Assembly: GCA_902554765.1 (NCBI GenBank)
Contig: CACDPY010000005.1
Location: 1 to 54,096, forward strand
Reading direction: 5' to 3'
Source: an uncultured Pelagibacteraceae bacterium
GTDB taxonomy: Bacteria; Pseudomonadota; Alphaproteobacteria; Pelagibacterales; Pelagibacteraceae
Length of the DNA stretch: 54,096 nt
Shown one piece after another: positions 1-54,096 of the stretch. Every line of letters begins with the position of its first letter. The stretch's first letter is position 1. A program made the position numbers and the translations under genes. The notes beneath the pieces were generated by a model. The model did no database searches. It saw nothing but the letters and a program-made list of their open reading frames with translations, and was not told where the DNA came from.

Positions 1-1
1 A

Positions 2-382
2 AAACCAAAAAAATTTGTATCTAAAAATGCAATAACTGGATTGTATTTTTTTGATAAATACGTTTGTGAATATACAAAAAAATTAAAACCATCTAAAAGA
101 GGTGAACTTGAAATTACTGATTTAATTAATGAGTATAAAAAAAAGGGGAAACTAAATTTTGAACAAATTGGAAGAGGCGCAATTTGGTCAGATGCAGGAA
201 AAATAGAAGATTTAGTCAATGTATCTAATTATGTTAGATCAGTTGAAAAAGTTCAGGGAATTAAAATTGCATGTTTAGAGGAAATATCTTTATTAAAAAA
301 ATGGATTAGCAAAAATACTATTAAACAAAATATAAAATTTTATGGTAATAGCGAATACAGCGCATATTTAAAAGAATTATAA
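2..382 (+). CDS. rfbA: Glucose-1-phosphate thymidylyltransferase, C-terminal part (5' end outside window)
   Basis: This is the 3' part of a gene that begins before the window. The frame is open from base 2, and the first visible residues read PKKFVSKNAITGLYFFD, which matches the conserved RmlA segment around NAVTGLYFYD. RmlA-type enzymes join glucose-1-phosphate and dTTP to make dTDP-glucose, the first step to dTDP-deoxysugars. About 127 residues remain, roughly the C-terminal 40 percent of a usual 290-residue enzyme, including the INEYKKKGKLNF segment and the RGAIWSDAG motif near the sugar-binding region. The TTG at 41 is an internal leucine codon, not a start. The next gene begins 1 base after this stop, so the two are probably cotranscribed. 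The family is fairly certain; the exact nucleotide specificity is inferred. Confidence 0.85.
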   Translation, partial: KPKKFVSKNAITGLYFFDKYVCEYTKKLKPSKRGELEITDLINEYKKKGKLNFEQIGRGAIWSDAGKIEDLVNVSNYVRSVEKVQGIKIACLEEISLLKKWISKNTIKQNIKFYGNSEYSAYLKEL

Positions 383-383
383 T

Positions 384-1262
384 TTGAAAAATAAAACTAT
401 ACTCATTACTGGTTCCTCTGGATTTATTGGAAATTTTTTTTTAGAAAATGCGCTTAATAAAAATTTTAAAATAATAGATGTTTTAAGATTTAAGAATAAA
501 AATAATAAAAATTTAAATAAATTACGTAAAAAATTTAAGTCCTCCTATAAATCTATTTACTATAAAGATGTAGATGAAATAGAAAAACAACTAAAAAACA
601 AGCGGATCGATTTCTTTATTAATTTTGCAACCTTTTATAAAGCTTCACATTCCCACAGAGAAATAGTAAAATTCATAAATTCAAATATTCTTTTTCCAAG
701 TATAATTTTAGATTTAATTTTTTCAAAAGTAAAAAAAGTAATAAATTTTGGATCAATGATGCAACATTTAGACGGAAACAATTATAAACCTAAAAATTTT
801 TATTCATCAACAAAATCTGCGTTTGAAATGATTTTAAGTTTTTATTCGCTAATAAGTAAAAAAACGAAATTTTATAATCTTAAACTTTATGAAAGTTTTG
901 CCAAAATCGATAAAAGAAAAAAATTAATTCCAACCCTAATCAAAAATTTTAAATCTAATAAAAAAACAACCATTTTGTCGAGTAAACTAGAATTAAATAT
1001 AGTTCATATTGATGACATAATAAAAGCAATATATATAATTTTAAATAATAATATTAAAAACGGGACATATTGTTTAAAGAGTAATAAAAATATCGGTATA
1101 AAAAAATTAATTTCAAAAATAAATTATAATTCAAAAAAAAAAATAAAGGTAAAATATTTGAATAAAAGAATATCCAAAGTTAAAAAAACAAAAATAAAAT
1201 TATTACCAAGTTGGAGAGCAGATAAAAATATACAAAATAAGATAATGGAAGAATTTTTATAA
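384..1262 (+). CDS. NAD-dependent epimerase/dehydratase (extended SDR), probable nucleotide-sugar 4-ketoreductase
   Basis: The 292-residue protein has an N-terminal Rossmann nucleotide-binding motif GSSGFIG (residues 10-16) and the SDR catalytic pair Y140-x3-K144 in FYSSTK, with the upstream serine in NFGSMM (about residue 124). It therefore belongs to the extended SDR family that reduces, epimerises or dehydrates nucleotide sugars. Its place between a thymidylyltransferase and an RmlC-type epimerase suggests it reduces the 4-keto group of a dTDP-deoxyhexose, as CDP-abequose synthase or RmlD-like enzymes do; this role is inferred. The start is TTG at 384, 1 base after the previous stop. The stop overlaps the next ATG. 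The protein is very rich in lysine and asparagine, as are its neighbours. Confidence 0.8.
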   Translation: MKNKTILITGSSGFIGNFFLENALNKNFKIIDVLRFKNKNNKNLNKLRKKFKSSYKSIYYKDVDEIEKQLKNKRIDFFINFATFYKASHSHREIVKFINSNILFPSIILDLIFSKVKKVINFGSMMQHLDGNNYKPKNFYSSTKSAFEMILSFYSLISKKTKFYNLKLYESFAKIDKRKKLIPTLIKNFKSNKKTTILSSKLELNIVHIDDIIKAIYIILNNNIKNGTYCLKSNKNIGIKKLISKINYNSKKKIKVKYLNKRISKVKKTKIKLLPSWRADKNIQNKIMEEFL

Positions 1263-1777
1263 TGAAGATTGTCAAAACAAAAATTAAAGACTTAGTAATA
1301 ATTAAAACTAATATTTATAAAGATAGTAGAGGCTTTTTTAAAGAAGTTGAAAAACACAAAATTTTAAAAAAACGATTCATTTTTGATTGCTTCTCATTTT
1401 CAAAAAAAAACACTCTTAGAGGACTTCATTTACAGAAAAAAAAAAGTCAGGCAAAAATAATTACTGTTGTCCATGGAACAATTTTAGATGTTGTAGTTGA
1501 TTTAAGAAAAAATTCAAAAACTTACGGAAAATACTTTTCAATTAAGATTTCACATGACTCTAATTATTCAATTTATATACCGCCTGGTTTTGCTCACGGT
1601 TTTCTTTGTTTATCGAAGAGCTGTGCGGTCTATTACAAGTGTACTAATTATAGAGATAAAAATTCAGAGCAAACTATTAAGTGGAATGACAAAGATCTAA
1701 AAATTAAATGGCCAATTAAAAATCCAATATTGTCTCGAAAAGACAAAATGGGTATAGAATTTAAAGAATTTAAATAA
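1262..1777 (+). CDS. rfbC: dTDP-4-dehydrorhamnose 3,5-epimerase family protein (RmlC-like cupin)
   Basis: This 171-residue cupin contains the RmlC hallmarks: the catalytic histidine in LRGLHLQ (H56), a second conserved histidine in VVHGTILDVVVDLRK (H71) and the PPGFAHGF loop (about 108-114). RmlC epimerises C3 and C5 of dTDP-4-keto-6-deoxyglucose on the way to dTDP-L-rhamnose and related sugars. Length fits the family (about 180). The ATG overlaps the stop of the SDR gene by one base, so translation is likely coupled. Because a C-methyltransferase lies convergently next door, the product could be a 3- or 5-epimerised branched deoxysugar rather than rhamnose; that is inference. It overlaps the convergent gene downstream by 8 bases. 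Confidence 0.88.
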   Translation: MKIVKTKIKDLVIIKTNIYKDSRGFFKEVEKHKILKKRFIFDCFSFSKKNTLRGLHLQKKKSQAKIITVVHGTILDVVVDLRKNSKTYGKYFSIKISHDSNYSIYIPPGFAHGFLCLSKSCAVYYKCTNYRDKNSEQTIKWNDKDLKIKWPIKNPILSRKDKMGIEFKEFK

Positions 1778-2942
1778 TCCTTGGAAATGGAATATGGGTT
1801 ATAAATTTTCCACCATTTTTAATATATAGACGTTCTTTATCGAAAATTTCAGATTTGAAATTCCAGGCACCTAAAAACACATAATCAGCATCTTTATTAG
1901 TAAGTTTTTTATATTTTTTTATTCTGATTTTTGTTCCAGGTAAGTATTTGTTTATTTTAAATGAAGTTGTGTCGTAAAAAAATGAAATATGTTTATTATT
2001 TATATTACAATAATTTAAAACAGTGCATGATTTTGCTGTAGCACCATAACCAATAACTTTTTTATCATAAATTTTATTAAATATTTTTAACAATTGTTTT
2101 TTTGATTTTTTAACTTTATTTGCAAATTTCACATAAGTTGAAAATTTTTGTAGTCCATATTTACGTTCTTTTTTCAATTCTCTTTCGACACTTTTATTAA
2201 TTTTAAAAAAAGAATTATCTTTATTTTTTATATAATAACGATTTGAACCACCATGAGTTATGATATTTTCAATATCAAAAATTTCTAAACCAAATTTGTC
2301 TAAAATATTTTTTAAAGCTATAGTAGAAAAAACATAAACATGTTCGCAATAAAACTGATCATAAGCAACATTTTTAATACAATTTAATAATGATGGATCT
2401 TCCAAAATTAATATTCCTTTTTTGGAAAGAGATTTTTTAATTGCGCCAAAAATTTCAGAATAATTTGTGATATGACTTAATGTATTAGCAGAGTAAATTA
2501 CATCTACTTTTTTTTCTTTAATTATTTTTTTTGATAATCTTAAATTCCAATATTCAGAATATACTTTATATCCCTTTTTTTTAGTTATACGTGCCAAATT
2601 TTTACATGGTTCAACTCCAACAATTTTTTTGGGATCAAAATTATTTATAAAAGCTCCATCATTACAACCAATTTCAACTATGAATTTTGGTTTAAATTTT
2701 TTTTTAATTTTTTTAGCTAATTCCATAAAAGAAGTTTTCATAGTTTTTGACTCCGAAGATTTATAAGGATAATTTTTGTTAAACATTTTTTCTTTTGGAA
2801 CTGTGTTGAGTATAGAAACTAAGTAATTTTTTGGGTTAAAACCTAAAATTAGTTTAAATTTTTTTTCTTTCAAATGAAGATTTTTTCTTAAAACATAAGA
2901 ATTCGCAAGTGGTTGTAGTCCTAGATCTAAAAATTTTTTCAT
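1770..2942 (-). CDS. Sugar C-methyltransferase (class I SAM; TylCIII/NovU-like) lacking the N-terminal zinc cysteines
   Basis: This 390-residue protein has the three-part layout of nucleotide-sugar C-methyltransferases: an N-terminal segment starting KKFLDLGLQPLANSYV, a central SAM fold with motif I in FIVEIGCNDGAFI (about residues 86-98) and a C-terminal domain with GYGATAKSCTVLNYC (near residue 297). Relatives methylate carbon 3 or 5 of dTDP-4-keto sugars. The family normally begins with a CxxC zinc site before LDLG and a second CxxC after it. Here the protein starts at LDLG, the second pair is absent (FKLILGFNPKNYLV), and an in-frame stop lies four codons upstream of the ATG, so the zinc module is truly missing. 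It overlaps the upstream GT2 gene by 4 bases. Confidence 0.8.
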   Translation of the reverse strand: MKKFLDLGLQPLANSYVLRKNLHLKEKKFKLILGFNPKNYLVSILNTVPKEKMFNKNYPYKSSESKTMKTSFMELAKKIKKKFKPKFIVEIGCNDGAFINNFDPKKIVGVEPCKNLARITKKKGYKVYSEYWNLRLSKKIIKEKKVDVIYSANTLSHITNYSEIFGAIKKSLSKKGILILEDPSLLNCIKNVAYDQFYCEHVYVFSTIALKNILDKFGLEIFDIENIITHGGSNRYYIKNKDNSFFKINKSVERELKKERKYGLQKFSTYVKFANKVKKSKKQLLKIFNKIYDKKVIGYGATAKSCTVLNYCNINNKHISFFYDTTSFKINKYLPGTKIRIKKYKKLTNKDADYVFLGAWNFKSEIFDKERLYIKNGGKFITHIPFPRII

Positions 2943-3745
2943 AAATATTTCTTAAATATAAATATTATAAATTCTATAATTCCTAATATTTTTGCTAAAT
3001 TAATATTTGAACTTCTAAACTTTAATAAAACTAGATTTAAAATTAGCAAGAAAATATTTTGAGCAAATTTCCTTAGAATTTTAATAGTTTTTACTTTTCC
3101 TCCTTTATAGTCATATAATAGCTCACCAAAAATAAAATTTTTGTTTCTAATAAGATCAGTTCTATATCCACTTAATGAAGAATTACCATTTTGATGAACA
3201 GCTTTCGATTTTTGAGTTTCATATATCTTAAAATTAGATTTCTGAATTCTTCTTGATAAATCAATGTCCTCCCAATAAAAAAAGAAGTTTTCATCAAACA
3301 TACCAATTTTCATAAATTTTTTTTTTTCGCAAAAAAAAGTGGCTCCGATCATCCTTGATACTTCAATCTCTTTAACAAGTTTATTAGGTTTTTTTTTATT
3401 GAGTAAGGGTACTGCTATTATTGCATTTTTTTTGTGCCTAATAATAGTTTTTTTTAACTCCAATATTGAGTTTTTATTTATATTAACATCAGCTTGAGTG
3501 CAAAAAAAATATTTTGTTTGAACCTTTTTTACCAAAGTATTAATCCCTTTCGCATATCCATTATTTTGATTAGTTATTGAATAATTTTTTATGTTCGGCA
3601 AAATTTTTGTTAATTTTTTTTTGAAATTTTTGTCATTGCTTTGATCTAATACTACTACTTTAAATTTTTTGAAAACTTCAAAATTTTTTATTAATTTCGA
3701 AGGTGTTTTATATAATAGAAGAATAATTGTAATATCAGATATCAT
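2939..3745 (-). CDS. Family 2 glycosyltransferase (rhamnosyltransferase-like)
   Basis: The 268-residue protein shows a GT-A fold: an early strand TIILLLYKTP, VVLDQSND, the acceptor-side NNGYAKGIN segment, a DxN/DxD-like FFCTQADVNIN (about residues 102-112) and the late EDIDLSRRI motif (near residue 169) that supplies the catalytic base in rhamnosyl- and galactofuranosyl-transferases. The C-terminus is hydrophobic (NIFLLILNLVLL and IIEFIIFIF) and probably holds it at the inner membrane. Its stop overlaps the start of the C-methyltransferase in an ATGA arrangement, so the pair is likely one operon that makes and transfers a modified sugar. Donor and acceptor cannot be read from sequence. Confidence 0.82.
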   Translation of the reverse strand: MISDITIILLLYKTPSKLIKNFEVFKKFKVVVLDQSNDKNFKKKLTKILPNIKNYSITNQNNGYAKGINTLVKKVQTKYFFCTQADVNINKNSILELKKTIIRHKKNAIIAVPLLNKKKPNKLVKEIEVSRMIGATFFCEKKKFMKIGMFDENFFFYWEDIDLSRRIQKSNFKIYETQKSKAVHQNGNSSLSGYRTDLIRNKNFIFGELLYDYKGGKVKTIKILRKFAQNIFLLILNLVLLKFRSSNINLAKILGIIEFIIFIFKKYL

Positions 3746-3808
3746 TATGATTTAAAGTATTATATTAAATTTTAAATTTTTGAAGTATTATAAATCAACA
3801 TTAACTAA

Positions 3809-4357
3809 ATGGCGAAATTAATTTTAGGTCCCTCGGGTTCTGGCAAATCTACACTCATTAATAAGAGGTTTGTTGGATTTAAAAATTTAATCTTTGGTTA
3901 CGAACTTGAAAACAAAAAATATGATTTTTTGAAATTTTGGAAAAAAACAAAAATTTCTAAGAACTCTATTGTTCATTATAATATTTTAAATGATCTATCT
4001 AAACAGAATTATAACTACGATGAAGAGAAATTTCTACAAAACGATAAATTATTAAAAAAAATTTTAAGTTATAATAAACTTTTCGACGAAGTAATTATTT
4101 TAGTTACACCAATTAAGGAATTAATTTACCGAGCAGCATCCAGGGAAAAAGTTGAGGATAATATAACAGATAAGTATGATAATGAATTCTGGCTTAATCA
4201 TATTAAAAAAACAAACTTTGAAAATTTATATAAAGAATTATTCTTAATTTTAGATGTTAATAACCTCAAATATGAAATTTTATATTCATCTTCTAATGAT
4301 TTTAGAAAAACAAAAAAAGATTATATAAAAAAAAATTTAGCGGGTATATACGAATAA
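3809..4357 (+). CDS. Uncharacterised P-loop NTPase/kinase-like protein
   Basis: I cannot name this 182-residue protein. It begins with a textbook Walker A motif, GPSGSGKST at residues 7-15, directly after a hydrophobic strand, as in small nucleotide or metabolite kinases and ABC ATPases. A strand ending DEVIILVTP (about residues 91-99) could hold the Walker B position, followed by an arginine-containing stretch RAASREKVED that may act as a lid. No ABC signature, helicase motif or kinase family signature is evident. It is transcribed divergently from the GT2 gene and ends just before tRNA-Ser, inside the polysaccharide region. A role in modifying a sugar or lipid is possible but unsupported. 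Confidence 0.6.
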   Translation: MAKLILGPSGSGKSTLINKRFVGFKNLIFGYELENKKYDFLKFWKKTKISKNSIVHYNILNDLSKQNYNYDEEKFLQNDKLLKKILSYNKLFDEVIILVTPIKELIYRAASREKVEDNITDKYDNEFWLNHIKKTNFENLYKELFLILDVNNLKYEILYSSSNDFRKTKKDYIKKNLAGIYE

Positions 4358-4358
4358 A

Positions 4359-4448
4359 TGGCGGAGAGAGTGGGATTCGAACCCACGGTACCTTTGACAG
4401 TACACACACTTTCCAAGCGTGCGCCTTAAACCGCTCGGCCATCTCTCC
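4359..4448 (-). tRNA. tRNA-Ser (anticodon GGA)
   Basis: Read on the minus strand, a 7-bp acceptor stem GGAGAGA/TCTCTCC encloses a D arm, an anticodon arm CACGC-TTGGAAA-GTGTG with GGA in the loop, a long variable arm typical of class II serine tRNAs, and a TTCGAAT T-loop. CCA is encoded (bases 4359-4361). GGA reads UCC and UCU serine codons. The gene sits between the plus-strand P-loop gene and the minus-strand oxygenase gene, flanked on both sides by accessory genes. A tRNA at such a position is a common integration point, although no integrase or repeated tRNA end is visible. Confidence 0.97.
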
Positions 4449-4453
4449 TAGAT

Positions 4454-5332
4454 TTAATCATCTTGATTCTCTCGTTTTTTTTTTGATCTTCCTGTTCTAA
4501 ATAGTTTTTTTTCAAACTTTTTGATATTTTGATAAATATTTAAACTTCTCAAGAATCTTTTTAATGTTCCTGAATTTTGATCTGTTTCATTATTTTGTCC
4601 CAAACGATCCTTAAAGTAGGTTGTGTTTTTAGAAAACATTTTATCAATCTCATTTATTGGCCTTCCTTTTGTATAATAATAAGTTGCTATTGATTTTCTC
4701 GACATATTGTTTGGGCAATTTAATGGGTCAGGATGACCATGGTTGCTATTATCTGTTGTAGAAAATATTACCATTTTATTAAAAATTGGTGAAACTTTTT
4801 CTCTACAGGAAGTCATTTCTTTATCCCAGAATTCAAGATGGCCGCCATACTCCTCTTTCCAGTCTTTATTTAGATATATTAAAACATTTAAACGTCTGTC
4901 AAGATCTAAGCTGGGATGTTTATTAAAATCTGAATGAATTTTTAGTAAACCACCTTTTTTTATTTCATGAAGACCTCCACCATTTAACTCAAAATCTGGA
5001 ATAAGTTTTTCCTGAATGCTAGTTATACGTTGTAAAAAATTTAAAAAAAAATCAGAATTTAAAAAATCAAATAATTTTTTGATATTATTTGGAAAATTTT
5101 TATATTGGTTGTTTGCAAATTTAACTTCGTTTTTATTATCATAATTTCTTGTTTTTTTTTGTTCTGCTAAATTTGGAAATTGATTTAACACGTCATTTAA
5201 AAATTCTTTACTAAAAAAATCATCAATTATTATAAAGGGGAAAGGATTAGCGTTTAAAAATCTTTCTTTATTTTGAAAAATAAATTTTTCAACATCTTTT
5301 AATTTATCATTAATAATATTTTCAATTTCCAT
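4454..5332 (-). CDS. 2-oxoglutarate/Fe(II)-dependent oxygenase (prolyl hydroxylase-like)
   Basis: The 292-residue protein contains the double-stranded beta-helix core of 2OG-Fe(II) oxygenases. The iron ligands are visible as H133-x-D135 in LLKIHSDFN and a distal histidine in NSNHGHP (H198 or H200); the 2-oxoglutarate-binding arginine is R212 in MSRKSIATYYY. RRLNVLIYLNKDW and YGGHLEFWD are typical of the P4Hc subgroup. Such enzymes hydroxylate small molecules, sugars or proteins. The C-terminus after residue 240 is basic and asparagine-rich, with no recognised domain. It is the last of three accessory genes (methyltransferase, GT17-like, oxygenase) trailing the lepA operon, which suggests modification of a surface glycan; the substrate is unknown. 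Confidence 0.82.
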   Translation of the reverse strand: MEIENIINDKLKDVEKFIFQNKERFLNANPFPFIIIDDFFSKEFLNDVLNQFPNLAEQKKTRNYDNKNEVKFANNQYKNFPNNIKKLFDFLNSDFFLNFLQRITSIQEKLIPDFELNGGGLHEIKKGGLLKIHSDFNKHPSLDLDRRLNVLIYLNKDWKEEYGGHLEFWDKEMTSCREKVSPIFNKMVIFSTTDNSNHGHPDPLNCPNNMSRKSIATYYYTKGRPINEIDKMFSKNTTYFKDRLGQNNETDQNSGTLKRFLRSLNIYQNIKKFEKKLFRTGRSKKKRENQDD

Positions 5333-5341
5333 AATAAAATA

Positions 5342-6148
5342 CTAAATTATCCATTCTTTTAATTTCTCTTTATTATTTAAAATATAATCGGGATAACTCT
5401 CATCTATGTTCACCCTGTTATACAAGTGCCCTCGATCAAATAAGTCAATTTTGGCATTTATTTTTTGCTTAATAATATCTAAATTTGAGAATTTTTCATT
5501 ATCCCATGAAGTCTCAGCTAAACTCTTAAATTTTTTTTCGATTTCTTGTGGTGTTAAAAGATAACTAAAATGCCATCCTCCATTCTCAATAATCTGAATA
5601 TTTCTTTCTTTATCAATTCTCCAAAAAGGATATTTCAAATTTTTTCCTAGCACTTTATGTCTTAACCAATCAACAGATTTTAAATGTTTCTTTTTACATA
5701 CCCTGGTACCTTCCCAAGGATTTTCATGTGTGTTTAGAAGGTTTAATTTATATGAAAATATTTTCTGAGAAAAAATTCCATACTTTTTTTTTAAATCAAA
5801 ATTTTTAAGAATTTTAGGATTTGGGATTTCGTCTGGATCTGAAAACATGACAAAATCATCATTCTCTACTTCATCTAAGTTTTTTAATATATGTTCTCTC
5901 TGAATAGCCTGATTTTGCCACGGATCACTTTTATCCGGGAACTCCTCTTCGATTATTATATGTTTTACATTCCTATAATCTTTATATTTCTCTTTATCAA
6001 AATTGATTTCTTTTTTATTTCCTCTATGATCATAAATAGACTCACATATTAAAAATTCATCAACTATATCTTTGAGAATATTAAATCGTAAATCAAAATG
6101 GCGATTTTCTTGAAAAAAAGTAATGGTATCAATTATTTTATTTTTCAT
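5342..6148 (-). CDS. Glycosyltransferase family 17-like protein
   Basis: The 268-residue sequence follows the layout of GT17 (beta-1,4-N-acetylglucosaminyltransferase-like) proteins: an N-terminal IIDTITFFQENRHFDLRF, then EFLICESIYDHRG, a WQNQAIQREHI segment, and the acidic FSDPDEIPNP motif (about residues 101-110) that probably binds the metal-sugar nucleotide. A late GGWHFSYLLTP stretch (about residue 190-200) is also characteristic. Bacterial members usually occur in glycan-modification islands. It lies 1 base from the methyltransferase gene upstream and about 10 bases from the oxygenase gene downstream, so all three are probably on one transcript. The exact sugar transferred cannot be told. 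Confidence 0.75.
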   Translation of the reverse strand: MKNKIIDTITFFQENRHFDLRFNILKDIVDEFLICESIYDHRGNKKEINFDKEKYKDYRNVKHIIIEEEFPDKSDPWQNQAIQREHILKNLDEVENDDFVMFSDPDEIPNPKILKNFDLKKKYGIFSQKIFSYKLNLLNTHENPWEGTRVCKKKHLKSVDWLRHKVLGKNLKYPFWRIDKERNIQIIENGGWHFSYLLTPQEIEKKFKSLAETSWDNEKFSNLDIIKQKINAKIDLFDRGHLYNRVNIDESYPDYILNNKEKLKEWII

Positions 6149-6149
6149 T

Positions 6150-6824
6150 TTAGATCATTTCTATTCCATCATTAAAACTTACCGTTCTCATTATTTCTTT
6201 GTAATTATTATAAAAAAATTTGAACTTTAAATTTTTGAATGAACTGTTTCTAATATCTAAAATGTTTGGATTTTTTCTTTTTTTTATAATACCCAAACCT
6301 TGGTCCGCTAAAATCGTAAATGTATCAAAATCGTTCCAAGTACGAGCTTCAACTATTGCCTTCCAAACATCCCCATTCCAATTATATCTCGTTCTTGGTA
6401 CCCTCTGATGGCCTATACTTGAAGGCAGGCAATCATGAAGTATTATTATTCCATTTTCATTCAAAACTTTTATTGAGTTTAATATATCTTTTATTACTTG
6501 ATCATAAATATGAAGACCGTCTATAAAAATACAATCGAATTTATCAGAATTTTTAATAAAAAAATCATCACTTGTACCTCTAAAATTACCACCATTTAAT
6601 GGATCTACACCAATTTTATCTATATCTATTTTCTTAAAAACTTCATCCTGATTGCATCCAATTTCTAAATACTTTTTATATTTATTTTTTTTAATAACAA
6701 AATCAATTAAATCTAGACGATTTTTTTTATCAAAATTATAATTAATTTTTTTTGAAAATTTTTCTGAAAAAAGTAAATGATATAATTTATTAAAAAAAAA
6801 TTCTTTATTTCTATTTTTTTCCAT
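6150..6824 (-). CDS. Class I SAM-dependent methyltransferase (Methyltransf_24 type)
   Basis: This 224-residue protein has a SAM-binding motif I variant KYLEIGCNQDEVF (about residues 54-66), an acidic end of strand 2 in IGVDPLNGG, and the FDCIFIDGLHIYDQVIKDI block (about residues 95-113) that is diagnostic of the Methyltransf_24 group. IIILHDCLPSS follows. Members often methylate hydroxyls of sugars or antibiotics. The usual third glycine of motif I is replaced (EIGCNQDE), which is common in this subgroup. It begins 4 bases after lepA ends, with no room for a promoter, so this accessory gene is read out of the translation operon. Substrate unknown; a glycan role is inferred from the GT17-like neighbour. 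Confidence 0.78.
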   Translation of the reverse strand: MEKNRNKEFFFNKLYHLLFSEKFSKKINYNFDKKNRLDLIDFVIKKNKYKKYLEIGCNQDEVFKKIDIDKIGVDPLNGGNFRGTSDDFFIKNSDKFDCIFIDGLHIYDQVIKDILNSIKVLNENGIIILHDCLPSSIGHQRVPRTRYNWNGDVWKAIVEARTWNDFDTFTILADQGLGIIKKRKNPNILDIRNSSFKNLKFKFFYNNYKEIMRTVSFNDGIEMI

Positions 6825-6828
6825 TTTG

Positions 6829-8640
6829 TTAATTTTTATCTTTATTTATCTTAAGTACTCCAATAAATGCTTCCTGAGGAATTTCTACTCTACCAAATTG
6901 TTTTGATCTTGCTTTTCCTTTTTTTTGTTTTTCTAAAAGTTTTCTTTTTCTGTCAGTTGCTCCACCCCCATGAATTTTAGTTAAAACATCTTTTTTAAAG
7001 CCTTTTATTGTTTCTCTTGCAATAATTTTACCTCCTATAGCTGCTTGAACGGGTATCATAAAATTATGCCTCGGTATCAAGTCTTTAAGTTTTTCACAAA
7101 CCTCTCTGCCTGTTCTTTGAGCAAAATCTTTATGTATCATCATAGCCAAAGCATCAACTGGTTCACTATTTACTAATATACCTAATTTTACTAAATCTCC
7201 TTCCCTGTGACCAATTATTTCGTAATCGAAACTTGCATAACCACTAGTCATAGATTTAATACGATCATTGAAATCAAAAACTACCTCATTTAAAGGTACT
7301 TCATAACTTAATACAGCTCTATTTCCTGAATAAGTTAAATTTGTTTGTATTCCTCTTTTGTCTTGGCATAGTTTGATTATAGAACCTAGAAATTCATCTG
7401 GTGTGATAATTGTGGCTTTAATCCAAGGTTCTTCTATTGATGATATTAATGTTGGATCTGGAAGACTTGATGGGTTTTGTAAATCAAGAACTGTTCCATT
7501 ATTTAAGTTTACTTTATATACAACACCTGGTGTAGTTGTAAGTAAGTTTACATCAAATTCTCTTTCTAATCTTTCCGTAATTATTTCCAGATGTAATAAT
7601 CCTAAAAATCCACACCTAAAACCAAGCCCTAATGCTGAAGATGACTCTGCTTCAAATGAAAAACTTGCATCATTTAATTGTAGCTTTGCAAGACCATCTT
7701 TAAGTTTTTGATATTCAGAACTGTCTACAGGAAATAAACCACAAAATACCACAGGTTTACTAGGTTTAAATCCAGGTAAAGGATCTAGCTTTGGTTTTGT
7801 TGCATCACAAATTGTATCTCCCACTTTTGTTTCAGATAAAACTTTAATTCCTGTTGTAATGAAGCCAAGTTCACCAGTATTAAGCTCATTTATATCTTTT
7901 GCTTTTGGTGTAAAAACTCCAACTTTTTCAACTATATAATCTTGATTGGTTGAAAGCATTTTAATTTTCATATTTTTAGTTATTTTACCATTTATAACTC
8001 TCACCAAAATAACAACACCCAAATAAGTATCATACCAGCTGTCGACCAATAGACATTTTAAATCATCTTCTGGGTTTCCTTTTGGACCTGGTAATTGTTT
8101 AATAATTTGTTCTAATATTTCTTCAATACCTTCACCTGTTTTTCCAGAACATGGAACTGCATTTTCTGTATCTATACCAATTACATCTTCAATTTGCTTA
8201 TTTGTTTTCTCTAAGTCTGAAGCAGGTAAATCTATTTTATTTAATACTGGAATAATTTCATGATTAATATCCAATGCTTGATAAACATTTGCTAATGTTT
8301 GAGCCTCTACTCCTTGGGTGCTATCAACGATTAATATTGATCCCTCGCATGCATAGAGTGATCTACTAACTTCATAACTAAAATCTACATGTCCTGGTGT
8401 ATCTATAATGTTCAAAATATAATTTTTTCCATTTTTAGCTTTATAATTTAATTTCACTGTTTGGGCCTTGATAGTAATGCCCCTTTCTCTCTCAATATCC
8501 ATGGAATCTAATACCTGTGATTTCATTTCTCTATCGGTTAAGCCACCACACTTATGAATAATTCTATCGGCTATAGTTGACTTACCGTGATCAATATGTG
8601 CAATGATTGCAAAATTTCTTATGTTATCAATAGTGCTCAT
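6829..8640 (-). CDS. lepA: Elongation factor 4 (back-translocating GTPase LepA)
   Basis: At 603 residues the protein matches the usual EF4 length. G-domain motifs are AHIDHGKST (G1, residues 14-22), [15 protein letters not shown] (G3) and NKIDLP (G4). The distinctive C-terminal domain is present, including the basic end [24 protein letters not shown] and QEAFIGVLK. LepA acts on ribosomes, promoting back-translocation or assisting initiation and assembly of the 30S subunit, mainly under stress. It follows pheT by 6 bases in the translation operon and is followed within 4 bases by an accessory methyltransferase. ATG start. No irregularity seen. Confidence 0.98.
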
Positions 8641-8646
8641 TTAATT

Positions 8647-11061
8647 TTAAGATCGAATTTTAGCACCAGTTTTATTTTCTACTGTTTCAATGATTAATTT
8701 ATTTATTTTTTCTAAGTCACTGTCATTCAGAGTTTTTTCGAATGACTGAATTGTAACACTTATTGCTATAGATTTTTGATTTTCTGGAATATTATCACCC
8801 TCATAAACATCAAAAACTTTTACATTACTTATTAAATTTTGATCAACACTAGAAATGATATAAATAATCTCTTGGGCACTGACCTCTTTATTAACTACAA
8901 ATGCAAAATCCCTCTCTGATTTTTGATAGTCTGAAACTCTGAATTTTGTTTTTTGATCATTTAATGTTTTTTGAGGTAATTTTAAATTATCCAGAAAAAT
9001 TTCAAAACCTACAAGTGACTCTGTCTTTAAATCTATACCTTTTAATATATTAGGATGTATTTCACCAAAATATGCTGCTACCTGATCTTTTCCTTTATTT
9101 AAAAATAATCTTCCTGATTTGCCAGGATGATAATAGTTAGGCGTTTGATTATCTGTAAAAAATTTTTCAGAACTATAGCCTGCTTCGACAAGAGTTAGAA
9201 CAACATCTCTTTTGATATCAAATACATCTACATTTCTATCTTTTTCAACCCAGGATAATCTTGACTTCTTACCTGCCGATAAACCACAAATTATTGTATT
9301 TTGCTCACCAGGATTATATCCAGTAAAAATAGGACCTATTTCAAATATTGATAGATCTTTAAACCCTCTATCTAAATTTTTTTTAATACACATAATTAAA
9401 TTTGAAAATATAGAGTTTCTTAAAACTCCTAATTCAGAACTTATCGGATTTATAATCTTAATTTCTTTATTTGAGCCCTTAAAATAATTATTGTGGTTCG
9501 AATCAGTGAATGACCAAGTAATTGCCTCTAAATATCCCTTTGACGCAATCGCTCTTTGTAAAAAATGAAATAATTTTTGAGCTTTAGTTAAAGTAGATTT
9601 AGTTCTTTCTTTAATTGGTTCAATTGTTTTTATTTTATCATAACCACTTATCCTGACTAATTCCTCCACAATATCTACCTGTTGTGAAATATCAGGCCTC
9701 CAAGATGGAATGGTCAACTTAAGATGATTTTTTTCTTTTTTTGATTTAAAACCTAGATCATCTAAAATTTTAACCATTTCTTTAGTTGAAATTTTAAACC
9801 CTGATATTTTTTCAAATGAGTTAGGATTGAATTTAATAGTTTTATTTTTAAAATTTTCAATTTTTTGAATATCTACTTTGCTTATTTCACCACCACAAAT
9901 TTTTTTAATTAATGATGCAGCTTTGTTTAAACCATCTTCAATTGATAGTGGATCAATACCTCTTTCAAACCTAAATTTTGCATCTGTATCAAGATTTAAC
10001 TTTTTTGCAGTATTCCTTATTGATCTTGGTTCAAAATAAGCTGACTCTAATAATAAATTTTTTGTATCAAATTCTGTACCTGATCTTACGCCTCCAATTA
10101 TTCCACCTAGTCCAAGTACTCCCTTGTTATCACTTATGACACACATGCCTTTTTCTAATTTATATTTTTTATTATCAAGGGCTGTGAATTCCTCACCAGA
10201 TTTAGAGTTTCGAACTACAATCCCTTTTTCAATTTTATCAGCATCATAAGCATGTAATGGACGATTAATATCAATCATTACATAATTTGTTATATCCACT
10301 ATCGCTGAAATAGGTTTTTGACCTATTGAAATTAATTTATCCTTCAGCCATTGGGGACTTTCAGTATTTTTGACATTGGTAATCAAACAACTTCCAAATA
10401 TACTACATCCTTGACCACTTTCTTTGTTTATTTTTATCTTTATTTTTTGTTTCGTTTTCGATTTTATTTTTTTTTCATTTATATTCTTCATCTTTCCAAA
10501 GCCAGAAGCAGCAAGATCCCTTGCTATTCCTCTTACACCAAGACAATCTGGTCTATTAGGGGTTATTGATAAATCTATTAGGTTTGAGTTTGAGTTTGAA
10601 TTTGAAAAAAAATTTTTTCCAATATTTTTTTCATATTTTGTTGATGCTAATTCTGTTATACCATCACTTTCATCTGATAAATTTAATTCAGACTCAGAAC
10701 AAAGCATTCCATAAGAAGTGACGTCTCTAATTTTAGCTACTACTAATTTTGTTTTAGTTTTAGGAATGATTGCTCCAGGAGGAGCATATATTGTAATTAA
10801 TCCCTCTCTTGCATTTTTAGCACCACATACAACTTTTTTAAATTCTTTGTTTCCGATATTTACATCACAAACTTTAAGTCTATCTGCATTTGGATGTTTT
10901 TCTACCTTTACAATTTTAGCTATTTTAAATAAATCTAGTCCTGCAGATAAGTTGTCAACACTCTCGACCTCTAAACCAATGTCGGTCAATTGTTCTAAAA
11001 GTTTTTCTTCTTTTAAGTTTGTACTTAAGTGATCTTTGAGCCAATCAAATGTGATCTTCAT
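8647..11061 (-). CDS. pheT: Phenylalanyl-tRNA synthetase beta subunit
   Basis: The 804-residue protein has the full bacterial PheT architecture: an N-terminal tRNA-binding OB fold (about residues 40-150, with [13 protein letters not shown]), the B3/B4 editing region (about 210-385), B5, the catalytically inert class II-like core, and a C-terminal FDX-ACB domain (about 712-804, beginning [17 protein letters not shown]). With PheS it forms an (alpha-beta)2 enzyme that charges tRNA-Phe and edits misacylated Tyr. Its start overlaps the pheS stop by 4 bases (ATGA), giving coupled translation of the two subunits. A repetitive run of asparagine and serine codons at about residues 153-160 (SNSNSNSN) lies in a loop. 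Confidence 0.98.
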
Positions 11062-12125
11062 CGACTTAAACCTCTATAATTTGTAGGAACATCTAATGGA
11101 TCAAAACCAAAGTGGTTCAGCCACCTATAGTCACAATCAAAAAAAGATCTTAGATCATTAATACCGTACTTAAGCATTGCTAATCTATCGATACCGATAC
11201 CAAATGCATATCCCTGAAACTTTTCTGGATCTACTTTTACATTTTTAAGAACATTAGGATGTACCATTCCACATCCTAAAATTTCCAACCATTTATCGCC
11301 CTCACCAATTTCAATCTTTCCATCTTTAATTTGATAACCAATATCAACTTCAGCAGATGGCTCAGTAAAAGGAAAATGGCTAGGTCTAAATCTCATTTTG
11401 ATTTTATTAACCTCAAAGAACTCTTTAATAAAATAATTCAAACATCCTTTAAGATGTCCCATATTAATATTCATATCGATATGAAGTCCTTCAACTTGAT
11501 GAAACATTGGAGCATGAGTTTGGTCACTGTCTGACCTATAGGTTCTTCCAGGTGCGATAATTTTAAATGGAGGTTTACCTTTTAACATAGTTCTAATTTG
11601 AACAGGGGATGTATGCGTTCGTAATAATTTTTGTTTTTTTTCATCTAGATAGAATGTGTCATGCATATCCCTTGCAGGATGATTGTCAGGAGTATTTAAT
11701 GCAGTAAAATTATTATATTCGTTTTCAACATCTGGACCCTCCTCAACGTTAAATCCAATTTCAGAAAATATAGATGATATTTCATCAATAGTCTGTGACA
11801 CTGGATGTATCTTTCCTCTTATGAAGGGTCTTTCAGGTAAAGTTATATCAATTTTTTCTTTATCAAGTTTTTGATTAATCTCAGTATTTTCAACTTCATT
11901 AATTTTTGAGTTAATTAAATTCTGTAATTCGTCTTTAATAAGATTTAGATCAGATGCAAATTTTTTTCTTTCAGAAACTTCGATAGTTCCAATTTTTTTA
12001 AATTGAGATGAAATGAGACCATTTTTTCCAAATAATTCTGATTTAATTTGGTTTATTTCTGAAAGACTTAATTTACTACTAAGTTTTGAAAGGAATTCTT
12101 CTTTTATTTTTTTAAGATCAGACAT
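11058..12125 (-). CDS. pheS: Phenylalanyl-tRNA synthetase alpha subunit
   Basis: This 355-residue class II catalytic subunit has an N-terminal coiled-coil arm (residues 1-90) that grips tRNA-Phe, then motif 2 in [31 protein letters not shown] and motif 3 in [24 protein letters not shown] and [17 protein letters not shown] complete the Phe-binding core. It attaches phenylalanine to tRNA-Phe in the cytoplasm together with PheT, whose gene overlaps its end by 4 bases. It lies about 43 bases after rplT. Length and motifs are normal. No leader peptide rich in Phe codons was seen, so attenuation control like that in enterobacteria is not supported. Confidence 0.98.
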
Positions 12126-12168
12126 CTTTACAGATTATTTCTTCAGTAAAATAAAACAATAGTGAAGA

Positions 12169-12525
12169 TTAATTTAAAGCAGATTGTGCTTTTTGGACAA
12201 TAGTTTTAAAGGCTTCTGGGCTATCATACGCTATTTCTGCTAGAATTTTTCTATCAATTTTAATTCCACATTTGCTTAAACCATTTATAAACTTAGAATA
12301 TGTTAAACCTTCGGCTCTAACACCTGCGTTTATTCTTTGTATCCATAAAGATTTAAAATCTCTCTTTTTATTTCTTCTATCTCTATAAGCATACTGCATA
12401 GCCTTTTCCATGGCTTGTCTTGCAACACGAATCGTATTTTTTCTTCTTCCCCATTGTCCTTTAACAGATTTTAAAACCTTTTTATGTTTAGCTCTACTTG
12501 TTACGCCTCTTTTTACTCTAGCCAT
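12169..12525 (-). CDS. rplT: 50S ribosomal protein L20
   Basis: The 118-residue basic protein begins [19 protein letters not shown] and contains [20 protein letters not shown], both diagnostic of L20, an early assembly protein of the large ribosomal subunit. It lies 2 bases after rpmI in the standard infC-rpmI-rplT order. In several bacteria L20 represses translation of rpmI-rplT by binding the mRNA; I could not identify the corresponding pseudoknot here. Confidence 0.99.
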
Positions 12526-12527
12526 CT

Positions 12528-12734
12528 CTAACCTCTTAAACTGTAAGGCATATACGATTTAACTATTTTTCCATCTTGTTTGGACATAGTAGTTGTGCCT
12601 CTTAATTTTCTTATTTGTGAATTTGTTCTTTTTATCATTCCATGCCTCTTTCCAGCTTGGGCCATTATAACTTTTCCTTTGGCTGAAATTTTAAATCTTT
12701 TTTTTGCTGAGCTTTTTGTTTTTAATTTAGGCAT
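12528..12734 (-). CDS. rpmI: 50S ribosomal protein L35
   Basis: This 68-residue protein starts [17 protein letters not shown] and continues with [19 protein letters not shown], the standard L35 pattern. It sits between infC and rplT. The 53-base gap separating it from infC contains a small hairpin (AGCCT-ATAA-AGGCT, 12785-12798) at the end of infC, which may serve as a weak attenuator or processing site; this is inferred from base pairing only. Confidence 0.99.
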
Positions 12735-12787
12735 AATTGACCGGAGTTATACAAAGAAAGATTTAAATTTACAACTAATATTAAAGC

Positions 12788-13333
12788 CTATAAAGGCTGA
12801 ATTACCATGATCATTTGCTTGCCATCAAACTTTGGATGTAATTCTACCTTTCCAATATCCTTCATGTCTTCTTTTATTTTTGACATTAATTCATTACCAA
12901 GATGTGAGTGCTGAAGTTCACGACCTTTAAATCTAATAGTAAATTTAACTTTATCTCCTTTGGCAATAAATTTTTTTGCATTTTTGACCTTGAATTCATA
13001 ATCATGAGTTTCTGTTACAGGCCTCATCTTTATTTCTTTAAGTGCAACAATTTTTTGTTTCTTTTTTGCAAGATTTGCTTTTTTTTGAGCATCGTATTTA
13101 AATTTACCCATATCCATAATTTTACAAACTGGTGGATTTGCGTTTGGGGAAATTTCAATTAAATCAAGACCTTGGTTTTTTGCTTTCACTATCGCTTCGT
13201 TAGTAGCCAGTATTCCTAAATTTGATCCATCACTAGCAATCACTTGAACCTCGGGAGAAGAGATTCTATTATTAGATCTGGGACCTCTGTCCTTTGTCCT
13301 CTTTTGAAAATAATTTTGTTTGAAGTCTGCCAC
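12788..13333 (-). CDS. infC: Translation initiation factor IF-3
   Basis: The 181-residue sequence contains the IF-3 N-domain (NNRISSPEVQVI; GLDLIEISPNANPPVCKIMDMGKFKYD), the lysine-rich linker (about residues 80-95) and the C-domain (FTIRFKGRELQHSHLG). IF-3 checks start-codon pairing on the 30S subunit and prevents early subunit joining. The start chosen is GTG at 13333, placed immediately after the thrS stop codon with no base between, which gives the expected N-terminus before RSNNRI. IF-3 genes in enterobacteria use AUU for autoregulation; GTG here is a milder non-ATG start. Tight adjacency to thrS implies reinitiation. Confidence 0.97.
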   Translation of the reverse strand: MADFKQNYFQKRTKDRGPRSNNRISSPEVQVIASDGSNLGILATNEAIVKAKNQGLDLIEISPNANPPVCKIMDMGKFKYDAQKKANLAKKKQKIVALKEIKMRPVTETHDYEFKVKNAKKFIAKGDKVKFTIRFKGRELQHSHLGNELMSKIKEDMKDIGKVELHPKFDGKQMIMVIQPL

Positions 13334-15253
13334 TTAATTTGATGAAGCTTTATTTAAAGCCGAGAATGTTTTTAAGAATGTTTTTAGTTCCATATTTTCT
13401 TGTTTATTAGAGTCCAATCTTCTAATGGTTACTGAGTTACTGTCAACTTCTTTTTTACCACAAATTAATAAAAGAGGTATTTTTGCTAATGAATGGTCTC
13501 TAATTTTATAATTTAAATTATGGTTTTTTAAATCAACCATTGAAGTAATTCCAGCTTTTTTAATTTTATCTGAAACTTTTATTGCATAATCTTCAAAATC
13601 TTCAGAAATAGGAATAACAACTGTTTGTAATGGAGAAATCCAAAATGGAAATTTACCTGCGTAATGTTCGATTAAAATTCCAATAAATCTTTCAAGTGAG
13701 CCAAATAATGCTCTATGCAACATTACAGGTACTTTTTTTGTTCCGTCTTTATCAACATAAGAGGCATCTAATCTTCCAGGTAAATTTAAATCAACTTGTA
13801 AAGTTCCACACTGCCAGTCTCTTCCAATTGCATCTCTTAAAACAAATTCAATTTTTGGGCCATAAAATGCTCCTTCACCCTTATTAATACTATACTCTAA
13901 CTTAGTTGCTTTAACTGCTTCAAGTAAAGAGGCCTCTGCTTTATCCCAAACTTTATCTTCCCCAACTCTTACCTCTGGTCTATCGGCATATTTAAGAATT
14001 ACATTTTCAAAACCTAAATCTTTATAAATATCTAAAATTAAATTAGTTACCTCCAAACACTCACTAGTAATTTGATCCTCAGAACAAAATATATGAGCAT
14101 CATCTTGAGTAAATGCTCTTACTCTTAATAGGCCATGTAAAGCTCCAGATGGCTCATAACGATGTACTTTTCCAAATTCAGTAATTCGCAAAGGTAAATC
14201 TCTATAACTTTTTAAACCTTGATTGAATACTTGAATATGTCCAGGACAGTTCATCGGTTTTATCGCAAATATTTTTTCGTCTGGTGTTTCTGAGGTATAC
14301 ATGTTTTCTCCGTATTTTTCCCAATGCCCAGATTTTTCCCATAATTGTCTATCCAATATTTCTGGTGTATTTACCTCTCTATACCCGGCTGCATCTTGCC
14401 TGCTTCTCATATAATTAATTAATTTTTGGAATAGAGCCCAACCTTTCTCGTGCCAAAATACTGATCCAGGACTTTCTTCTCTGAAATGGAATAAATCCAT
14501 TTCTTTTCCAAGTTTTCTATGATCCCTTTTCTCAGCCTCTTCAATTCTTTTCAAATAATCGTCTAATTCCTTTTGATTTGCCCAGCTTGTTCCATAAATT
14601 CTTTGAAGCATTTCGTTTTGAGAGTCTCCTCGCCAATATGCCCCTGAAACTTTCATTAGTTTAAAAGCTTTACCAATTTTTCCAGATGAAATTAAATGAG
14701 GACCTCTGCATAAATCGTGCCAGGTTTCACCATGGTGATAAATAGAAAGTTCCTCATTTCCTGGAATACTTTCAATTATTTCGGCTTTGTATTTTTCACC
14801 TATTTTCTTGAAATGATTGATTGCTTTTTCTCTTTCCCAAACTTCTCTTCTTGTTTTTACGTCTTGGTCAATTATTTCTGACATTCTTTTTTCAATTTTT
14901 TTAAGATCATCAGTTGTGAAGGATTCTTTCCTAGCAAAATCATAATAAAAACCGTTTTCTATTACTGGTCCAATAGTTACTTGAGTACCTGGATATAATT
15001 CTTGAACAGCCATTGCCATTATGTGTGCTGTATCATGCCTAATTACCTCTAATCCTTCTGGATCTTTTGAAGTAAAAATTTTCACAGAGCTGTCTTTTTC
15101 TATAGAAAAATACAAATCCTTTAATTCTCCATTAACACTCATTATTAATGCTTGTTTGGCTAAAGATTTACTTATTTTTTCAGCTACTTCTAATCCTGTA
15201 ACTTTTTTTGGAAAATTTAAATTGTTTCCATCTGGTAAAGTAATTATAGGCAT
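13334..15253 (-). CDS. thrS: Threonyl-tRNA synthetase
   Basis: The 639-residue enzyme has the TGS domain (residues 1-61), the editing domain with HDTAHIMAMAVQELYP (HxxxH zinc/editing motif), a class II catalytic core with MNCPGHIQVF and LRITEFGKVHRYEPSGALHGLLRVRAFTQDDAHIF, and a C-terminal anticodon-binding domain with VDLKNHNLNYKIRDHSLAKIPLLLICG. It charges tRNA-Thr and removes mischarged Ser. ATG at 15253, with the GT4 stop directly adjacent upstream. It heads the conserved thrS-infC-rpmI-rplT-pheS-pheT series. Nothing unusual within the protein. Confidence 0.99.
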   Translation of the reverse strand: MPIITLPDGNNLNFPKKVTGLEVAEKISKSLAKQALIMSVNGELKDLYFSIEKDSSVKIFTSKDPEGLEVIRHDTAHIMAMAVQELYPGTQVTIGPVIENGFYYDFARKESFTTDDLKKIEKRMSEIIDQDVKTRREVWEREKAINHFKKIGEKYKAEIIESIPGNEELSIYHHGETWHDLCRGPHLISSGKIGKAFKLMKVSGAYWRGDSQNEMLQRIYGTSWANQKELDDYLKRIEEAEKRDHRKLGKEMDLFHFREESPGSVFWHEKGWALFQKLINYMRSRQDAAGYREVNTPEILDRQLWEKSGHWEKYGENMYTSETPDEKIFAIKPMNCPGHIQVFNQGLKSYRDLPLRITEFGKVHRYEPSGALHGLLRVRAFTQDDAHIFCSEDQITSECLEVTNLILDIYKDLGFENVILKYADRPEVRVGEDKVWDKAEASLLEAVKATKLEYSINKGEGAFYGPKIEFVLRDAIGRDWQCGTLQVDLNLPGRLDASYVDKDGTKKVPVMLHRALFGSLERFIGILIEHYAGKFPFWISPLQTVVIPISEDFEDYAIKVSDKIKKAGITSMVDLKNHNLNYKIRDHSLAKIPLLLICGKKEVDSNSVTIRRLDSNKQENMELKTFLKTFSALNKASSN

Positions 15254-16408
15254 TTAATTTAGTAATCTTTTATACTCTGAATAAGTAGAAAAACACATTT
15301 TTTCAACATTAAATTTTTTTATTACGTTTTTTCTTCCTTCTTTTGCTATTAATTGAACAGACATTTCATCCATTGTTATTGTTTTTATAATCATTTTACT
15401 TAAGGCATTTGCATCACCTGACTCAAACAAAAACCCTGTCTTTTCGTTGATAATTGTTTCATTTGATCCACCTATATTGCTTGCAATAATTAATTTTTCC
15501 ATAGACTGTGCTTCTACCGCAACCCTTCCAAATGCTTCGGGTTCTATTGAGGGAGAAATCACAATGTCAGAAACTTTGTACGCTAAAGCCATATCTTTAC
15601 AATGATCTATAAATTTGATTTGATTTGTTAAACGATATTGCTCAGTTAATCTTACCAGTTTTTTTTTATATAAATCTCTGCCTTGATCACTTCCTAAAAT
15701 GACAACATGAAAAGCTTCATAGCCCAATTCAATTTTTACTAAATTAATTGCCTCAATGAGCAACTCTTGTCCTTTCCAGGAAGTAAGTCTTCCTGGAATC
15801 AAAATAATTTTTTTTTCCTTGTTAATTTCCCATTTTTTCAAGAGTTGTTTTTCATCTGTATCTAGTTTTGTAGATGGGTCGAAGTAATCAACATTTATTC
15901 CTCTAAAAATTACTAGAAACTTTTTTTTAAATCCTAAAAATTCAGAATAGTTATCCTTTATATGTGAGAAAATAAAATTTGATCCTGCTATAATTAAATC
16001 TGATCTAACCATGATGGAATTATAAAATTTTTTTAACTTACCACTAAAATTATATGTGCCATGAAAAGTGGTAACAAATTTTCTTCTAGTAAGTTTTGTA
16101 GCAAATAAACATGACCAAGCTGGTGCTCGACTCCTAGCATGAACTATTGAAATATTATAAAATAAAATAATTCCTATCAAAATTATTCCATTTATAAATA
16201 TTAACAGAGGGTTTTTACTATGAACTGGTAAACGGATTAGTTTAACTTTGTCTTTATTAACGTATTTTGTTAAGTCCCCTCCACTAGTAACTATAAAAGA
16301 TTTGCAATTATTTTCTGATAAATAATGAGCTATATCGTAGCAACCAGTTTCTGCTCCTCCATAACCTAATTTTGGTATAACTTGTAAAACATTTATATTA
16401 GACGACAT
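15254..16408 (-). CDS. GT4-family (GT-B fold) glycosyltransferase
   Basis: The 384-residue protein has a GT-B fold: the N-terminal glycine-rich acceptor loop LGYGGAETGCYDIAHYL (about residues 14-30), a mid-protein nucleotide-binding start KIILIPGRLTSWKGQELLIEA (about residues 205-225), and the EX7E motif EPEAFGRVAVEAQSM (about residues 297-311) that contacts the donor sugar. Such enzymes extend lipopolysaccharide or capsule chains at the inner membrane. A hydrophobic stretch LLIFINGIILIGIILFY (about residues 69-85) may attach it to the membrane. Its stop abuts the thrS ATG, so it is the first gene of the translation operon, an unusual partner that is likely a lineage trait. Confidence 0.9.
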   Translation of the reverse strand: MSSNINVLQVIPKLGYGGAETGCYDIAHYLSENNCKSFIVTSGGDLTKYVNKDKVKLIRLPVHSKNPLLIFINGIILIGIILFYNISIVHARSRAPAWSCLFATKLTRRKFVTTFHGTYNFSGKLKKFYNSIMVRSDLIIAGSNFIFSHIKDNYSEFLGFKKKFLVIFRGINVDYFDPSTKLDTDEKQLLKKWEINKEKKIILIPGRLTSWKGQELLIEAINLVKIELGYEAFHVVILGSDQGRDLYKKKLVRLTEQYRLTNQIKFIDHCKDMALAYKVSDIVISPSIEPEAFGRVAVEAQSMEKLIIASNIGGSNETIINEKTGFLFESGDANALSKMIIKTITMDEMSVQLIAKEGRKNVIKKFNVEKMCFSTYSEYKRLLN

Positions 16409-16450
16409 TCAATAAGATTATATAATAATAGATGAAACTAATAAACTTTA

Positions 16451-17197
16451 ATGAATAATTTCAATTACCTAAAAATAACAAAATTCAAAAAAATCAGATA
16501 TTTAAAATTAGATCAAAAAAATAGTATCTACATTGTTTTTTTGCATGGATTTATGTCAGATTTGGAAGGTAAAAAACCTAAAACTTTTTTTAATTTTGCA
16601 AAAAAAAACAAACTTGGCTTTCTTGCTCTGGAATATTCGGGTCATGGAAAATCATCTGGAAAATTTACAAATGGTAATATCTCAATATGGACCAAAGAAA
16701 CAAAAATATTAATCAAGAAAATAGTTAAAAAAAATCGAATAATTCTAGTTGGTTCAAGCATGGGATCTTGGATTTCTTTAAATCAATTCAAATTTTTTAA
16801 AGAAAAAATAATAGGTTTTTTAGGAATTGGTTCAGCTCCTGACTTTTTAGAAAACCTGATGTGGAATAAATTTTCCAAGAATATGAAAAATGAAATAAAA
16901 AAAAATGGAATAATTCATTTAAAACATGGTGATTATGAATATCCAATTACTTTGCAATTAATTCAAGATGGGAGAATAAACAAAGTTCTAAATAAAAAGA
17001 TATATCACAAATTAAATGTGACTATGATACACGGTAACAAAGATAAATCTGTACCTGTAAATTATTCAAAAAAAGTTTTAAAAATTTTCAGAAATGCAAA
17101 AAAAAAATTAGTAATAGTTAAAAATGGTGACCATAGCTTATCTTCATCAAAATGGCTTAAATTATTAAAAAGAGAATTAAGATTAATTATTAACTAA
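16451..17197 (+). CDS. Alpha/beta-hydrolase (serine hydrolase)
   Basis: The 248-residue protein has the hydrolase oxyanion segment FLHGFMSDLEG (about residues 30-40), a nucleophile elbow GSSMGS with S103, and a probable catalytic aspartate and histidine in HGNKDKSVPVNYS and NGDHSLSSSKW near the C-terminus. It resembles the small carboxylesterase or acylaminoacyl-peptidase-like hydrolases common in alphaproteobacteria. No signal peptide is present, so it should be cytoplasmic. It is divergent from the GT4 gene with 42 bases between and overlaps convergently with the end of gltB by 8 bases. Substrate unknown. Confidence 0.82.
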   Translation: MNNFNYLKITKFKKIRYLKLDQKNSIYIVFLHGFMSDLEGKKPKTFFNFAKKNKLGFLALEYSGHGKSSGKFTNGNISIWTKETKILIKKIVKKNRIILVGSSMGSWISLNQFKFFKEKIIGFLGIGSAPDFLENLMWNKFSKNMKNEIKKNGIIHLKHGDYEYPITLQLIQDGRINKVLNKKIYHKLNVTMIHGNKDKSVPVNYSKKVLKIFRNAKKKLVIVKNGDHSLSSSKWLKLLKRELRLIIN

Positions 17198-20100
17198 CCT
17201 TTTTTTCTTTAGACTTAATCGTTATTGGATTTTCAAGTTTATCAATCATCTCTTTCGGACAAACTTGAATGAAATTTTTAATTTCATCATCAAAATTTAA
17301 AATTATATTTTTAGAAACTAGAGAATTTGTTTCTTTTGAGTGCTCTAAAACTAATTTTTTCAAAAAGTTTATCCAATATTCTGTCTCTATGGTCTGCCAA
17401 ACAACTGACTCTGGGTTTACTTTTTTTTCAAATTCTTTTGATTTATCATAAATAAATGCCATACCTCCAGTCATACCAGCAGCAAAATTATCTCCTACCT
17501 CTCCAAGAATTATGACTGTCCCCCCGGTCATATATTCACAACCATTTGAATCACATCCCTCAACAACTGTTGTCGCACCAGAGTTTCTTACTGCAAATCT
17601 ATCACCTGCTTGTCCTGCAGCAAAAAGTTTGCCAGAGGTAGCTCCGTAAAGAACTGTATTTCCAATAATTGTATTTTCATTTGAGACTAGATTGCTTTCA
17701 TCTGAAAGTTTAATTGATATCGTAGCTCCAGATAATCCTTTACCAACATAATCATTGGCATCTCCCTTAAGATTTAGTTTTAAACCTTTCATAGAAAAAG
17801 CACCAAAAGATTGACCTGCGGAACCTTTGAAATTTAAAGTAAGAAATTCATTTTCTAATTTTTCATAACCATATTTTTTATAAAGATGATGAGATATTCT
17901 TGTACCTACTGCTCTATTTGTGTTTTTAATAACAAACTCTTTATCAATTTTTTCTAAATTATCTAAAGATTTTTCTATTTCTGGCCAGATTTCTTGATCC
18001 AATGTTTCTGGTACTTTATTTATTTCGTGAGACTCACAGAATCTTTTGTTGTTACCTGGATCTGCCTGAACAAATAAAGGATTTAAATCTAAATCATCTA
18101 AATTTGGTGAAGCTTTGTTGACTTGCATTAGTAAATCTGTTCTTCCAATAATATCATTTAATGATTTAAATCCTAATTCAGCCAAAATTTCTCTTACCTC
18201 TGATGCTATAAAACTAAATAAATTAACAACTTTATCTGGAGTGCCAGTAAATTTTTCTCTTAATTTTTCATCTTGAGTGCAAACACCTACTGGACAAGTA
18301 TTTGAATGACATTGTCTTACCATTATACATCCCATCGCTACCAAAGCAGTAGTAGCAACCCCATATTCCTCTGCTCCCATCATTGCAGCAATAACAACAT
18401 CCCTACCAGTTTTAATTCCACCATCAGTTCTTAAAGTAACTTTATGTCTTAAATTGTTTAATGTTAGAACTTGATTAGCCTCTGTTAATCCCATCTCCCA
18501 TGGTATTCCAACATATTTCACACTAGTTTGTGGGGTTGCCCCTGTTCCTCCATTGTGACCTGAAATCAAAATAATATCTGCTTTCGCTTTAGCTACACCT
18601 GCAGCGATTGTTCCAATACCAGATGAAGCAACTAATTTGACCCCAACTCTCGCTTTTGGATTTATCTGCTTCAAATCATAAATTAATTGCGCTAAATCCT
18701 CTATTGAATAAATATCATGATGGGGTGGTGGAGATATCAATGTTACTCCTGGAGTAGAATGTCTTAACTGTGCAATTTCTTTTGTTACTTTAAAACCTGG
18801 TAGTTGACCACCTTCTCCTGGTTTGGCACCCTGTGCCATTTTAATCTCTATTTCGTTGCAATTATTTAGGTAATTTATAGTCACACCAAATCTAGCTGAC
18901 GCAATTTGTTTAACTCTGGAATTTGCACTATCACCACCGTCCATAATCTTAAATCTTTCTGCATCTTCACCACCCTCACCGCTGCAAGAAGCTCCTTTAA
19001 TTCTATTCATCCCAATTGCTAGTGTTTCATGAGCTTCTTTAGATAAAGCGCCATGAGACATGCTCCCACTCCCAAATCTTTTTAATATTTTTTCTATTGG
19101 TTCAACTTCAGATATTTCTATGGGTGGACCAAGTTTCTTTTTTCTAAAATTAACTAAATCTCTTAAGTTAATTGGTGGCAAATTGTATATACCTTCAACA
19201 TATTTTTTATATGCCTCATATGAATTTGAACCTACGGCACTTTGTAATAAATGTATCAGTCTTCCTTGATACTGGTGTGTCTCTCCATTTTTTCTATATC
19301 TATATATACCTCCAATAGGCAATATAGTTTCAGTGCTTTCAAAAGCTTCTTTGTGAATTTCCCTTATTTTTTTTTCAATTCCAACTAAGCCAATTCCTGA
19401 AATTTTTGATGTAACTCCAGGGAAGTAGTCATCTACAACTGTTCTGCTTAATCCAACAGTTTCAAAATTACATCCTCCTCTGTATGAACTCAAAACAGAG
19501 ATCCCCATTTTAGACATTATCTTTAATAAACCAGCATTAACTGAATTTATATAACGCTGTACACACTCATCAAAACTGTATTGGCCAAAAAGTTTTTTTT
19601 CGTGTCTCTGATATAAGCTATCAAAAGCTAAATATGGATTTACTGTTGTTGCTCCAACTCCAATTAATGTGGCAAATGAGTGCGTGTCTAAAGCTTCACC
19701 AGATTGAACATTAATTGAAACATAGCCTCTTAATTTTTTTTGTATTAAAAATGTGTTAATAGCCCCAACACATAGTAACATTGGCATTGGCAATCTTTCT
19801 GAAGAAATATCTTTATCACTAAGAATTAATTGAGTAACACCTTTTCTGACAGCAATTTCTGATTCTTTTTGAATTCTTTTAATAGAGTCTGCTAAATTTT
19901 CATCTTGTGAAAAAGAACAATCTATAATTACTGAATTTTTACCAAAAAAATTTATAAACTTGTTAAATTGTGAATTTGATAAAATAGGACTGTTTAAAAC
20001 ATAAATATTCTCTTTTGTTAAAGTATCAAAATCAAGAATATTTCCTAAATTTCCAAATCTGGTCTTTAAACTCATCACTTTATTTTCTCTTAATGAGTCA

Positions 20101-21695
20101 ATTGGGGGATTTGTTACTTGGCTAAAATTTTGTCTAAAAAAATGATAAAGTGGTCTGTACTTATCAGATAATACTGCTAGAGGGGTATCATCTCCCATTG
20201 AGCCTGTTGCTTCTTTTGCATCCTCCGCCATTGGATGTAAAATAAGTTCTAAATCCTCTAAGCTAATTCCAAATGTATACTGTCTTCTCCTTAAACTCTC
20301 TCCATCATAATTGTGTTTTTCATTATTGATTGGTAACTTTTCATCTAAATCAATTATTTGAGAATTAAAATGTTTAAATTCTTTTGCTAAATAATCTTTA
20401 ATTTGGCTATTTGAAAAAACTTTTCCTTTTTCGATTCTAATTCCAATAATTTCACCAGGACCCAATCTACCTTTAGTTAAAATTTTTTTTTCATTTAATT
20501 CTATCATTCCTGTTTCTGAGCCTGCAAAAAGCATTTTATCTTTTGTTATGGCGTACCTTAAAGGTCTAAGACCATTTCTATCATTTGCGGCTATTACCCA
20601 TTCATTATCTGTGGCAGCTATAGCAGCAGGACCATCCCACGGCTCCATTGTACTGTTTAAGAAATTAAATAATTGTTGATGACTTTTTGATAATGTCTTA
20701 TTTTTTTTTGACCAGGCATCTGGTACTAACATCAGTTTTGCTAATGGTGCTGATTGACCAGATTTATTGAGTAACTCGAAAACATTATCTAAAGCTGCTG
20801 AATCTGAGACACCTTTTTGAATTACTGGTTTTAAATTTTCTACATCACTAAAAAGTGGACTGCTCATTTCTTGCTCATGCACTTTCATCCAGTTTTTATT
20901 TCCTTTATAAGTATTTATTTCACCATTATGAGCTATGGCTCTAAACGGTTGAGCTAAACTCCAACTCGGTGCAGTGTTTGTTGAAAATCTTTGATGAAAA
21001 ATTGCATATCTTGATACAAATCTTTGATCTCTTAGGTCTAAATAAAAGTCAGATATTGCCTCTGCTAAATATAAACCTTTATAAATTATGGACTTTGAGC
21101 TAATTGAACAAATATAAAAGTTATTCAATGATGCTTCGAAAGCTTTATTCTCAATTTTCTTTCTTATTTCATAAATTTTTCTTTCCAAATTTTTATCTAA
21201 TAAATTTGGATCATTTGACTTAAACAGAACTTGAATAATTTCTGGCATGGTTTGAAGAGCTTTTTCACCTAAAACTTTTGGATTTACCGGCACTTGGCGC
21301 CAGCCATATATACTAAAATCATTTTTCGTTAATTCGCTTTCAACAATAGTTTTGCAATTCTCTTGGGCTGAATAATCATTTCTTGGCAAAAAAATCATTC
21401 CTACACAGATTTCAGAATTGTCATAATCATGTCCTGTGACTTGTATTTTTTCTATAAAAAAATCTTTTGGAATTTCAACATGTATTCCAGCTCCGTCTCC
21501 TGTTTTACCATCTGCATCAACAGCTCCCCTGTGCCAAACTGCCTTTAAAGCCTCAATTCCATACTCAACAATGGCCCTGGATTTTTTTCCCTCTGTAGAT
21601 GCGATTAAACCAACTCCGCAAGCATCATGTTCCATTTCTTTTGAATAAACATAATTTTTAGTTAGTAACTCTAAGTTCTTTTTATAATTTTCCAT
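17190..21695 (-). CDS. gltB: Glutamate synthase (NADPH) large subunit
   Basis: The 1501-residue protein has all GltB domains: an N-terminal Ntn amidotransferase whose nucleophile would be C26 in EHDACGVG after removal of a 25-residue propeptide, a central domain, the FMN-binding synthase domain (SGEGGEDAERF; GHNGGTGATPQTS), the 3Fe-4S cysteines in CIMVRQCHSNTCPVGVC (about residue 1130-1150) and the C-terminal beta-helix GXGXG domain (about 1250-1450). It transfers the amide nitrogen of glutamine to 2-oxoglutarate to make two glutamates, working with GltD. gltD precedes it on the same strand, their stop and start overlapping by one base. Confidence 0.98.
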   Translation of the reverse strand: MENYKKNLELLTKNYVYSKEMEHDACGVGLIASTEGKKSRAIVEYGIEALKAVWHRGAVDADGKTGDGAGIHVEIPKDFFIEKIQVTGHDYDNSEICVGMIFLPRNDYSAQENCKTIVESELTKNDFSIYGWRQVPVNPKVLGEKALQTMPEIIQVLFKSNDPNLLDKNLERKIYEIRKKIENKAFEASLNNFYICSISSKSIIYKGLYLAEAISDFYLDLRDQRFVSRYAIFHQRFSTNTAPSWSLAQPFRAIAHNGEINTYKGNKNWMKVHEQEMSSPLFSDVENLKPVIQKGVSDSAALDNVFELLNKSGQSAPLAKLMLVPDAWSKKNKTLSKSHQQLFNFLNSTMEPWDGPAAIAATDNEWVIAANDRNGLRPLRYAITKDKMLFAGSETGMIELNEKKILTKGRLGPGEIIGIRIEKGKVFSNSQIKDYLAKEFKHFNSQIIDLDEKLPINNEKHNYDGESLRRRQYTFGISLEDLELILHPMAEDAKEATGSMGDDTPLAVLSDKYRPLYHFFRQNFSQVTNPPIDSLRENKVMSLKTRFGNLGNILDFDTLTKENIYVLNSPILSNSQFNKFINFFGKNSVIIDCSFSQDENLADSIKRIQKESEIAVRKGVTQLILSDKDISSERLPMPMLLCVGAINTFLIQKKLRGYVSINVQSGEALDTHSFATLIGVGATTVNPYLAFDSLYQRHEKKLFGQYSFDECVQRYINSVNAGLLKIMSKMGISVLSSYRGGCNFETVGLSRTVVDDYFPGVTSKISGIGLVGIEKKIREIHKEAFESTETILPIGGIYRYRKNGETHQYQGRLIHLLQSAVGSNSYEAYKKYVEGIYNLPPINLRDLVNFRKKKLGPPIEISEVEPIEKILKRFGSGSMSHGALSKEAHETLAIGMNRIKGASCSGEGGEDAERFKIMDGGDSANSRVKQIASARFGVTINYLNNCNEIEIKMAQGAKPGEGGQLPGFKVTKEIAQLRHSTPGVTLISPPPHHDIYSIEDLAQLIYDLKQINPKARVGVKLVASSGIGTIAAGVAKAKADIILISGHNGGTGATPQTSVKYVGIPWEMGLTEANQVLTLNNLRHKVTLRTDGGIKTGRDVVIAAMMGAEEYGVATTALVAMGCIMVRQCHSNTCPVGVCTQDEKLREKFTGTPDKVVNLFSFIASEVREILAELGFKSLNDIIGRTDLLMQVNKASPNLDDLDLNPLFVQADPGNNKRFCESHEINKVPETLDQEIWPEIEKSLDNLEKIDKEFVIKNTNRAVGTRISHHLYKKYGYEKLENEFLTLNFKGSAGQSFGAFSMKGLKLNLKGDANDYVGKGLSGATISIKLSDESNLVSNENTIIGNTVLYGATSGKLFAAGQAGDRFAVRNSGATTVVEGCDSNGCEYMTGGTVIILGEVGDNFAAGMTGGMAFIYDKSKEFEKKVNPESVVWQTIETEYWINFLKKLVLEHSKETNSLVSKNIILNFDDEIKNFIQVCPKEMIDKLENPITIKSKEKKVS

Positions 21696-23134
21696 TATGC
21701 TACTTTTGTTTTTTTTAATTCAATATTTTCTAAGTAATTTTTCATAGCTGCAGCCGCATCTCTTCCATCTTTGATAGCCCATACTACTAATGAAGCTCCT
21801 CTAACAATATCACCTGCAGCAAATACTCCTTTGAGATTTGTTTCCATTGTGTCAAAGTCAGTCTTTACTGTTCCCCATTTGGTAACTTGCAGTTCTTTTG
21901 TATCAAATAAATGTGGAAGATCTTCTGGATCAAAACCAAGAGCTTTAATAACCATATCAGCTTTTATTTCAAATTCTGAACCTTCTTTAATTTGAGGTCT
22001 TCTTCTACCTGAATCATCAGGTTCACCTAATTGAATTTGATCAACTATTAAATTTTCAACTTTATTTGTGCCTTTAAACTCTTTTGGACTCGACAACCAT
22101 ACAAATTCAACACCTTCTTCCTCTGCATTAGCAACTTCTCGAGCTGATCCAGGCATATTTTCTTTATCTCTTCTGTAAAGACATTTAACTGATTTTGCTT
22201 TTTGCCGTATTGAAGTCCTAACACAATCCATAGCTGTATCACCACCACCTATAACAACGATATCTTTTCCTTCAGCATTTAATATGCCTTTATCAAATAA
22301 TTCAACTTTATCTCCTAAGCCTTTTTTATTTGAAGCTGTTAAAAATTCCATAGCAGGAAAAATATTTTCTAAATCATTACCAGGTAAATTTATTTCCCGA
22401 GGTTTATAAACTCCTGTAGCAATTAATATTGCGTCATGTTTTTTTCTTAACTGATCCAAAGTAGCATCCTTACCAACTTCAAAGTTTAGAACAAATTCTA
22501 TACCACCATCTTTTAAAAGCTTCGTCCTTCTTTCAACAACATGTTTCTCTAATTTAAAATTTGGAATACCATAAATTAATAATCCCCCTGCACGATCATA
22601 ACGATCATAAACTGTAATCTTGTATCCATTTTTTCTTAATTGTTCTGCTGCCGCTAATCCTGCTGGCCCTGCTCCAATTATCCCAACACTTTGCTCTTTT
22701 TCATATTTTACATCAATTGGTTTTACCCAGCCTTTTTCCCAAGCGTTATCTGTTATAAATTTTTCCATCGAACCAATTGTTACTGTTCCATGACCAGATT
22801 GTTCTATAACACAATTACCTTCGCAAAGACGGTCCTGGGGACATATCCTTCCACAAACCTCTGGCATATTATTTGTGCTTTGAGACAACTCATATGCCTC
22901 TTTAAGCCTACCTTCGGCTGTTAACTTTAGCCAATCAGGAATATTATTACTTAAAGGACAATGAACTTGACAGAAAGGCACTCCACATTGAGAACATCTG
23001 CTTGATTGTTCTTGTGCTCTTTGTTTAATAAAATCATCATAGATCTCGTTAAAATCTTCTTTCCTATTGCCAACGTCCCTTTTAGGTGGTGTTTGCTGAC
23101 CTATTTTTACAAATTTAAGCATTTTATCAGTCAT
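21695..23134 (-). CDS. gltD: Glutamate synthase (NADPH) small subunit
   Basis: The 479-residue subunit has an N-terminal domain with two cysteine clusters (CSQCGVPFCQVHCPLSNNIPDWL, about residues 43-65; CGRICPQDRLCEGNC, about residues 94-108) for 4Fe-4S centres, then an FAD-binding GAGPAGLAAAEQL (about residues 153-165) and an NADPH-binding GGGDTAMDC (about residues 297-305). It oxidises NADPH and passes electrons to GltB. Gene order gltD-gltB is used here. ATG at 23134; a second ATG at codon 5 is possible. The 183 bases upstream, shared with the divergent uppP, contain a 7-bp inverted repeat listed separately. Confidence 0.98.
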   Translation of the reverse strand: MTDKMLKFVKIGQQTPPKRDVGNRKEDFNEIYDDFIKQRAQEQSSRCSQCGVPFCQVHCPLSNNIPDWLKLTAEGRLKEAYELSQSTNNMPEVCGRICPQDRLCEGNCVIEQSGHGTVTIGSMEKFITDNAWEKGWVKPIDVKYEKEQSVGIIGAGPAGLAAAEQLRKNGYKITVYDRYDRAGGLLIYGIPNFKLEKHVVERRTKLLKDGGIEFVLNFEVGKDATLDQLRKKHDAILIATGVYKPREINLPGNDLENIFPAMEFLTASNKKGLGDKVELFDKGILNAEGKDIVVIGGGDTAMDCVRTSIRQKAKSVKCLYRRDKENMPGSAREVANAEEEGVEFVWLSSPKEFKGTNKVENLIVDQIQLGEPDDSGRRRPQIKEGSEFEIKADMVIKALGFDPEDLPHLFDTKELQVTKWGTVKTDFDTMETNLKGVFAAGDIVRGASLVVWAIKDGRDAAAAMKNYLENIELKKTKVA

Positions 23135-23190
23135 TTTTTTTTTAGAATCATGGCAAAATATACATTGTTTTTACTAGTAAAAGAATTATT

Positions 23191-23211
23191 TAGGTCAGTA
23201 TTTATGACCTA
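23191..23211. promoter_or_regulatory. Candidate operator: 7-bp inverted repeat between gltD and uppP
   Basis: TAGGTCA and TGACCTA form a perfect inverted repeat with a 7-base spacer in the 183-base region between the divergent genes gltD (start 23134) and uppP (start 23318). It is the only obvious dyad there and is less AT-rich than its surroundings. A dimeric transcription factor could bind it, possibly controlling glutamate synthesis; no regulator is identified in this window. Confidence 0.35.
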
Positions 23212-23317
23212 TATTTTGATAAAATTAGCTTAAAATATAGAAATTTTAATTCTTGCATATCTATTATGATTAAATGGAATTGTTTTAAAAGGATATTTTT
23301 TAAGTTACGACACTTAT

Positions 23318-24085
23318 ATGTTTCAAGAATTTATAGAAATCCTAATTCTATCCGCTATTCAAGGAGTATCAGAATTTTTACCCATAAGTTCATCAGCACA
23401 TTTAATTTTAGTTTCTAATTTATATAATTTAAAAACAAGCTCATTATTAATAGATATAAGCTTACATTTGGGCTCTTTATTAGCAATAATATTTTTTTTC
23501 AGAAAAGATTTATTTGATCTAAGAAATAATCAAAAACTGTTAAGCCTAATTATAATTGGCTCATTACCACTTGTTATTTTTGGTTATATATTGCATGTAA
23601 CTGAATTAATACATCTCTTAAGAAATATAAAAGTAATTGCCTGGACAACATTATTTTTTGGAATTATTTTATATTTTGCTGATCAAAGAAAAATTGAACA
23701 AAATATATCTACAAACTTAGATATTAAGTCAATTATATTTATTGGATTATTTCAAATTCTTGCTTTGATACCTGGTGTGAGTAGAGCAGGAATTACACTG
23801 ACCGCAGCTAGGTTTTTAAAATTTAATAGGGTTGACTCTGGTAAAATTTCATTTTTACTTTCTATACCTGCATTAGCGGGCGCAAGTGTTCTTGGTTTAA
23901 AGGATGCATTTAATGAAACAATAGAACTAAATTATATAATCATAATTTCTACAATATTATCTTTCCTGTTTTCATATGCTACAGTAAAATTTTTCTTAGA
24001 GTATTTAAATAAATTTTCTTTAAATATTTTTGTTTTTTATAGAATAATTATATCTTTAATTTTATTTTCAATAATTTATTTTTAG
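23318..24085 (+). CDS. uppP: Undecaprenyl-diphosphatase UppP/BacA
   Basis: The 255-residue integral membrane protein carries the two family signatures: LILSAIQGVSEFLPISSSAHL (about residues 9-29; broken here as AIQGVSEFLP and ISSSAH) and PGVSRAGITLTAARFL (about residues 157-172), where the second usual serine is an alanine. About seven hydrophobic segments are visible. UppP removes a phosphate from undecaprenyl diphosphate, recycling the carrier lipid used for peptidoglycan and surface polysaccharide, which links it to the glycan genes of this window. It is divergent from gltD and overlaps the end of the convergent DMT gene by 4 bases. Confidence 0.95.
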   Translation: MFQEFIEILILSAIQGVSEFLPISSSAHLILVSNLYNLKTSSLLIDISLHLGSLLAIIFFFRKDLFDLRNNQKLLSLIIIGSLPLVIFGYILHVTELIHLLRNIKVIAWTTLFFGIILYFADQRKIEQNISTNLDIKSIIFIGLFQILALIPGVSRAGITLTAARFLKFNRVDSGKISFLLSIPALAGASVLGLKDAFNETIELNYIIIISTILSFLFSYATVKFFLEYLNKFSLNIFVFYRIIISLILFSIIYF

Positions 24086-24972
24086 TTAGTTTTTTTTATC
24101 AACGGTAATAATTGTGATAGTAAGACACCACACAGTATAAAGAAACAACCTAATAAATTATTTATACCAAGAATTTGATCAAGCAAAAACCAAGCAGCAA
24201 TAGTTGCGAAGACACCTTCTAAGGAAAAAATAATAGCAGCTGGAGCAGGGGATATATTTTTTTGTGCATAAATTTGTAATACAAAAGCAAAACCTCCTGA
24301 CAAAATTCCTGCATATAAAATAGAATCAATTTCCTTCAAAATATTTTCAAAGATAAACTCTTCATAAATTAGCCCTATAAAAAAAGAAAATAAAGCTACG
24401 ACCAATGTTTGCAAAGCTCCAAGTGTGAGTGGTAGATTATATTTAATGACAATAATGCCTGTAAAAATAATGTGAGTACTCCAAAATAAAGCTCCTAATA
24501 TCACAAGAGTGTCGCCAAGTCTTACAGTTGCATCGTAAAAATTTGTTAATAAATATCCTCCTATCAAACATAATATAACTGAAGGCCATACGCTCCAATG
24601 AATAGATTTTCCTCTAAATAAAAAAATAATAATTGGAACCATAGGAACATAAAAAATAGTGAAGAAAGCTGCATTAGCTACATCTGTGTAAAGTAAGGCA
24701 ACCTGTTGTAAAGCAGATCCTAAAAAGAGGGATAAACCTATTAAAAATGAAAGAATAGCAAATGTTTTAAAGTCTAATTTAAACTCAGACTTAAATTTTT
24801 TTATTTCAAACAAAAAAACTAAAGGTGCAATCGCTAAAAATCCAACAAAAAATCTTACTGCATTAAAAGTAAAAGGACCTATATCATCCATTCCTGTATC
24901 TTGTGCAATGAATGTGGTTCCCCAAATAAAAGTACACAATAAAGCGCTGAGTAATGAGACAGTTTTTGACAT
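24082..24972 (-). CDS. DMT superfamily (EamA) transporter
   Basis: The 296-residue protein has ten hydrophobic segments arranged as two EamA repeats (about residues 5-135 and 150-288). FIWGTTFIAQD at the N-terminus and AAIIFSLEGVFATIAAWFLLDQ in the second repeat match the family. DMT transporters move amino acids, metabolites or drugs across the inner membrane, usually outward. Specificity cannot be told. It is 7 bases downstream of aceF on the same strand, so it may share the pyruvate dehydrogenase transcript. Confidence 0.9.
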   Translation of the reverse strand: MSKTVSLLSALLCTFIWGTTFIAQDTGMDDIGPFTFNAVRFFVGFLAIAPLVFLFEIKKFKSEFKLDFKTFAILSFLIGLSLFLGSALQQVALLYTDVANAAFFTIFYVPMVPIIIFLFRGKSIHWSVWPSVILCLIGGYLLTNFYDATVRLGDTLVILGALFWSTHIIFTGIIVIKYNLPLTLGALQTLVVALFSFFIGLIYEEFIFENILKEIDSILYAGILSGGFAFVLQIYAQKNISPAPAAIIFSLEGVFATIAAWFLLDQILGINNLLGCFFILCGVLLSQLLPLIKKTN

Positions 24973-24979
24973 AATTTTT

Positions 24980-25912
24980 TTAAACAGCTAATTTATAGGC
25001 GAAGTTTTTGCCTAAATTATCTTTTAAATCATTATTAAAGCGTGCTGCTTCGGCACCATCAATTATCCTATGATCATAAGATAAAGATAACGGTAGCATT
25101 GTCCGGGTAACAAATTTTCCATTAATATAAATTTGTTTTTTTTCCGATTTACCAACTCCCAAAATAGCAACTTCAGGATAATTAATTATAGGCGTAAAAA
25201 ATGATCCTCCGATTCCTCCAAGGCTGGTGATTGTCATTGAACCACCAAATAACTCTTTTTTATCAATTTTTAAATTTCTACATTCATCACTTAATTTTTT
25301 TAGTTCTTTAGCTATTAAGGAAATATTTTTGTTATCTGCATTTCTTAACTTAGGGACCATTAAACCATTAGAAGTATCGACTGCAATGCCAATGTGATAA
25401 TACTTTTTAACCGTCATTTTTCCTTCTTCAATTTCATCAATAGAACTATTAAAATTTGGAAACTTTTTTAATGATGTGGTTAGAGCTTTAACAATAAAAG
25501 CTAATGGTGTGATTTTTTTCTTTTCGCCTGAATATATATCAGTAAGTGATGTTCTAAATTCCTCTAATTCAGTGATATCTGCCTCATCATGATTGGTTAC
25601 GTGAGGGATATTTGTCCAAGAATTCATCAAATATTTTGATGATAATTTTTTAACTCTTGGTATTTCTTTTATTTCTATTTCACCAAACTCTGAATGTAAA
25701 TATTCTTGTTTTACTTTTTCCTCTTTTTTGATTTCATTTTTTTTAATGTTTTCATGGGACTTTGTTGAAACGAATAGTTTTACATCTTTTTCTGTAACTC
25801 TACCCTGTCTCTCACTACCTGAAATTTTATTTATATCTATTCCAAGTTCCCTAGCAAATTTTCTTACTTTAGGTGATGCTGGAACTATTGATAAATAGTC
25901 TTTTTTTGTCAT
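24980..25912 (-). CDS. aceF: Pyruvate dehydrogenase E2 (dihydrolipoamide acetyltransferase) lacking a lipoyl domain
   Basis: Starting at the ATG at 25912 (1 base after the aceE stop), the protein has 310 residues: a peripheral-subunit-binding domain (about residues 8-46, VPASPKVRKFARELGI and GRVTEKDVKLFV), a short charged linker and the catalytic acetyltransferase domain ending with the active-site SYDHRIIDGAEAARF. An upstream in-frame ATG would lengthen it by 12 residues but overlaps aceE and gives a poor N-terminus. Ordinary E2 proteins begin with one to three lipoyl domains; none is present here. The lipoyl domain is instead at the N-terminus of the adjacent E1. The enzyme moves acetyl groups from lipoamide to CoA. 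Confidence 0.95.
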   Translation of the reverse strand: MTKKDYLSIVPASPKVRKFARELGIDINKISGSERQGRVTEKDVKLFVSTKSHENIKKNEIKKEEKVKQEYLHSEFGEIEIKEIPRVKKLSSKYLMNSWTNIPHVTNHDEADITELEEFRTSLTDIYSGEKKKITPLAFIVKALTTSLKKFPNFNSSIDEIEEGKMTVKKYYHIGIAVDTSNGLMVPKLRNADNKNISLIAKELKKLSDECRNLKIDKKELFGGSMTITSLGGIGGSFFTPIINYPEVAILGVGKSEKKQIYINGKFVTRTMLPLSLSYDHRIIDGAEAARFNNDLKDNLGKNFAYKLAV

Positions 25913-25913
25913 A

Positions 25914-28900
25914 TTATAATTTAGTTGGCATCGGTTTATTAATATCAATTTTATATTTTTTTATTGCTTCAGATGCATGTTTGGAAGTAATAAGCTGTTC
26001 TTTTGCTAAAATACTAAGTCCATAAGTAACAATATGTTCCTTATCAACTTCAAAAAATTTTCTTAAGTTTTTTCTTGTATCACTTCTGCCAAATCCATCT
26101 GTACCTAAAGAATAAAAACTTTTATTTATAAAAGGTCTAATTTGATCAGAATTCATTCTCATATAATCTGACGCTGCTAATATTGGGCCCTCTGTTTGAC
26201 CCAAACATTCTTCTACATAAGATTTTTTAGGTTTTTTTTCTGGATTTAAAAGATTATATCTTTCTACTTCTAATCCATCCTTTCTCAATTCATTAAAACT
26301 TGTAGCACTCCAAATTTCACTATCTATTTGATATTCGTTTTGAAGTATTTCAGCACCTGCAATCATTTCTCTTAAAATTGCCCCAGAACCTACAAACTGA
26401 ATTTTCGTCTTTTTATATTTGTTAAATTCTTTTATCTTATACATTCCTCTCAGTATTCCTTCTTCACATGACTTATCTTTTGGAATTGCTGGATGAGGAT
26501 AATTTTCATTCATGGTTGTTATGTAATAAAAAACATTTTCTTTTTTTTCGTGCATTCTTTTCAAACCATCTCTAAAAATTATTGCCAATTCATAATGAAA
26601 TGTGGGATCATATGAAATACAATTAGGTATGGTTGATGCCATTAAATGACTATGACCATCTTGATGCTGAAGTCCTTCACCTGCTAAAGTAGTCCTTCCT
26701 GCTGTAGCACCAATTAAAAAACCTCTTGATTGACTATCTGCTCCTGCCCAAGCAAAATCTCCTATTCTTTGAAATCCAAACATTGAATAAAATAGATAAA
26801 TAGGAATCATTTCTATATCATGGTTAGTATAAGAAGTTCCTGCAGCTATCCAAGATGACATTGCACCAGCTTCTGTAATTCCTTCCTCTAAAACTTGTCC
26901 ACTTTTTTCTTCTCTATATGAACTTAGTTGAGCTGAGTCTTCGGGTTCATACTTTTGACCTTCGTGAGCATATATTCCTACCTTCTGAAAAAAACCTTCC
27001 ATACCAAAAGTTCTTGCCTCATCAGGAATAATTGGCACTAATCTTGGAGCTACATTTTTGTCTCTAAGAAGGCTAGTAAGCATTCGTACTAAAGCCATAG
27101 TAGTGGACATTTCTTTTTTACCAGTAGAATCTTTCATGTTATCAAAAATATCTTTTGGAGGAGCTTTAATAGGTTTAGCGTAAGAGGTTCTCTCTGGTAT
27201 AAAGCCTCCAAGCTTGAGCCTTCTTTCTTTAATGTATTTTATTTCTGGAGATTTTGGATCAGGTTTATAATATTCAATGTTTTTTACTTGACTATCAGTC
27301 AATGGAACATCAAACCTATCCCTGTAATACATGAGGTCGTCAATATCTAATTTTTTAGTTTGATGAGTTGTATTCACACTTTCTCCACTTTTACCCATTC
27401 CATAACCTTTGATAGTTTTAGCAATTATAACTGTTGGACTTCCCACATTTCTAGAAGCTTGATCATAGGCAGCAAAAACTTTATGTGGGTCATGGCCACC
27501 TCTATTTAATCTCCAAATATCTTTATCAGACAGATTTGATACCAATTCTTTTGTTTCTGGGTACTTACCAAAAAAATTTTCTCTTACATACGCACCATCT
27601 CTTGCTTTCATTGCCTGATACTCACCATCAACTGTTTCATTCATTGTTTTTACGAGATGACCTGTTTTATCATTAATTAATAATGAGTCCCAATAAGATC
27701 CCCATATGACTTTGATTACATTCCATCCTGCACCTCTAAAGATTCCTTCTAATTCTTGAATTATTTTTCCATTTCCTCTTACTGGACCATCTAATCTTTG
27801 TAGATTGCAATTTACAACGAAGATTAAGTTATCTAATTTTTCTCTAGCCGCTAAGCCTATAGCTCCTAAAGATTCTGGTTCATCCATTTCTCCATCTCCA
27901 AGAAATGCCCATACTTTTCTTCCTTCATCTTTAATCAAACCTCTGTTAATCAGGTACTTCATATATCTTGCTTGATAAATTGCTAACATTGGCCCTAATC
28001 CCATAGATACTGTAGGGAATTGCCAGAAGTTTGGCATTAACCATGGATGAGGATAAGAAGATAATCCTCCAGGATTAACTTCTTGTCTGAAACTATCAAG
28101 TTGTTTTTCATTAAGTCTCCCTTCAAGAAATGCTCTTGCATACATTCCGGGTGCACTGTGTCCCTGAAAATAAACTAAATCCCCACCGAACTTATTATTC
28201 TTCGCTCTCCAAAAATGATTCATTCCTACATCATACAATGTTGCAGCAGACGCAAACGTTCCTATATGCCCTCCAAGTTCAGGAAATTTTTTATTAGCTC
28301 TTACAACCATTGCTGCTGCATTCCATCTAATTAATGACCTTATTCTTCTCTCTATATTTTGATCACCATTTGACTTTTTTTCTTCGCTAACTGGAATTGT
28401 ATTTATATAAGGAGTGTTTTGAGTATAAGGAATATTAGCACCCTTCATATAAGCTTTGTTAATTAATTCTTTTATTAAATAATGAGCTCTTTGGTTACCA
28501 TCTTTTTCAATCACTGCAGACAAAGACTCAAGCCATTCATTGGTTTCTAATGGATCTAAATCACCATCTTTAGCAAATTGGATAGTAGTTTTTTCTTTTT
28601 TTTCTATTTGCAGTTTTTGTTCTTGATCTTTTTTTAATGCACTTTCTGCTTCTTTTATCAAATTTTCAGTATCCTTTGGGATAACTTTGGATTCAGTATC
28701 TTTTGAAACAACTTGTGGTGAAGAAGATGATTGATTAGAATTTGATATATCAAGAATTAAATCCCCCTTAGAAACTTTATCTCCAACCTTTACTTTTATA
28801 GAAACTATCTTACCTGAAAAAGTTGATGGTATTTCAACACTAGATTTATCGCTTTCAATAGTAATAACTGGATCATTCTTTTCAATTTGCTGACCTTCTT

Positions 28901-28970
28901 TAACTAATAACTCAATTACTTCCACGTTTTCAAAGTCACCGATGTCAGGAACTAATAATTTTTCTGTCAT
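25914..28970 (-). CDS. aceE: Pyruvate dehydrogenase E1 (homodimeric) with an N-terminal lipoyl domain
   Basis: The 1018-residue protein begins with a complete lipoyl domain (residues 2-76), with the lipoylated lysine K42 in ESDKSSVEI, followed by a charged serine/lysine linker (about 77-130). The rest is an AceE-type thiamine-diphosphate E1: RRIRSLIRWNAAAMV, the GDG motif FLGDGEMDEPES, a NCNLQRLDGPVRGNGKI stretch and the C-terminal transketolase-like part. It decarboxylates pyruvate and would reductively acetylate its own lipoyl arm, which then delivers the acetyl group to AceF. Because AceF has no lipoyl domain, the fusion must carry this function. E3 is not in the window. Confidence 0.97.
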   Translation of the reverse strand: MTEKLLVPDIGDFENVEVIELLVKEGQQIEKNDPVITIESDKSSVEIPSTFSGKIVSIKVKVGDKVSKGDLILDISNSNQSSSSPQVVSKDTESKVIPKDTENLIKEAESALKKDQEQKLQIEKKEKTTIQFAKDGDLDPLETNEWLESLSAVIEKDGNQRAHYLIKELINKAYMKGANIPYTQNTPYINTIPVSEEKKSNGDQNIERRIRSLIRWNAAAMVVRANKKFPELGGHIGTFASAATLYDVGMNHFWRAKNNKFGGDLVYFQGHSAPGMYARAFLEGRLNEKQLDSFRQEVNPGGLSSYPHPWLMPNFWQFPTVSMGLGPMLAIYQARYMKYLINRGLIKDEGRKVWAFLGDGEMDEPESLGAIGLAAREKLDNLIFVVNCNLQRLDGPVRGNGKIIQELEGIFRGAGWNVIKVIWGSYWDSLLINDKTGHLVKTMNETVDGEYQAMKARDGAYVRENFFGKYPETKELVSNLSDKDIWRLNRGGHDPHKVFAAYDQASRNVGSPTVIIAKTIKGYGMGKSGESVNTTHQTKKLDIDDLMYYRDRFDVPLTDSQVKNIEYYKPDPKSPEIKYIKERRLKLGGFIPERTSYAKPIKAPPKDIFDNMKDSTGKKEMSTTMALVRMLTSLLRDKNVAPRLVPIIPDEARTFGMEGFFQKVGIYAHEGQKYEPEDSAQLSSYREEKSGQVLEEGITEAGAMSSWIAAGTSYTNHDIEMIPIYLFYSMFGFQRIGDFAWAGADSQSRGFLIGATAGRTTLAGEGLQHQDGHSHLMASTIPNCISYDPTFHYELAIIFRDGLKRMHEKKENVFYYITTMNENYPHPAIPKDKSCEEGILRGMYKIKEFNKYKKTKIQFVGSGAILREMIAGAEILQNEYQIDSEIWSATSFNELRKDGLEVERYNLLNPEKKPKKSYVEECLGQTEGPILAASDYMRMNSDQIRPFINKSFYSLGTDGFGRSDTRKNLRKFFEVDKEHIVTYGLSILAKEQLITSKHASEAIKKYKIDINKPMPTKL

Positions 28971-29013
28971 TTATTTTTGAACTTTATACACCATAAAAAT
29001 CATCTTAATGGCA

Positions 29014-29045
29014 AATTTTAACACATTCTGTCCAATTTTTAGACA
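29014..29045 (-). promoter_or_regulatory. Candidate aceE promoter with operator-like inverted repeat
   Basis: On the minus strand, about 45 bases upstream of the aceE start, TGTCTAA-AAA-TTGGACA (29029-29045) forms a 7-bp inverted repeat with one G-T mismatch. A TAAAAT hexamer (29014-29019) lies a few bases downstream and could be a -10 box, placing the dyad across the -35/spacer region, where a repressor would act. This is pattern recognition only; no matching regulator has been found here. Confidence 0.3.
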
Positions 29046-29068
29046 CTCTTTAAGTGCATGCTACAAAA

Positions 29069-29185
29069 ATGATTAAAAAGTTATTAAATGCACTAATTCA
29101 ACCAAAAGTTAGCACCTATATAGATGCTAAAACTTGGATACAAAAAATTTTATTAGAAGAGAAATACGGAAAAATTAATTCTTAA
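29069..29185 (+). CDS. Possible small protein of 38 residues
   Basis: An ATG at 29069 opens a 38-codon frame beginning MIKKLLNALIQPKVSTYID and ending at TAA 29183-29185, overlapping the convergent thiolase stop by 4 bases. It fills nearly all the space between aceE and the thiolase gene. The peptide is amphipathic and alternates hydrophobic and lysine/glutamate residues; the composition is protein-like. No clear Shine-Dalgarno sequence precedes it. I do not recognise a family. It may be real or chance. Confidence 0.3.
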   Translation: MIKKLLNALIQPKVSTYIDAKTWIQKILLEEKYGKINS

Positions 29186-30357
29186 ACTTTCTCAACACAT
29201 AGGGCTATCCCCATCCCACCACCAATACAAAGTGTTGCGCAACCCTTTTTTTTATTTTGTCTTTTCATCTCATGTATTAATGTGACTAATATTCTAGCCC
29301 CTGAAGCTCCAATAGGATGACCTAAAGCAATGGCTCCTCCATTAACATTTACTTTATTTTGATCAATACCTAACTCGCGAATTACAGCAATACTTTGAGA
29401 GGCAAATGCCTCGTTAATTTCAAATAAATCAACTTCATCTAAATTCCACTTTGCTTTTTTGATCGCTTCACGAACAGCTTCTATCGGCCCTATACCCATT
29501 AAAGCTGGATCTATCCCTATTGAGGCCCAAGACACTATTTTTACTAGTGGGTTGATAGATTTTTTTTTGGCTTCATCTAAAGTTGTTAATAATAAAGCTG
29601 CAGCACCATCATTTATTCCTGAAGAATTTCCTGGAGTAACAGTTCCATTTTCTTGAAATACAGTTTTTAATTTTCCTAAATCAGATAAATTTAATTTTGC
29701 TCTAGGATGTTCATCTTTATTTAAAATGTTTCCATCTTTATTTATTTTAACCAGTTCATCTTCAAATTTATTATTAGAGATAGCTATTTCTGTTTTTTTT
29801 TGAGAGTTTAAGGCAAATTGATCTTGATCTTCTCTAGATATTCCAAATTTATTTGCAACATTTTCTGCTGTAACACCCATATGATAATTATTAAAAGCAT
29901 CTATCAATCCATCATTTATCATTGTATCCAATAATTTATCCTCTGAAATTTTTTTTTCATCTCGATAAAAAATTGAGTGTGGAGCTAATGACATATTTTC
30001 TTGACCTCCAGAAATTACATTTGTTGCATCTCCCAATTTTATTGATTGATATCCTGATATAACAGCTCTAAGTCCAGACCCACATACTTGGTTTATTATG
30101 TGAGCTGGTTTAGAAGTGGGGATACCTGCATTTATTGAAGCTTGTCTTGCTGGGTTTTGTCCAGTACCAGCAGTTAAAACCTGGCCCATGATTACCTCAT
30201 CAATTTCATCTTCTTTAAATTTTGATCTTTTTAAAACTTCTTTAATAACTATTGATCCAAGTTGATCAGATTTCATATTTTTTAACGAACCCTTGTAAGT
30301 GCCAATTGGGGTTCTTATAGCACTGACAATAACTACTTCTTTAGACTTATTGCTCAT
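29182..30357 (-). CDS. Acetyl-CoA acetyltransferase (thiolase)
   Basis: Starting at the ATG at 30357 (MSNKSKEVVIVSAIRTPIG), the protein has 391 residues. The acylated cysteine is C92 in NQVCGSGLRAV, the catalytic histidine lies in NVNGGAIALGHPIGASGAR and the C-terminal cysteine in CATLCIGGGMGIAL, as in biosynthetic thiolases (AtoB/PhaA type). It condenses two acetyl-CoA to acetoacetyl-CoA or runs the reverse. A further in-frame ATG 11 codons upstream gives a non-family extension and was rejected. The gene stands alone and divergent from tRNA-Arg; no phaB or phaC partner is visible, so degradation or exchange of acetoacetyl-CoA is at least as likely as polymer synthesis. Confidence 0.96.
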   Translation of the reverse strand: MSNKSKEVVIVSAIRTPIGTYKGSLKNMKSDQLGSIVIKEVLKRSKFKEDEIDEVIMGQVLTAGTGQNPARQASINAGIPTSKPAHIINQVCGSGLRAVISGYQSIKLGDATNVISGGQENMSLAPHSIFYRDEKKISEDKLLDTMINDGLIDAFNNYHMGVTAENVANKFGISREDQDQFALNSQKKTEIAISNNKFEDELVKINKDGNILNKDEHPRAKLNLSDLGKLKTVFQENGTVTPGNSSGINDGAAALLLTTLDEAKKKSINPLVKIVSWASIGIDPALMGIGPIEAVREAIKKAKWNLDEVDLFEINEAFASQSIAVIRELGIDQNKVNVNGGAIALGHPIGASGARILVTLIHEMKRQNKKKGCATLCIGGGMGIALCVEKV

Positions 30358-30405
30358 AAATTTTAAAATTGTCTTATAATTAAAATACACTAAAAATTAA
30401 TATAC

Positions 30406-30411
30406 TATAAT
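30406..30411 (+). promoter_or_regulatory. Probable -10 box of tRNA-Arg
   Basis: A perfect TATAAT lies 16 bases before the first base of tRNA-Arg, the usual distance for a -10 box driving a short leader. The matching -35 region is poor (AT-only), and a second TATAAT at 30375-30380 could serve a different start. The same intergenic space must also hold the divergent thiolase promoter. Confidence 0.4.
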
Positions 30412-30427
30412 TAAATAAATTAAAAAT

Positions 30428-30504
30428 GCGCCTGTAGCTCAACTGGATAGAGCGCTTGGCTACGGACCAGGAGGTTCTGGGTTCGACTCCTAGCAGGCGC
30501 ACCA
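30428..30504 (+). tRNA. tRNA-Arg (anticodon ACG)
   Basis: The 77-base cloverleaf has acceptor stem GCGCCTG/CAGGCGC, D arm GCTC-AACTGGATA-GAGC, anticodon arm CTTGG-CTACGGA-CCAGG with ACG in the loop, variable loop AGGTT and T arm CTGGG-TTCGACT-CCTAG, followed by A and an encoded CCA. The wobble A is expected to be converted to inosine, letting one tRNA read CGU, CGC and CGA. A short membrane-peptide gene begins 16 bases downstream. Confidence 0.98.
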
Positions 30505-30519
30505 TTATAAGGAATTATT

Positions 30520-30618
30520 ATGTTTAAATGGTTAATGAAAGCCTCTCTTCAAATGTCTGTAATATATTTCTTTATTATTATTTTTATAATTTTATTAATT
30601 TTAACTTTTGTAATATAA
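30520..30618 (+). CDS. Small single-pass membrane peptide, 32 residues
   Basis: The frame encodes 32 residues starting MFKWLMKASLQMS and then one unbroken transmembrane segment (about residues 13-32, mainly Ile, Phe, Leu and Val). The ATG is preceded at a good distance by AAGGA (30509-30513), one of the clearer Shine-Dalgarno sequences in the window. It sits 16 bases after tRNA-Arg and 7 bases before the thioesterase start, so it probably shares their transcript. Positive residues lie before the membrane segment, predicting the N-terminus inside. I do not recognise a family; small membrane peptides of this kind often modulate larger membrane proteins. Confidence 0.55.
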   Translation: MFKWLMKASLQMSVIYFFIIIFIILLILTFVI

Positions 30619-30624
30619 AAAATT

Positions 30625-31050
30625 ATGTCCAAAGAATTTGAACAAATTAGTTTAAAACCAGGTTTCATGAAACATAACGGTGGTGTTATGTTTAGAAATA
30701 TTTCTGATGGCGAATATGAATTTAAATCTACTATTAATGAAAATCATCTAAACGCTGCTGGAATTACGCATGGAGGATACTTGTCAGCTTTAGTAGATGC
30801 TGGAGCAGGAACCGCAGCACATCGCTCAGCAGATAATGCGCCTTGTGTAACTATTTCGTTAGACTTAAAATTTATAGGAGCCTCAAAAGTAGGTGACGAA
30901 ATAATTGGTAATGTAAAAATTCTAAAAAAAACGAAAACATTAATATTTTTATTCTGTGAATTAAAATGTAATGACAAGATCATTACCTCGGCATCAGGGG
31001 TTTGGAAAATTTTAAAAGTTAAACCTGTAGATTTAGAACCTAGTGGATAA
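30625..31050 (+). CDS. PaaI-family acyl-CoA thioesterase (hotdog fold)
   Basis: The 141-residue protein has the single-hotdog layout of PaaI/YigI thioesterases. The signature H49-G50-G51 in AAGITHGGYLSALVDAGAG starts the central helix, and VTISLDLKFIGASKVGDEIIG forms the second conserved strand pair. Such enzymes release CoA from aromatic or medium-chain acyl-CoA esters and form tetramers in the cytoplasm. It starts 7 bases after the small membrane peptide. Its last 18 bases overlap the end of the convergent TRAP permease remnant, a sign that the remnant was pushed up against it. Substrate not predictable. Confidence 0.88.
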   Translation: MSKEFEQISLKPGFMKHNGGVMFRNISDGEYEFKSTINENHLNAAGITHGGYLSALVDAGAGTAAHRSADNAPCVTISLDLKFIGASKVGDEIIGNVKILKKTKTLIFLFCELKCNDKIITSASGVWKILKVKPVDLEPSG

Positions 31051-31389
31051 ACTCGTTCTTCTAGAGTTAAAATAACCAAAGATAAATAACAAAAATATTG
31101 CTAATGGATAAATAATTATTTTTGAAGGTCTATCATCATTTTCTACCTTAAACTCACTTACATAATCTCCCATTTCAAACCCACTTTTTTTAGCATCCCC
31201 ATTCCATTTAAGTGTATCAATAATGAATTTTTCATTTTCTTTAATAATACTCATTCCATATTCCTCTATATTATATTCTTCTTGAAAAGTATTTTTCTTA
31301 ATAACAAATAATTTATATCTTTCTCCATACTCAGTTATTCTTGTTACTTTTAATTGAACTTCTTTTTTTGGATCTAATTTAATTTTATT
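31033..31389 (-). pseudogene. Remnant of a TRAP transporter fused permease, C-terminal DUF3394-like tail
   Basis: The minus-strand frame open from 31389 to the stop at 31033 reads KLDPKKEVQLKVTRITEYG, later FIIDTLKWNGDAKKSGFEMG, DRPSKIIIYP, then a single hydrophobic segment and NSRR. This matches the C-terminal soluble tail of fused TRAP permeases (DUF3394), where a FGSPAEKAGLD-like segment precedes RP and a final membrane helix followed by basic residues. The remaining 12 or more membrane helices that should come first are absent; the frame instead meets a stop at 31390-31392, inside a broken aminotransferase gene. An internal ATG (31254) could still give a 73-residue peptide. It is most likely a deletion relic. 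Confidence 0.7.
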
Positions 31390-31979
31390 TCAGATAAAAT
31401 TATTAAATTATATTTCTTGGCAACTTTACTTATTTCCTCTAAATTTTTGCAGATTTGTCCAGAAGGGTTATTTGGTGAATTTAAAAATAAAAGATAATTC
31501 TTTTTTTTATCTTTCAATATAACTTTCTCTATTTCAGATGCGGTAGGAAACCAGTTGTTCTCTCTTTTTGTTTGTATTGTTTTAATTTTATTTCTTCCTA
31601 TTATAGCTTGTGGGGCGTATGAAACCCAACTAGGTGCTGGTAAAATTATTTCGCCATCAAAGATTACATGTAATAAGAACATTAATTCTTTGGACCCGGG
31701 GCCAATAACCACATTTCCAGCATTATAATTATAATCCTTTTTTTCTGAAGTGTATTTTGCAACTGATTTTCTCAAATCAAACAGGCCCTGCATTGGTAAA
31801 TATTTATTTTGATGAGCATTAACTTTTAACTCATTTACTATATCATCTGGAACTTGAAATGGTGATTGACCAAAACCAAACTTAAAAATTTTATTTCCTT
31901 TTTCTTCTAACTCTCTTGAAATTTCATTAATTTTTAAAGTAGATGATGCCTCTAAGTTTTTAACGATATCTTTCAACAT
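31374..31979 (-). pseudogene. Truncated class I/II aminotransferase, N-terminal half
   Basis: From the ATG at 31979 the frame encodes about 195 residues of a fold-type I PLP aminotransferase (aspartate aminotransferase group): FKFGFGQSPFQVPDDIV, YLPMQGLFDLRKSVAKY, NVVIGPGSKELMFLL, PAPSWVSY and FLNSPNNPSG are in the expected order. Similarity stops in YNLIILS, where the family continues with DEIY; here the frame runs EIKLN and stops. The second half, which carries the PLP-binding lysine, is missing, so the product cannot be an active aminotransferase. Downstream sequence on the same strand is the tail of a TRAP permease in another frame. Confidence 0.85.
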
Positions 31980-32152
31980 TTAAATTTTTTAATTAATGTT
32001 ATAGAAATTATTCTAATTATGTTAGACTAACTTTTATTTATAACCATAATGAGAACTTTTTGTCCTCCGATTCGGTCATGTTTTAGTCTATTTTTGTTCT
32101 TTAACAATAACTACATCTGGTAGACAAAAAAAAAGGTATACCAAAGATAGAA

Positions 32153-34627
32153 ATGTCAAAAAATAAAATTACTGCAATTCTAGGTCCAACAAATACTGGC
32201 AAAACTCACTTAGCTATTGAAACAATGCTTTCTTTTGAAAGTGGAATGATTGGATTTCCACTAAGATTATTAGCTCGTGAAGTTTATGAAAAAGTTATAA
32301 AAAAAATTAATATCGAAAAGGTTGCATTAATCACTGGTGAAGAAAAAATAATTCCACCTAACGCTAAGTTTTTTTTATGTACTGTTGAATCTATGCCGAT
32401 TGATAAAGAATTAGATTTTGTAGCAATAGATGAAATACAAATGTGTGCAGATCATGAACGTGGACATATTTTTACTGATAGATTATTGAACATGAGGGGC
32501 AATAAACTAACGATGTTAATGGGTTCTAATACTATTAAAAAAATTATTTCAAAATTAGACGAAGATGTTGAATTTATTAATAGAGATAGATTATCTAAAC
32601 TTTCTTATGCGGGTCACAAAAAAATCTCTAGAATAAATAGGAAAACTGCAATCATAGCATTTTCAACAGAAGAAGTTTATGCAATTGCAGAATTAATCAG
32701 GAGACAAAAGGGCGGTGCCGCTATTGTAATGGGGTCTTTAAGTCCAAAAACAAGAAACGCACAAGTTGAATTATATCAATCAGGAGATGTAGATTTTTTA
32801 GTAGCAACTGATGCTATTGGTATGGGCATAAATATGGATCTAGATAATGTTTATTTTTCAAATTTAAAAAAATTTGATGGAAGAAAATTAAGAAGATTGA
32901 ATTTATCTGAAATTGGTCAAATTGCTGGTAGAGCCGGAAGATACTTAAATGATGGTAACTTTGGAATAACTGGTGAGTGTAAAGAAATTAATGCTGAAGA
33001 AGTCGAGCTATTGGAGAGTCATAAATTTGAGGAAATACGATCATTATTTTGGAGAAGTTCAAATTTGAATTTTGATAATCCTTATTCTTTAATCAAATCG
33101 CTTGATGAAAAACCTAATGAGGATTGGCTAAGAAAAATTTATGAACGTGAAGATGAAAAAGCTTTGAAATTTTTTCTGCGGGATGAGAATTTAAAAGACG
33201 TGGAGTTTAATAAAGAAAAGTTGAGTATTTTATGGGAGTGCTGTCAGATACCTGATTTTGTTAAAAAAACTTTCGGAAATCACTATGAGGTAATTGCAAA
33301 TGTTTTTAAATATTTAATTAGTAAAAAAGGAAAAATTACCAATGAATATATGCGACTACAACTAATGAAACTTGATAAATTGGAGGGAAATGTAGATTCT
33401 TTGTCAAATAGAATTGCAAATGTTCGGACTTGGTCTTATGTTTCTAATAAAAATAATTGGGTAGAAAATCAAAATTATTGGATTGAAAAAACTAAATTAT
33501 TAGAAGATAAACTTTCGGATAGACTTCATGAAGAACTTACTAAAACATTTATTGATAAGAGAGCCAGTGTTCTTGCGCGAGGTTTAAAACAGGATATGGA
33601 ATTTGATACAAAAATTTTAGAAAATAACGATGTTATAATTGATGGTCAATTTATAGGCAAAATAAATGGTCTTAAACTAGAACTTGACTTAAAAAAAGGG
33701 GCACTTGAAACTGATATTAAATCTCTTAAGAAAGCTGCAAGACAAGCAGTTGCACCAGAACTAGAAAAAAGAATTGGAATAATAATAGATACTAGTTTGG
33801 TTGAATTACAAAATGACTCTAAAATTTATTGGAATAAGGCTACAATCGGAAGACTATTACCAGGTAAAGACTACTTAAATCCCAATTTTGAATTAATTGT
33901 TGATGATATATTAGAAGAGAACCAAAAAATCAGATTAACAAAGTTTTTAGAAAAATGGATTAAAAATAAAATTAAAACAACTTTAAAAAGTTTAATTGAT
34001 CTTAAAGACCTCAAAGAAAAAAATTCTTCAATAAAAGCACTTGCATATCAGTTATATGAAAACAATGGTGTTCTAAAAAGAGACCAAGTTACAGAATATC
34101 TTAAAAATTTAGCTCAAAATGAAAGAAAAATTTTAAGAGAGCTTGGAGTTAAATTTGGAAGATATCACATTTTTTTACACAGACTAATAAAGCCAGAAGC
34201 CGTTTCTTTAAGAACTTTACTTTGGAAAAATTATCATCAAAAATATTTTGATTTACAGCCTCCAACCTTTGGCCTTAATTTTATAGATAATAAAAATCAA
34301 AAAAATAAAAATTTTATGCTACTTTGTGGGTTTGAAAAGTTTGAAAGTTTTTTTGTAAGAATTGACATTTTAGAAAGATTATTTATGCAAATAATTAATT
34401 CAAAATCCGAGAAAGAAATAAAAATGATACCAGAAATGTTAAATCTACTAGGGTGTAATAAAGATAATTTTAAAAAACTTTTACTTAGTATGGGTTATAG
34501 AATTATAGAAAAAAATGATGAAGTATTTTTTAAATACAGACCTAAGAAAAACAATAAAAAGATTTATGATAAAAAAATATCCAAAGAAAGCCCTTTTGGA
34601 ATTTTAAAAAATCTTAATCTTAATTAA
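32153..34627 (+). CDS. SUV3-like DExH-box RNA helicase
   Basis: The 824-residue protein has Walker A GPTNTGKT (residues 11-18), motif II DEIQ (residues 93-96), a motif III-like GSNT and a second RecA domain with FSTEEVYAIAELIR, ATDAIGMGINM and motif VI QIAGRAGR (about residues 258-265). This is the pattern of alphaproteobacterial relatives of the mitochondrial degradosome helicase SUV3. The long C-terminal part (about residues 330-824) is lysine-rich with no other clear domain. It likely unwinds structured RNA during decay or ribosome work. It is followed within 4 bases by a TerB-like gene and then fdxA and carD, suggesting one transcript. Confidence 0.92.
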   Translation: MSKNKITAILGPTNTGKTHLAIETMLSFESGMIGFPLRLLAREVYEKVIKKINIEKVALITGEEKIIPPNAKFFLCTVESMPIDKELDFVAIDEIQMCADHERGHIFTDRLLNMRGNKLTMLMGSNTIKKIISKLDEDVEFINRDRLSKLSYAGHKKISRINRKTAIIAFSTEEVYAIAELIRRQKGGAAIVMGSLSPKTRNAQVELYQSGDVDFLVATDAIGMGINMDLDNVYFSNLKKFDGRKLRRLNLSEIGQIAGRAGRYLNDGNFGITGECKEINAEEVELLESHKFEEIRSLFWRSSNLNFDNPYSLIKSLDEKPNEDWLRKIYEREDEKALKFFLRDENLKDVEFNKEKLSILWECCQIPDFVKKTFGNHYEVIANVFKYLISKKGKITNEYMRLQLMKLDKLEGNVDSLSNRIANVRTWSYVSNKNNWVENQNYWIEKTKLLEDKLSDRLHEELTKTFIDKRASVLARGLKQDMEFDTKILENNDVIIDGQFIGKINGLKLELDLKKGALETDIKSLKKAARQAVAPELEKRIGIIIDTSLVELQNDSKIYWNKATIGRLLPGKDYLNPNFELIVDDILEENQKIRLTKFLEKWIKNKIKTTLKSLIDLKDLKEKNSSIKALAYQLYENNGVLKRDQVTEYLKNLAQNERKILRELGVKFGRYHIFLHRLIKPEAVSLRTLLWKNYHQKYFDLQPPTFGLNFIDNKNQKNKNFMLLCGFEKFESFFVRIDILERLFMQIINSKSEKEIKMIPEMLNLLGCNKDNFKKLLLSMGYRIIEKNDEVFFKYRPKKNNKKIYDKKISKESPFGILKNLNLN

Positions 34628-34631
34628 AATT

Positions 34632-35045
34632 ATGTTTTTTAAAAAAAAAGTAGATGTTAGCCAACAAGAGAATTTTATTAAAATTACTGCCTTATTAGTA
34701 CATGCTGCAAAAATTGATGAAAATTACTCAGTAGAGGAGGAAGAAATTATTAAAAAAACACTTATAAAACTTGGTGTAGAGAATAATCAATTAAAAAATA
34801 TTTTAAAAGATGCTAAAAAAATTGAGGAAAATTCCAACCAAATTTTACTTTTTACTAAAGAGGTAAAAAATATGAGTGAAGAAAAAAAAATTCAAATAAT
34901 CGAAGCTTTGTGGCAAATAATTTATTCTAATAAACAGGCTGACATGTATGAAACAAGTTTAATGAGAAGACTGGGCGGCTTATTGTACATTGACAGTAAA
35001 ACGATGGGAGCTATTAAAGATAAGGTAAAAAAAGAATTCGCCTAA
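34632..35045 (+). CDS. TerB-family protein
   Basis: The 137-residue protein is all-helical with the TerB-like pattern: [27 protein letters not shown] (about residues 18-44) and [30 protein letters not shown] (about residues 92-121), in which acidic residues after the first and second core helices (D28, E29; D105, E108) are placed to bind a metal. TerB domains were named for tellurite resistance but are widespread with mostly unknown roles. It lies between the helicase and fdxA, and its stop overlaps the fdxA start (TAATG). In related genomes an S4-domain protein is often found in this interval; none is here. Confidence 0.78.
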
Positions 35046-35371
35046 TGACATACATAGTAAACGACAAATGTATTAAATGTAAATTAATGGATTGTGTGGA
35101 AGTCTGTCCAGTAGATTGTTTTTATGAAGGTAAAAATATGCTTGTAATTAAACCTGATGAGTGTATAGATTGTGGCGTTTGTGAACCGGAATGTCCTGTT
35201 GATGCTATAAAACCAGATACGGACCCGAAGAGCGAAAAATGGTTAGAGATTAATAAAAAATATTCTGAACTTTGGCCTAACATAAGTGAAAAAAAAGATC
35301 CACCAACGGATCATGAAAAATTTAAAGATGAGCAAAATAAGTTTGAAAAGTATTTTAAAGAAAACATTTAA
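35045..35371 (+). CDS. fdxA: Ferredoxin FdxA (7Fe-8S type)
   Basis: The 108-residue ferredoxin begins [26 protein letters not shown] and has the second cluster motif [16 protein letters not shown]. The spacing fits a [3Fe-4S] plus [4Fe-4S] ferredoxin of the FdxA group, which transfers electrons in the cytoplasm at low potential. The C-terminal 40 residues are the usual charged tail ([15 protein letters not shown]). Its last 44 bases overlap the likely carD start, as the fdxA-carD pair is adjacent in many alphaproteobacteria. Confidence 0.96.
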
Positions 35372-36203
35372 TAAAAAGTCAAAAATTAAGAAAAAAGTTA
35401 CTACTAAAAAAGTAGCCAAAGTTAAAAAATCTAAAATTCTTAAACCAAAGAAAAAAGTAAAAAAAATCAAAATTTCTAAGTTAGGTAAGAAAAAATCTTT
35501 AATTGGTCAAAAGAAAACTAATGAAAAAATTGATAATAAGAGTGAAAATCTTAGAATCCCAAAAAGTAATGAGGTTAAACCTGAAATAAAAAAAGTAAAA
35601 AAACAAGAAACCGAAAAAAGAGAATATAAAATTAAAGATTATATAGTTTATCCAAAACATGGTGTTGGACAAATAACTGAATTTAAGAAAATCAATATAG
35701 GGGGTATTGATGTAGAAACCTATGTTATCAAATTTGAAAAAGATAAAGCTAACGGGATGGTACCAGTAAACAAGCAACTACACCTTAGACCTTTAGCAAC
35801 TATTAATCAGGTAAACAAATGTATTTCAATTCTCAAAAGTAAACCTAAAATCAAGAGATCAATGTGGAGTAGAAGAGCACAAGAATACGAGTCAAAAATT
35901 TCCTCAGGAAAAATTTATGAACTAGCAGAAGTTGTTAGAGATTTAAATAAAGGTGATGATTTAATGGTAGACCAATCTTATAGTGAAAGACAACTTTTTG
36001 AAAAGGCTTATGATAGAATTTTAACTGAATTTCAAATAATTTTAAATATCTCTTTAGAAGACACACAAAAAAAACTTGATAAAGCATTAAAAAGAAATTT
36101 AGAAGGTCAAATTAAAAACAAACCTGTAGAAAATAAAACTCCTACGAACGATTTACCAATTGAAGAACCAATTTCAGACACAGAGGAAAACATTACAGGA
36201 TAA
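35328..36203 (+). CDS. carD: CarD-family transcription regulator with long lysine-rich N-terminal extension
   Basis: From the ATG at 35328 the protein has 291 residues. Residues 1 to about 105 are almost entirely lysine, serine, isoleucine and valine, resembling a histone-like tail. The CarD/TRCF RNA polymerase-interacting domain follows, with [16 protein letters not shown], then [15 protein letters not shown] and a helical DNA-binding C-domain ([35 protein letters not shown]). CarD binds the RNA polymerase beta subunit and stabilises open promoter complexes. A GTG at 35286, an ATG at 35313 and a TTG at 35343 are other possible starts; most overlap fdxA. A rho-independent terminator follows the stop. 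Confidence 0.9.
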
Positions 36204-36245
36204 AAAAAACGCCTCTCACACATAAAGTTATGAGAAGCGTTTTTA
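36204..36245. terminator. Bidirectional rho-independent terminator between carD and the basic-peptide gene
   Basis: An arm AAAAACGC-c-TCTCA pairs with TGAGA-a-GCGTTTTT around a loop of about 11 bases, with A-rich sequence on the left and T-rich on the right. It therefore can end transcription of carD on the plus strand and of the small gene (stop at 36264) on the minus strand. It starts directly after the carD stop codon. Confidence 0.85.
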
Positions 36246-36263
36246 ATAAAGAATACTAAGTAA

Positions 36264-36341
36264 TTATCTTCTTCTTCTTTTCTTAGCTTTTTTCTTAGCT
36301 TTTTTCTTAGCCTTCTTTGCTTTTTTTCTTCTCTTAGGCAT
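36264..36341 (-). CDS. Very basic 25-residue peptide (Lys/Arg/Ala only after MP)
   Basis: This small gene encodes M-P followed only by Lys (13), Arg (6) and Ala (4): MPKRRKKAKKAKK, then AKKK and AKK repeats, ending in four arginines. A strong GGGAG Shine-Dalgarno sits 6 bases before the ATG. Upstream there are a TTGACA -35 box and a 21-base inverted repeat at the predicted transcript start, and downstream a shared terminator, so it is a complete independent transcription unit. The charge predicts binding to DNA, rRNA or another polyanion, as for histone H1-like tails. I recognise no named family. It lies beside carD, whose product has a similar lysine-rich tail. Confidence 0.7.
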   Translation of the reverse strand: MPKRRKKAKKAKKKAKKKAKKRRRR

Positions 36342-36363
36342 CTTTAGCTCCCTTTTTTAGTTA

Positions 36364-36384
36364 AACGAATCAAATTGATTCGTT
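36364..36384. promoter_or_regulatory. Perfect 10-bp inverted repeat at the predicted transcript start of the basic-peptide gene
   Basis: AACGAATCAA and its exact reverse complement TTGATTCGTT are separated by one base. The repeat lies just downstream of the predicted start point and ends 22 bases before the ATG. As DNA it could be an operator; as RNA the outer 7 base pairs would form a 5' stem-loop that may protect the mRNA. Such a perfect repeat is unlikely by chance. Confidence 0.6.
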
Positions 36385-36393
36385 ATTAAGTTA

Positions 36394-36422
36394 TTTTTAT
36401 TTTTTTATGTAGGTTATGTCAA
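36394..36422 (-). promoter_or_regulatory. Sigma-70-type promoter of the basic-peptide gene
   Basis: On the minus strand a perfect TTGACA (36417-36422) is followed after exactly 17 bases by TAAAAA (36394-36399), a -10-like hexamer matching TATAAT at four positions. The predicted start is near 36387, so the mRNA would begin right at the inverted repeat. Confidence 0.5.
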
Positions 36423-36540
36423 TTATTTAATTGAAGTTAAAATTTTAAAAAAAAAAATTAATTTTTAAAAATATTTTTAAAATTTTAATGTGTAAAAAGG
36501 TTAATGTTTATGCGCTTTATAACCAAATATTTAACTTAAA

Positions 36541-38250
36541 TTAATAAAGTTTTTCTAAATTTTCTTTATATTTTTCTAAAATTTTTTTTCTTTTTAGTTT
36601 TAAAGTTGGTGTTAACATTCCATTTTCAATTGTAAATTCATCATTTATTAATTTAAATTTTTTAATTTTTTCTACAATTGACAAATCTTTATTTAAATTT
36701 TCAATATAAAATTGAATATCATTTTCATTTTTGTTACTATCACTAACAATTAAAGCCACTAAATAATTTTTTTTATCTCCATAAATAAAACTTTGTTTAA
36801 TTTTTTCATTTAAACATAATAAATTTTCAATTTTAGAGGGTGATATGTTGTCTCCACCAAGGTTTACTATTATTTCTTTTTTTCTGTCAGTAATTTTTAA
36901 ATTTCCATCATCAGTAATTTCACCAATATCTCCTGTATGTAACCAGCCATTTTTAATTACTTCATCTGTCTCTTTTTTCATATTCCAATAACCAAGCATA
37001 ACATTTTCTCCTTTAATCAAAATTTCCCCATCGTTAGCAATTTTAACCATATTTGTTTCAAATGGTGGTCCTACAGTCTCAATCTTTATTTTTCCTGGAA
37101 TATTACAACTAACTACAGGAGATGTTTCAGTTAATCCGTATCCTTGTAAAGTTTGTAATCCTATTGAATTAAGAAACTCACCTATTTTCTTATCTAAAGC
37201 GCCCCCACCAGAAACAAAGGCTTTCAATTTTCCTCCAAACTGATTTTTGATTTTATTTCTTACCAAATTTTCACAAAAAAAATTGATAATTTTTTCTCTT
37301 AAGTTTAGAGGTTCATTATTCAAAATCTTTGTCCCAAGTATTATCGTGTTAGATATTAATTTTTTTTTGAGTCCTTTTTGTTTTGAAAAATTGAGTGAAA
37401 TTTTAGTATATAAATTCTGATAAAATCTTGGGACTGCTGTCATTATAGTTGGTTTGGCAACAAGCATATTAGATAACAATTTTTCTAAACTTTCTGCATA
37501 ATAGACTTTTGCCCCTAAAGAAATTTGCACAAATTGAACTGTATGTTCATAGGAATGTGATAACGGTAACCAGGTCAAAAAAACTGGTCTTTCCTTTTCT
37601 GATTTTTTTACAATCGTATTTAAAATTTTTAATGCACCCTCGCAGTTTGACAGAATACCTCCATGACTAAGCATCACTCCTTTAGGATTACCAGTTGTGC
37701 CTGATGTATAAATTATACATGCAAGATCTTTTCTATTAATGTTTTTATTAAAATCTTGAGAAACAGAAAAATCTTCTTGATTTGATATTCTTTCTACAAT
37801 GCTTTCAAAATTATCAATTTTTTGATTAAAATTTTCTATTGATAAAATTTTAGTTTCACTCGATATAAATTTTTCTATCTTTTTAAATTGAGTATCATTT
37901 GAAACAATACAAATTTTTGGTTTACAATCTTTGAGAATATATTCATAATCTTTTTTTGAATATGTTGTAAACAAAGGAACTGTTACACCACCAGCATTCA
38001 TTATTGCTATGTCTACAATAAGCCATTCAGGTCGATTTTCAGATAACAAAACACACCTATCTCCTCTGGAAAGATTATTTTTTAAATACTCTGATAAAAT
38101 ACGGATTTTATTTTCTACTTGACCCCAAGTTAAGAAATCTTCTTTTTCTCTTCTTAAACATTTCAAAAATAGCTTATTAGATTTTAAATTTTGCTCTTTA
38201 TATTTTTCAAAAAAAAGTTCAACTAAGCTATTAATTTTATTCAATTCCAT
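36541..38250 (-). CDS. Long-chain acyl-CoA synthetase (AMP-forming)
   Basis: The 569-residue ANL-family enzyme contains the AMP-binding motif IIYTSGTTGNPKGVMLSHGG (about residues 178-197), GYGLTETSPVVS (about residue 362), GWLHTGDIGEI and the hinge DRKKEIIVNLGGDNISPSKIE, where the acyl-CoA synthetases of the FAA1/FadD15 type differ from short-chain enzymes. It activates long-chain fatty acids to acyl-CoA at the membrane. No signal sequence. It is a single gene followed by 200 AT-rich bases, and it starts just beside tRNA-Leu. Chain-length preference is not readable. Confidence 0.93.
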   Translation of the reverse strand: MELNKINSLVELFFEKYKEQNLKSNKLFLKCLRREKEDFLTWGQVENKIRILSEYLKNNLSRGDRCVLLSENRPEWLIVDIAIMNAGGVTVPLFTTYSKKDYEYILKDCKPKICIVSNDTQFKKIEKFISSETKILSIENFNQKIDNFESIVERISNQEDFSVSQDFNKNINRKDLACIIYTSGTTGNPKGVMLSHGGILSNCEGALKILNTIVKKSEKERPVFLTWLPLSHSYEHTVQFVQISLGAKVYYAESLEKLLSNMLVAKPTIMTAVPRFYQNLYTKISLNFSKQKGLKKKLISNTIILGTKILNNEPLNLREKIINFFCENLVRNKIKNQFGGKLKAFVSGGGALDKKIGEFLNSIGLQTLQGYGLTETSPVVSCNIPGKIKIETVGPPFETNMVKIANDGEILIKGENVMLGYWNMKKETDEVIKNGWLHTGDIGEITDDGNLKITDRKKEIIVNLGGDNISPSKIENLLCLNEKIKQSFIYGDKKNYLVALIVSDSNKNENDIQFYIENLNKDLSIVEKIKKFKLINDEFTIENGMLTPTLKLKRKKILEKYKENLEKLY

Positions 38251-38254
38251 AATT

Positions 38255-38339
38255 TGGTGGGCGAAGAGAGAATCGAACTCTCACTTCTTGCGAAACACGA
38301 TTTTGAGTCGTGCGCGTCTACCAGTTCCGCCATTCGCCC
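38255..38339 (-). tRNA. tRNA-Leu (anticodon CAA)
   Basis: On the minus strand the 85-base class II tRNA has acceptor stem GGGCGAA/TTCGCCC, D arm with GGTAGAC, anticodon arm CACGA-CTCAAAA-TCGTG with CAA in the loop, a variable arm, T-loop TTCGATT and an encoded CCA (38255-38257). It reads UUG leucine codons. Confidence 0.97.
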
Positions 38340-38398
38340 TTAATTGTTTAATAATATTATAAATAGTATAAGAACTATAATTATATTAAAACCATAAA

Positions 38399-39004
38399 AT
38401 GTTTAATACTCTTTACAGAAAATGTTTAAATTTAGCTGCTCATAAAAGTTCTAAGTATTATTTAGCAGTTGTATCTTTTGTCGAAAGTTCATTTTTTCCA
38501 ATACCACCGGACATAATGGTTGTCCCCATGGTAATTTCAAAAAAAAAGGATTTTTTAAAAATATTTTTGATCACAACAATATTTTCAGTTTTAGGAGGAA
38601 TACTAGGTTATTTCATCGGTGCTTTCTTTTTTGAGATAGGAATGAAAATTATGAATTTTTACAGTTATGAAGATAAACTAATAAATTTTAAAAATAACTT
38701 AATAAATAGTGAAGGTTTCTATGCATGGCTAGGAATATTATTTTTAGCGGGATTTACCCCTCTACCCTACAAAGTGTTTACTATTTCAAGTGGTTTAATT
38801 GGGTTTAATATTATAATTTTTATAATAGTGAGTTTAATTTCTAGAGGGTTACGTTTTTTCATTGTTTCATATTTATCTTATAAATTTGGAAATTTGTTTA
38901 CAGAATTTATGGATAAACATGGTTCTAAATGGTTTACAATTATTGGATTATTAATTGTTATAGCTGGAGTTATAATTTATTTAATCTTTAAATATTATGT
39001 TTAA
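38399..39004 (+). CDS. YqaA-like membrane protein (VTT/SNARE-associated family)
   Basis: The 201-residue protein has about five hydrophobic segments. VVSFVESSFFPIPPDIMVVPMVI (near residues 24-46) holds the E-x-(S/F)-x-P-PD motif of the VTT/DedA superfamily, and FLAGFTPLPYKVFTISSGLIGF matches the YqaA branch. DedA relatives scramble or flip lipids and support membrane homeostasis; a lipid-flipping role is inferred by family. Its stop overlaps the dsbB start by 8 bases, and dsbB overlaps coq7, so the three are likely cotranscribed. Confidence 0.86.
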   Translation: MFNTLYRKCLNLAAHKSSKYYLAVVSFVESSFFPIPPDIMVVPMVISKKKDFLKIFLITTIFSVLGGILGYFIGAFFFEIGMKIMNFYSYEDKLINFKNNLINSEGFYAWLGILFLAGFTPLPYKVFTISSGLIGFNIIIFIIVSLISRGLRFFIVSYLSYKFGNLFTEFMDKHGSKWFTIIGLLIVIAGVIIYLIFKYYV

Positions 39005-39479
39005 TTTAAAAATTGAAACTTATTTTAAGTTAATATTTATTATTAGTTTAGTCTCAATAATTTCTGCATTTTATATAGAACATTATCTTGGGCACCAACC
39101 TTGTAATTTATGCCTAATTCAGAGAATTCCTTATGGACTAAGTATTATTTTAATTATTACAAACTTTATCATTAGAAAAAATCAAAAGTTTTTCATACTA
39201 TTATTAGCTCTGATTTTTATTTTTTCTTTTGGAATATCGGTTTATCACTTTGGAATTGAACAGGGTTTTTTTCAAGAATCAGCAGTTTGTGGTTTAAAAA
39301 ATACCTCTGAAATCATTTCAAAAGAGGAGCTATTAAAACAATTAAGTGAAAAAAGTATTAGTTGTAAAGATGTGACATTTAGAATTTTTGGATTATCTCT
39401 TACAACTATTAATATAGTCGTAAGTTTTTTCTTAATATTACTATCAGCTAAAACTTTTAAAAATTATGAAAAATTCTAA
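38997..39479 (+). CDS. dsbB: Disulfide bond formation protein DsbB
   Basis: The 160-residue inner-membrane protein has four membrane helices and two redox cysteine pairs: C36 and C39 in HQPCNLCLIQRIPYG and C98 and C123 in the second periplasmic loop (SAVCGLKN; SISCKD). DsbB reoxidises periplasmic DsbA and passes electrons to ubiquinone. The CxxC here is CNLC, typical of alphaproteobacterial members. It overlaps yqaA upstream and coq7 downstream; the link with coq7 is apt as Coq7 makes the quinone that DsbB uses. Confidence 0.93.
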   Translation: MFNLKIETYFKLIFIISLVSIISAFYIEHYLGHQPCNLCLIQRIPYGLSIILIITNFIIRKNQKFFILLLALIFIFSFGISVYHFGIEQGFFQESAVCGLKNTSEIISKEELLKQLSEKSISCKDVTFRIFGLSLTTINIVVSFFLILLSAKTFKNYEKF

Positions 39480-39996
39480 AATTAGAACAGAGGAATTTAT
39501 TAGAGTAGATCATGCTGGCGAAAGAGGTGCGGTTAAAATTTATGAGGGTCAGTTATTAGCTCTTAATACTTTCGTAAAAGACGATGATTTAAAAAAAATG
39601 ATAGAAGAAATGAAAGTTCATGAAAAAGAACATTGTGAATTTTTTGAGAAAGAAATTAAAAAAAGAAATATTAAGCCAACAAAATTCTTACCTCTATGGG
39701 ACTTGCTAGGAGTGGGATTAGGTTTTGGGTCTACGCTTTTGGGAAAAAAAGCAGCCATGTTATGTACCGCATCAGTAGAGGAAGTTATTGATGAACATTA
39801 TCAGAACCAAATTAATCAACTTGGATCAGATGAAAAAGATTTAAAAAAGAAAATTATTAAATTTAGAGAAGATGAATTACATCATAAAGATGTAGCTTAT
39901 GAGGAAGGAGCTACAAAATCTGGATTATATTCTATCATGGATAAAATTATTAAAACTGGGTCAAAAATTGCAATTAATATTTCAGAAAAAATTTAA
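39466..39996 (+). CDS. coq7: 5-demethoxyubiquinol hydroxylase (Coq7)
   Basis: The 176-residue di-iron carboxylate protein has the ligand motifs of Coq7: E27 in KIYEGQ, ExxH in VHEKEHCEFF (E53-H56), E in ASVEEVIDEHY and ExxH in REDELHHKD. It hydroxylates the penultimate intermediate of ubiquinone synthesis at the membrane. The start is ATG 39466, overlapping dsbB by 14 bases. UbiE and UbiB, encoded at the other end of this window, act in the same pathway. Confidence 0.96.
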   Translation: MKNSKIRTEEFIRVDHAGERGAVKIYEGQLLALNTFVKDDDLKKMIEEMKVHEKEHCEFFEKEIKKRNIKPTKFLPLWDLLGVGLGFGSTLLGKKAAMLCTASVEEVIDEHYQNQINQLGSDEKDLKKKIIKFREDELHHKDVAYEEGATKSGLYSIMDKIIKTGSKIAINISEKI

Positions 39997-39998
39997 AA

Positions 39999-40568
39999 CT
40001 AAGCTTCTAGCTCTACATCCCAATATAAATAATCCATCCAACTTTTGTGAAGGTAATTTGGTGGGAAATTTTTCCCATTGCGATGCAGATCCTCTGTAGA
40101 TGGCTGAAAAGGATACTGAGCAAGTTTCATTCCAGAGGTCTTTAACAATTTTCCACCTTTTTTGACATTACAAGCTGAGCAAGCGGTAACAACATTATCC
40201 CAATGAGTTTCTCCTCCTTTTGATCTTGGTAACAGATGATCGAATGTAAGCTCCTCACCGCTCCCACAATATTGACATGAAAACTTATCACGAAGAAAAA
40301 CATTAAATCTCGTGAAACTTGGTTTTGATTGAGGTACTATATAATCTTTTAAAGCTATTACACTGGGTAATTGCATATTAAAAGATGGACTTCTCACTAC
40401 TCTATCATAATTACTAACAATTATAACTCTGTCTAAAAATACTGATTTAACAGTATCTTGCCATGACCATAAAGATAAAGGATAATAGCTTAATGGTCTA
40501 TAATCTGCGTTCAAAACTAATGCTGGACATTTTTCAAGTGAAACATCTTGTTCAAGAAAATTATTCAT
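39999..40568 (-). CDS. HNH endonuclease family protein
   Basis: The 189-residue protein has an HNH core: a C98-x2-C101 knuckle (CQYC), the catalytic D110-H111 in LTFDHLLPRSKGG, N125 in HWDNVVTAC and a second knuckle C130-x2-C133. This RecA-independent HNH group, about 185 residues with an N-terminal VLNADYRPLSYYPLSLW block, is widespread in alphaproteobacteria as a housekeeping gene, not as a phage or restriction nuclease. Its function is not established. It is convergent with coq7 and lies about 40 bases after the esterase. Confidence 0.88.
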   Translation of the reverse strand: MNNFLEQDVSLEKCPALVLNADYRPLSYYPLSLWSWQDTVKSVFLDRVIIVSNYDRVVRSPSFNMQLPSVIALKDYIVPQSKPSFTRFNVFLRDKFSCQYCGSGEELTFDHLLPRSKGGETHWDNVVTACSACNVKKGGKLLKTSGMKLAQYPFQPSTEDLHRNGKNFPPNYLHKSWMDYLYWDVELEA

Positions 40569-40606
40569 AAGTTAATTTTAGCGTAAATAAAAAATTATTT
40601 CAATGT

Positions 40607-41266
40607 TTAGCATTTATTAAATTTTTTTGAGATATAATTTAATGCTATACTAGATGCTTCGATAGGAATATGATGGTCGCAGTTTTGTAACAAATGAGTG
40701 TCAATTTCTATGTTATTTCTAATAAAAAAATCTTTTGCTTCTAGCATAAAATTAGGATGTACTACTTGATCTTGATCGCCATGAATTAATAAAATACTTG
40801 TTGTATTTTTTTTTCTTAATCTCAGGTTTTCTTGATGAATAATTTTTCCCGAAAAACCAACAATACAATTATATTTTTCTTCAGATATTAAACCTAAATT
40901 TATTGACATCATACAGCCTTGACTAAAGCCTGATAAACAAATCATATTATTTTTTAAATTAAACTCTTGCTTAACTTCATTAATAAACTGATTCAATTTT
41001 TTTTCAGCTTTAATAGATTGCTCTAAAATATATTCTGGGTCATCATTTGTTAGATCAAACCACTGATAACCTGATGGATTTATTGAACAATTCTCATGGC
41101 CATCTGGACAAATAAATACTGTATTTGGTAAATGTCTTTTCCAATTCATTGATAACATACTTATATCTTTTCCATCTCCACCATAACCATGAAGTAAAAT
41201 AATTGCATTTTTAACTTCTGTATTGTTTTCAGGTCTTATTATTGTTGAGTTTAGGCAAAATGTCAT
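40607..41266 (-). CDS. Phospholipase/carboxylesterase family hydrolase
   Basis: The 219-residue alpha/beta-hydrolase belongs to the acyl-protein thioesterase-like group: AIILLHGYGGDGKDI (about residues 21-35), nucleophile S115 in CLSGFSQGCMM, aspartate in HGDQDQVV and histidine in NCDHHIP. It should hydrolyse carboxylic esters in the cytoplasm; no signal peptide is visible. The substrate is unknown. It is divergent from the HIG1-type peptide gene. Confidence 0.88.
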   Translation of the reverse strand: MTFCLNSTIIRPENNTEVKNAIILLHGYGGDGKDISMLSMNWKRHLPNTVFICPDGHENCSINPSGYQWFDLTNDDPEYILEQSIKAEKKLNQFINEVKQEFNLKNNMICLSGFSQGCMMSINLGLISEEKYNCIVGFSGKIIHQENLRLRKKNTTSILLIHGDQDQVVHPNFMLEAKDFFIRNNIEIDTHLLQNCDHHIPIEASSIALNYISKKFNKC

Positions 41267-41315
41267 ACTGTGTTATTTATGTTTTTTTATTTTTAAAACA
41301 ACCTACAATACATTT

Positions 41316-41519
41316 ATGATTTCTGGAATATTAGTAAAAATAATTTCTATAATTTTATTAATTTCTGTTGGATTGGTTCTTATATTAGGAATAGGGACTT
41401 TATTCAAAGGAGGAGAAACTAGTAAAAAATATTCTAACAGATTGATGCAATTAAGAGTTTTATTACAGTTTATTGCTATAGTTGCCTTAGTAAGTTTTGC
41501 TTATTTTTTTAAAGATTAA
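41316..41519 (+). CDS. Twin transmembrane HIG1-type protein
   Basis: Starting at ATG 41316 (MISGILVKIISIILLISVG), the 67-residue protein has two membrane segments (about residues 4-24 and 44-63) joined by a short loop FKGGETSKKYSNRLMQLRVLLQ. This pattern fits the HIG1 N-terminal domain found in small proteins that associate with respiratory complexes. An in-frame ATG 31 codons upstream overlaps the esterase and gives an unrelated extension. It is convergent with the TlpA-like gene, overlapping by 4 bases. Confidence 0.75.
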   Translation: MISGILVKIISIILLISVGLVLILGIGTLFKGGETSKKYSNRLMQLRVLLQFIAIVALVSFAYFFKD

Positions 41520-42025
41520 TTGTAATAGCTCAACCATTCTATAAATTTTTTATCTTTAAAATCTGTTGATCCGACTATTCTTGCAAATTCCAAACCATCT
41601 TTATTAATCAAAATTGATGTTGGAATACCCCTCAACTTAAATTTTTTAGCTAAAGTCGATGGTGAGTCAAAATAAAAGTTTAAATTTTGTATTCCTGTTT
41701 CTGAATAAAAACTTAAAATTTTATCAATATCATCTTTGCCCACATTTATTGGAAATATTTTTAAGTTATCTAAATTTCCATTAACTTGTAATATATCTAG
41801 AGAAGGCATTTCTTCTTTACAAGGAGCACACCAAGACGCCCAAAAATTCAGTATAATTAAATTCCCATGATATTCTTTCAAATTAAGTTGTTTCTTTTGT
41901 GGATCAAGAAATGTTAAATCGTCATACTTTTTTAACTCTTTATGAATTACTAGATTTTTAATACCTGTTGCCTCATCGGCAAAAGAATTAGACAATAAAA
42001 AAATAAATATTATTAAAAATCTCAT
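41516..42025 (-). CDS. TlpA-family thioredoxin-like protein (secreted)
   Basis: The 169-residue protein has an N-terminal signal peptide (residues 1-16, cleavage probably after SFA) and a thioredoxin fold with the redox motif C66-A-P-C69 in NFWASWCAPCKEEMPSL. The late cis-proline is in RGIPTSILINKDG. TlpA/ResA-like proteins reduce periplasmic disulfides, often for cytochrome c or oxidase assembly. It lies divergent from argH. The exact partner is not readable. Confidence 0.9.
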   Translation of the reverse strand: MRFLIIFIFLLSNSFADEATGIKNLVIHKELKKYDDLTFLDPQKKQLNLKEYHGNLIILNFWASWCAPCKEEMPSLDILQVNGNLDNLKIFPINVGKDDIDKILSFYSETGIQNLNFYFDSPSTLAKKFKLRGIPTSILINKDGLEFARIVGSTDFKDKKFIEWLSYYN

Positions 42026-42049
42026 ATTAAATAGGTATAGTTAATTATC

Positions 42050-43441
42050 ATGACAAAAAATAAAAACAACCAGGCAATATGGGGTACCAGAATTAAAAAT
42101 AGAACTTCCTCGCATTTTCAAAAAGTTGGAAATTCAATAGATATTGATAAAAGACTTTACAAAGAAGATATTGTTGGCTCGATTGCTCATGTAGAAATGT
42201 TATTTAAACAAAAAATAATATCTTTTAAAATTAAAAATAAAATTATTTATGGTCTAAATAAAATAGAAAAAGAAATATCAAATAAAAAACTTGAATTTAA
42301 TAAAAAATATGAGGATATTCACATGAATATTGAAAAAAGACTTTTTCAAATTATTGGAGAAGAAGCTGGATATATTCACACTGCTAGATCAAGAAATGAT
42401 CAAGTAATAACTGATTTAAAAATTTGGATCAAATCCTCAACTAAGTATATCAATATTGTATTAGATAAAGTTATAAGTAGCACACTGAAATTGGCTGAAA
42501 AAAATATAGATACTATTATGCCAGGTTTCACACATCTTAAAAATGCACAAGCGATTTCATTTGCTCATTATTTAATGGCTTATGTTGAGATGTTTAATAG
42601 AGATAAAAAAAGATTCATAAATAATTTAGATAACTTAGATGAGAGCCCACTTGGTGTTGCTGCATTAACAGGAACGTCTTTTAGTATTGATAGACATTAT
42701 ACAGCTAGAAAACTTGGTTTTAAAAAACCTACCAATAATTCGGTTGATACAGTTTCTGACAGAGATTTTGTCTTAGATTTTTTATATAGTGTATCTGTAT
42801 GTTCTATGCACATTTCTAGAATTGCGGAAGAATTAATAATCTGGAATTCAGATGCTTTTAACTTAATAAATCTATCAGACAAAGTGGTCACTGGATCATC
42901 GATAATGCCTCAGAAGAAAAACCCTGACTTATTAGAATATCTAAGAGGAAAGTCTGGTAGCGCTTATGGTAATTTATTTTCTATGCTCACAATTTTAAAA
43001 GGATTACCTTTATCATATTTTAAAGACCTTCAAGATGATAAAGAAATAATTTTTAAATCTAATGATACTTTATTGGATTGTCTAAAAATATTTGATGAAC
43101 TTCTTAAAAACCTCAATCCAAACAAGAAAGAAATGATTAAGCTTGCTAACACAGGATACATTACTGCAACAGATCTAGCTGATTATCTTGTGAAAAATTT
43201 TTCAATGCCATTCAGAAAAGCTTATCAAAAAACGGCTGCTATAGTCAATTTAGCTGAAAAAAAGAAAAAAAGATTAGATGAGTTGAGTATTGAGGATTTA
43301 AAAAAGATTGAACCAAAATTAACAAATGATGTTTTAAAAGTATTTGATTTAAGAAATTCGGTTGATAGCAAAAAATCTTATGGAGGAACGTCTTTTGAAA
43401 ATATCAAAAAAATGATAATAAAATATAAAAAACAAAAATGA
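42050..43441 (+). CDS. argH: Argininosuccinate lyase
   Basis: The 463-residue fumarase/aspartase-superfamily enzyme has HTARSRNDQV (about residues 109-118), the flexible signature loop GSSIMPQKKNPD (about residues 283-294) containing the catalytic serine, and TPHLKNAQ-like FTHLKNAQAIS. It splits argininosuccinate to arginine and fumarate. It is the first gene of an argH-lptM-lysA run and overlaps the next ATG in an ATGA arrangement. Confidence 0.97.
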   Translation: MTKNKNNQAIWGTRIKNRTSSHFQKVGNSIDIDKRLYKEDIVGSIAHVEMLFKQKIISFKIKNKIIYGLNKIEKEISNKKLEFNKKYEDIHMNIEKRLFQIIGEEAGYIHTARSRNDQVITDLKIWIKSSTKYINIVLDKVISSTLKLAEKNIDTIMPGFTHLKNAQAISFAHYLMAYVEMFNRDKKRFINNLDNLDESPLGVAALTGTSFSIDRHYTARKLGFKKPTNNSVDTVSDRDFVLDFLYSVSVCSMHISRIAEELIIWNSDAFNLINLSDKVVTGSSIMPQKKNPDLLEYLRGKSGSAYGNLFSMLTILKGLPLSYFKDLQDDKEIIFKSNDTLLDCLKIFDELLKNLNPNKKEMIKLANTGYITATDLADYLVKNFSMPFRKAYQKTAAIVNLAEKKKKRLDELSIEDLKKIEPKLTNDVLKVFDLRNSVDSKKSYGGTSFENIKKMIIKYKKQK

Positions 43442-43569
43442 TAAAAAAAATTATTTTAACATTATTATTGGGCTACATATTATTTGCTTGTGGAAAAAAA
43501 GGTGATCCTGAATATAAAGAAAGCGTAAAGAAAGTTAGAATACCAAATATAGTCATATCTAAAACTTAA
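43438..43569 (+). CDS. lptM: LptM/YifL-like small lipoprotein
   Basis: The 43-residue precursor begins MIKKIILTLLLGYILFAC, where LFAC is a lipobox and C18 the lipidated residue. The mature part starts CGKKGDPEYKE, close to the CGxKGPLY-type start of LptM (YifL). LptM binds the LptDE translocon and helps LptD fold. The gene lies between argH and lysA, the normal place next to lysA, with an ATGA overlap on the left and a TAATG overlap with lysA on the right. It is too short for most gene finders. Confidence 0.85.
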   Translation: MIKKIILTLLLGYILFACGKKGDPEYKESVKKVRIPNIVISKT

Positions 43570-44780
43570 TGAAATATATCAATAAAAACCTTACTATTGA
43601 AAAAATAAGTGTTGAGGCAATTTCTAAAAGATTTGGAACGCCAGCTTATTGCTACTCATATGATCAACTAAGAAAAAATATTACTAATTTTAAAAAAAAT
43701 TTTAGTTCACTTTCGCCATTAATATGTTTTGCTATTAAATCTAACACTAATCTAAATTTAATTAAGGAAATAAAAAAATTTGGATTAGGTGCTGATGTAG
43801 TATCAATGGGTGAGTTAATGCTAGCTATCAAAGCTGGTATTAATCCAAAAAAGATTGTTTTTTCAGGGGTGGGGAAAACATCAGCTGAAATAAGCTATGC
43901 GATTAATAAAAAAATATTATTAATAAATGCGGAGTCTCAAAGTGAAATAAAAGAAATAAATAGAATTGCTAAATTAAAAAATAAAAAAGTTCAAGTTGGT
44001 ATTAGATTAAATCCAAATACAGATGCAAAAACTTTAAATCAAATTTCCACTGGTAGAAAAGAGAATAAATTTGGTGTAAACAGTAAAACTTTTCTTGAAC
44101 TTGTAAATTATTGTAAAAATTCAAATAATATTATTTTAAAATGTCTTAGTGTCCATATTGGGAGTCAAATCTTAGATTACAAACCCTATGTAAAAATGCT
44201 TAAAGCAATTAACAAAACAATTAATAGAGCAAATTTTAAATTTGAATTTATCGATTTAGGTGGAGGTATGGGCATCTCTTATAATAATAATAAAAAACTT
44301 AATTATAAAAAATACAATATAGCTATTAAAAAATTCATTAAAAATCATAAATCAAAAATAATATTTGAACCAGGAAGATCTATAGTGGGAAATATAGGCA
44401 TTCTTATTTCAAAGATTATTTATATAAAAAAAAGTGAGAAAAAAAACTTTGTAATTTTAGATGCAGCGATGAACGATTTAATGAGACCTGCATTATACGG
44501 TGCAATTCACAAAACTTTGCCCTCAATAAAAAATAGAAAAATTTCTAAAAAAACCTATGAACTTGTCGGTCCAATTTGTGAAAGTACTGATAAATTTTCA
44601 ACTCTTCAAAAATTTCAAAATTTAAAAGAAAAAGATATTATAGTTATATGTGATGTGGGAGCATACGGAATGTCTTTAAGTTCAAACTATAACGTGCGGC
44701 CTAAACCAATAGAATTACTAATTAAAGGTTCAAAAATTAAAGTTATAAAAAAAAGACAAAATCATAGTGATTTAATTTAG
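43569..44780 (+). CDS. lysA: Diaminopimelate decarboxylase
   Basis: The 403-residue fold-type III PLP enzyme has the PLP lysine in CFAIKSNTN (about residues 54-62), HIGSQIL, the glycine-rich phosphate-binding GGGMGISY, EPGRSIVGN and the C-terminal CESTDKF that supplies the active-site cysteine from the partner subunit. It makes L-lysine from meso-diaminopimelate. Start ATG overlaps the lptM stop by one base. Length fits the family (about 415). Confidence 0.97.
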   Translation: MKYINKNLTIEKISVEAISKRFGTPAYCYSYDQLRKNITNFKKNFSSLSPLICFAIKSNTNLNLIKEIKKFGLGADVVSMGELMLAIKAGINPKKIVFSGVGKTSAEISYAINKKILLINAESQSEIKEINRIAKLKNKKVQVGIRLNPNTDAKTLNQISTGRKENKFGVNSKTFLELVNYCKNSNNIILKCLSVHIGSQILDYKPYVKMLKAINKTINRANFKFEFIDLGGGMGISYNNNKKLNYKKYNIAIKKFIKNHKSKIIFEPGRSIVGNIGILISKIIYIKKSEKKNFVILDAAMNDLMRPALYGAIHKTLPSIKNRKISKKTYELVGPICESTDKFSTLQKFQNLKEKDIIVICDVGAYGMSLSSNYNVRPKPIELLIKGSKIKVIKKRQNHSDLI

Positions 44781-44792
44781 CTTTCTATATAA

Positions 44793-45494
44793 ATGACTAA
44801 AAATTATATTTTTTCAATTTTCTTTTTTACTGGAATAATCATTATTTCATTAATTTTTTTACCTTCATTTTTACTGCCTCAAAAAATTGTTATATTTGGT
44901 GGAAGATTAATGGGCCACTGGACAGGATTTTGTTTAAAATTTTTTTTATCTACTAAAATATTAATTAAAGGAACTGAAAATATCATAACGGAGGAAAAAT
45001 TTTTTATAGCATCTTCACATCAATCAATGTTTGAAACTTTTTATTTACAAACAATTTTCAATTCTCCTATTTTCATACTTAAAAAAGAACTATTAAAAAT
45101 TCCAGTTTTTGGGTGGTACTTAAGAAAAATAGGATCTATTTCAATCCAGAGGAATAAAATTACAAAAGATAACTTGGGTTTTTTCGATAATATTTCAAAA
45201 ATAATTTGCAACTCAAAACGACCATTAATAATATTTCCTCAAGGTACAAGAGTTTTACCAGACGAAAGACCACCATTTAAAAAAGGGGCATCAAGAATTT
45301 ATGAAGAATTGAGAATTGCCTGTCAACCAATAGCTATTAACTCTGGTTTTGTGTGGCCAAAAAAAGGTCAAAAAAAAAGCCATAAAACAATAACTATTTC
45401 AATTTTAAAGAAAATAGAATTTGGGCTTTCTAAAGACGAGTTTCTTAAAATATTAGAAAATAATATTTACAAAGAACTTAACTTGTTAAATTAA
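44793..45494 (+). CDS. 1-acyl-sn-glycerol-3-phosphate acyltransferase-like protein (PlsC family)
   Basis: The 233-residue protein has a long N-terminal membrane segment (about residues 8-30) and the acyltransferase blocks: block I S75-H76-QSMFE81, where the usual aspartate of HX4D is glutamate, and block III FPQGTRVLPDERPPFKKG, where the usual PEGTR is PQGTR. Both replacements occur together, as in a known alphaproteobacterial branch. Family members add the second acyl chain to make phosphatidic acid. It follows lysA by 12 bases and is convergent with dnaN, overlapping by 4. Confidence 0.82.
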   Translation: MTKNYIFSIFFFTGIIIISLIFLPSFLLPQKIVIFGGRLMGHWTGFCLKFFLSTKILIKGTENIITEEKFFIASSHQSMFETFYLQTIFNSPIFILKKELLKIPVFGWYLRKIGSISIQRNKITKDNLGFFDNISKIICNSKRPLIIFPQGTRVLPDERPPFKKGASRIYEELRIACQPIAINSGFVWPKKGQKKSHKTITISILKKIEFGLSKDEFLKILENNIYKELNLLN

Positions 45495-46603
45495 CCCTTC
45501 ATTGGCATTACTACAAATATACTATCAAAATCCCCAGGGTCTTTAATCAATGCGGGTGAACCGGTGTCATTAAAAAACATTTCAATTCTATCTCCATCAA
45601 GTTGTGAAGCTACATCTATTAAATATCTCGAATTGAAACTTATTTCTAAATCATGATCAAATTTTACATTTAATGTTTCTTTTCCATCTCCGCTATTTGT
45701 ATTATTCACTGATAAATCCAATATATCTTTTGTTAAACTAAATTTAACACCATCTTTTTTATCAAGAGAAACAGAAGCAACTCTATCAACAGATCCTAAA
45801 AACAATTTTAAATCAATATCTAATTTTTTTTGATTATTTTTCGGTATAACTTGAATATAATTTGGAAATTTACCATCAATAAGTTTTGAGATTAAAATAC
45901 TGTTACTTAATTCAAATTTAATTTTTGATTTTATATTTGATATTTTCACTTCACCATCATAATTATCCAAAAGTGAACAAAGTTGAAAAACTGTTTTTTT
46001 AGGTAAAATTATAGGTTCAAAATCTATTTTTTTGTCTAATCTTATTTTAGAAATTGACATTCTATGACTATCCGTTGCCACAGCCGTAAGATAATTTTTT
46101 TCATCTACATTTGTTTGATGAAAATAAATTCCACTTAAATAATGTCGAGTCTCATCATTTGATACAGAAAATTTACATTTATTTAGTAATTTCAAAAAAT
46201 CTTTTGATTTAATAACAAATTCATTTTGATTAAAATTTTCATCAGTTAATGGAAATTCTGAAGCGTTAATACAGTTCAAATTAAAAATTGATTTTTCAGA
46301 CTCTAAATGTAATTTATTTTGCTCGTTTAAAATCAAATTTATTTTTTTTCCAGATGAAAATTTTCTAACAATATCATACATGATAGAAGATGTAGTTGTA
46401 GTGTCTCCCTCCTCTAAAATTTCAACATTATTTATTTGATGTAAAAAAATTAAATCTAAATCTGTTGCTGTAATTGTTAATTTTGAGTTTTGAGCTTGTA
46501 ACAAGATATTAGATAATATTGGAAGAGTGCTTCTTTTTTCAATAACTCCTTGGCAATAATTTAATGCTTGCTGTAAATCTTGTTGGTTAACGTTAAATTT
46601 CAT
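45491..46603 (-). CDS. dnaN: DNA polymerase III beta subunit (sliding clamp)
   Basis: The 370-residue protein follows the three-domain clamp: it begins MKFNVNQQDLQQALNYCQGVIEKRSTLPIL, has VATDSHRMS near residue 180 and ends FNDTGSPALI and IFVVMPMKG, the expected clamp C-terminus. It forms a ring on DNA and tethers polymerase III. It overlaps the end of dnaA by 11 bases, so dnaA-dnaN are cotranscribed. Confidence 0.98.
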   Translation of the reverse strand: MKFNVNQQDLQQALNYCQGVIEKRSTLPILSNILLQAQNSKLTITATDLDLIFLHQINNVEILEEGDTTTTSSIMYDIVRKFSSGKKINLILNEQNKLHLESEKSIFNLNCINASEFPLTDENFNQNEFVIKSKDFLKLLNKCKFSVSNDETRHYLSGIYFHQTNVDEKNYLTAVATDSHRMSISKIRLDKKIDFEPIILPKKTVFQLCSLLDNYDGEVKISNIKSKIKFELSNSILISKLIDGKFPNYIQVIPKNNQKKLDIDLKLFLGSVDRVASVSLDKKDGVKFSLTKDILDLSVNNTNSGDGKETLNVKFDHDLEISFNSRYLIDVASQLDGDRIEMFFNDTGSPALIKDPGDFDSIFVVMPMKG

Positions 46604-48011
46604 TTTCTTTATTATTATACAATATTTGATTTTTCAGTTTATCAATATTTTCAACCATTAATGGATCTCTCTCCTTGAGCTTTTCAATTGTTTTAACTGA
46701 GTGGATGATTGTGGTATGGTCTCTATTTGAAAATTCACGTCCTATCTCTGGTAATGATTTAGATGTAAGAATTTTTGTTAAATATATTGCTGTTTGCCTT
46801 GGTCTCACTAAATATCTTGATCGCCTAGATGATAGCATCTCATTTTTACTAATTTTAAAAAATTTACAGACCAACGTCTGAATTAAATCGATAGTAACTT
46901 TGTTCTCATTTAAATTTAATAAATCCTTTAAGACTACTTTTGTTTCTGCCAAGCTTGGCATTTTATTATAAATTCTTGAAAAAGATATTATTCTATTAAT
47001 AGCTCCAACTAACTCTCTGATACTAGCTGATATTTCTAAGCTAATAAAATCTTGTATCTCTTTTGAGATTTTGATTTGATCTGGATATAATCTATTAAGT
47101 TCATTAGATTTATTTTCGACAATTTTCTTTCTTAGTTCAATATCTGGTTTTTGAATATCAACCACTAATCCTCCAGAAAATCTAGATTTTATTCTTTCTT
47201 GAATCCTCGATAATTTATTGGGCGCTCTATCAGCAGATAAAATAATTTGTGAACCTTTATCTAATAATGCATTAAATGTATGAAAAAACTCCTCTTGCAT
47301 TGCCTCTTTACCATTCATAAATTGAATGTCATCGATTAAAAGAACATCAGTGTTTCTGAAATATTCCTTAAATTTGACCATTTCATTAGACTTTATAGAC
47401 CTAACAAACTGATACATAAATCTTTCAGCTGAAATAAACATTACCTTGTTATTTTTTTTTAATTCAAGTCCGATTGCATTTAACAAATGTGTTTTTCCCA
47501 TTCCAACACCTCCATATATATATAATGGATTATAATGTGAAATATTTTCTGATACCTTCATTGATGCTTCAAAAGCAAGTTTATTGCTTGAGCTTGTTAT
47601 AAAATTATCAAGTCTCTTATTTGGATCTATTCTATTATACTGAAGGTATGAGTCTTTAATAAATGAAATATTTTCATTTGTTTTAGAGGTATTTGAAAGT
47701 TCATTAATTTCGTTTATATTTTTTTTATTTTCAATTATTTTAAATTCAATTCTGATTATATCTTTTTTATAACCCTTAACTATTTTTAAAATTTGATCTA
47801 AATATCTTGAAGTGATCCAATCACGAATAAATCTTGTTGGCACAGATAGAAGAAGGTAATTATTAAATTCTTCTACAAAATTAATTTTTTTCAACCAACT
47901 TTCATAAATATCAGAACCAAGTTTATTCTTCATTTCAACTTGAACTAAACTCCAATCAAATTTTTCAACACTAAGATTTTTTAAATTATTGTTTGTAAAC
48001 GAATTAGTCAT
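46593..48011 (-). CDS. dnaA: Chromosomal replication initiator DnaA
   Basis: The 472-residue protein has domain I (residues 1-80, with KLGSDIYESWLKKI), a short linker, the AAA+ domain with Walker A GGVGMGKT (residues 167-174) and Walker B VLLIDDIQF, sensor motifs, and the DNA-binding domain IV with VRPRQTAIYLTKILTSKSLPEIGREFSNRDHTTIIHSV. The usual GGRDHTTV is SNRDHTTI, a mild change. It opens the replication origin. It lies upstream of dnaN, downstream of rpsT. The sequence before it (48012-48292) shows no obvious array of DnaA boxes. Confidence 0.98.
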   Translation of the reverse strand: MTNSFTNNNLKNLSVEKFDWSLVQVEMKNKLGSDIYESWLKKINFVEEFNNYLLLSVPTRFIRDWITSRYLDQILKIVKGYKKDIIRIEFKIIENKKNINEINELSNTSKTNENISFIKDSYLQYNRIDPNKRLDNFITSSSNKLAFEASMKVSENISHYNPLYIYGGVGMGKTHLLNAIGLELKKNNKVMFISAERFMYQFVRSIKSNEMVKFKEYFRNTDVLLIDDIQFMNGKEAMQEEFFHTFNALLDKGSQIILSADRAPNKLSRIQERIKSRFSGGLVVDIQKPDIELRKKIVENKSNELNRLYPDQIKISKEIQDFISLEISASIRELVGAINRIISFSRIYNKMPSLAETKVVLKDLLNLNENKVTIDLIQTLVCKFFKISKNEMLSSRRSRYLVRPRQTAIYLTKILTSKSLPEIGREFSNRDHTTIIHSVKTIEKLKERDPLMVENIDKLKNQILYNNKENEI

Positions 48012-48292
48012 AAGTTATGGGGAAAGTTTAGTTAGAACTATAATATAGTTATTGCAACAAATAATTTCTGAAAAATAAAAAAAAATAAAATCTAAGATTG
48101 AAAATATTTTAACAATTTTAAATTTTTTGTTTGACAGCTATTCAGTTTGATTTTTTTCAAAATAAAATTTGAGATTGAAAACAAAAAAAATATTTTTTTA
48201 CTAAATCTAAATATTGTGTTCATTTAATTTATTATGATACATCATGTGGCTTATGCAGGTTGTATAAATCAAACAACCTATAGTATAAAAAA
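48012..48292. other. Non-coding region between rpsT and dnaA, with repeats
   Basis: This 281-base, very AT-rich stretch is the dnaA leader. It contains a 15-base inverted repeat AACTATA-a-TATAGTT (48036-48050) 25 bases before the dnaA ATG, two copies of a 23-base direct repeat sharing AAAATAAAAT and GATTGAAAA (48082-48104 and 48159-48181, two differences), and a hairpin AGGTTGT/ACAACCT (48257-48279) just after rpsT. No TTATCCACA-type DnaA box is seen. It could hold the dnaA promoter and control sites; an origin is not shown by sequence. Confidence 0.5.
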
Positions 48293-48553
48293 TTACAGGG
48301 TAGATATTTTTTTTGTTATCCTAGAAATGTTCCTTGAGGCATTTTGTTTTTTAATAATTCCAGACTTTGCAATCTTCATTAACTCTGAATTCAACTTGGG
48401 TAAGAATTTTAAAGCCTCTGTTTTTTTTTTGCTTTCAATTAATATATTCATCTTTTTTAAAGCATTTTTGTATCTGCTTTTTCGCGCTTTATTTACTACT
48501 GTTTGACTAGATATTCTTCTAATTCTTTTAATTGCTGATTTTGTATTAGCCAT
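48293..48553 (-). CDS. rpsT: 30S ribosomal protein S20
   Basis: The 86-residue protein starts MANTKSAIKRIRRISSQTVVNK and contains KSRYKNALKKM, the standard S20 pattern. It binds 16S rRNA in the body of the 30S subunit. The ATG is preceded by a C-rich CUAUACCCCCUCGC leader instead of a Shine-Dalgarno, listed as a finding. It lies between mutM and dnaA, the common alphaproteobacterial order. Confidence 0.97.
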   Translation of the reverse strand: MANTKSAIKRIRRISSQTVVNKARKSRYKNALKKMNILIESKKKTEALKFLPKLNSELMKIAKSGIIKKQNASRNISRITKKISTL

Positions 48554-48603
48554 ATGCGAGGGGGTATAGCTCGAGAATTAATATTGGTCAATGAAATAAT
48601 TAA

Positions 48604-49468
48604 TTATTTTTGGCAGGTATTACAAAAAAAAGTGGATCTATTAGAAATAACTTTTTTCAAAATTGTTCCTCTACATTTAGTTCTTTTACAATTTAAACCC
48701 TCTCTTAAATAAACTTTAAAATCTTTTTGAAAGCTACCTTCATTACCTAAAATATTCTTAAAATCTCTAATACTAGATCCGCCCTTTTCAATTGCATCAT
48801 TAAGTACTTTCCTTGAATTATTAACTATATTTTTACAATCTTTTATTTTTAATAATCTAGCTTTTTTAATAGGGTTTATTTTACTCAAAAATAAAATTTC
48901 ACTGGCATAAATATTTCCAATACCTGAGACAAAATTTTGATCTAATAAAAAATTTTTAATATTTTTTTTCTTTTCTTTTAAAAAATAAAGAAACATAACT
49001 TACGTTAAATTTTGAATTAAAAGGCTCTGGTCCTAAATGTTTAAATCTTTTTTTTAAAATGTTATTATTTTTAATTATTTGAAAAAAACCAAATCTTCTT
49101 GGATCATTATAAATAACCCTAAAATTTTTGAAAACTATTTCCACATGGTTATGTTTTTTTGGTAATTTTGGTGCGTTATAAAAACTGGTATTTGTTATTG
49201 TATTTTTTTGATTATTCTCAATCAGGTGTACTGTCCCTGACATGCCGAGATGTAACAGGCAATATTCACCACTAGAAAGACGGAAAATTAAATATTTTGA
49301 AAATCTTTTTATTTTAGAAATCTTTTTATTTTCTAAAAAACTTGCAAAGTTTAAAGGGATTTTGAACCTTAGGTTCCTATTTCTAATAATTACTTTTTTT
49401 ACTTTTTTCTTGCTAATTTTTTTATGTAGCGACTGTCTTACTATTTCTACTTCTGGTAATTCTGGCAT
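48604..49468 (-). pseudogene. mutM: Formamidopyrimidine-DNA glycosylase, frameshifted at an A8 tract
   Basis: The N-terminal part (49468 down to 48956) has MPELPEVEIVRQSL with the catalytic P2 and E3, SKYLIFRLSSGEYCLLHLGMSG and NDPRRFGFF, then leaves frame. The second part reads KNIKNFLLDQNFVSGIGNIYASEIL and the zinc finger to the end (NCKRTKC, FFCNTCQ). The two halves join with the usual spacing if one A is removed from a run of eight A on the coding strand (plus-strand T run 48962-48969): after FN, 22 residues lead to LLDQ as in intact enzymes. MutM removes oxidised purines from DNA. Either a mutation, a sequencing error or slippage at the tract explains the break. Confidence 0.85.
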
Positions 49469-49499
49469 TTAATACTATATTCAAGTTATATTTTATTTT

Positions 49500-50204
49500 A
49501 TGCAACAATATTTACAAAATAAAAAAGGTTTAGTCCAAAATGTTTTTGATCAAGTTTATGATCAATATGATTTAATGAATGACTTTATGTCACTTGGTAT
49601 TCATCGATTATGGAAAAAAAATTTGTTAAACATGATGAATCCATCACCCAAACATAAGTTAATTGATGTGGCGTGTGGCACTGGTGATATAGCAAAACTT
49701 TTCTTAAATAATGTAAATAAGTACTCTAGCATAACTTGTGTTGATCCAAACAAGGGAATGATAAGAAAAGGCAAAGAAAAATTACAAAGATATAATAGTT
49801 TAAATTGGGTTGTTTCACCTGCTGAAAAGCTTCCTTTGCCTGATAATTTTTATGATTTATATACAATTAGTTTTGGTTTACGAAACACAAAAAATTTGAA
49901 TAAAGCTCTCTCAGAGGCTTATAGAGTACTAAAACCAGGTGGTCGTTATTTGTGTTTGGAGTTTTCAAAAATACAAAATTCTAATCTTAATTTTATATAT
50001 AAAAATTACTCAAAACTCATACCTGCGATTGGTAAATTAATTGTTGGTAAAAGTGAACCTTACGAATATCTGATTAAAAGTATTGAAAACTTTTTAAATC
50101 AAGAAGAACTCGTCGAATTAATGAAAAAGAATAATTTTAAAAAATGTACTTATAGAAATTTATCAGGTGGTATAGTCTCTATACACAGTGGTTGGAAAAT
50201 TTAA
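49500..50204 (+). CDS. ubiE: Ubiquinone/menaquinone biosynthesis C-methyltransferase UbiE
   Basis: The 234-residue SAM methyltransferase has VFDQVYDQYDLMNDFMSLGIHRLWK, the SAM motif DVACGTGDIA (about residues 58-67), and the UbiE signatures YTISFGLRNTKN and RVLKPGGRYLCLEFSK. It adds the C2 methyl in ubiquinone synthesis. The stop overlaps the ubiB ATG by one base (TAATG). It is divergent from mutM, about 31 bases apart. Confidence 0.97.
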   Translation: MQQYLQNKKGLVQNVFDQVYDQYDLMNDFMSLGIHRLWKKNLLNMMNPSPKHKLIDVACGTGDIAKLFLNNVNKYSSITCVDPNKGMIRKGKEKLQRYNSLNWVVSPAEKLPLPDNFYDLYTISFGLRNTKNLNKALSEAYRVLKPGGRYLCLEFSKIQNSNLNFIYKNYSKLIPAIGKLIVGKSEPYEYLIKSIENFLNQEELVELMKKNNFKKCTYRNLSGGIVSIHSGWKI

Positions 50205-51772
50205 TGATGAAAAAATTATTTACTTTATTTAAATTAGGAAGAAAAGTAGCGCAATCAGATATATTAAATATCACCTCAAAATTTCAGAAACCACCTTTGT
50301 CTGTGAAAATTTTATTTAAAATTCTATCCTTTTCTTTTTTTCCAAAACAACAAATAGATATTGATAAAGATGAAGGTGAGCGATTATCTAGCACGTTAGA
50401 GTCTATGGGAACTACCTTTATAAAACTAGGTCAATTTTTAGCTACAAGGCCAGATATAATTGGTGAAGAACTTTCCAAAAAACTTGAAAATCTCCAAGAT
50501 AAATTACCGCCATTTTCATTACTTCAAGCTAAAGAAATTATAAAAAATGATTTAGGTAGTGATACTTATGATTCTATTTTAAATCTTAGTGACCCAGTGG
50601 CGGCAGCATCTATAGCTCAAGTGCATAAAGCACAAATTAACGATAATGGAACAATTAAAGATGTTGCAATCAAGATTTTACGGCCAGATATTAAAAAAAT
50701 ATTTAATGAAGAAATAGAAGCTATGATGCTTTTTGCTTTTTTGATTGAGTCTTTTATTAAAAAAACAAAAAGGCTTAAATTAGTTGAGGTAGTATTTTTA
50801 TTGAAAGAAATTACAAACCTTGAAATGGACCTAAGGTTTGAAGCTGCAGCTGCCAATGAGTACTCAGAGAATACTAAGAATGATGTAGGTTTTAGAGTAC
50901 CTCAAATTTATTGGAATTTTACAAGTGAAAATGTAATGACGCTAGATTGGATTGATGGAGTTTCTATAAGAGAAACTGAAGAATTAAAGAGAAGAAATCT
51001 AAACACTGAAAAAATTGCAGAAGATATTATTCAAAATTTTTTACGACATGCTGTAAGAGATGGTTTTTTTCATGCTGACATGCACCAAGGTAATATTTTC
51101 ATAGATAATGACGGACATATTGTACCAATAGATTTTGGAATAATGGGAAGACTTGACAAAATGAGTAAAAGATTTTTAGCTGAAATATTATTTGGTTTTA
51201 TTCAAAGAGACTATTTAAAAGTAGCAGAGGTACATTTAATTGCAGGGTTGGTTCCCAAGAATGTTCCAATTAATGATCTTGCTCAAGCATTAAGATCAAT
51301 TGGTGAACCCATTTTTGGACAGGCTGTTAAAGATATTTCGGGTGGAAAATTATTAAAGCAGCTATTTGATGTTACTGAAAAATTTAACATGCAGACACAA
51401 CCCCAATTACTTATGCTGCAAAAAACAATGGTAGTCGTTGAAGGAGTGGCAAGAAAATTAAATCCTAACACAAATATTTGGACAACATCAAAGCCTGTAC
51501 TTGAAAATTGGTTAAAAGAAACAAAAAATCCAATGACAACAATAAATGAAACACTTCAAAATACAACTGAAGTAATTAAGAGATTGCCAGAATTTCCTGA
51601 GATTATGGATAAAGCTAATCAAGCACTCAGTTTTTTAGCTAGCGGACAAATTCCCCAAAACTCTAATTCTTATACAGCTTTAAACACTAAAAAAATGGAA
51701 ATGACTACTTTTAGAAATCAATCTATTATTGGATTATTAGTCCTTGTAATTTTAGGACTATTGGTATTTTAA
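50204..51772 (+). CDS. ubiB: UbiB (ABC1/ADCK-type atypical kinase)
   Basis: From the ATG at 50204, which overlaps the ubiE stop, the protein has 522 residues. A TTG 12 bases earlier is an alternative. It has the ABC1 kinase-like core: the alanine-rich nucleotide loop AAASIAQVHKA, KxGQ motif FIKLGQFLATRPD, catalytic-loop HADMHQGN and IDFGIMGRL. The C-terminus ends in a membrane anchor (GLLVLVILGLLVF). UbiB supports ubiquinone synthesis, probably by ATP-driven extraction of lipid intermediates for UbiE and others. Coq7 is 11 kb away in this window. Confidence 0.96.
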   Translation: MMKKLFTLFKLGRKVAQSDILNITSKFQKPPLSVKILFKILSFSFFPKQQIDIDKDEGERLSSTLESMGTTFIKLGQFLATRPDIIGEELSKKLENLQDKLPPFSLLQAKEIIKNDLGSDTYDSILNLSDPVAAASIAQVHKAQINDNGTIKDVAIKILRPDIKKIFNEEIEAMMLFAFLIESFIKKTKRLKLVEVVFLLKEITNLEMDLRFEAAAANEYSENTKNDVGFRVPQIYWNFTSENVMTLDWIDGVSIRETEELKRRNLNTEKIAEDIIQNFLRHAVRDGFFHADMHQGNIFIDNDGHIVPIDFGIMGRLDKMSKRFLAEILFGFIQRDYLKVAEVHLIAGLVPKNVPINDLAQALRSIGEPIFGQAVKDISGGKLLKQLFDVTEKFNMQTQPQLLMLQKTMVVVEGVARKLNPNTNIWTTSKPVLENWLKETKNPMTTINETLQNTTEVIKRLPEFPEIMDKANQALSFLASGQIPQNSNSYTALNTKKMEMTTFRNQSIIGLLVLVILGLLVF

Positions 51773-51780
51773 TTCAGCCA

Positions 51781-52986
51781 ATGAAAGATTTAACAAATAA
51801 AAAAATTTTATTTATAATTTGTGGTGGAGTTTCTGCTTATAAAAGCCTCGAAACAATAAGACTTTTTAAAAAAAATAATGCAGAAATTAAAACAATCTTA
51901 ACTCAAAGTGCCAAAGAATTTGTAACACCTTTATCCGTTGCTTCTTTATCCCAAGGCAAAGTTTACGATGATCTTTTTAGTTTAGAAAATGAAACAGAAA
52001 TGGATCATATTTCATTGTCACGATGGGCGGACTTAATAGTTATTGCGCCAGCAACTGCAAATACTATTTCTAAACTTAGTCAAGGTTCATCTGAAGATTT
52101 AGCCTCTACTGTGATACTCGCTTCAAATAAACAAATATTTCTAGCTCCAGCGATGAATGTAAGAATGTGGGAACACCAATCAACAAAGAGTAATCTAGAA
52201 AAACTCAAAGATTATGGATATAAAATTATTGGCCCATTGATTGGGGATATGGCATGTGGTGAATATGGTGAAGGAAAAATGTCAGATCCTTCAGAAATCT
52301 ATAATGAAGTTAAAAATTTTTTACATAATAAGATTAGAAATAATAAGTTTAAAGCATTAGTGACTGCAGGTCCTACAAAAGAATATATTGATCCAGTAAG
52401 ATTCATAACAAATAAATCAAGTGGTAAACAGGGTTATGAGATAGCTAAGTCATTGTCTAAAAGAGGTTTTGAGACGACTCTTATATCTGGACCAACTAAT
52501 TTGAATATTAGTGCTGATGTAAATTTGATTAAAGTTGAAACTGCTGAAGAAATGCTAAAAGCTACTCAAAAAAGTTTACCAACCGACGTAGCAATTTTTT
52601 CAGCTGCTGTATCAGATTTTAAAGTAAAGAATAAAAGTAGAAATAAAATAAAGAAACAAGATAATTTAATTATTAATCTGGAAAAAAATATCGATATTTT
52701 AAATTATGTTTCAAATCATAATTCTATGAGACCAAAATTAGTTATAGGTTTTGCTGCTGAAACAGATGAAATAGATAAAAATGCAACTTCAAAACTTGCA
52801 GATAAGAACTGTGATTGGATTATAGCTAATGATGTATCTAAAAAAAATAGCGGATTTGACTCTAATTACAATGAAGTTACCATTCACTATAAAGATATTA
52901 AAAGTAAGAAAGAAAAAATCTTACTAAAGAAAAAGTCAGAAATATCAGAAGAGATAGTAGATAGAATTGTTAATCAAATTAATTGA
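51781..52986 (+). CDS. coaBC: Bifunctional phosphopantothenoylcysteine decarboxylase/synthetase
   Basis: The 401-residue protein has an N-terminal FMN-dependent decarboxylase domain (residues 1-180; GGVSAYKSLE, APAMNVRMW, the ACGEYGEGKM loop) and a C-terminal synthetase (residues 185-400; ALVTAGPTKEYIDPVRFITNKSSGKQGYEIA, FSAAVSDF, DWIIANDV). It makes 4'-phosphopantetheine, two steps of CoA synthesis. It lies 8 bases after ubiB and overlaps dut by one base. Confidence 0.97.
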   Translation: MKDLTNKKILFIICGGVSAYKSLETIRLFKKNNAEIKTILTQSAKEFVTPLSVASLSQGKVYDDLFSLENETEMDHISLSRWADLIVIAPATANTISKLSQGSSEDLASTVILASNKQIFLAPAMNVRMWEHQSTKSNLEKLKDYGYKIIGPLIGDMACGEYGEGKMSDPSEIYNEVKNFLHNKIRNNKFKALVTAGPTKEYIDPVRFITNKSSGKQGYEIAKSLSKRGFETTLISGPTNLNISADVNLIKVETAEEMLKATQKSLPTDVAIFSAAVSDFKVKNKSRNKIKKQDNLIINLEKNIDILNYVSNHNSMRPKLVIGFAAETDEIDKNATSKLADKNCDWIIANDVSKKNSGFDSNYNEVTIHYKDIKSKKEKILLKKKSEISEEIVDRIVNQIN

Positions 52987-53426
52987 TGGTTAAAGTACTA
53001 ATAAGAAAATTAGATCCAGCCGTAAAATTACCTGAATATAAAACTTATGGTGCTTCTGGAATGGATATTATAGCTTTTATAAAAAAACCAATCAGTTTAA
53101 AACCAAAAATGTCCTCTATAATACCTACCGGTCTCTCAGTTGCTTTTTCTAAAAATTATGAAATTCAAATTAGACCACGATCAGGACTTGCAGCGAAAAA
53201 TAATATTACTATTTTGAATACACCTGGGACTATAGATAGTGATTATCGAGGAGAAATAAAAGTTATTATATATAATCATGGAAAAGAGGAATTTATTATA
53301 AATAATGGTGATCGCATCGCACAAATGATCTTGTCTCCAGTTTTGAAAATAGAATTAGAAGAAACTAACGGTGATTTGCCTGAGACAATAAGGGGAGAAG
53401 GAGGATTTGGCTCAACAGGTAAATGA
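52986..53426 (+). CDS. dut: dUTP diphosphatase (dUTPase)
   Basis: Starting at ATG 52986, 146 residues. All five trimeric dUTPase motifs are present in order: GASGMDIIAF (1), RPRSGLAAKN (2), NTPGTIDSDYRGEI (3), NGDRIAQMIL (4) and RGEGGFGSTGK (5). It hydrolyses dUTP to dUMP, keeping uracil out of DNA. A TTG one codon earlier is also possible but ATG is preferred. The coaBC stop overlaps the start (TGATG). Confidence 0.97.
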   Translation: MVKVLIRKLDPAVKLPEYKTYGASGMDIIAFIKKPISLKPKMSSIIPTGLSVAFSKNYEIQIRPRSGLAAKNNITILNTPGTIDSDYRGEIKVIIYNHGKEEFIINNGDRIAQMILSPVLKIELEETNGDLPETIRGEGGFGSTGK

Positions 53427-54096
53427 ACTCAAAGTTAAATAAAAATCAAATTGAGAGATTTTCTCGACAAATTATTCTTAAAAATATTGGTCCTTTGGGA
53501 CAAAAAAAGATTATGCAATCAAAGGTATTAATAATTGGTATGGGAGGCCTAGGGTGCCCAGTTGCAGAATTTTTAACAAGAGCGGGTATCGGTCTTTTAG
53601 GAATTGTAGATTATGACTTTGTTGATTTGTCGAATATTCATCGTCAAAGTCTATATGATAGCAGTGATATTAAAGAATCTAAAGTTAATGCGGCTCAAAA
53701 AAAATTAAAGAAGATTAATTCAAAAACAAAAGTTAATTGTTACAAAATAAAACTCAATAAAAACAATTATCATAAAATTATTAAAAATTATGATTATATC
53801 GTAGATGGTTCAGATAATTTTAAAACTAAATTTTTAATAAATGATTTTTGTAAAATATCAAAAAAATTCTTAGTTACTGGGGCTATAAGTAAGTTTGATG
53901 GACATATTTTTACATTTGATTTTAAAAATGAGAAAACGCCTTGTATAAGAAGTTTTTTTCAAGAGAAAGAAATTTCAGATAATATGTTAAATTGTGAATA
54001 TGAAGGTGTTTTGGGAACAGTTGCAGGTATTATTGGCACTATTCAAGCTAATGAAGTTTTAAAAAAGATTTTGAAAATTGGTAAAAGTTTAAATGG
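53423..54096 (+). CDS. ThiF/MoeB-type adenylyltransferase, 3' end outside window
   Basis: The frame starts with ATG 53423 (overlapping the dut stop in ATGA) and is still open at the window end, giving about 224 residues. It shows the E1-like nucleotide-binding VLIIGMGGLGCPVAEFL (about residues 35-51), VDYDFVDLSNIHRQSLY and the DGSDNFKTKFLIND block of the ThiF/MoeB/HesA family, which adenylates the C-terminus of a small sulfur-carrier protein. The usual zinc CxxC in PCYRC reads PCIRS here, so the first cysteine pair is incomplete. ThiF, MoeB and HesA cannot be separated without the rest. Confidence 0.88.
   Translation, partial: MNSKLNKNQIERFSRQIILKNIGPLGQKKIMQSKVLIIGMGGLGCPVAEFLTRAGIGLLGIVDYDFVDLSNIHRQSLYDSSDIKESKVNAAQKKLKKINSKTKVNCYKIKLNKNNYHKIIKNYDYIVDGSDNFKTKFLINDFCKISKKFLVTGAISKFDGHIFTFDFKNEKTPCIRSFFQEKEISDNMLNCEYEGVLGTVAGIIGTIQANEVLKKILKIGKSLN

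Follow-up and report, generated by a model that had tools for sequence, protein, structure and literature searches.

A 54,096-nucleotide stretch of DNA from an uncultured Pelagibacteraceae bacterium, referred to here as the window, carries on its minus strand the first half of an aminotransferase (AT) gene directly abutting the last part of a TRAP transporter permease gene. The question raised by this locus is whether the two fragments were brought together by a deletion in a living cell, whether they were joined artificially before or during sequencing, or whether they are kept in this form for a function. The genome to which the window belongs, as contig 5, comprises 878,680 bases in 39 contigs, with 70.74% completeness and 0.04% contamination, and the features of the locus and its immediate neighbours are as follows:

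30625-31050, plus strand: thioesterase-superfamily gene (4HBT; PF03061), which bounds the variable site on the right and is present in relatives with the cassette as well as in those with an empty site
31033-31389, minus strand: remnant of a TRAP-TAXI fused permease, the last 118 codons and the stop, with the second half of DUF3394 (PF11874; alignment with relative G226)
31374-31391, minus strand: chance extension of the AT frame over the junction, EIKLN and then a stop (from the ORF and the sequence)
31389-31390, minus strand: putative deletion junction (point spacing and breakpoint homology measured in relatives)
31390-31979, minus strand: remnant of a class I/II PLP aminotransferase (PF00155), residues 1-196 (of 410 in G226) and two bases of codon 197 (aligned with relatives G175 and G226)
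32153-34627, plus strand: SUV3-like helicase gene (PF22527), which bounds the variable site on the left and is likewise present in relatives with and without the cassette

The junction and the two remnants

The ORF at 31374-31979 (minus strand) encodes the N-terminus of a class I AT (Pfam Aminotran_1_2, E 5.9e-23, profile positions 2-184 of 361), for which the best NCBIfam model is the aspartate aminotransferase NF041091, with a score below its cut-off. It can be aligned with intact relatives up to residue 196, the last residues being YNLIILS. At 31390|31389 the AT breaks off after this residue and permease codons begin directly in a different frame, giving 118 residues (NKIKLDPKKEV...) from 31389 down to 31033. 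A 113-residue part of this tail fits Pfam DUF3394 (PF11874; E 8.5e-14, profile positions 74-179 of 181), and the tail as a whole is equivalent to residues 661-778 of the permease in G226 and G175 (778 residues in each), with 79% identity to G226. The preliminary description had placed the end of the AT half at YNLIILS, with the permease tail in another frame, somewhere in 31365-31400, and the junction falls inside that interval.

The AT remnant has no counterparts of Asp197 and Lys228 (G226 numbering), which we take to be the PLP-binding and PLP-carrying residues by analogy with fold-type I enzymes. The earlier statement that the half with the PLP lysine was lost agrees with this, Lys228 lying in the missing part of the AT. 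The frame of the permease tail is open, closely preceded by a TGA, and has its first ATG at 31254; the 3' end of the tail overlaps that of the convergent thioesterase gene. The missing part of the permease (residues 1-660) contains the entire DctM domain (139-591). A hydrophobic stretch remains at the C-terminus of the tail (IIIYPLAIFLLFIFGYF, by eye), so that the description of a loss of all permease membrane helices is too sweeping.

Arrangement of the locus in relatives

The relatives compared belong to the SAR11 (Pelagibacteraceae, Pelagibacter, and Pelagibacterales). In G175 and G226, the genes for thioesterase (plus strand), TRAP permease (minus), TAXI protein (minus), AT (minus), and SUV3 (plus) follow one another, all intact and between the same neighbours as in the window (permease, 778 aa in both genomes; TAXI, 334 aa in G226; AT, 410 aa in G226 and 408 aa in G175). 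The points matching 31390 and 31389 are 3766 and 3773 bases apart in G175 and G226, respectively, and the spacing was 3761-3774 bases in all seven measured relatives holding both sides, a set outside which fall L078 and L079, two loci that begin downstream of the AT. Compared with this arrangement, the window is without the second half of the AT, the entire TAXI protein, and residues 1-660 of the permease. Both parts come from one ancestral operon, on the same strand and in the same order, and the interval between them is present in relatives. The single deletion put forward in the preliminary description thus agrees with the order and orientation of the AT, TAXI, and TRAP permease genes that are found intact at this site.

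A tree of the flanking genes (SUV3 N-terminus and thioesterase) was built by a quick method from 83 of the 118 loci offered, after dropping identical loci and those without most of either gene, and most of its inner branches are weakly supported. In this tree the window adjoins G175 (SH-aLRT 93), with G175 and G226 the nearest relatives by path. The intact operon in G175 and G226, together with the placement of the window beside G175, suggests that an ancestor of the window strain most likely carried the entire AT-TAXI-TRAP operon. Among the 48 window ORFs compared (used as queries, without short or overlapping antisense ORFs), the order from 6.8 to 53.4 kb was the same as in G226, and no other truncation was seen. 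Within the cassettes of the relatives, identity to the G015 reference was uneven for genes of one operon, at 84-99% for the TAXI protein vs 62-82% for the adjoining full-length AT.

Occurrence of the junction and of the intact cassette

The exact 36-base junction pattern had no matches in a genome contig collection from which the window's own or very near genomes may be absent. Of 399 genus genomes, 127 (the window's own among them) had a match of E 1e-10 or better to a 984-base query, and a 301-base query matched 190 of 397 family genomes; the two draws overlap, and each species is represented in the collections by a single genome. Among the matches listed for the genus, only the window's own covered both sides of the junction, and no other match did so among those listed for the family. 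The same fused arrangement as an intact gene in relatives, which the preliminary description had named as the outcome that would speak against it, did not appear among these matches. In the listed alignments to the 984-base query, those to the AT ended at positions 520-675 and those to the permease started at position 633 or beyond, with the junction at 658, and the overshoot past the junction was at most 17 bases on the AT side and at most 26 bases on the permease side.

The AT, TAXI, and permease genes were all full in 67 of 80 named AT loci (the best 80 of 117 kept). Twelve of the 80 were incomplete: in nine a contig end truncated the permease alone, in L131 and L117 the contig ends fell further upstream, and in L113 the AT alignment ended at residue 355 and the contig ended inside TAXI. 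No internal deletion comparable to that of the window was found in these 80 loci. In L126 (SAG-MED50; 7301-8303, plus strand), the TAXI gene is apparently frameshifted near residue 260, with a full AT and permease.

Two sets of candidate lesions were considered. Seventeen genus genomes with a single match (G000 aside) could have held further scars; a search with the full G226 cassette led to the rejection of 15, of which 14 were within 60 bases of a contig end and one (G023) was whole. The remaining two are G154, which has a decayed remnant, and G278, which lies outside the contig-end check. Permease stops were present in 35 of the 80 named loci, 34 of them at position 773 or 774 of the reference (G015, 783 long), where they were read as the natural end; in L151 the stops, at 726 and 728, adjoin a contig end. 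Searches of an open-access library yielded no paper on the AT-TAXI-TRAP operon or its site, as judged from the listings and the openings of abstracts, a result that cannot show that nothing is in print.

The site between SUV3 and thioesterase

The interval between the SUV3 and thioesterase genes differs in content amongst the relatives. It is empty in several genomes (e.g., G003, G033, and G012) and elsewhere holds AT-TAXI-TRAP, with or without an acetoacetate--CoA-ligase-like gene between SUV3 and the AT. Further states include the ligase without the AT (L107, from G005), a different TAXI-TRAP pair with 34-35% identity behind the ligase (L106, from G004; 4445-7366), and two TRAP systems in tandem (L103, from G024; 2072-7435, where the contig ends). 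The cassette label requires at least nine changes across the 83 rows of the flank tree, a count that involves unreliable shallow branches and states that recombination may mix, and the label 'AACSonly' covers G004 too, though this genome has its different TAXI-TRAP pair.

When the window ORFs from 8.6 to 53.4 kb were compared with the stretches fetched from G012, G003, and G033 (the last of which ends inside its first gene), the two remnants alone were without a counterpart. Because no other compared ORF sets the window apart from these cassette-free genomes, the AT-TAXI-TRAP cassette is, as judged from gene content, an accessory module in the genus, and many relatives are without it. The chances are about even that in Pelagibacter the interval between SUV3 and thioesterase serves as a fixed site for the exchange of uptake modules and that the module of the window has been caught mid-loss via an internal deletion, as opposed to clean excision or allele replacement.

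The intergenic sequence between the AT and SUV3 has been kept in the window and is similar to that of G175 and G226. Within the window, ~100 bases upstream of SUV3 (32050-32152, plus strand; GAGAAC...GATTCGG...GTTCTT) are strongly conserved, even in empty-site relatives. This stretch had no Rfam match at the gathering score, and no pair was changed on both sides in six sequences; it is possibly a SUV3 leader or promoter.

In genome G154 (L101; 4700-5232, minus strand), a stretch of ~50 codons of the same AT, interrupted by two in-frame stops, lies directly behind an acetoacetate--CoA ligase gene that is intact (5228-7192, minus strand). No SUV3 or thioesterase gene turned up in the 10 kb read around it. 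This stretch shows the appearance of an older AT remnant, and truncation of the AT has probably happened at least twice, in the window and in G154.

Age of the join and selection on the remnants

There are no stops or frameshifts in either fragment. The dN/dS of the AT was 0.051 vs G175 and 0.078 vs G226 (0.072 between G175 and G226), and that of the permease tail was 0.178 and 0.138, respectively (0.218 between G175 and G226), ratios that amount to a coarse test given the high dS (roughly 0.5-1.7). Of 197 AT positions, the last of which is the junction codon, 4 carry a residue unique to the window (range of 1-28 in 20 rows), and of 117 positions in the permease tail 7 do so (range of 1-8 in 21 rows). 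Of the two marks of a pseudogene that were considered, the loss of catalytic and transport parts was found (Asp197, Lys228, and the DctM domain are missing), and relaxed selection was not, with dN/dS and unique residues both within the range of intact relatives. The permease tail has two changes at otherwise invariant columns, the highest of 21 rows (0-1 in the others), which may be a weak hint of relaxed selection. By a rough bound from the AT, crude because of the high dS, selection could have been absent for no more than ~4% of the branch since G175.

As there are no stops and dN/dS is ordinary, the join is either very young or artificial. The preliminary description had called the event recent, and this holds to the extent that the fragments remain open with little or no extra amino-acid change, conditional on the join being real.

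Search for the lost genes elsewhere in the genome

A search with G226 DNA for the lost sequence elsewhere in the window's own genome (70.7% complete) found the kept tail and matches of 26 and 43 bases (E 2.3e-4). The same recovered genome had no match for the TAXI protein and five matches for TRAP_fused, all under the family cut-off, of which the two on contig C31 resemble, on reading, a permease of the DctM type. On that contig (L206; 904-2215, minus strand), what by eye is a second TRAP large permease (DctM type) is broken into two overlapping ORFs (215 and 228 aa), apparently through a frameshift near a T run that is either a sequencing error or a second lesion. Within the window, the ORF at 25914-28970 (minus strand), read as a pyruvate dehydrogenase E1, opens with what by eye is a lipoyl-like domain (VPDIGDFENVEVIE...), a domain that is usually on E2, and the G226 search finds a similar lipoyl-like stretch adjoining this ORF.

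Origin of the junction

Since the breakpoints lie 3.77 kb apart between the same neighbours in G175 and G226, one direct deletion accounts for the join, and we consider it likely that such an event, ~3.77 kb in extent, made the junction in a SAR11 (Pelagibacter) cell. The deletion would have removed the second half of the AT, the complete TAXI solute-binding protein, and some six-sevenths of the fused TRAP permease, leaving the AT N-terminus joined out of frame to the permease C-terminus. It would have taken place in a living cell, through end joining or replication slippage involving next to no homology, and both remnants would be non-functional. The loss would have been nearly neutral or favoured because the module appears dispensable. 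The preliminary description held that a transport system and a transaminase were lost in one step; the single deletion is supported, but the loss of 'a transport system' is too drastic a wording for an accessory operon.

As the strain's own lost flanks are gone, homology at the breakpoints was judged from relatives. In-register homology was 0-1 bp in all six relatives tested, and the strings shared by the breakpoints in six relatives were 4-7 bp within 15 bp and no longer than 10 bp within 100 bp. A short-word assembler misjoins only over a long shared string, and the lack of such a string at these breakpoints argues that a molecule bearing the join was very likely present in the sequenced DNA, either as the chromosome or as an amplification chimera.

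The main rival explanation follows from the second of these sources: a chimera formed during single-cell whole-genome amplification (or library PCR) would have entered the assembly, and the operon of the cell would be intact. We regard this as rather unlikely, with evidence on both sides. Many of the named relatives look single-cell by isolate name (SAG-MED and RIS_SAG explicitly, while some titles say MAG; the AG- and AH- isolate series are presumably single-cell genomes too), and the window genome, with 39 contigs at 70.7% completeness, is of similar look. Both fragments appear to be still under selection, as an artefact would give, and the junction was seen in no other genome among the matches listed (399 genus and 397 family genomes). 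These last two points count against a deletion, as the little decay suits an artefact equally well and no other sampled genome was seen with the junction; the lack of a comparable deletion in the 80 named AT loci counts against it too. Conversely, a chimera can strike anywhere, whereas the join lies wholly inside the variable cassette, and a random 3.77 kb deletion has a ~2% chance of falling wholly inside this 4.7 kb cassette for the compared stretch of 8.6-53.4 kb (more accessory DNA may lie elsewhere). A consensus assembly would presumably also require the chimera to dominate coverage. In E. coli single-cell data (PMC1855051), direct joins under 10 kb make up 11 of 475 amplification chimeras and complementarity is reported for 90.9% of such joins, so that a direct join under 10 kb with 0-1 bp of homology is a rare combination among the chimeras of that data set. 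The truncation of this AT in G154, seen as a remnant, shows that its loss by this route happens elsewhere too and favours a deletion.

That the junction is a stable remnant kept for a function, e.g., as a short AT-derived protein, is hardly credible: both fragments are open and conserved, and the AT-SUV3 intergenic sequence is kept like that of G175 and G226, but the AT stump has no matches of Asp197 and Lys228 (G226 numbering), the permease tail has a TGA just upstream, a first ATG at 31254, and no DctM domain, and the same arrangement is in no other sampled genome among the matches listed.

The direct deletion, then, looks like ordinary and very recent gene loss. If real, it is a gene loss observed very soon after the event in an ocean bacterium with a streamlined genome, in which one internal deletion cripples several genes together, so that an uptake module vanishes from a fixed site. 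The locus may also serve as a worked example of how a true deletion is weighed against an amplification artefact in a possible single-cell genome.

Comparison with known systems

The N-terminal half of the window AT fits the class I/II PLP-dependent aminotransferases (PF00155) and differs from them in being without the C-terminal half, including the stretch with Lys228. The transporter at this site in G226 is a TRAP-TAXI system (TIGR02122 TAXI protein and TIGR02123 fused permease with DUF3394), its proteins scoring far above both curated cut-offs (300.6 vs 84.35 bits for TIGR02122; 641 vs 320.65 bits for TIGR02123). In contrast, the window has only the last 118 permease codons, the genome as recovered yielded no TAXI protein, and the combination of a TAXI binding protein with a DctM-type fused permease by which such a system is recognized is thus missing from the window genome as recovered.

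With the chimeras of multiple displacement amplification (MDA), the junction shares two segments a few kb apart that have been joined, and it differs in its direct orientation and near lack of homology; the typical though not strict form in PMC1855051 is inverted, under 10 kb, and with at least 2 bases of complementarity, and the junction does not fit it. With a deletion-derived pseudogene in a streamlined marine genome, the locus shares what appears to be a simple deletion inside an accessory operon, and it differs in that its remnants show no clear decay and are still fresh.
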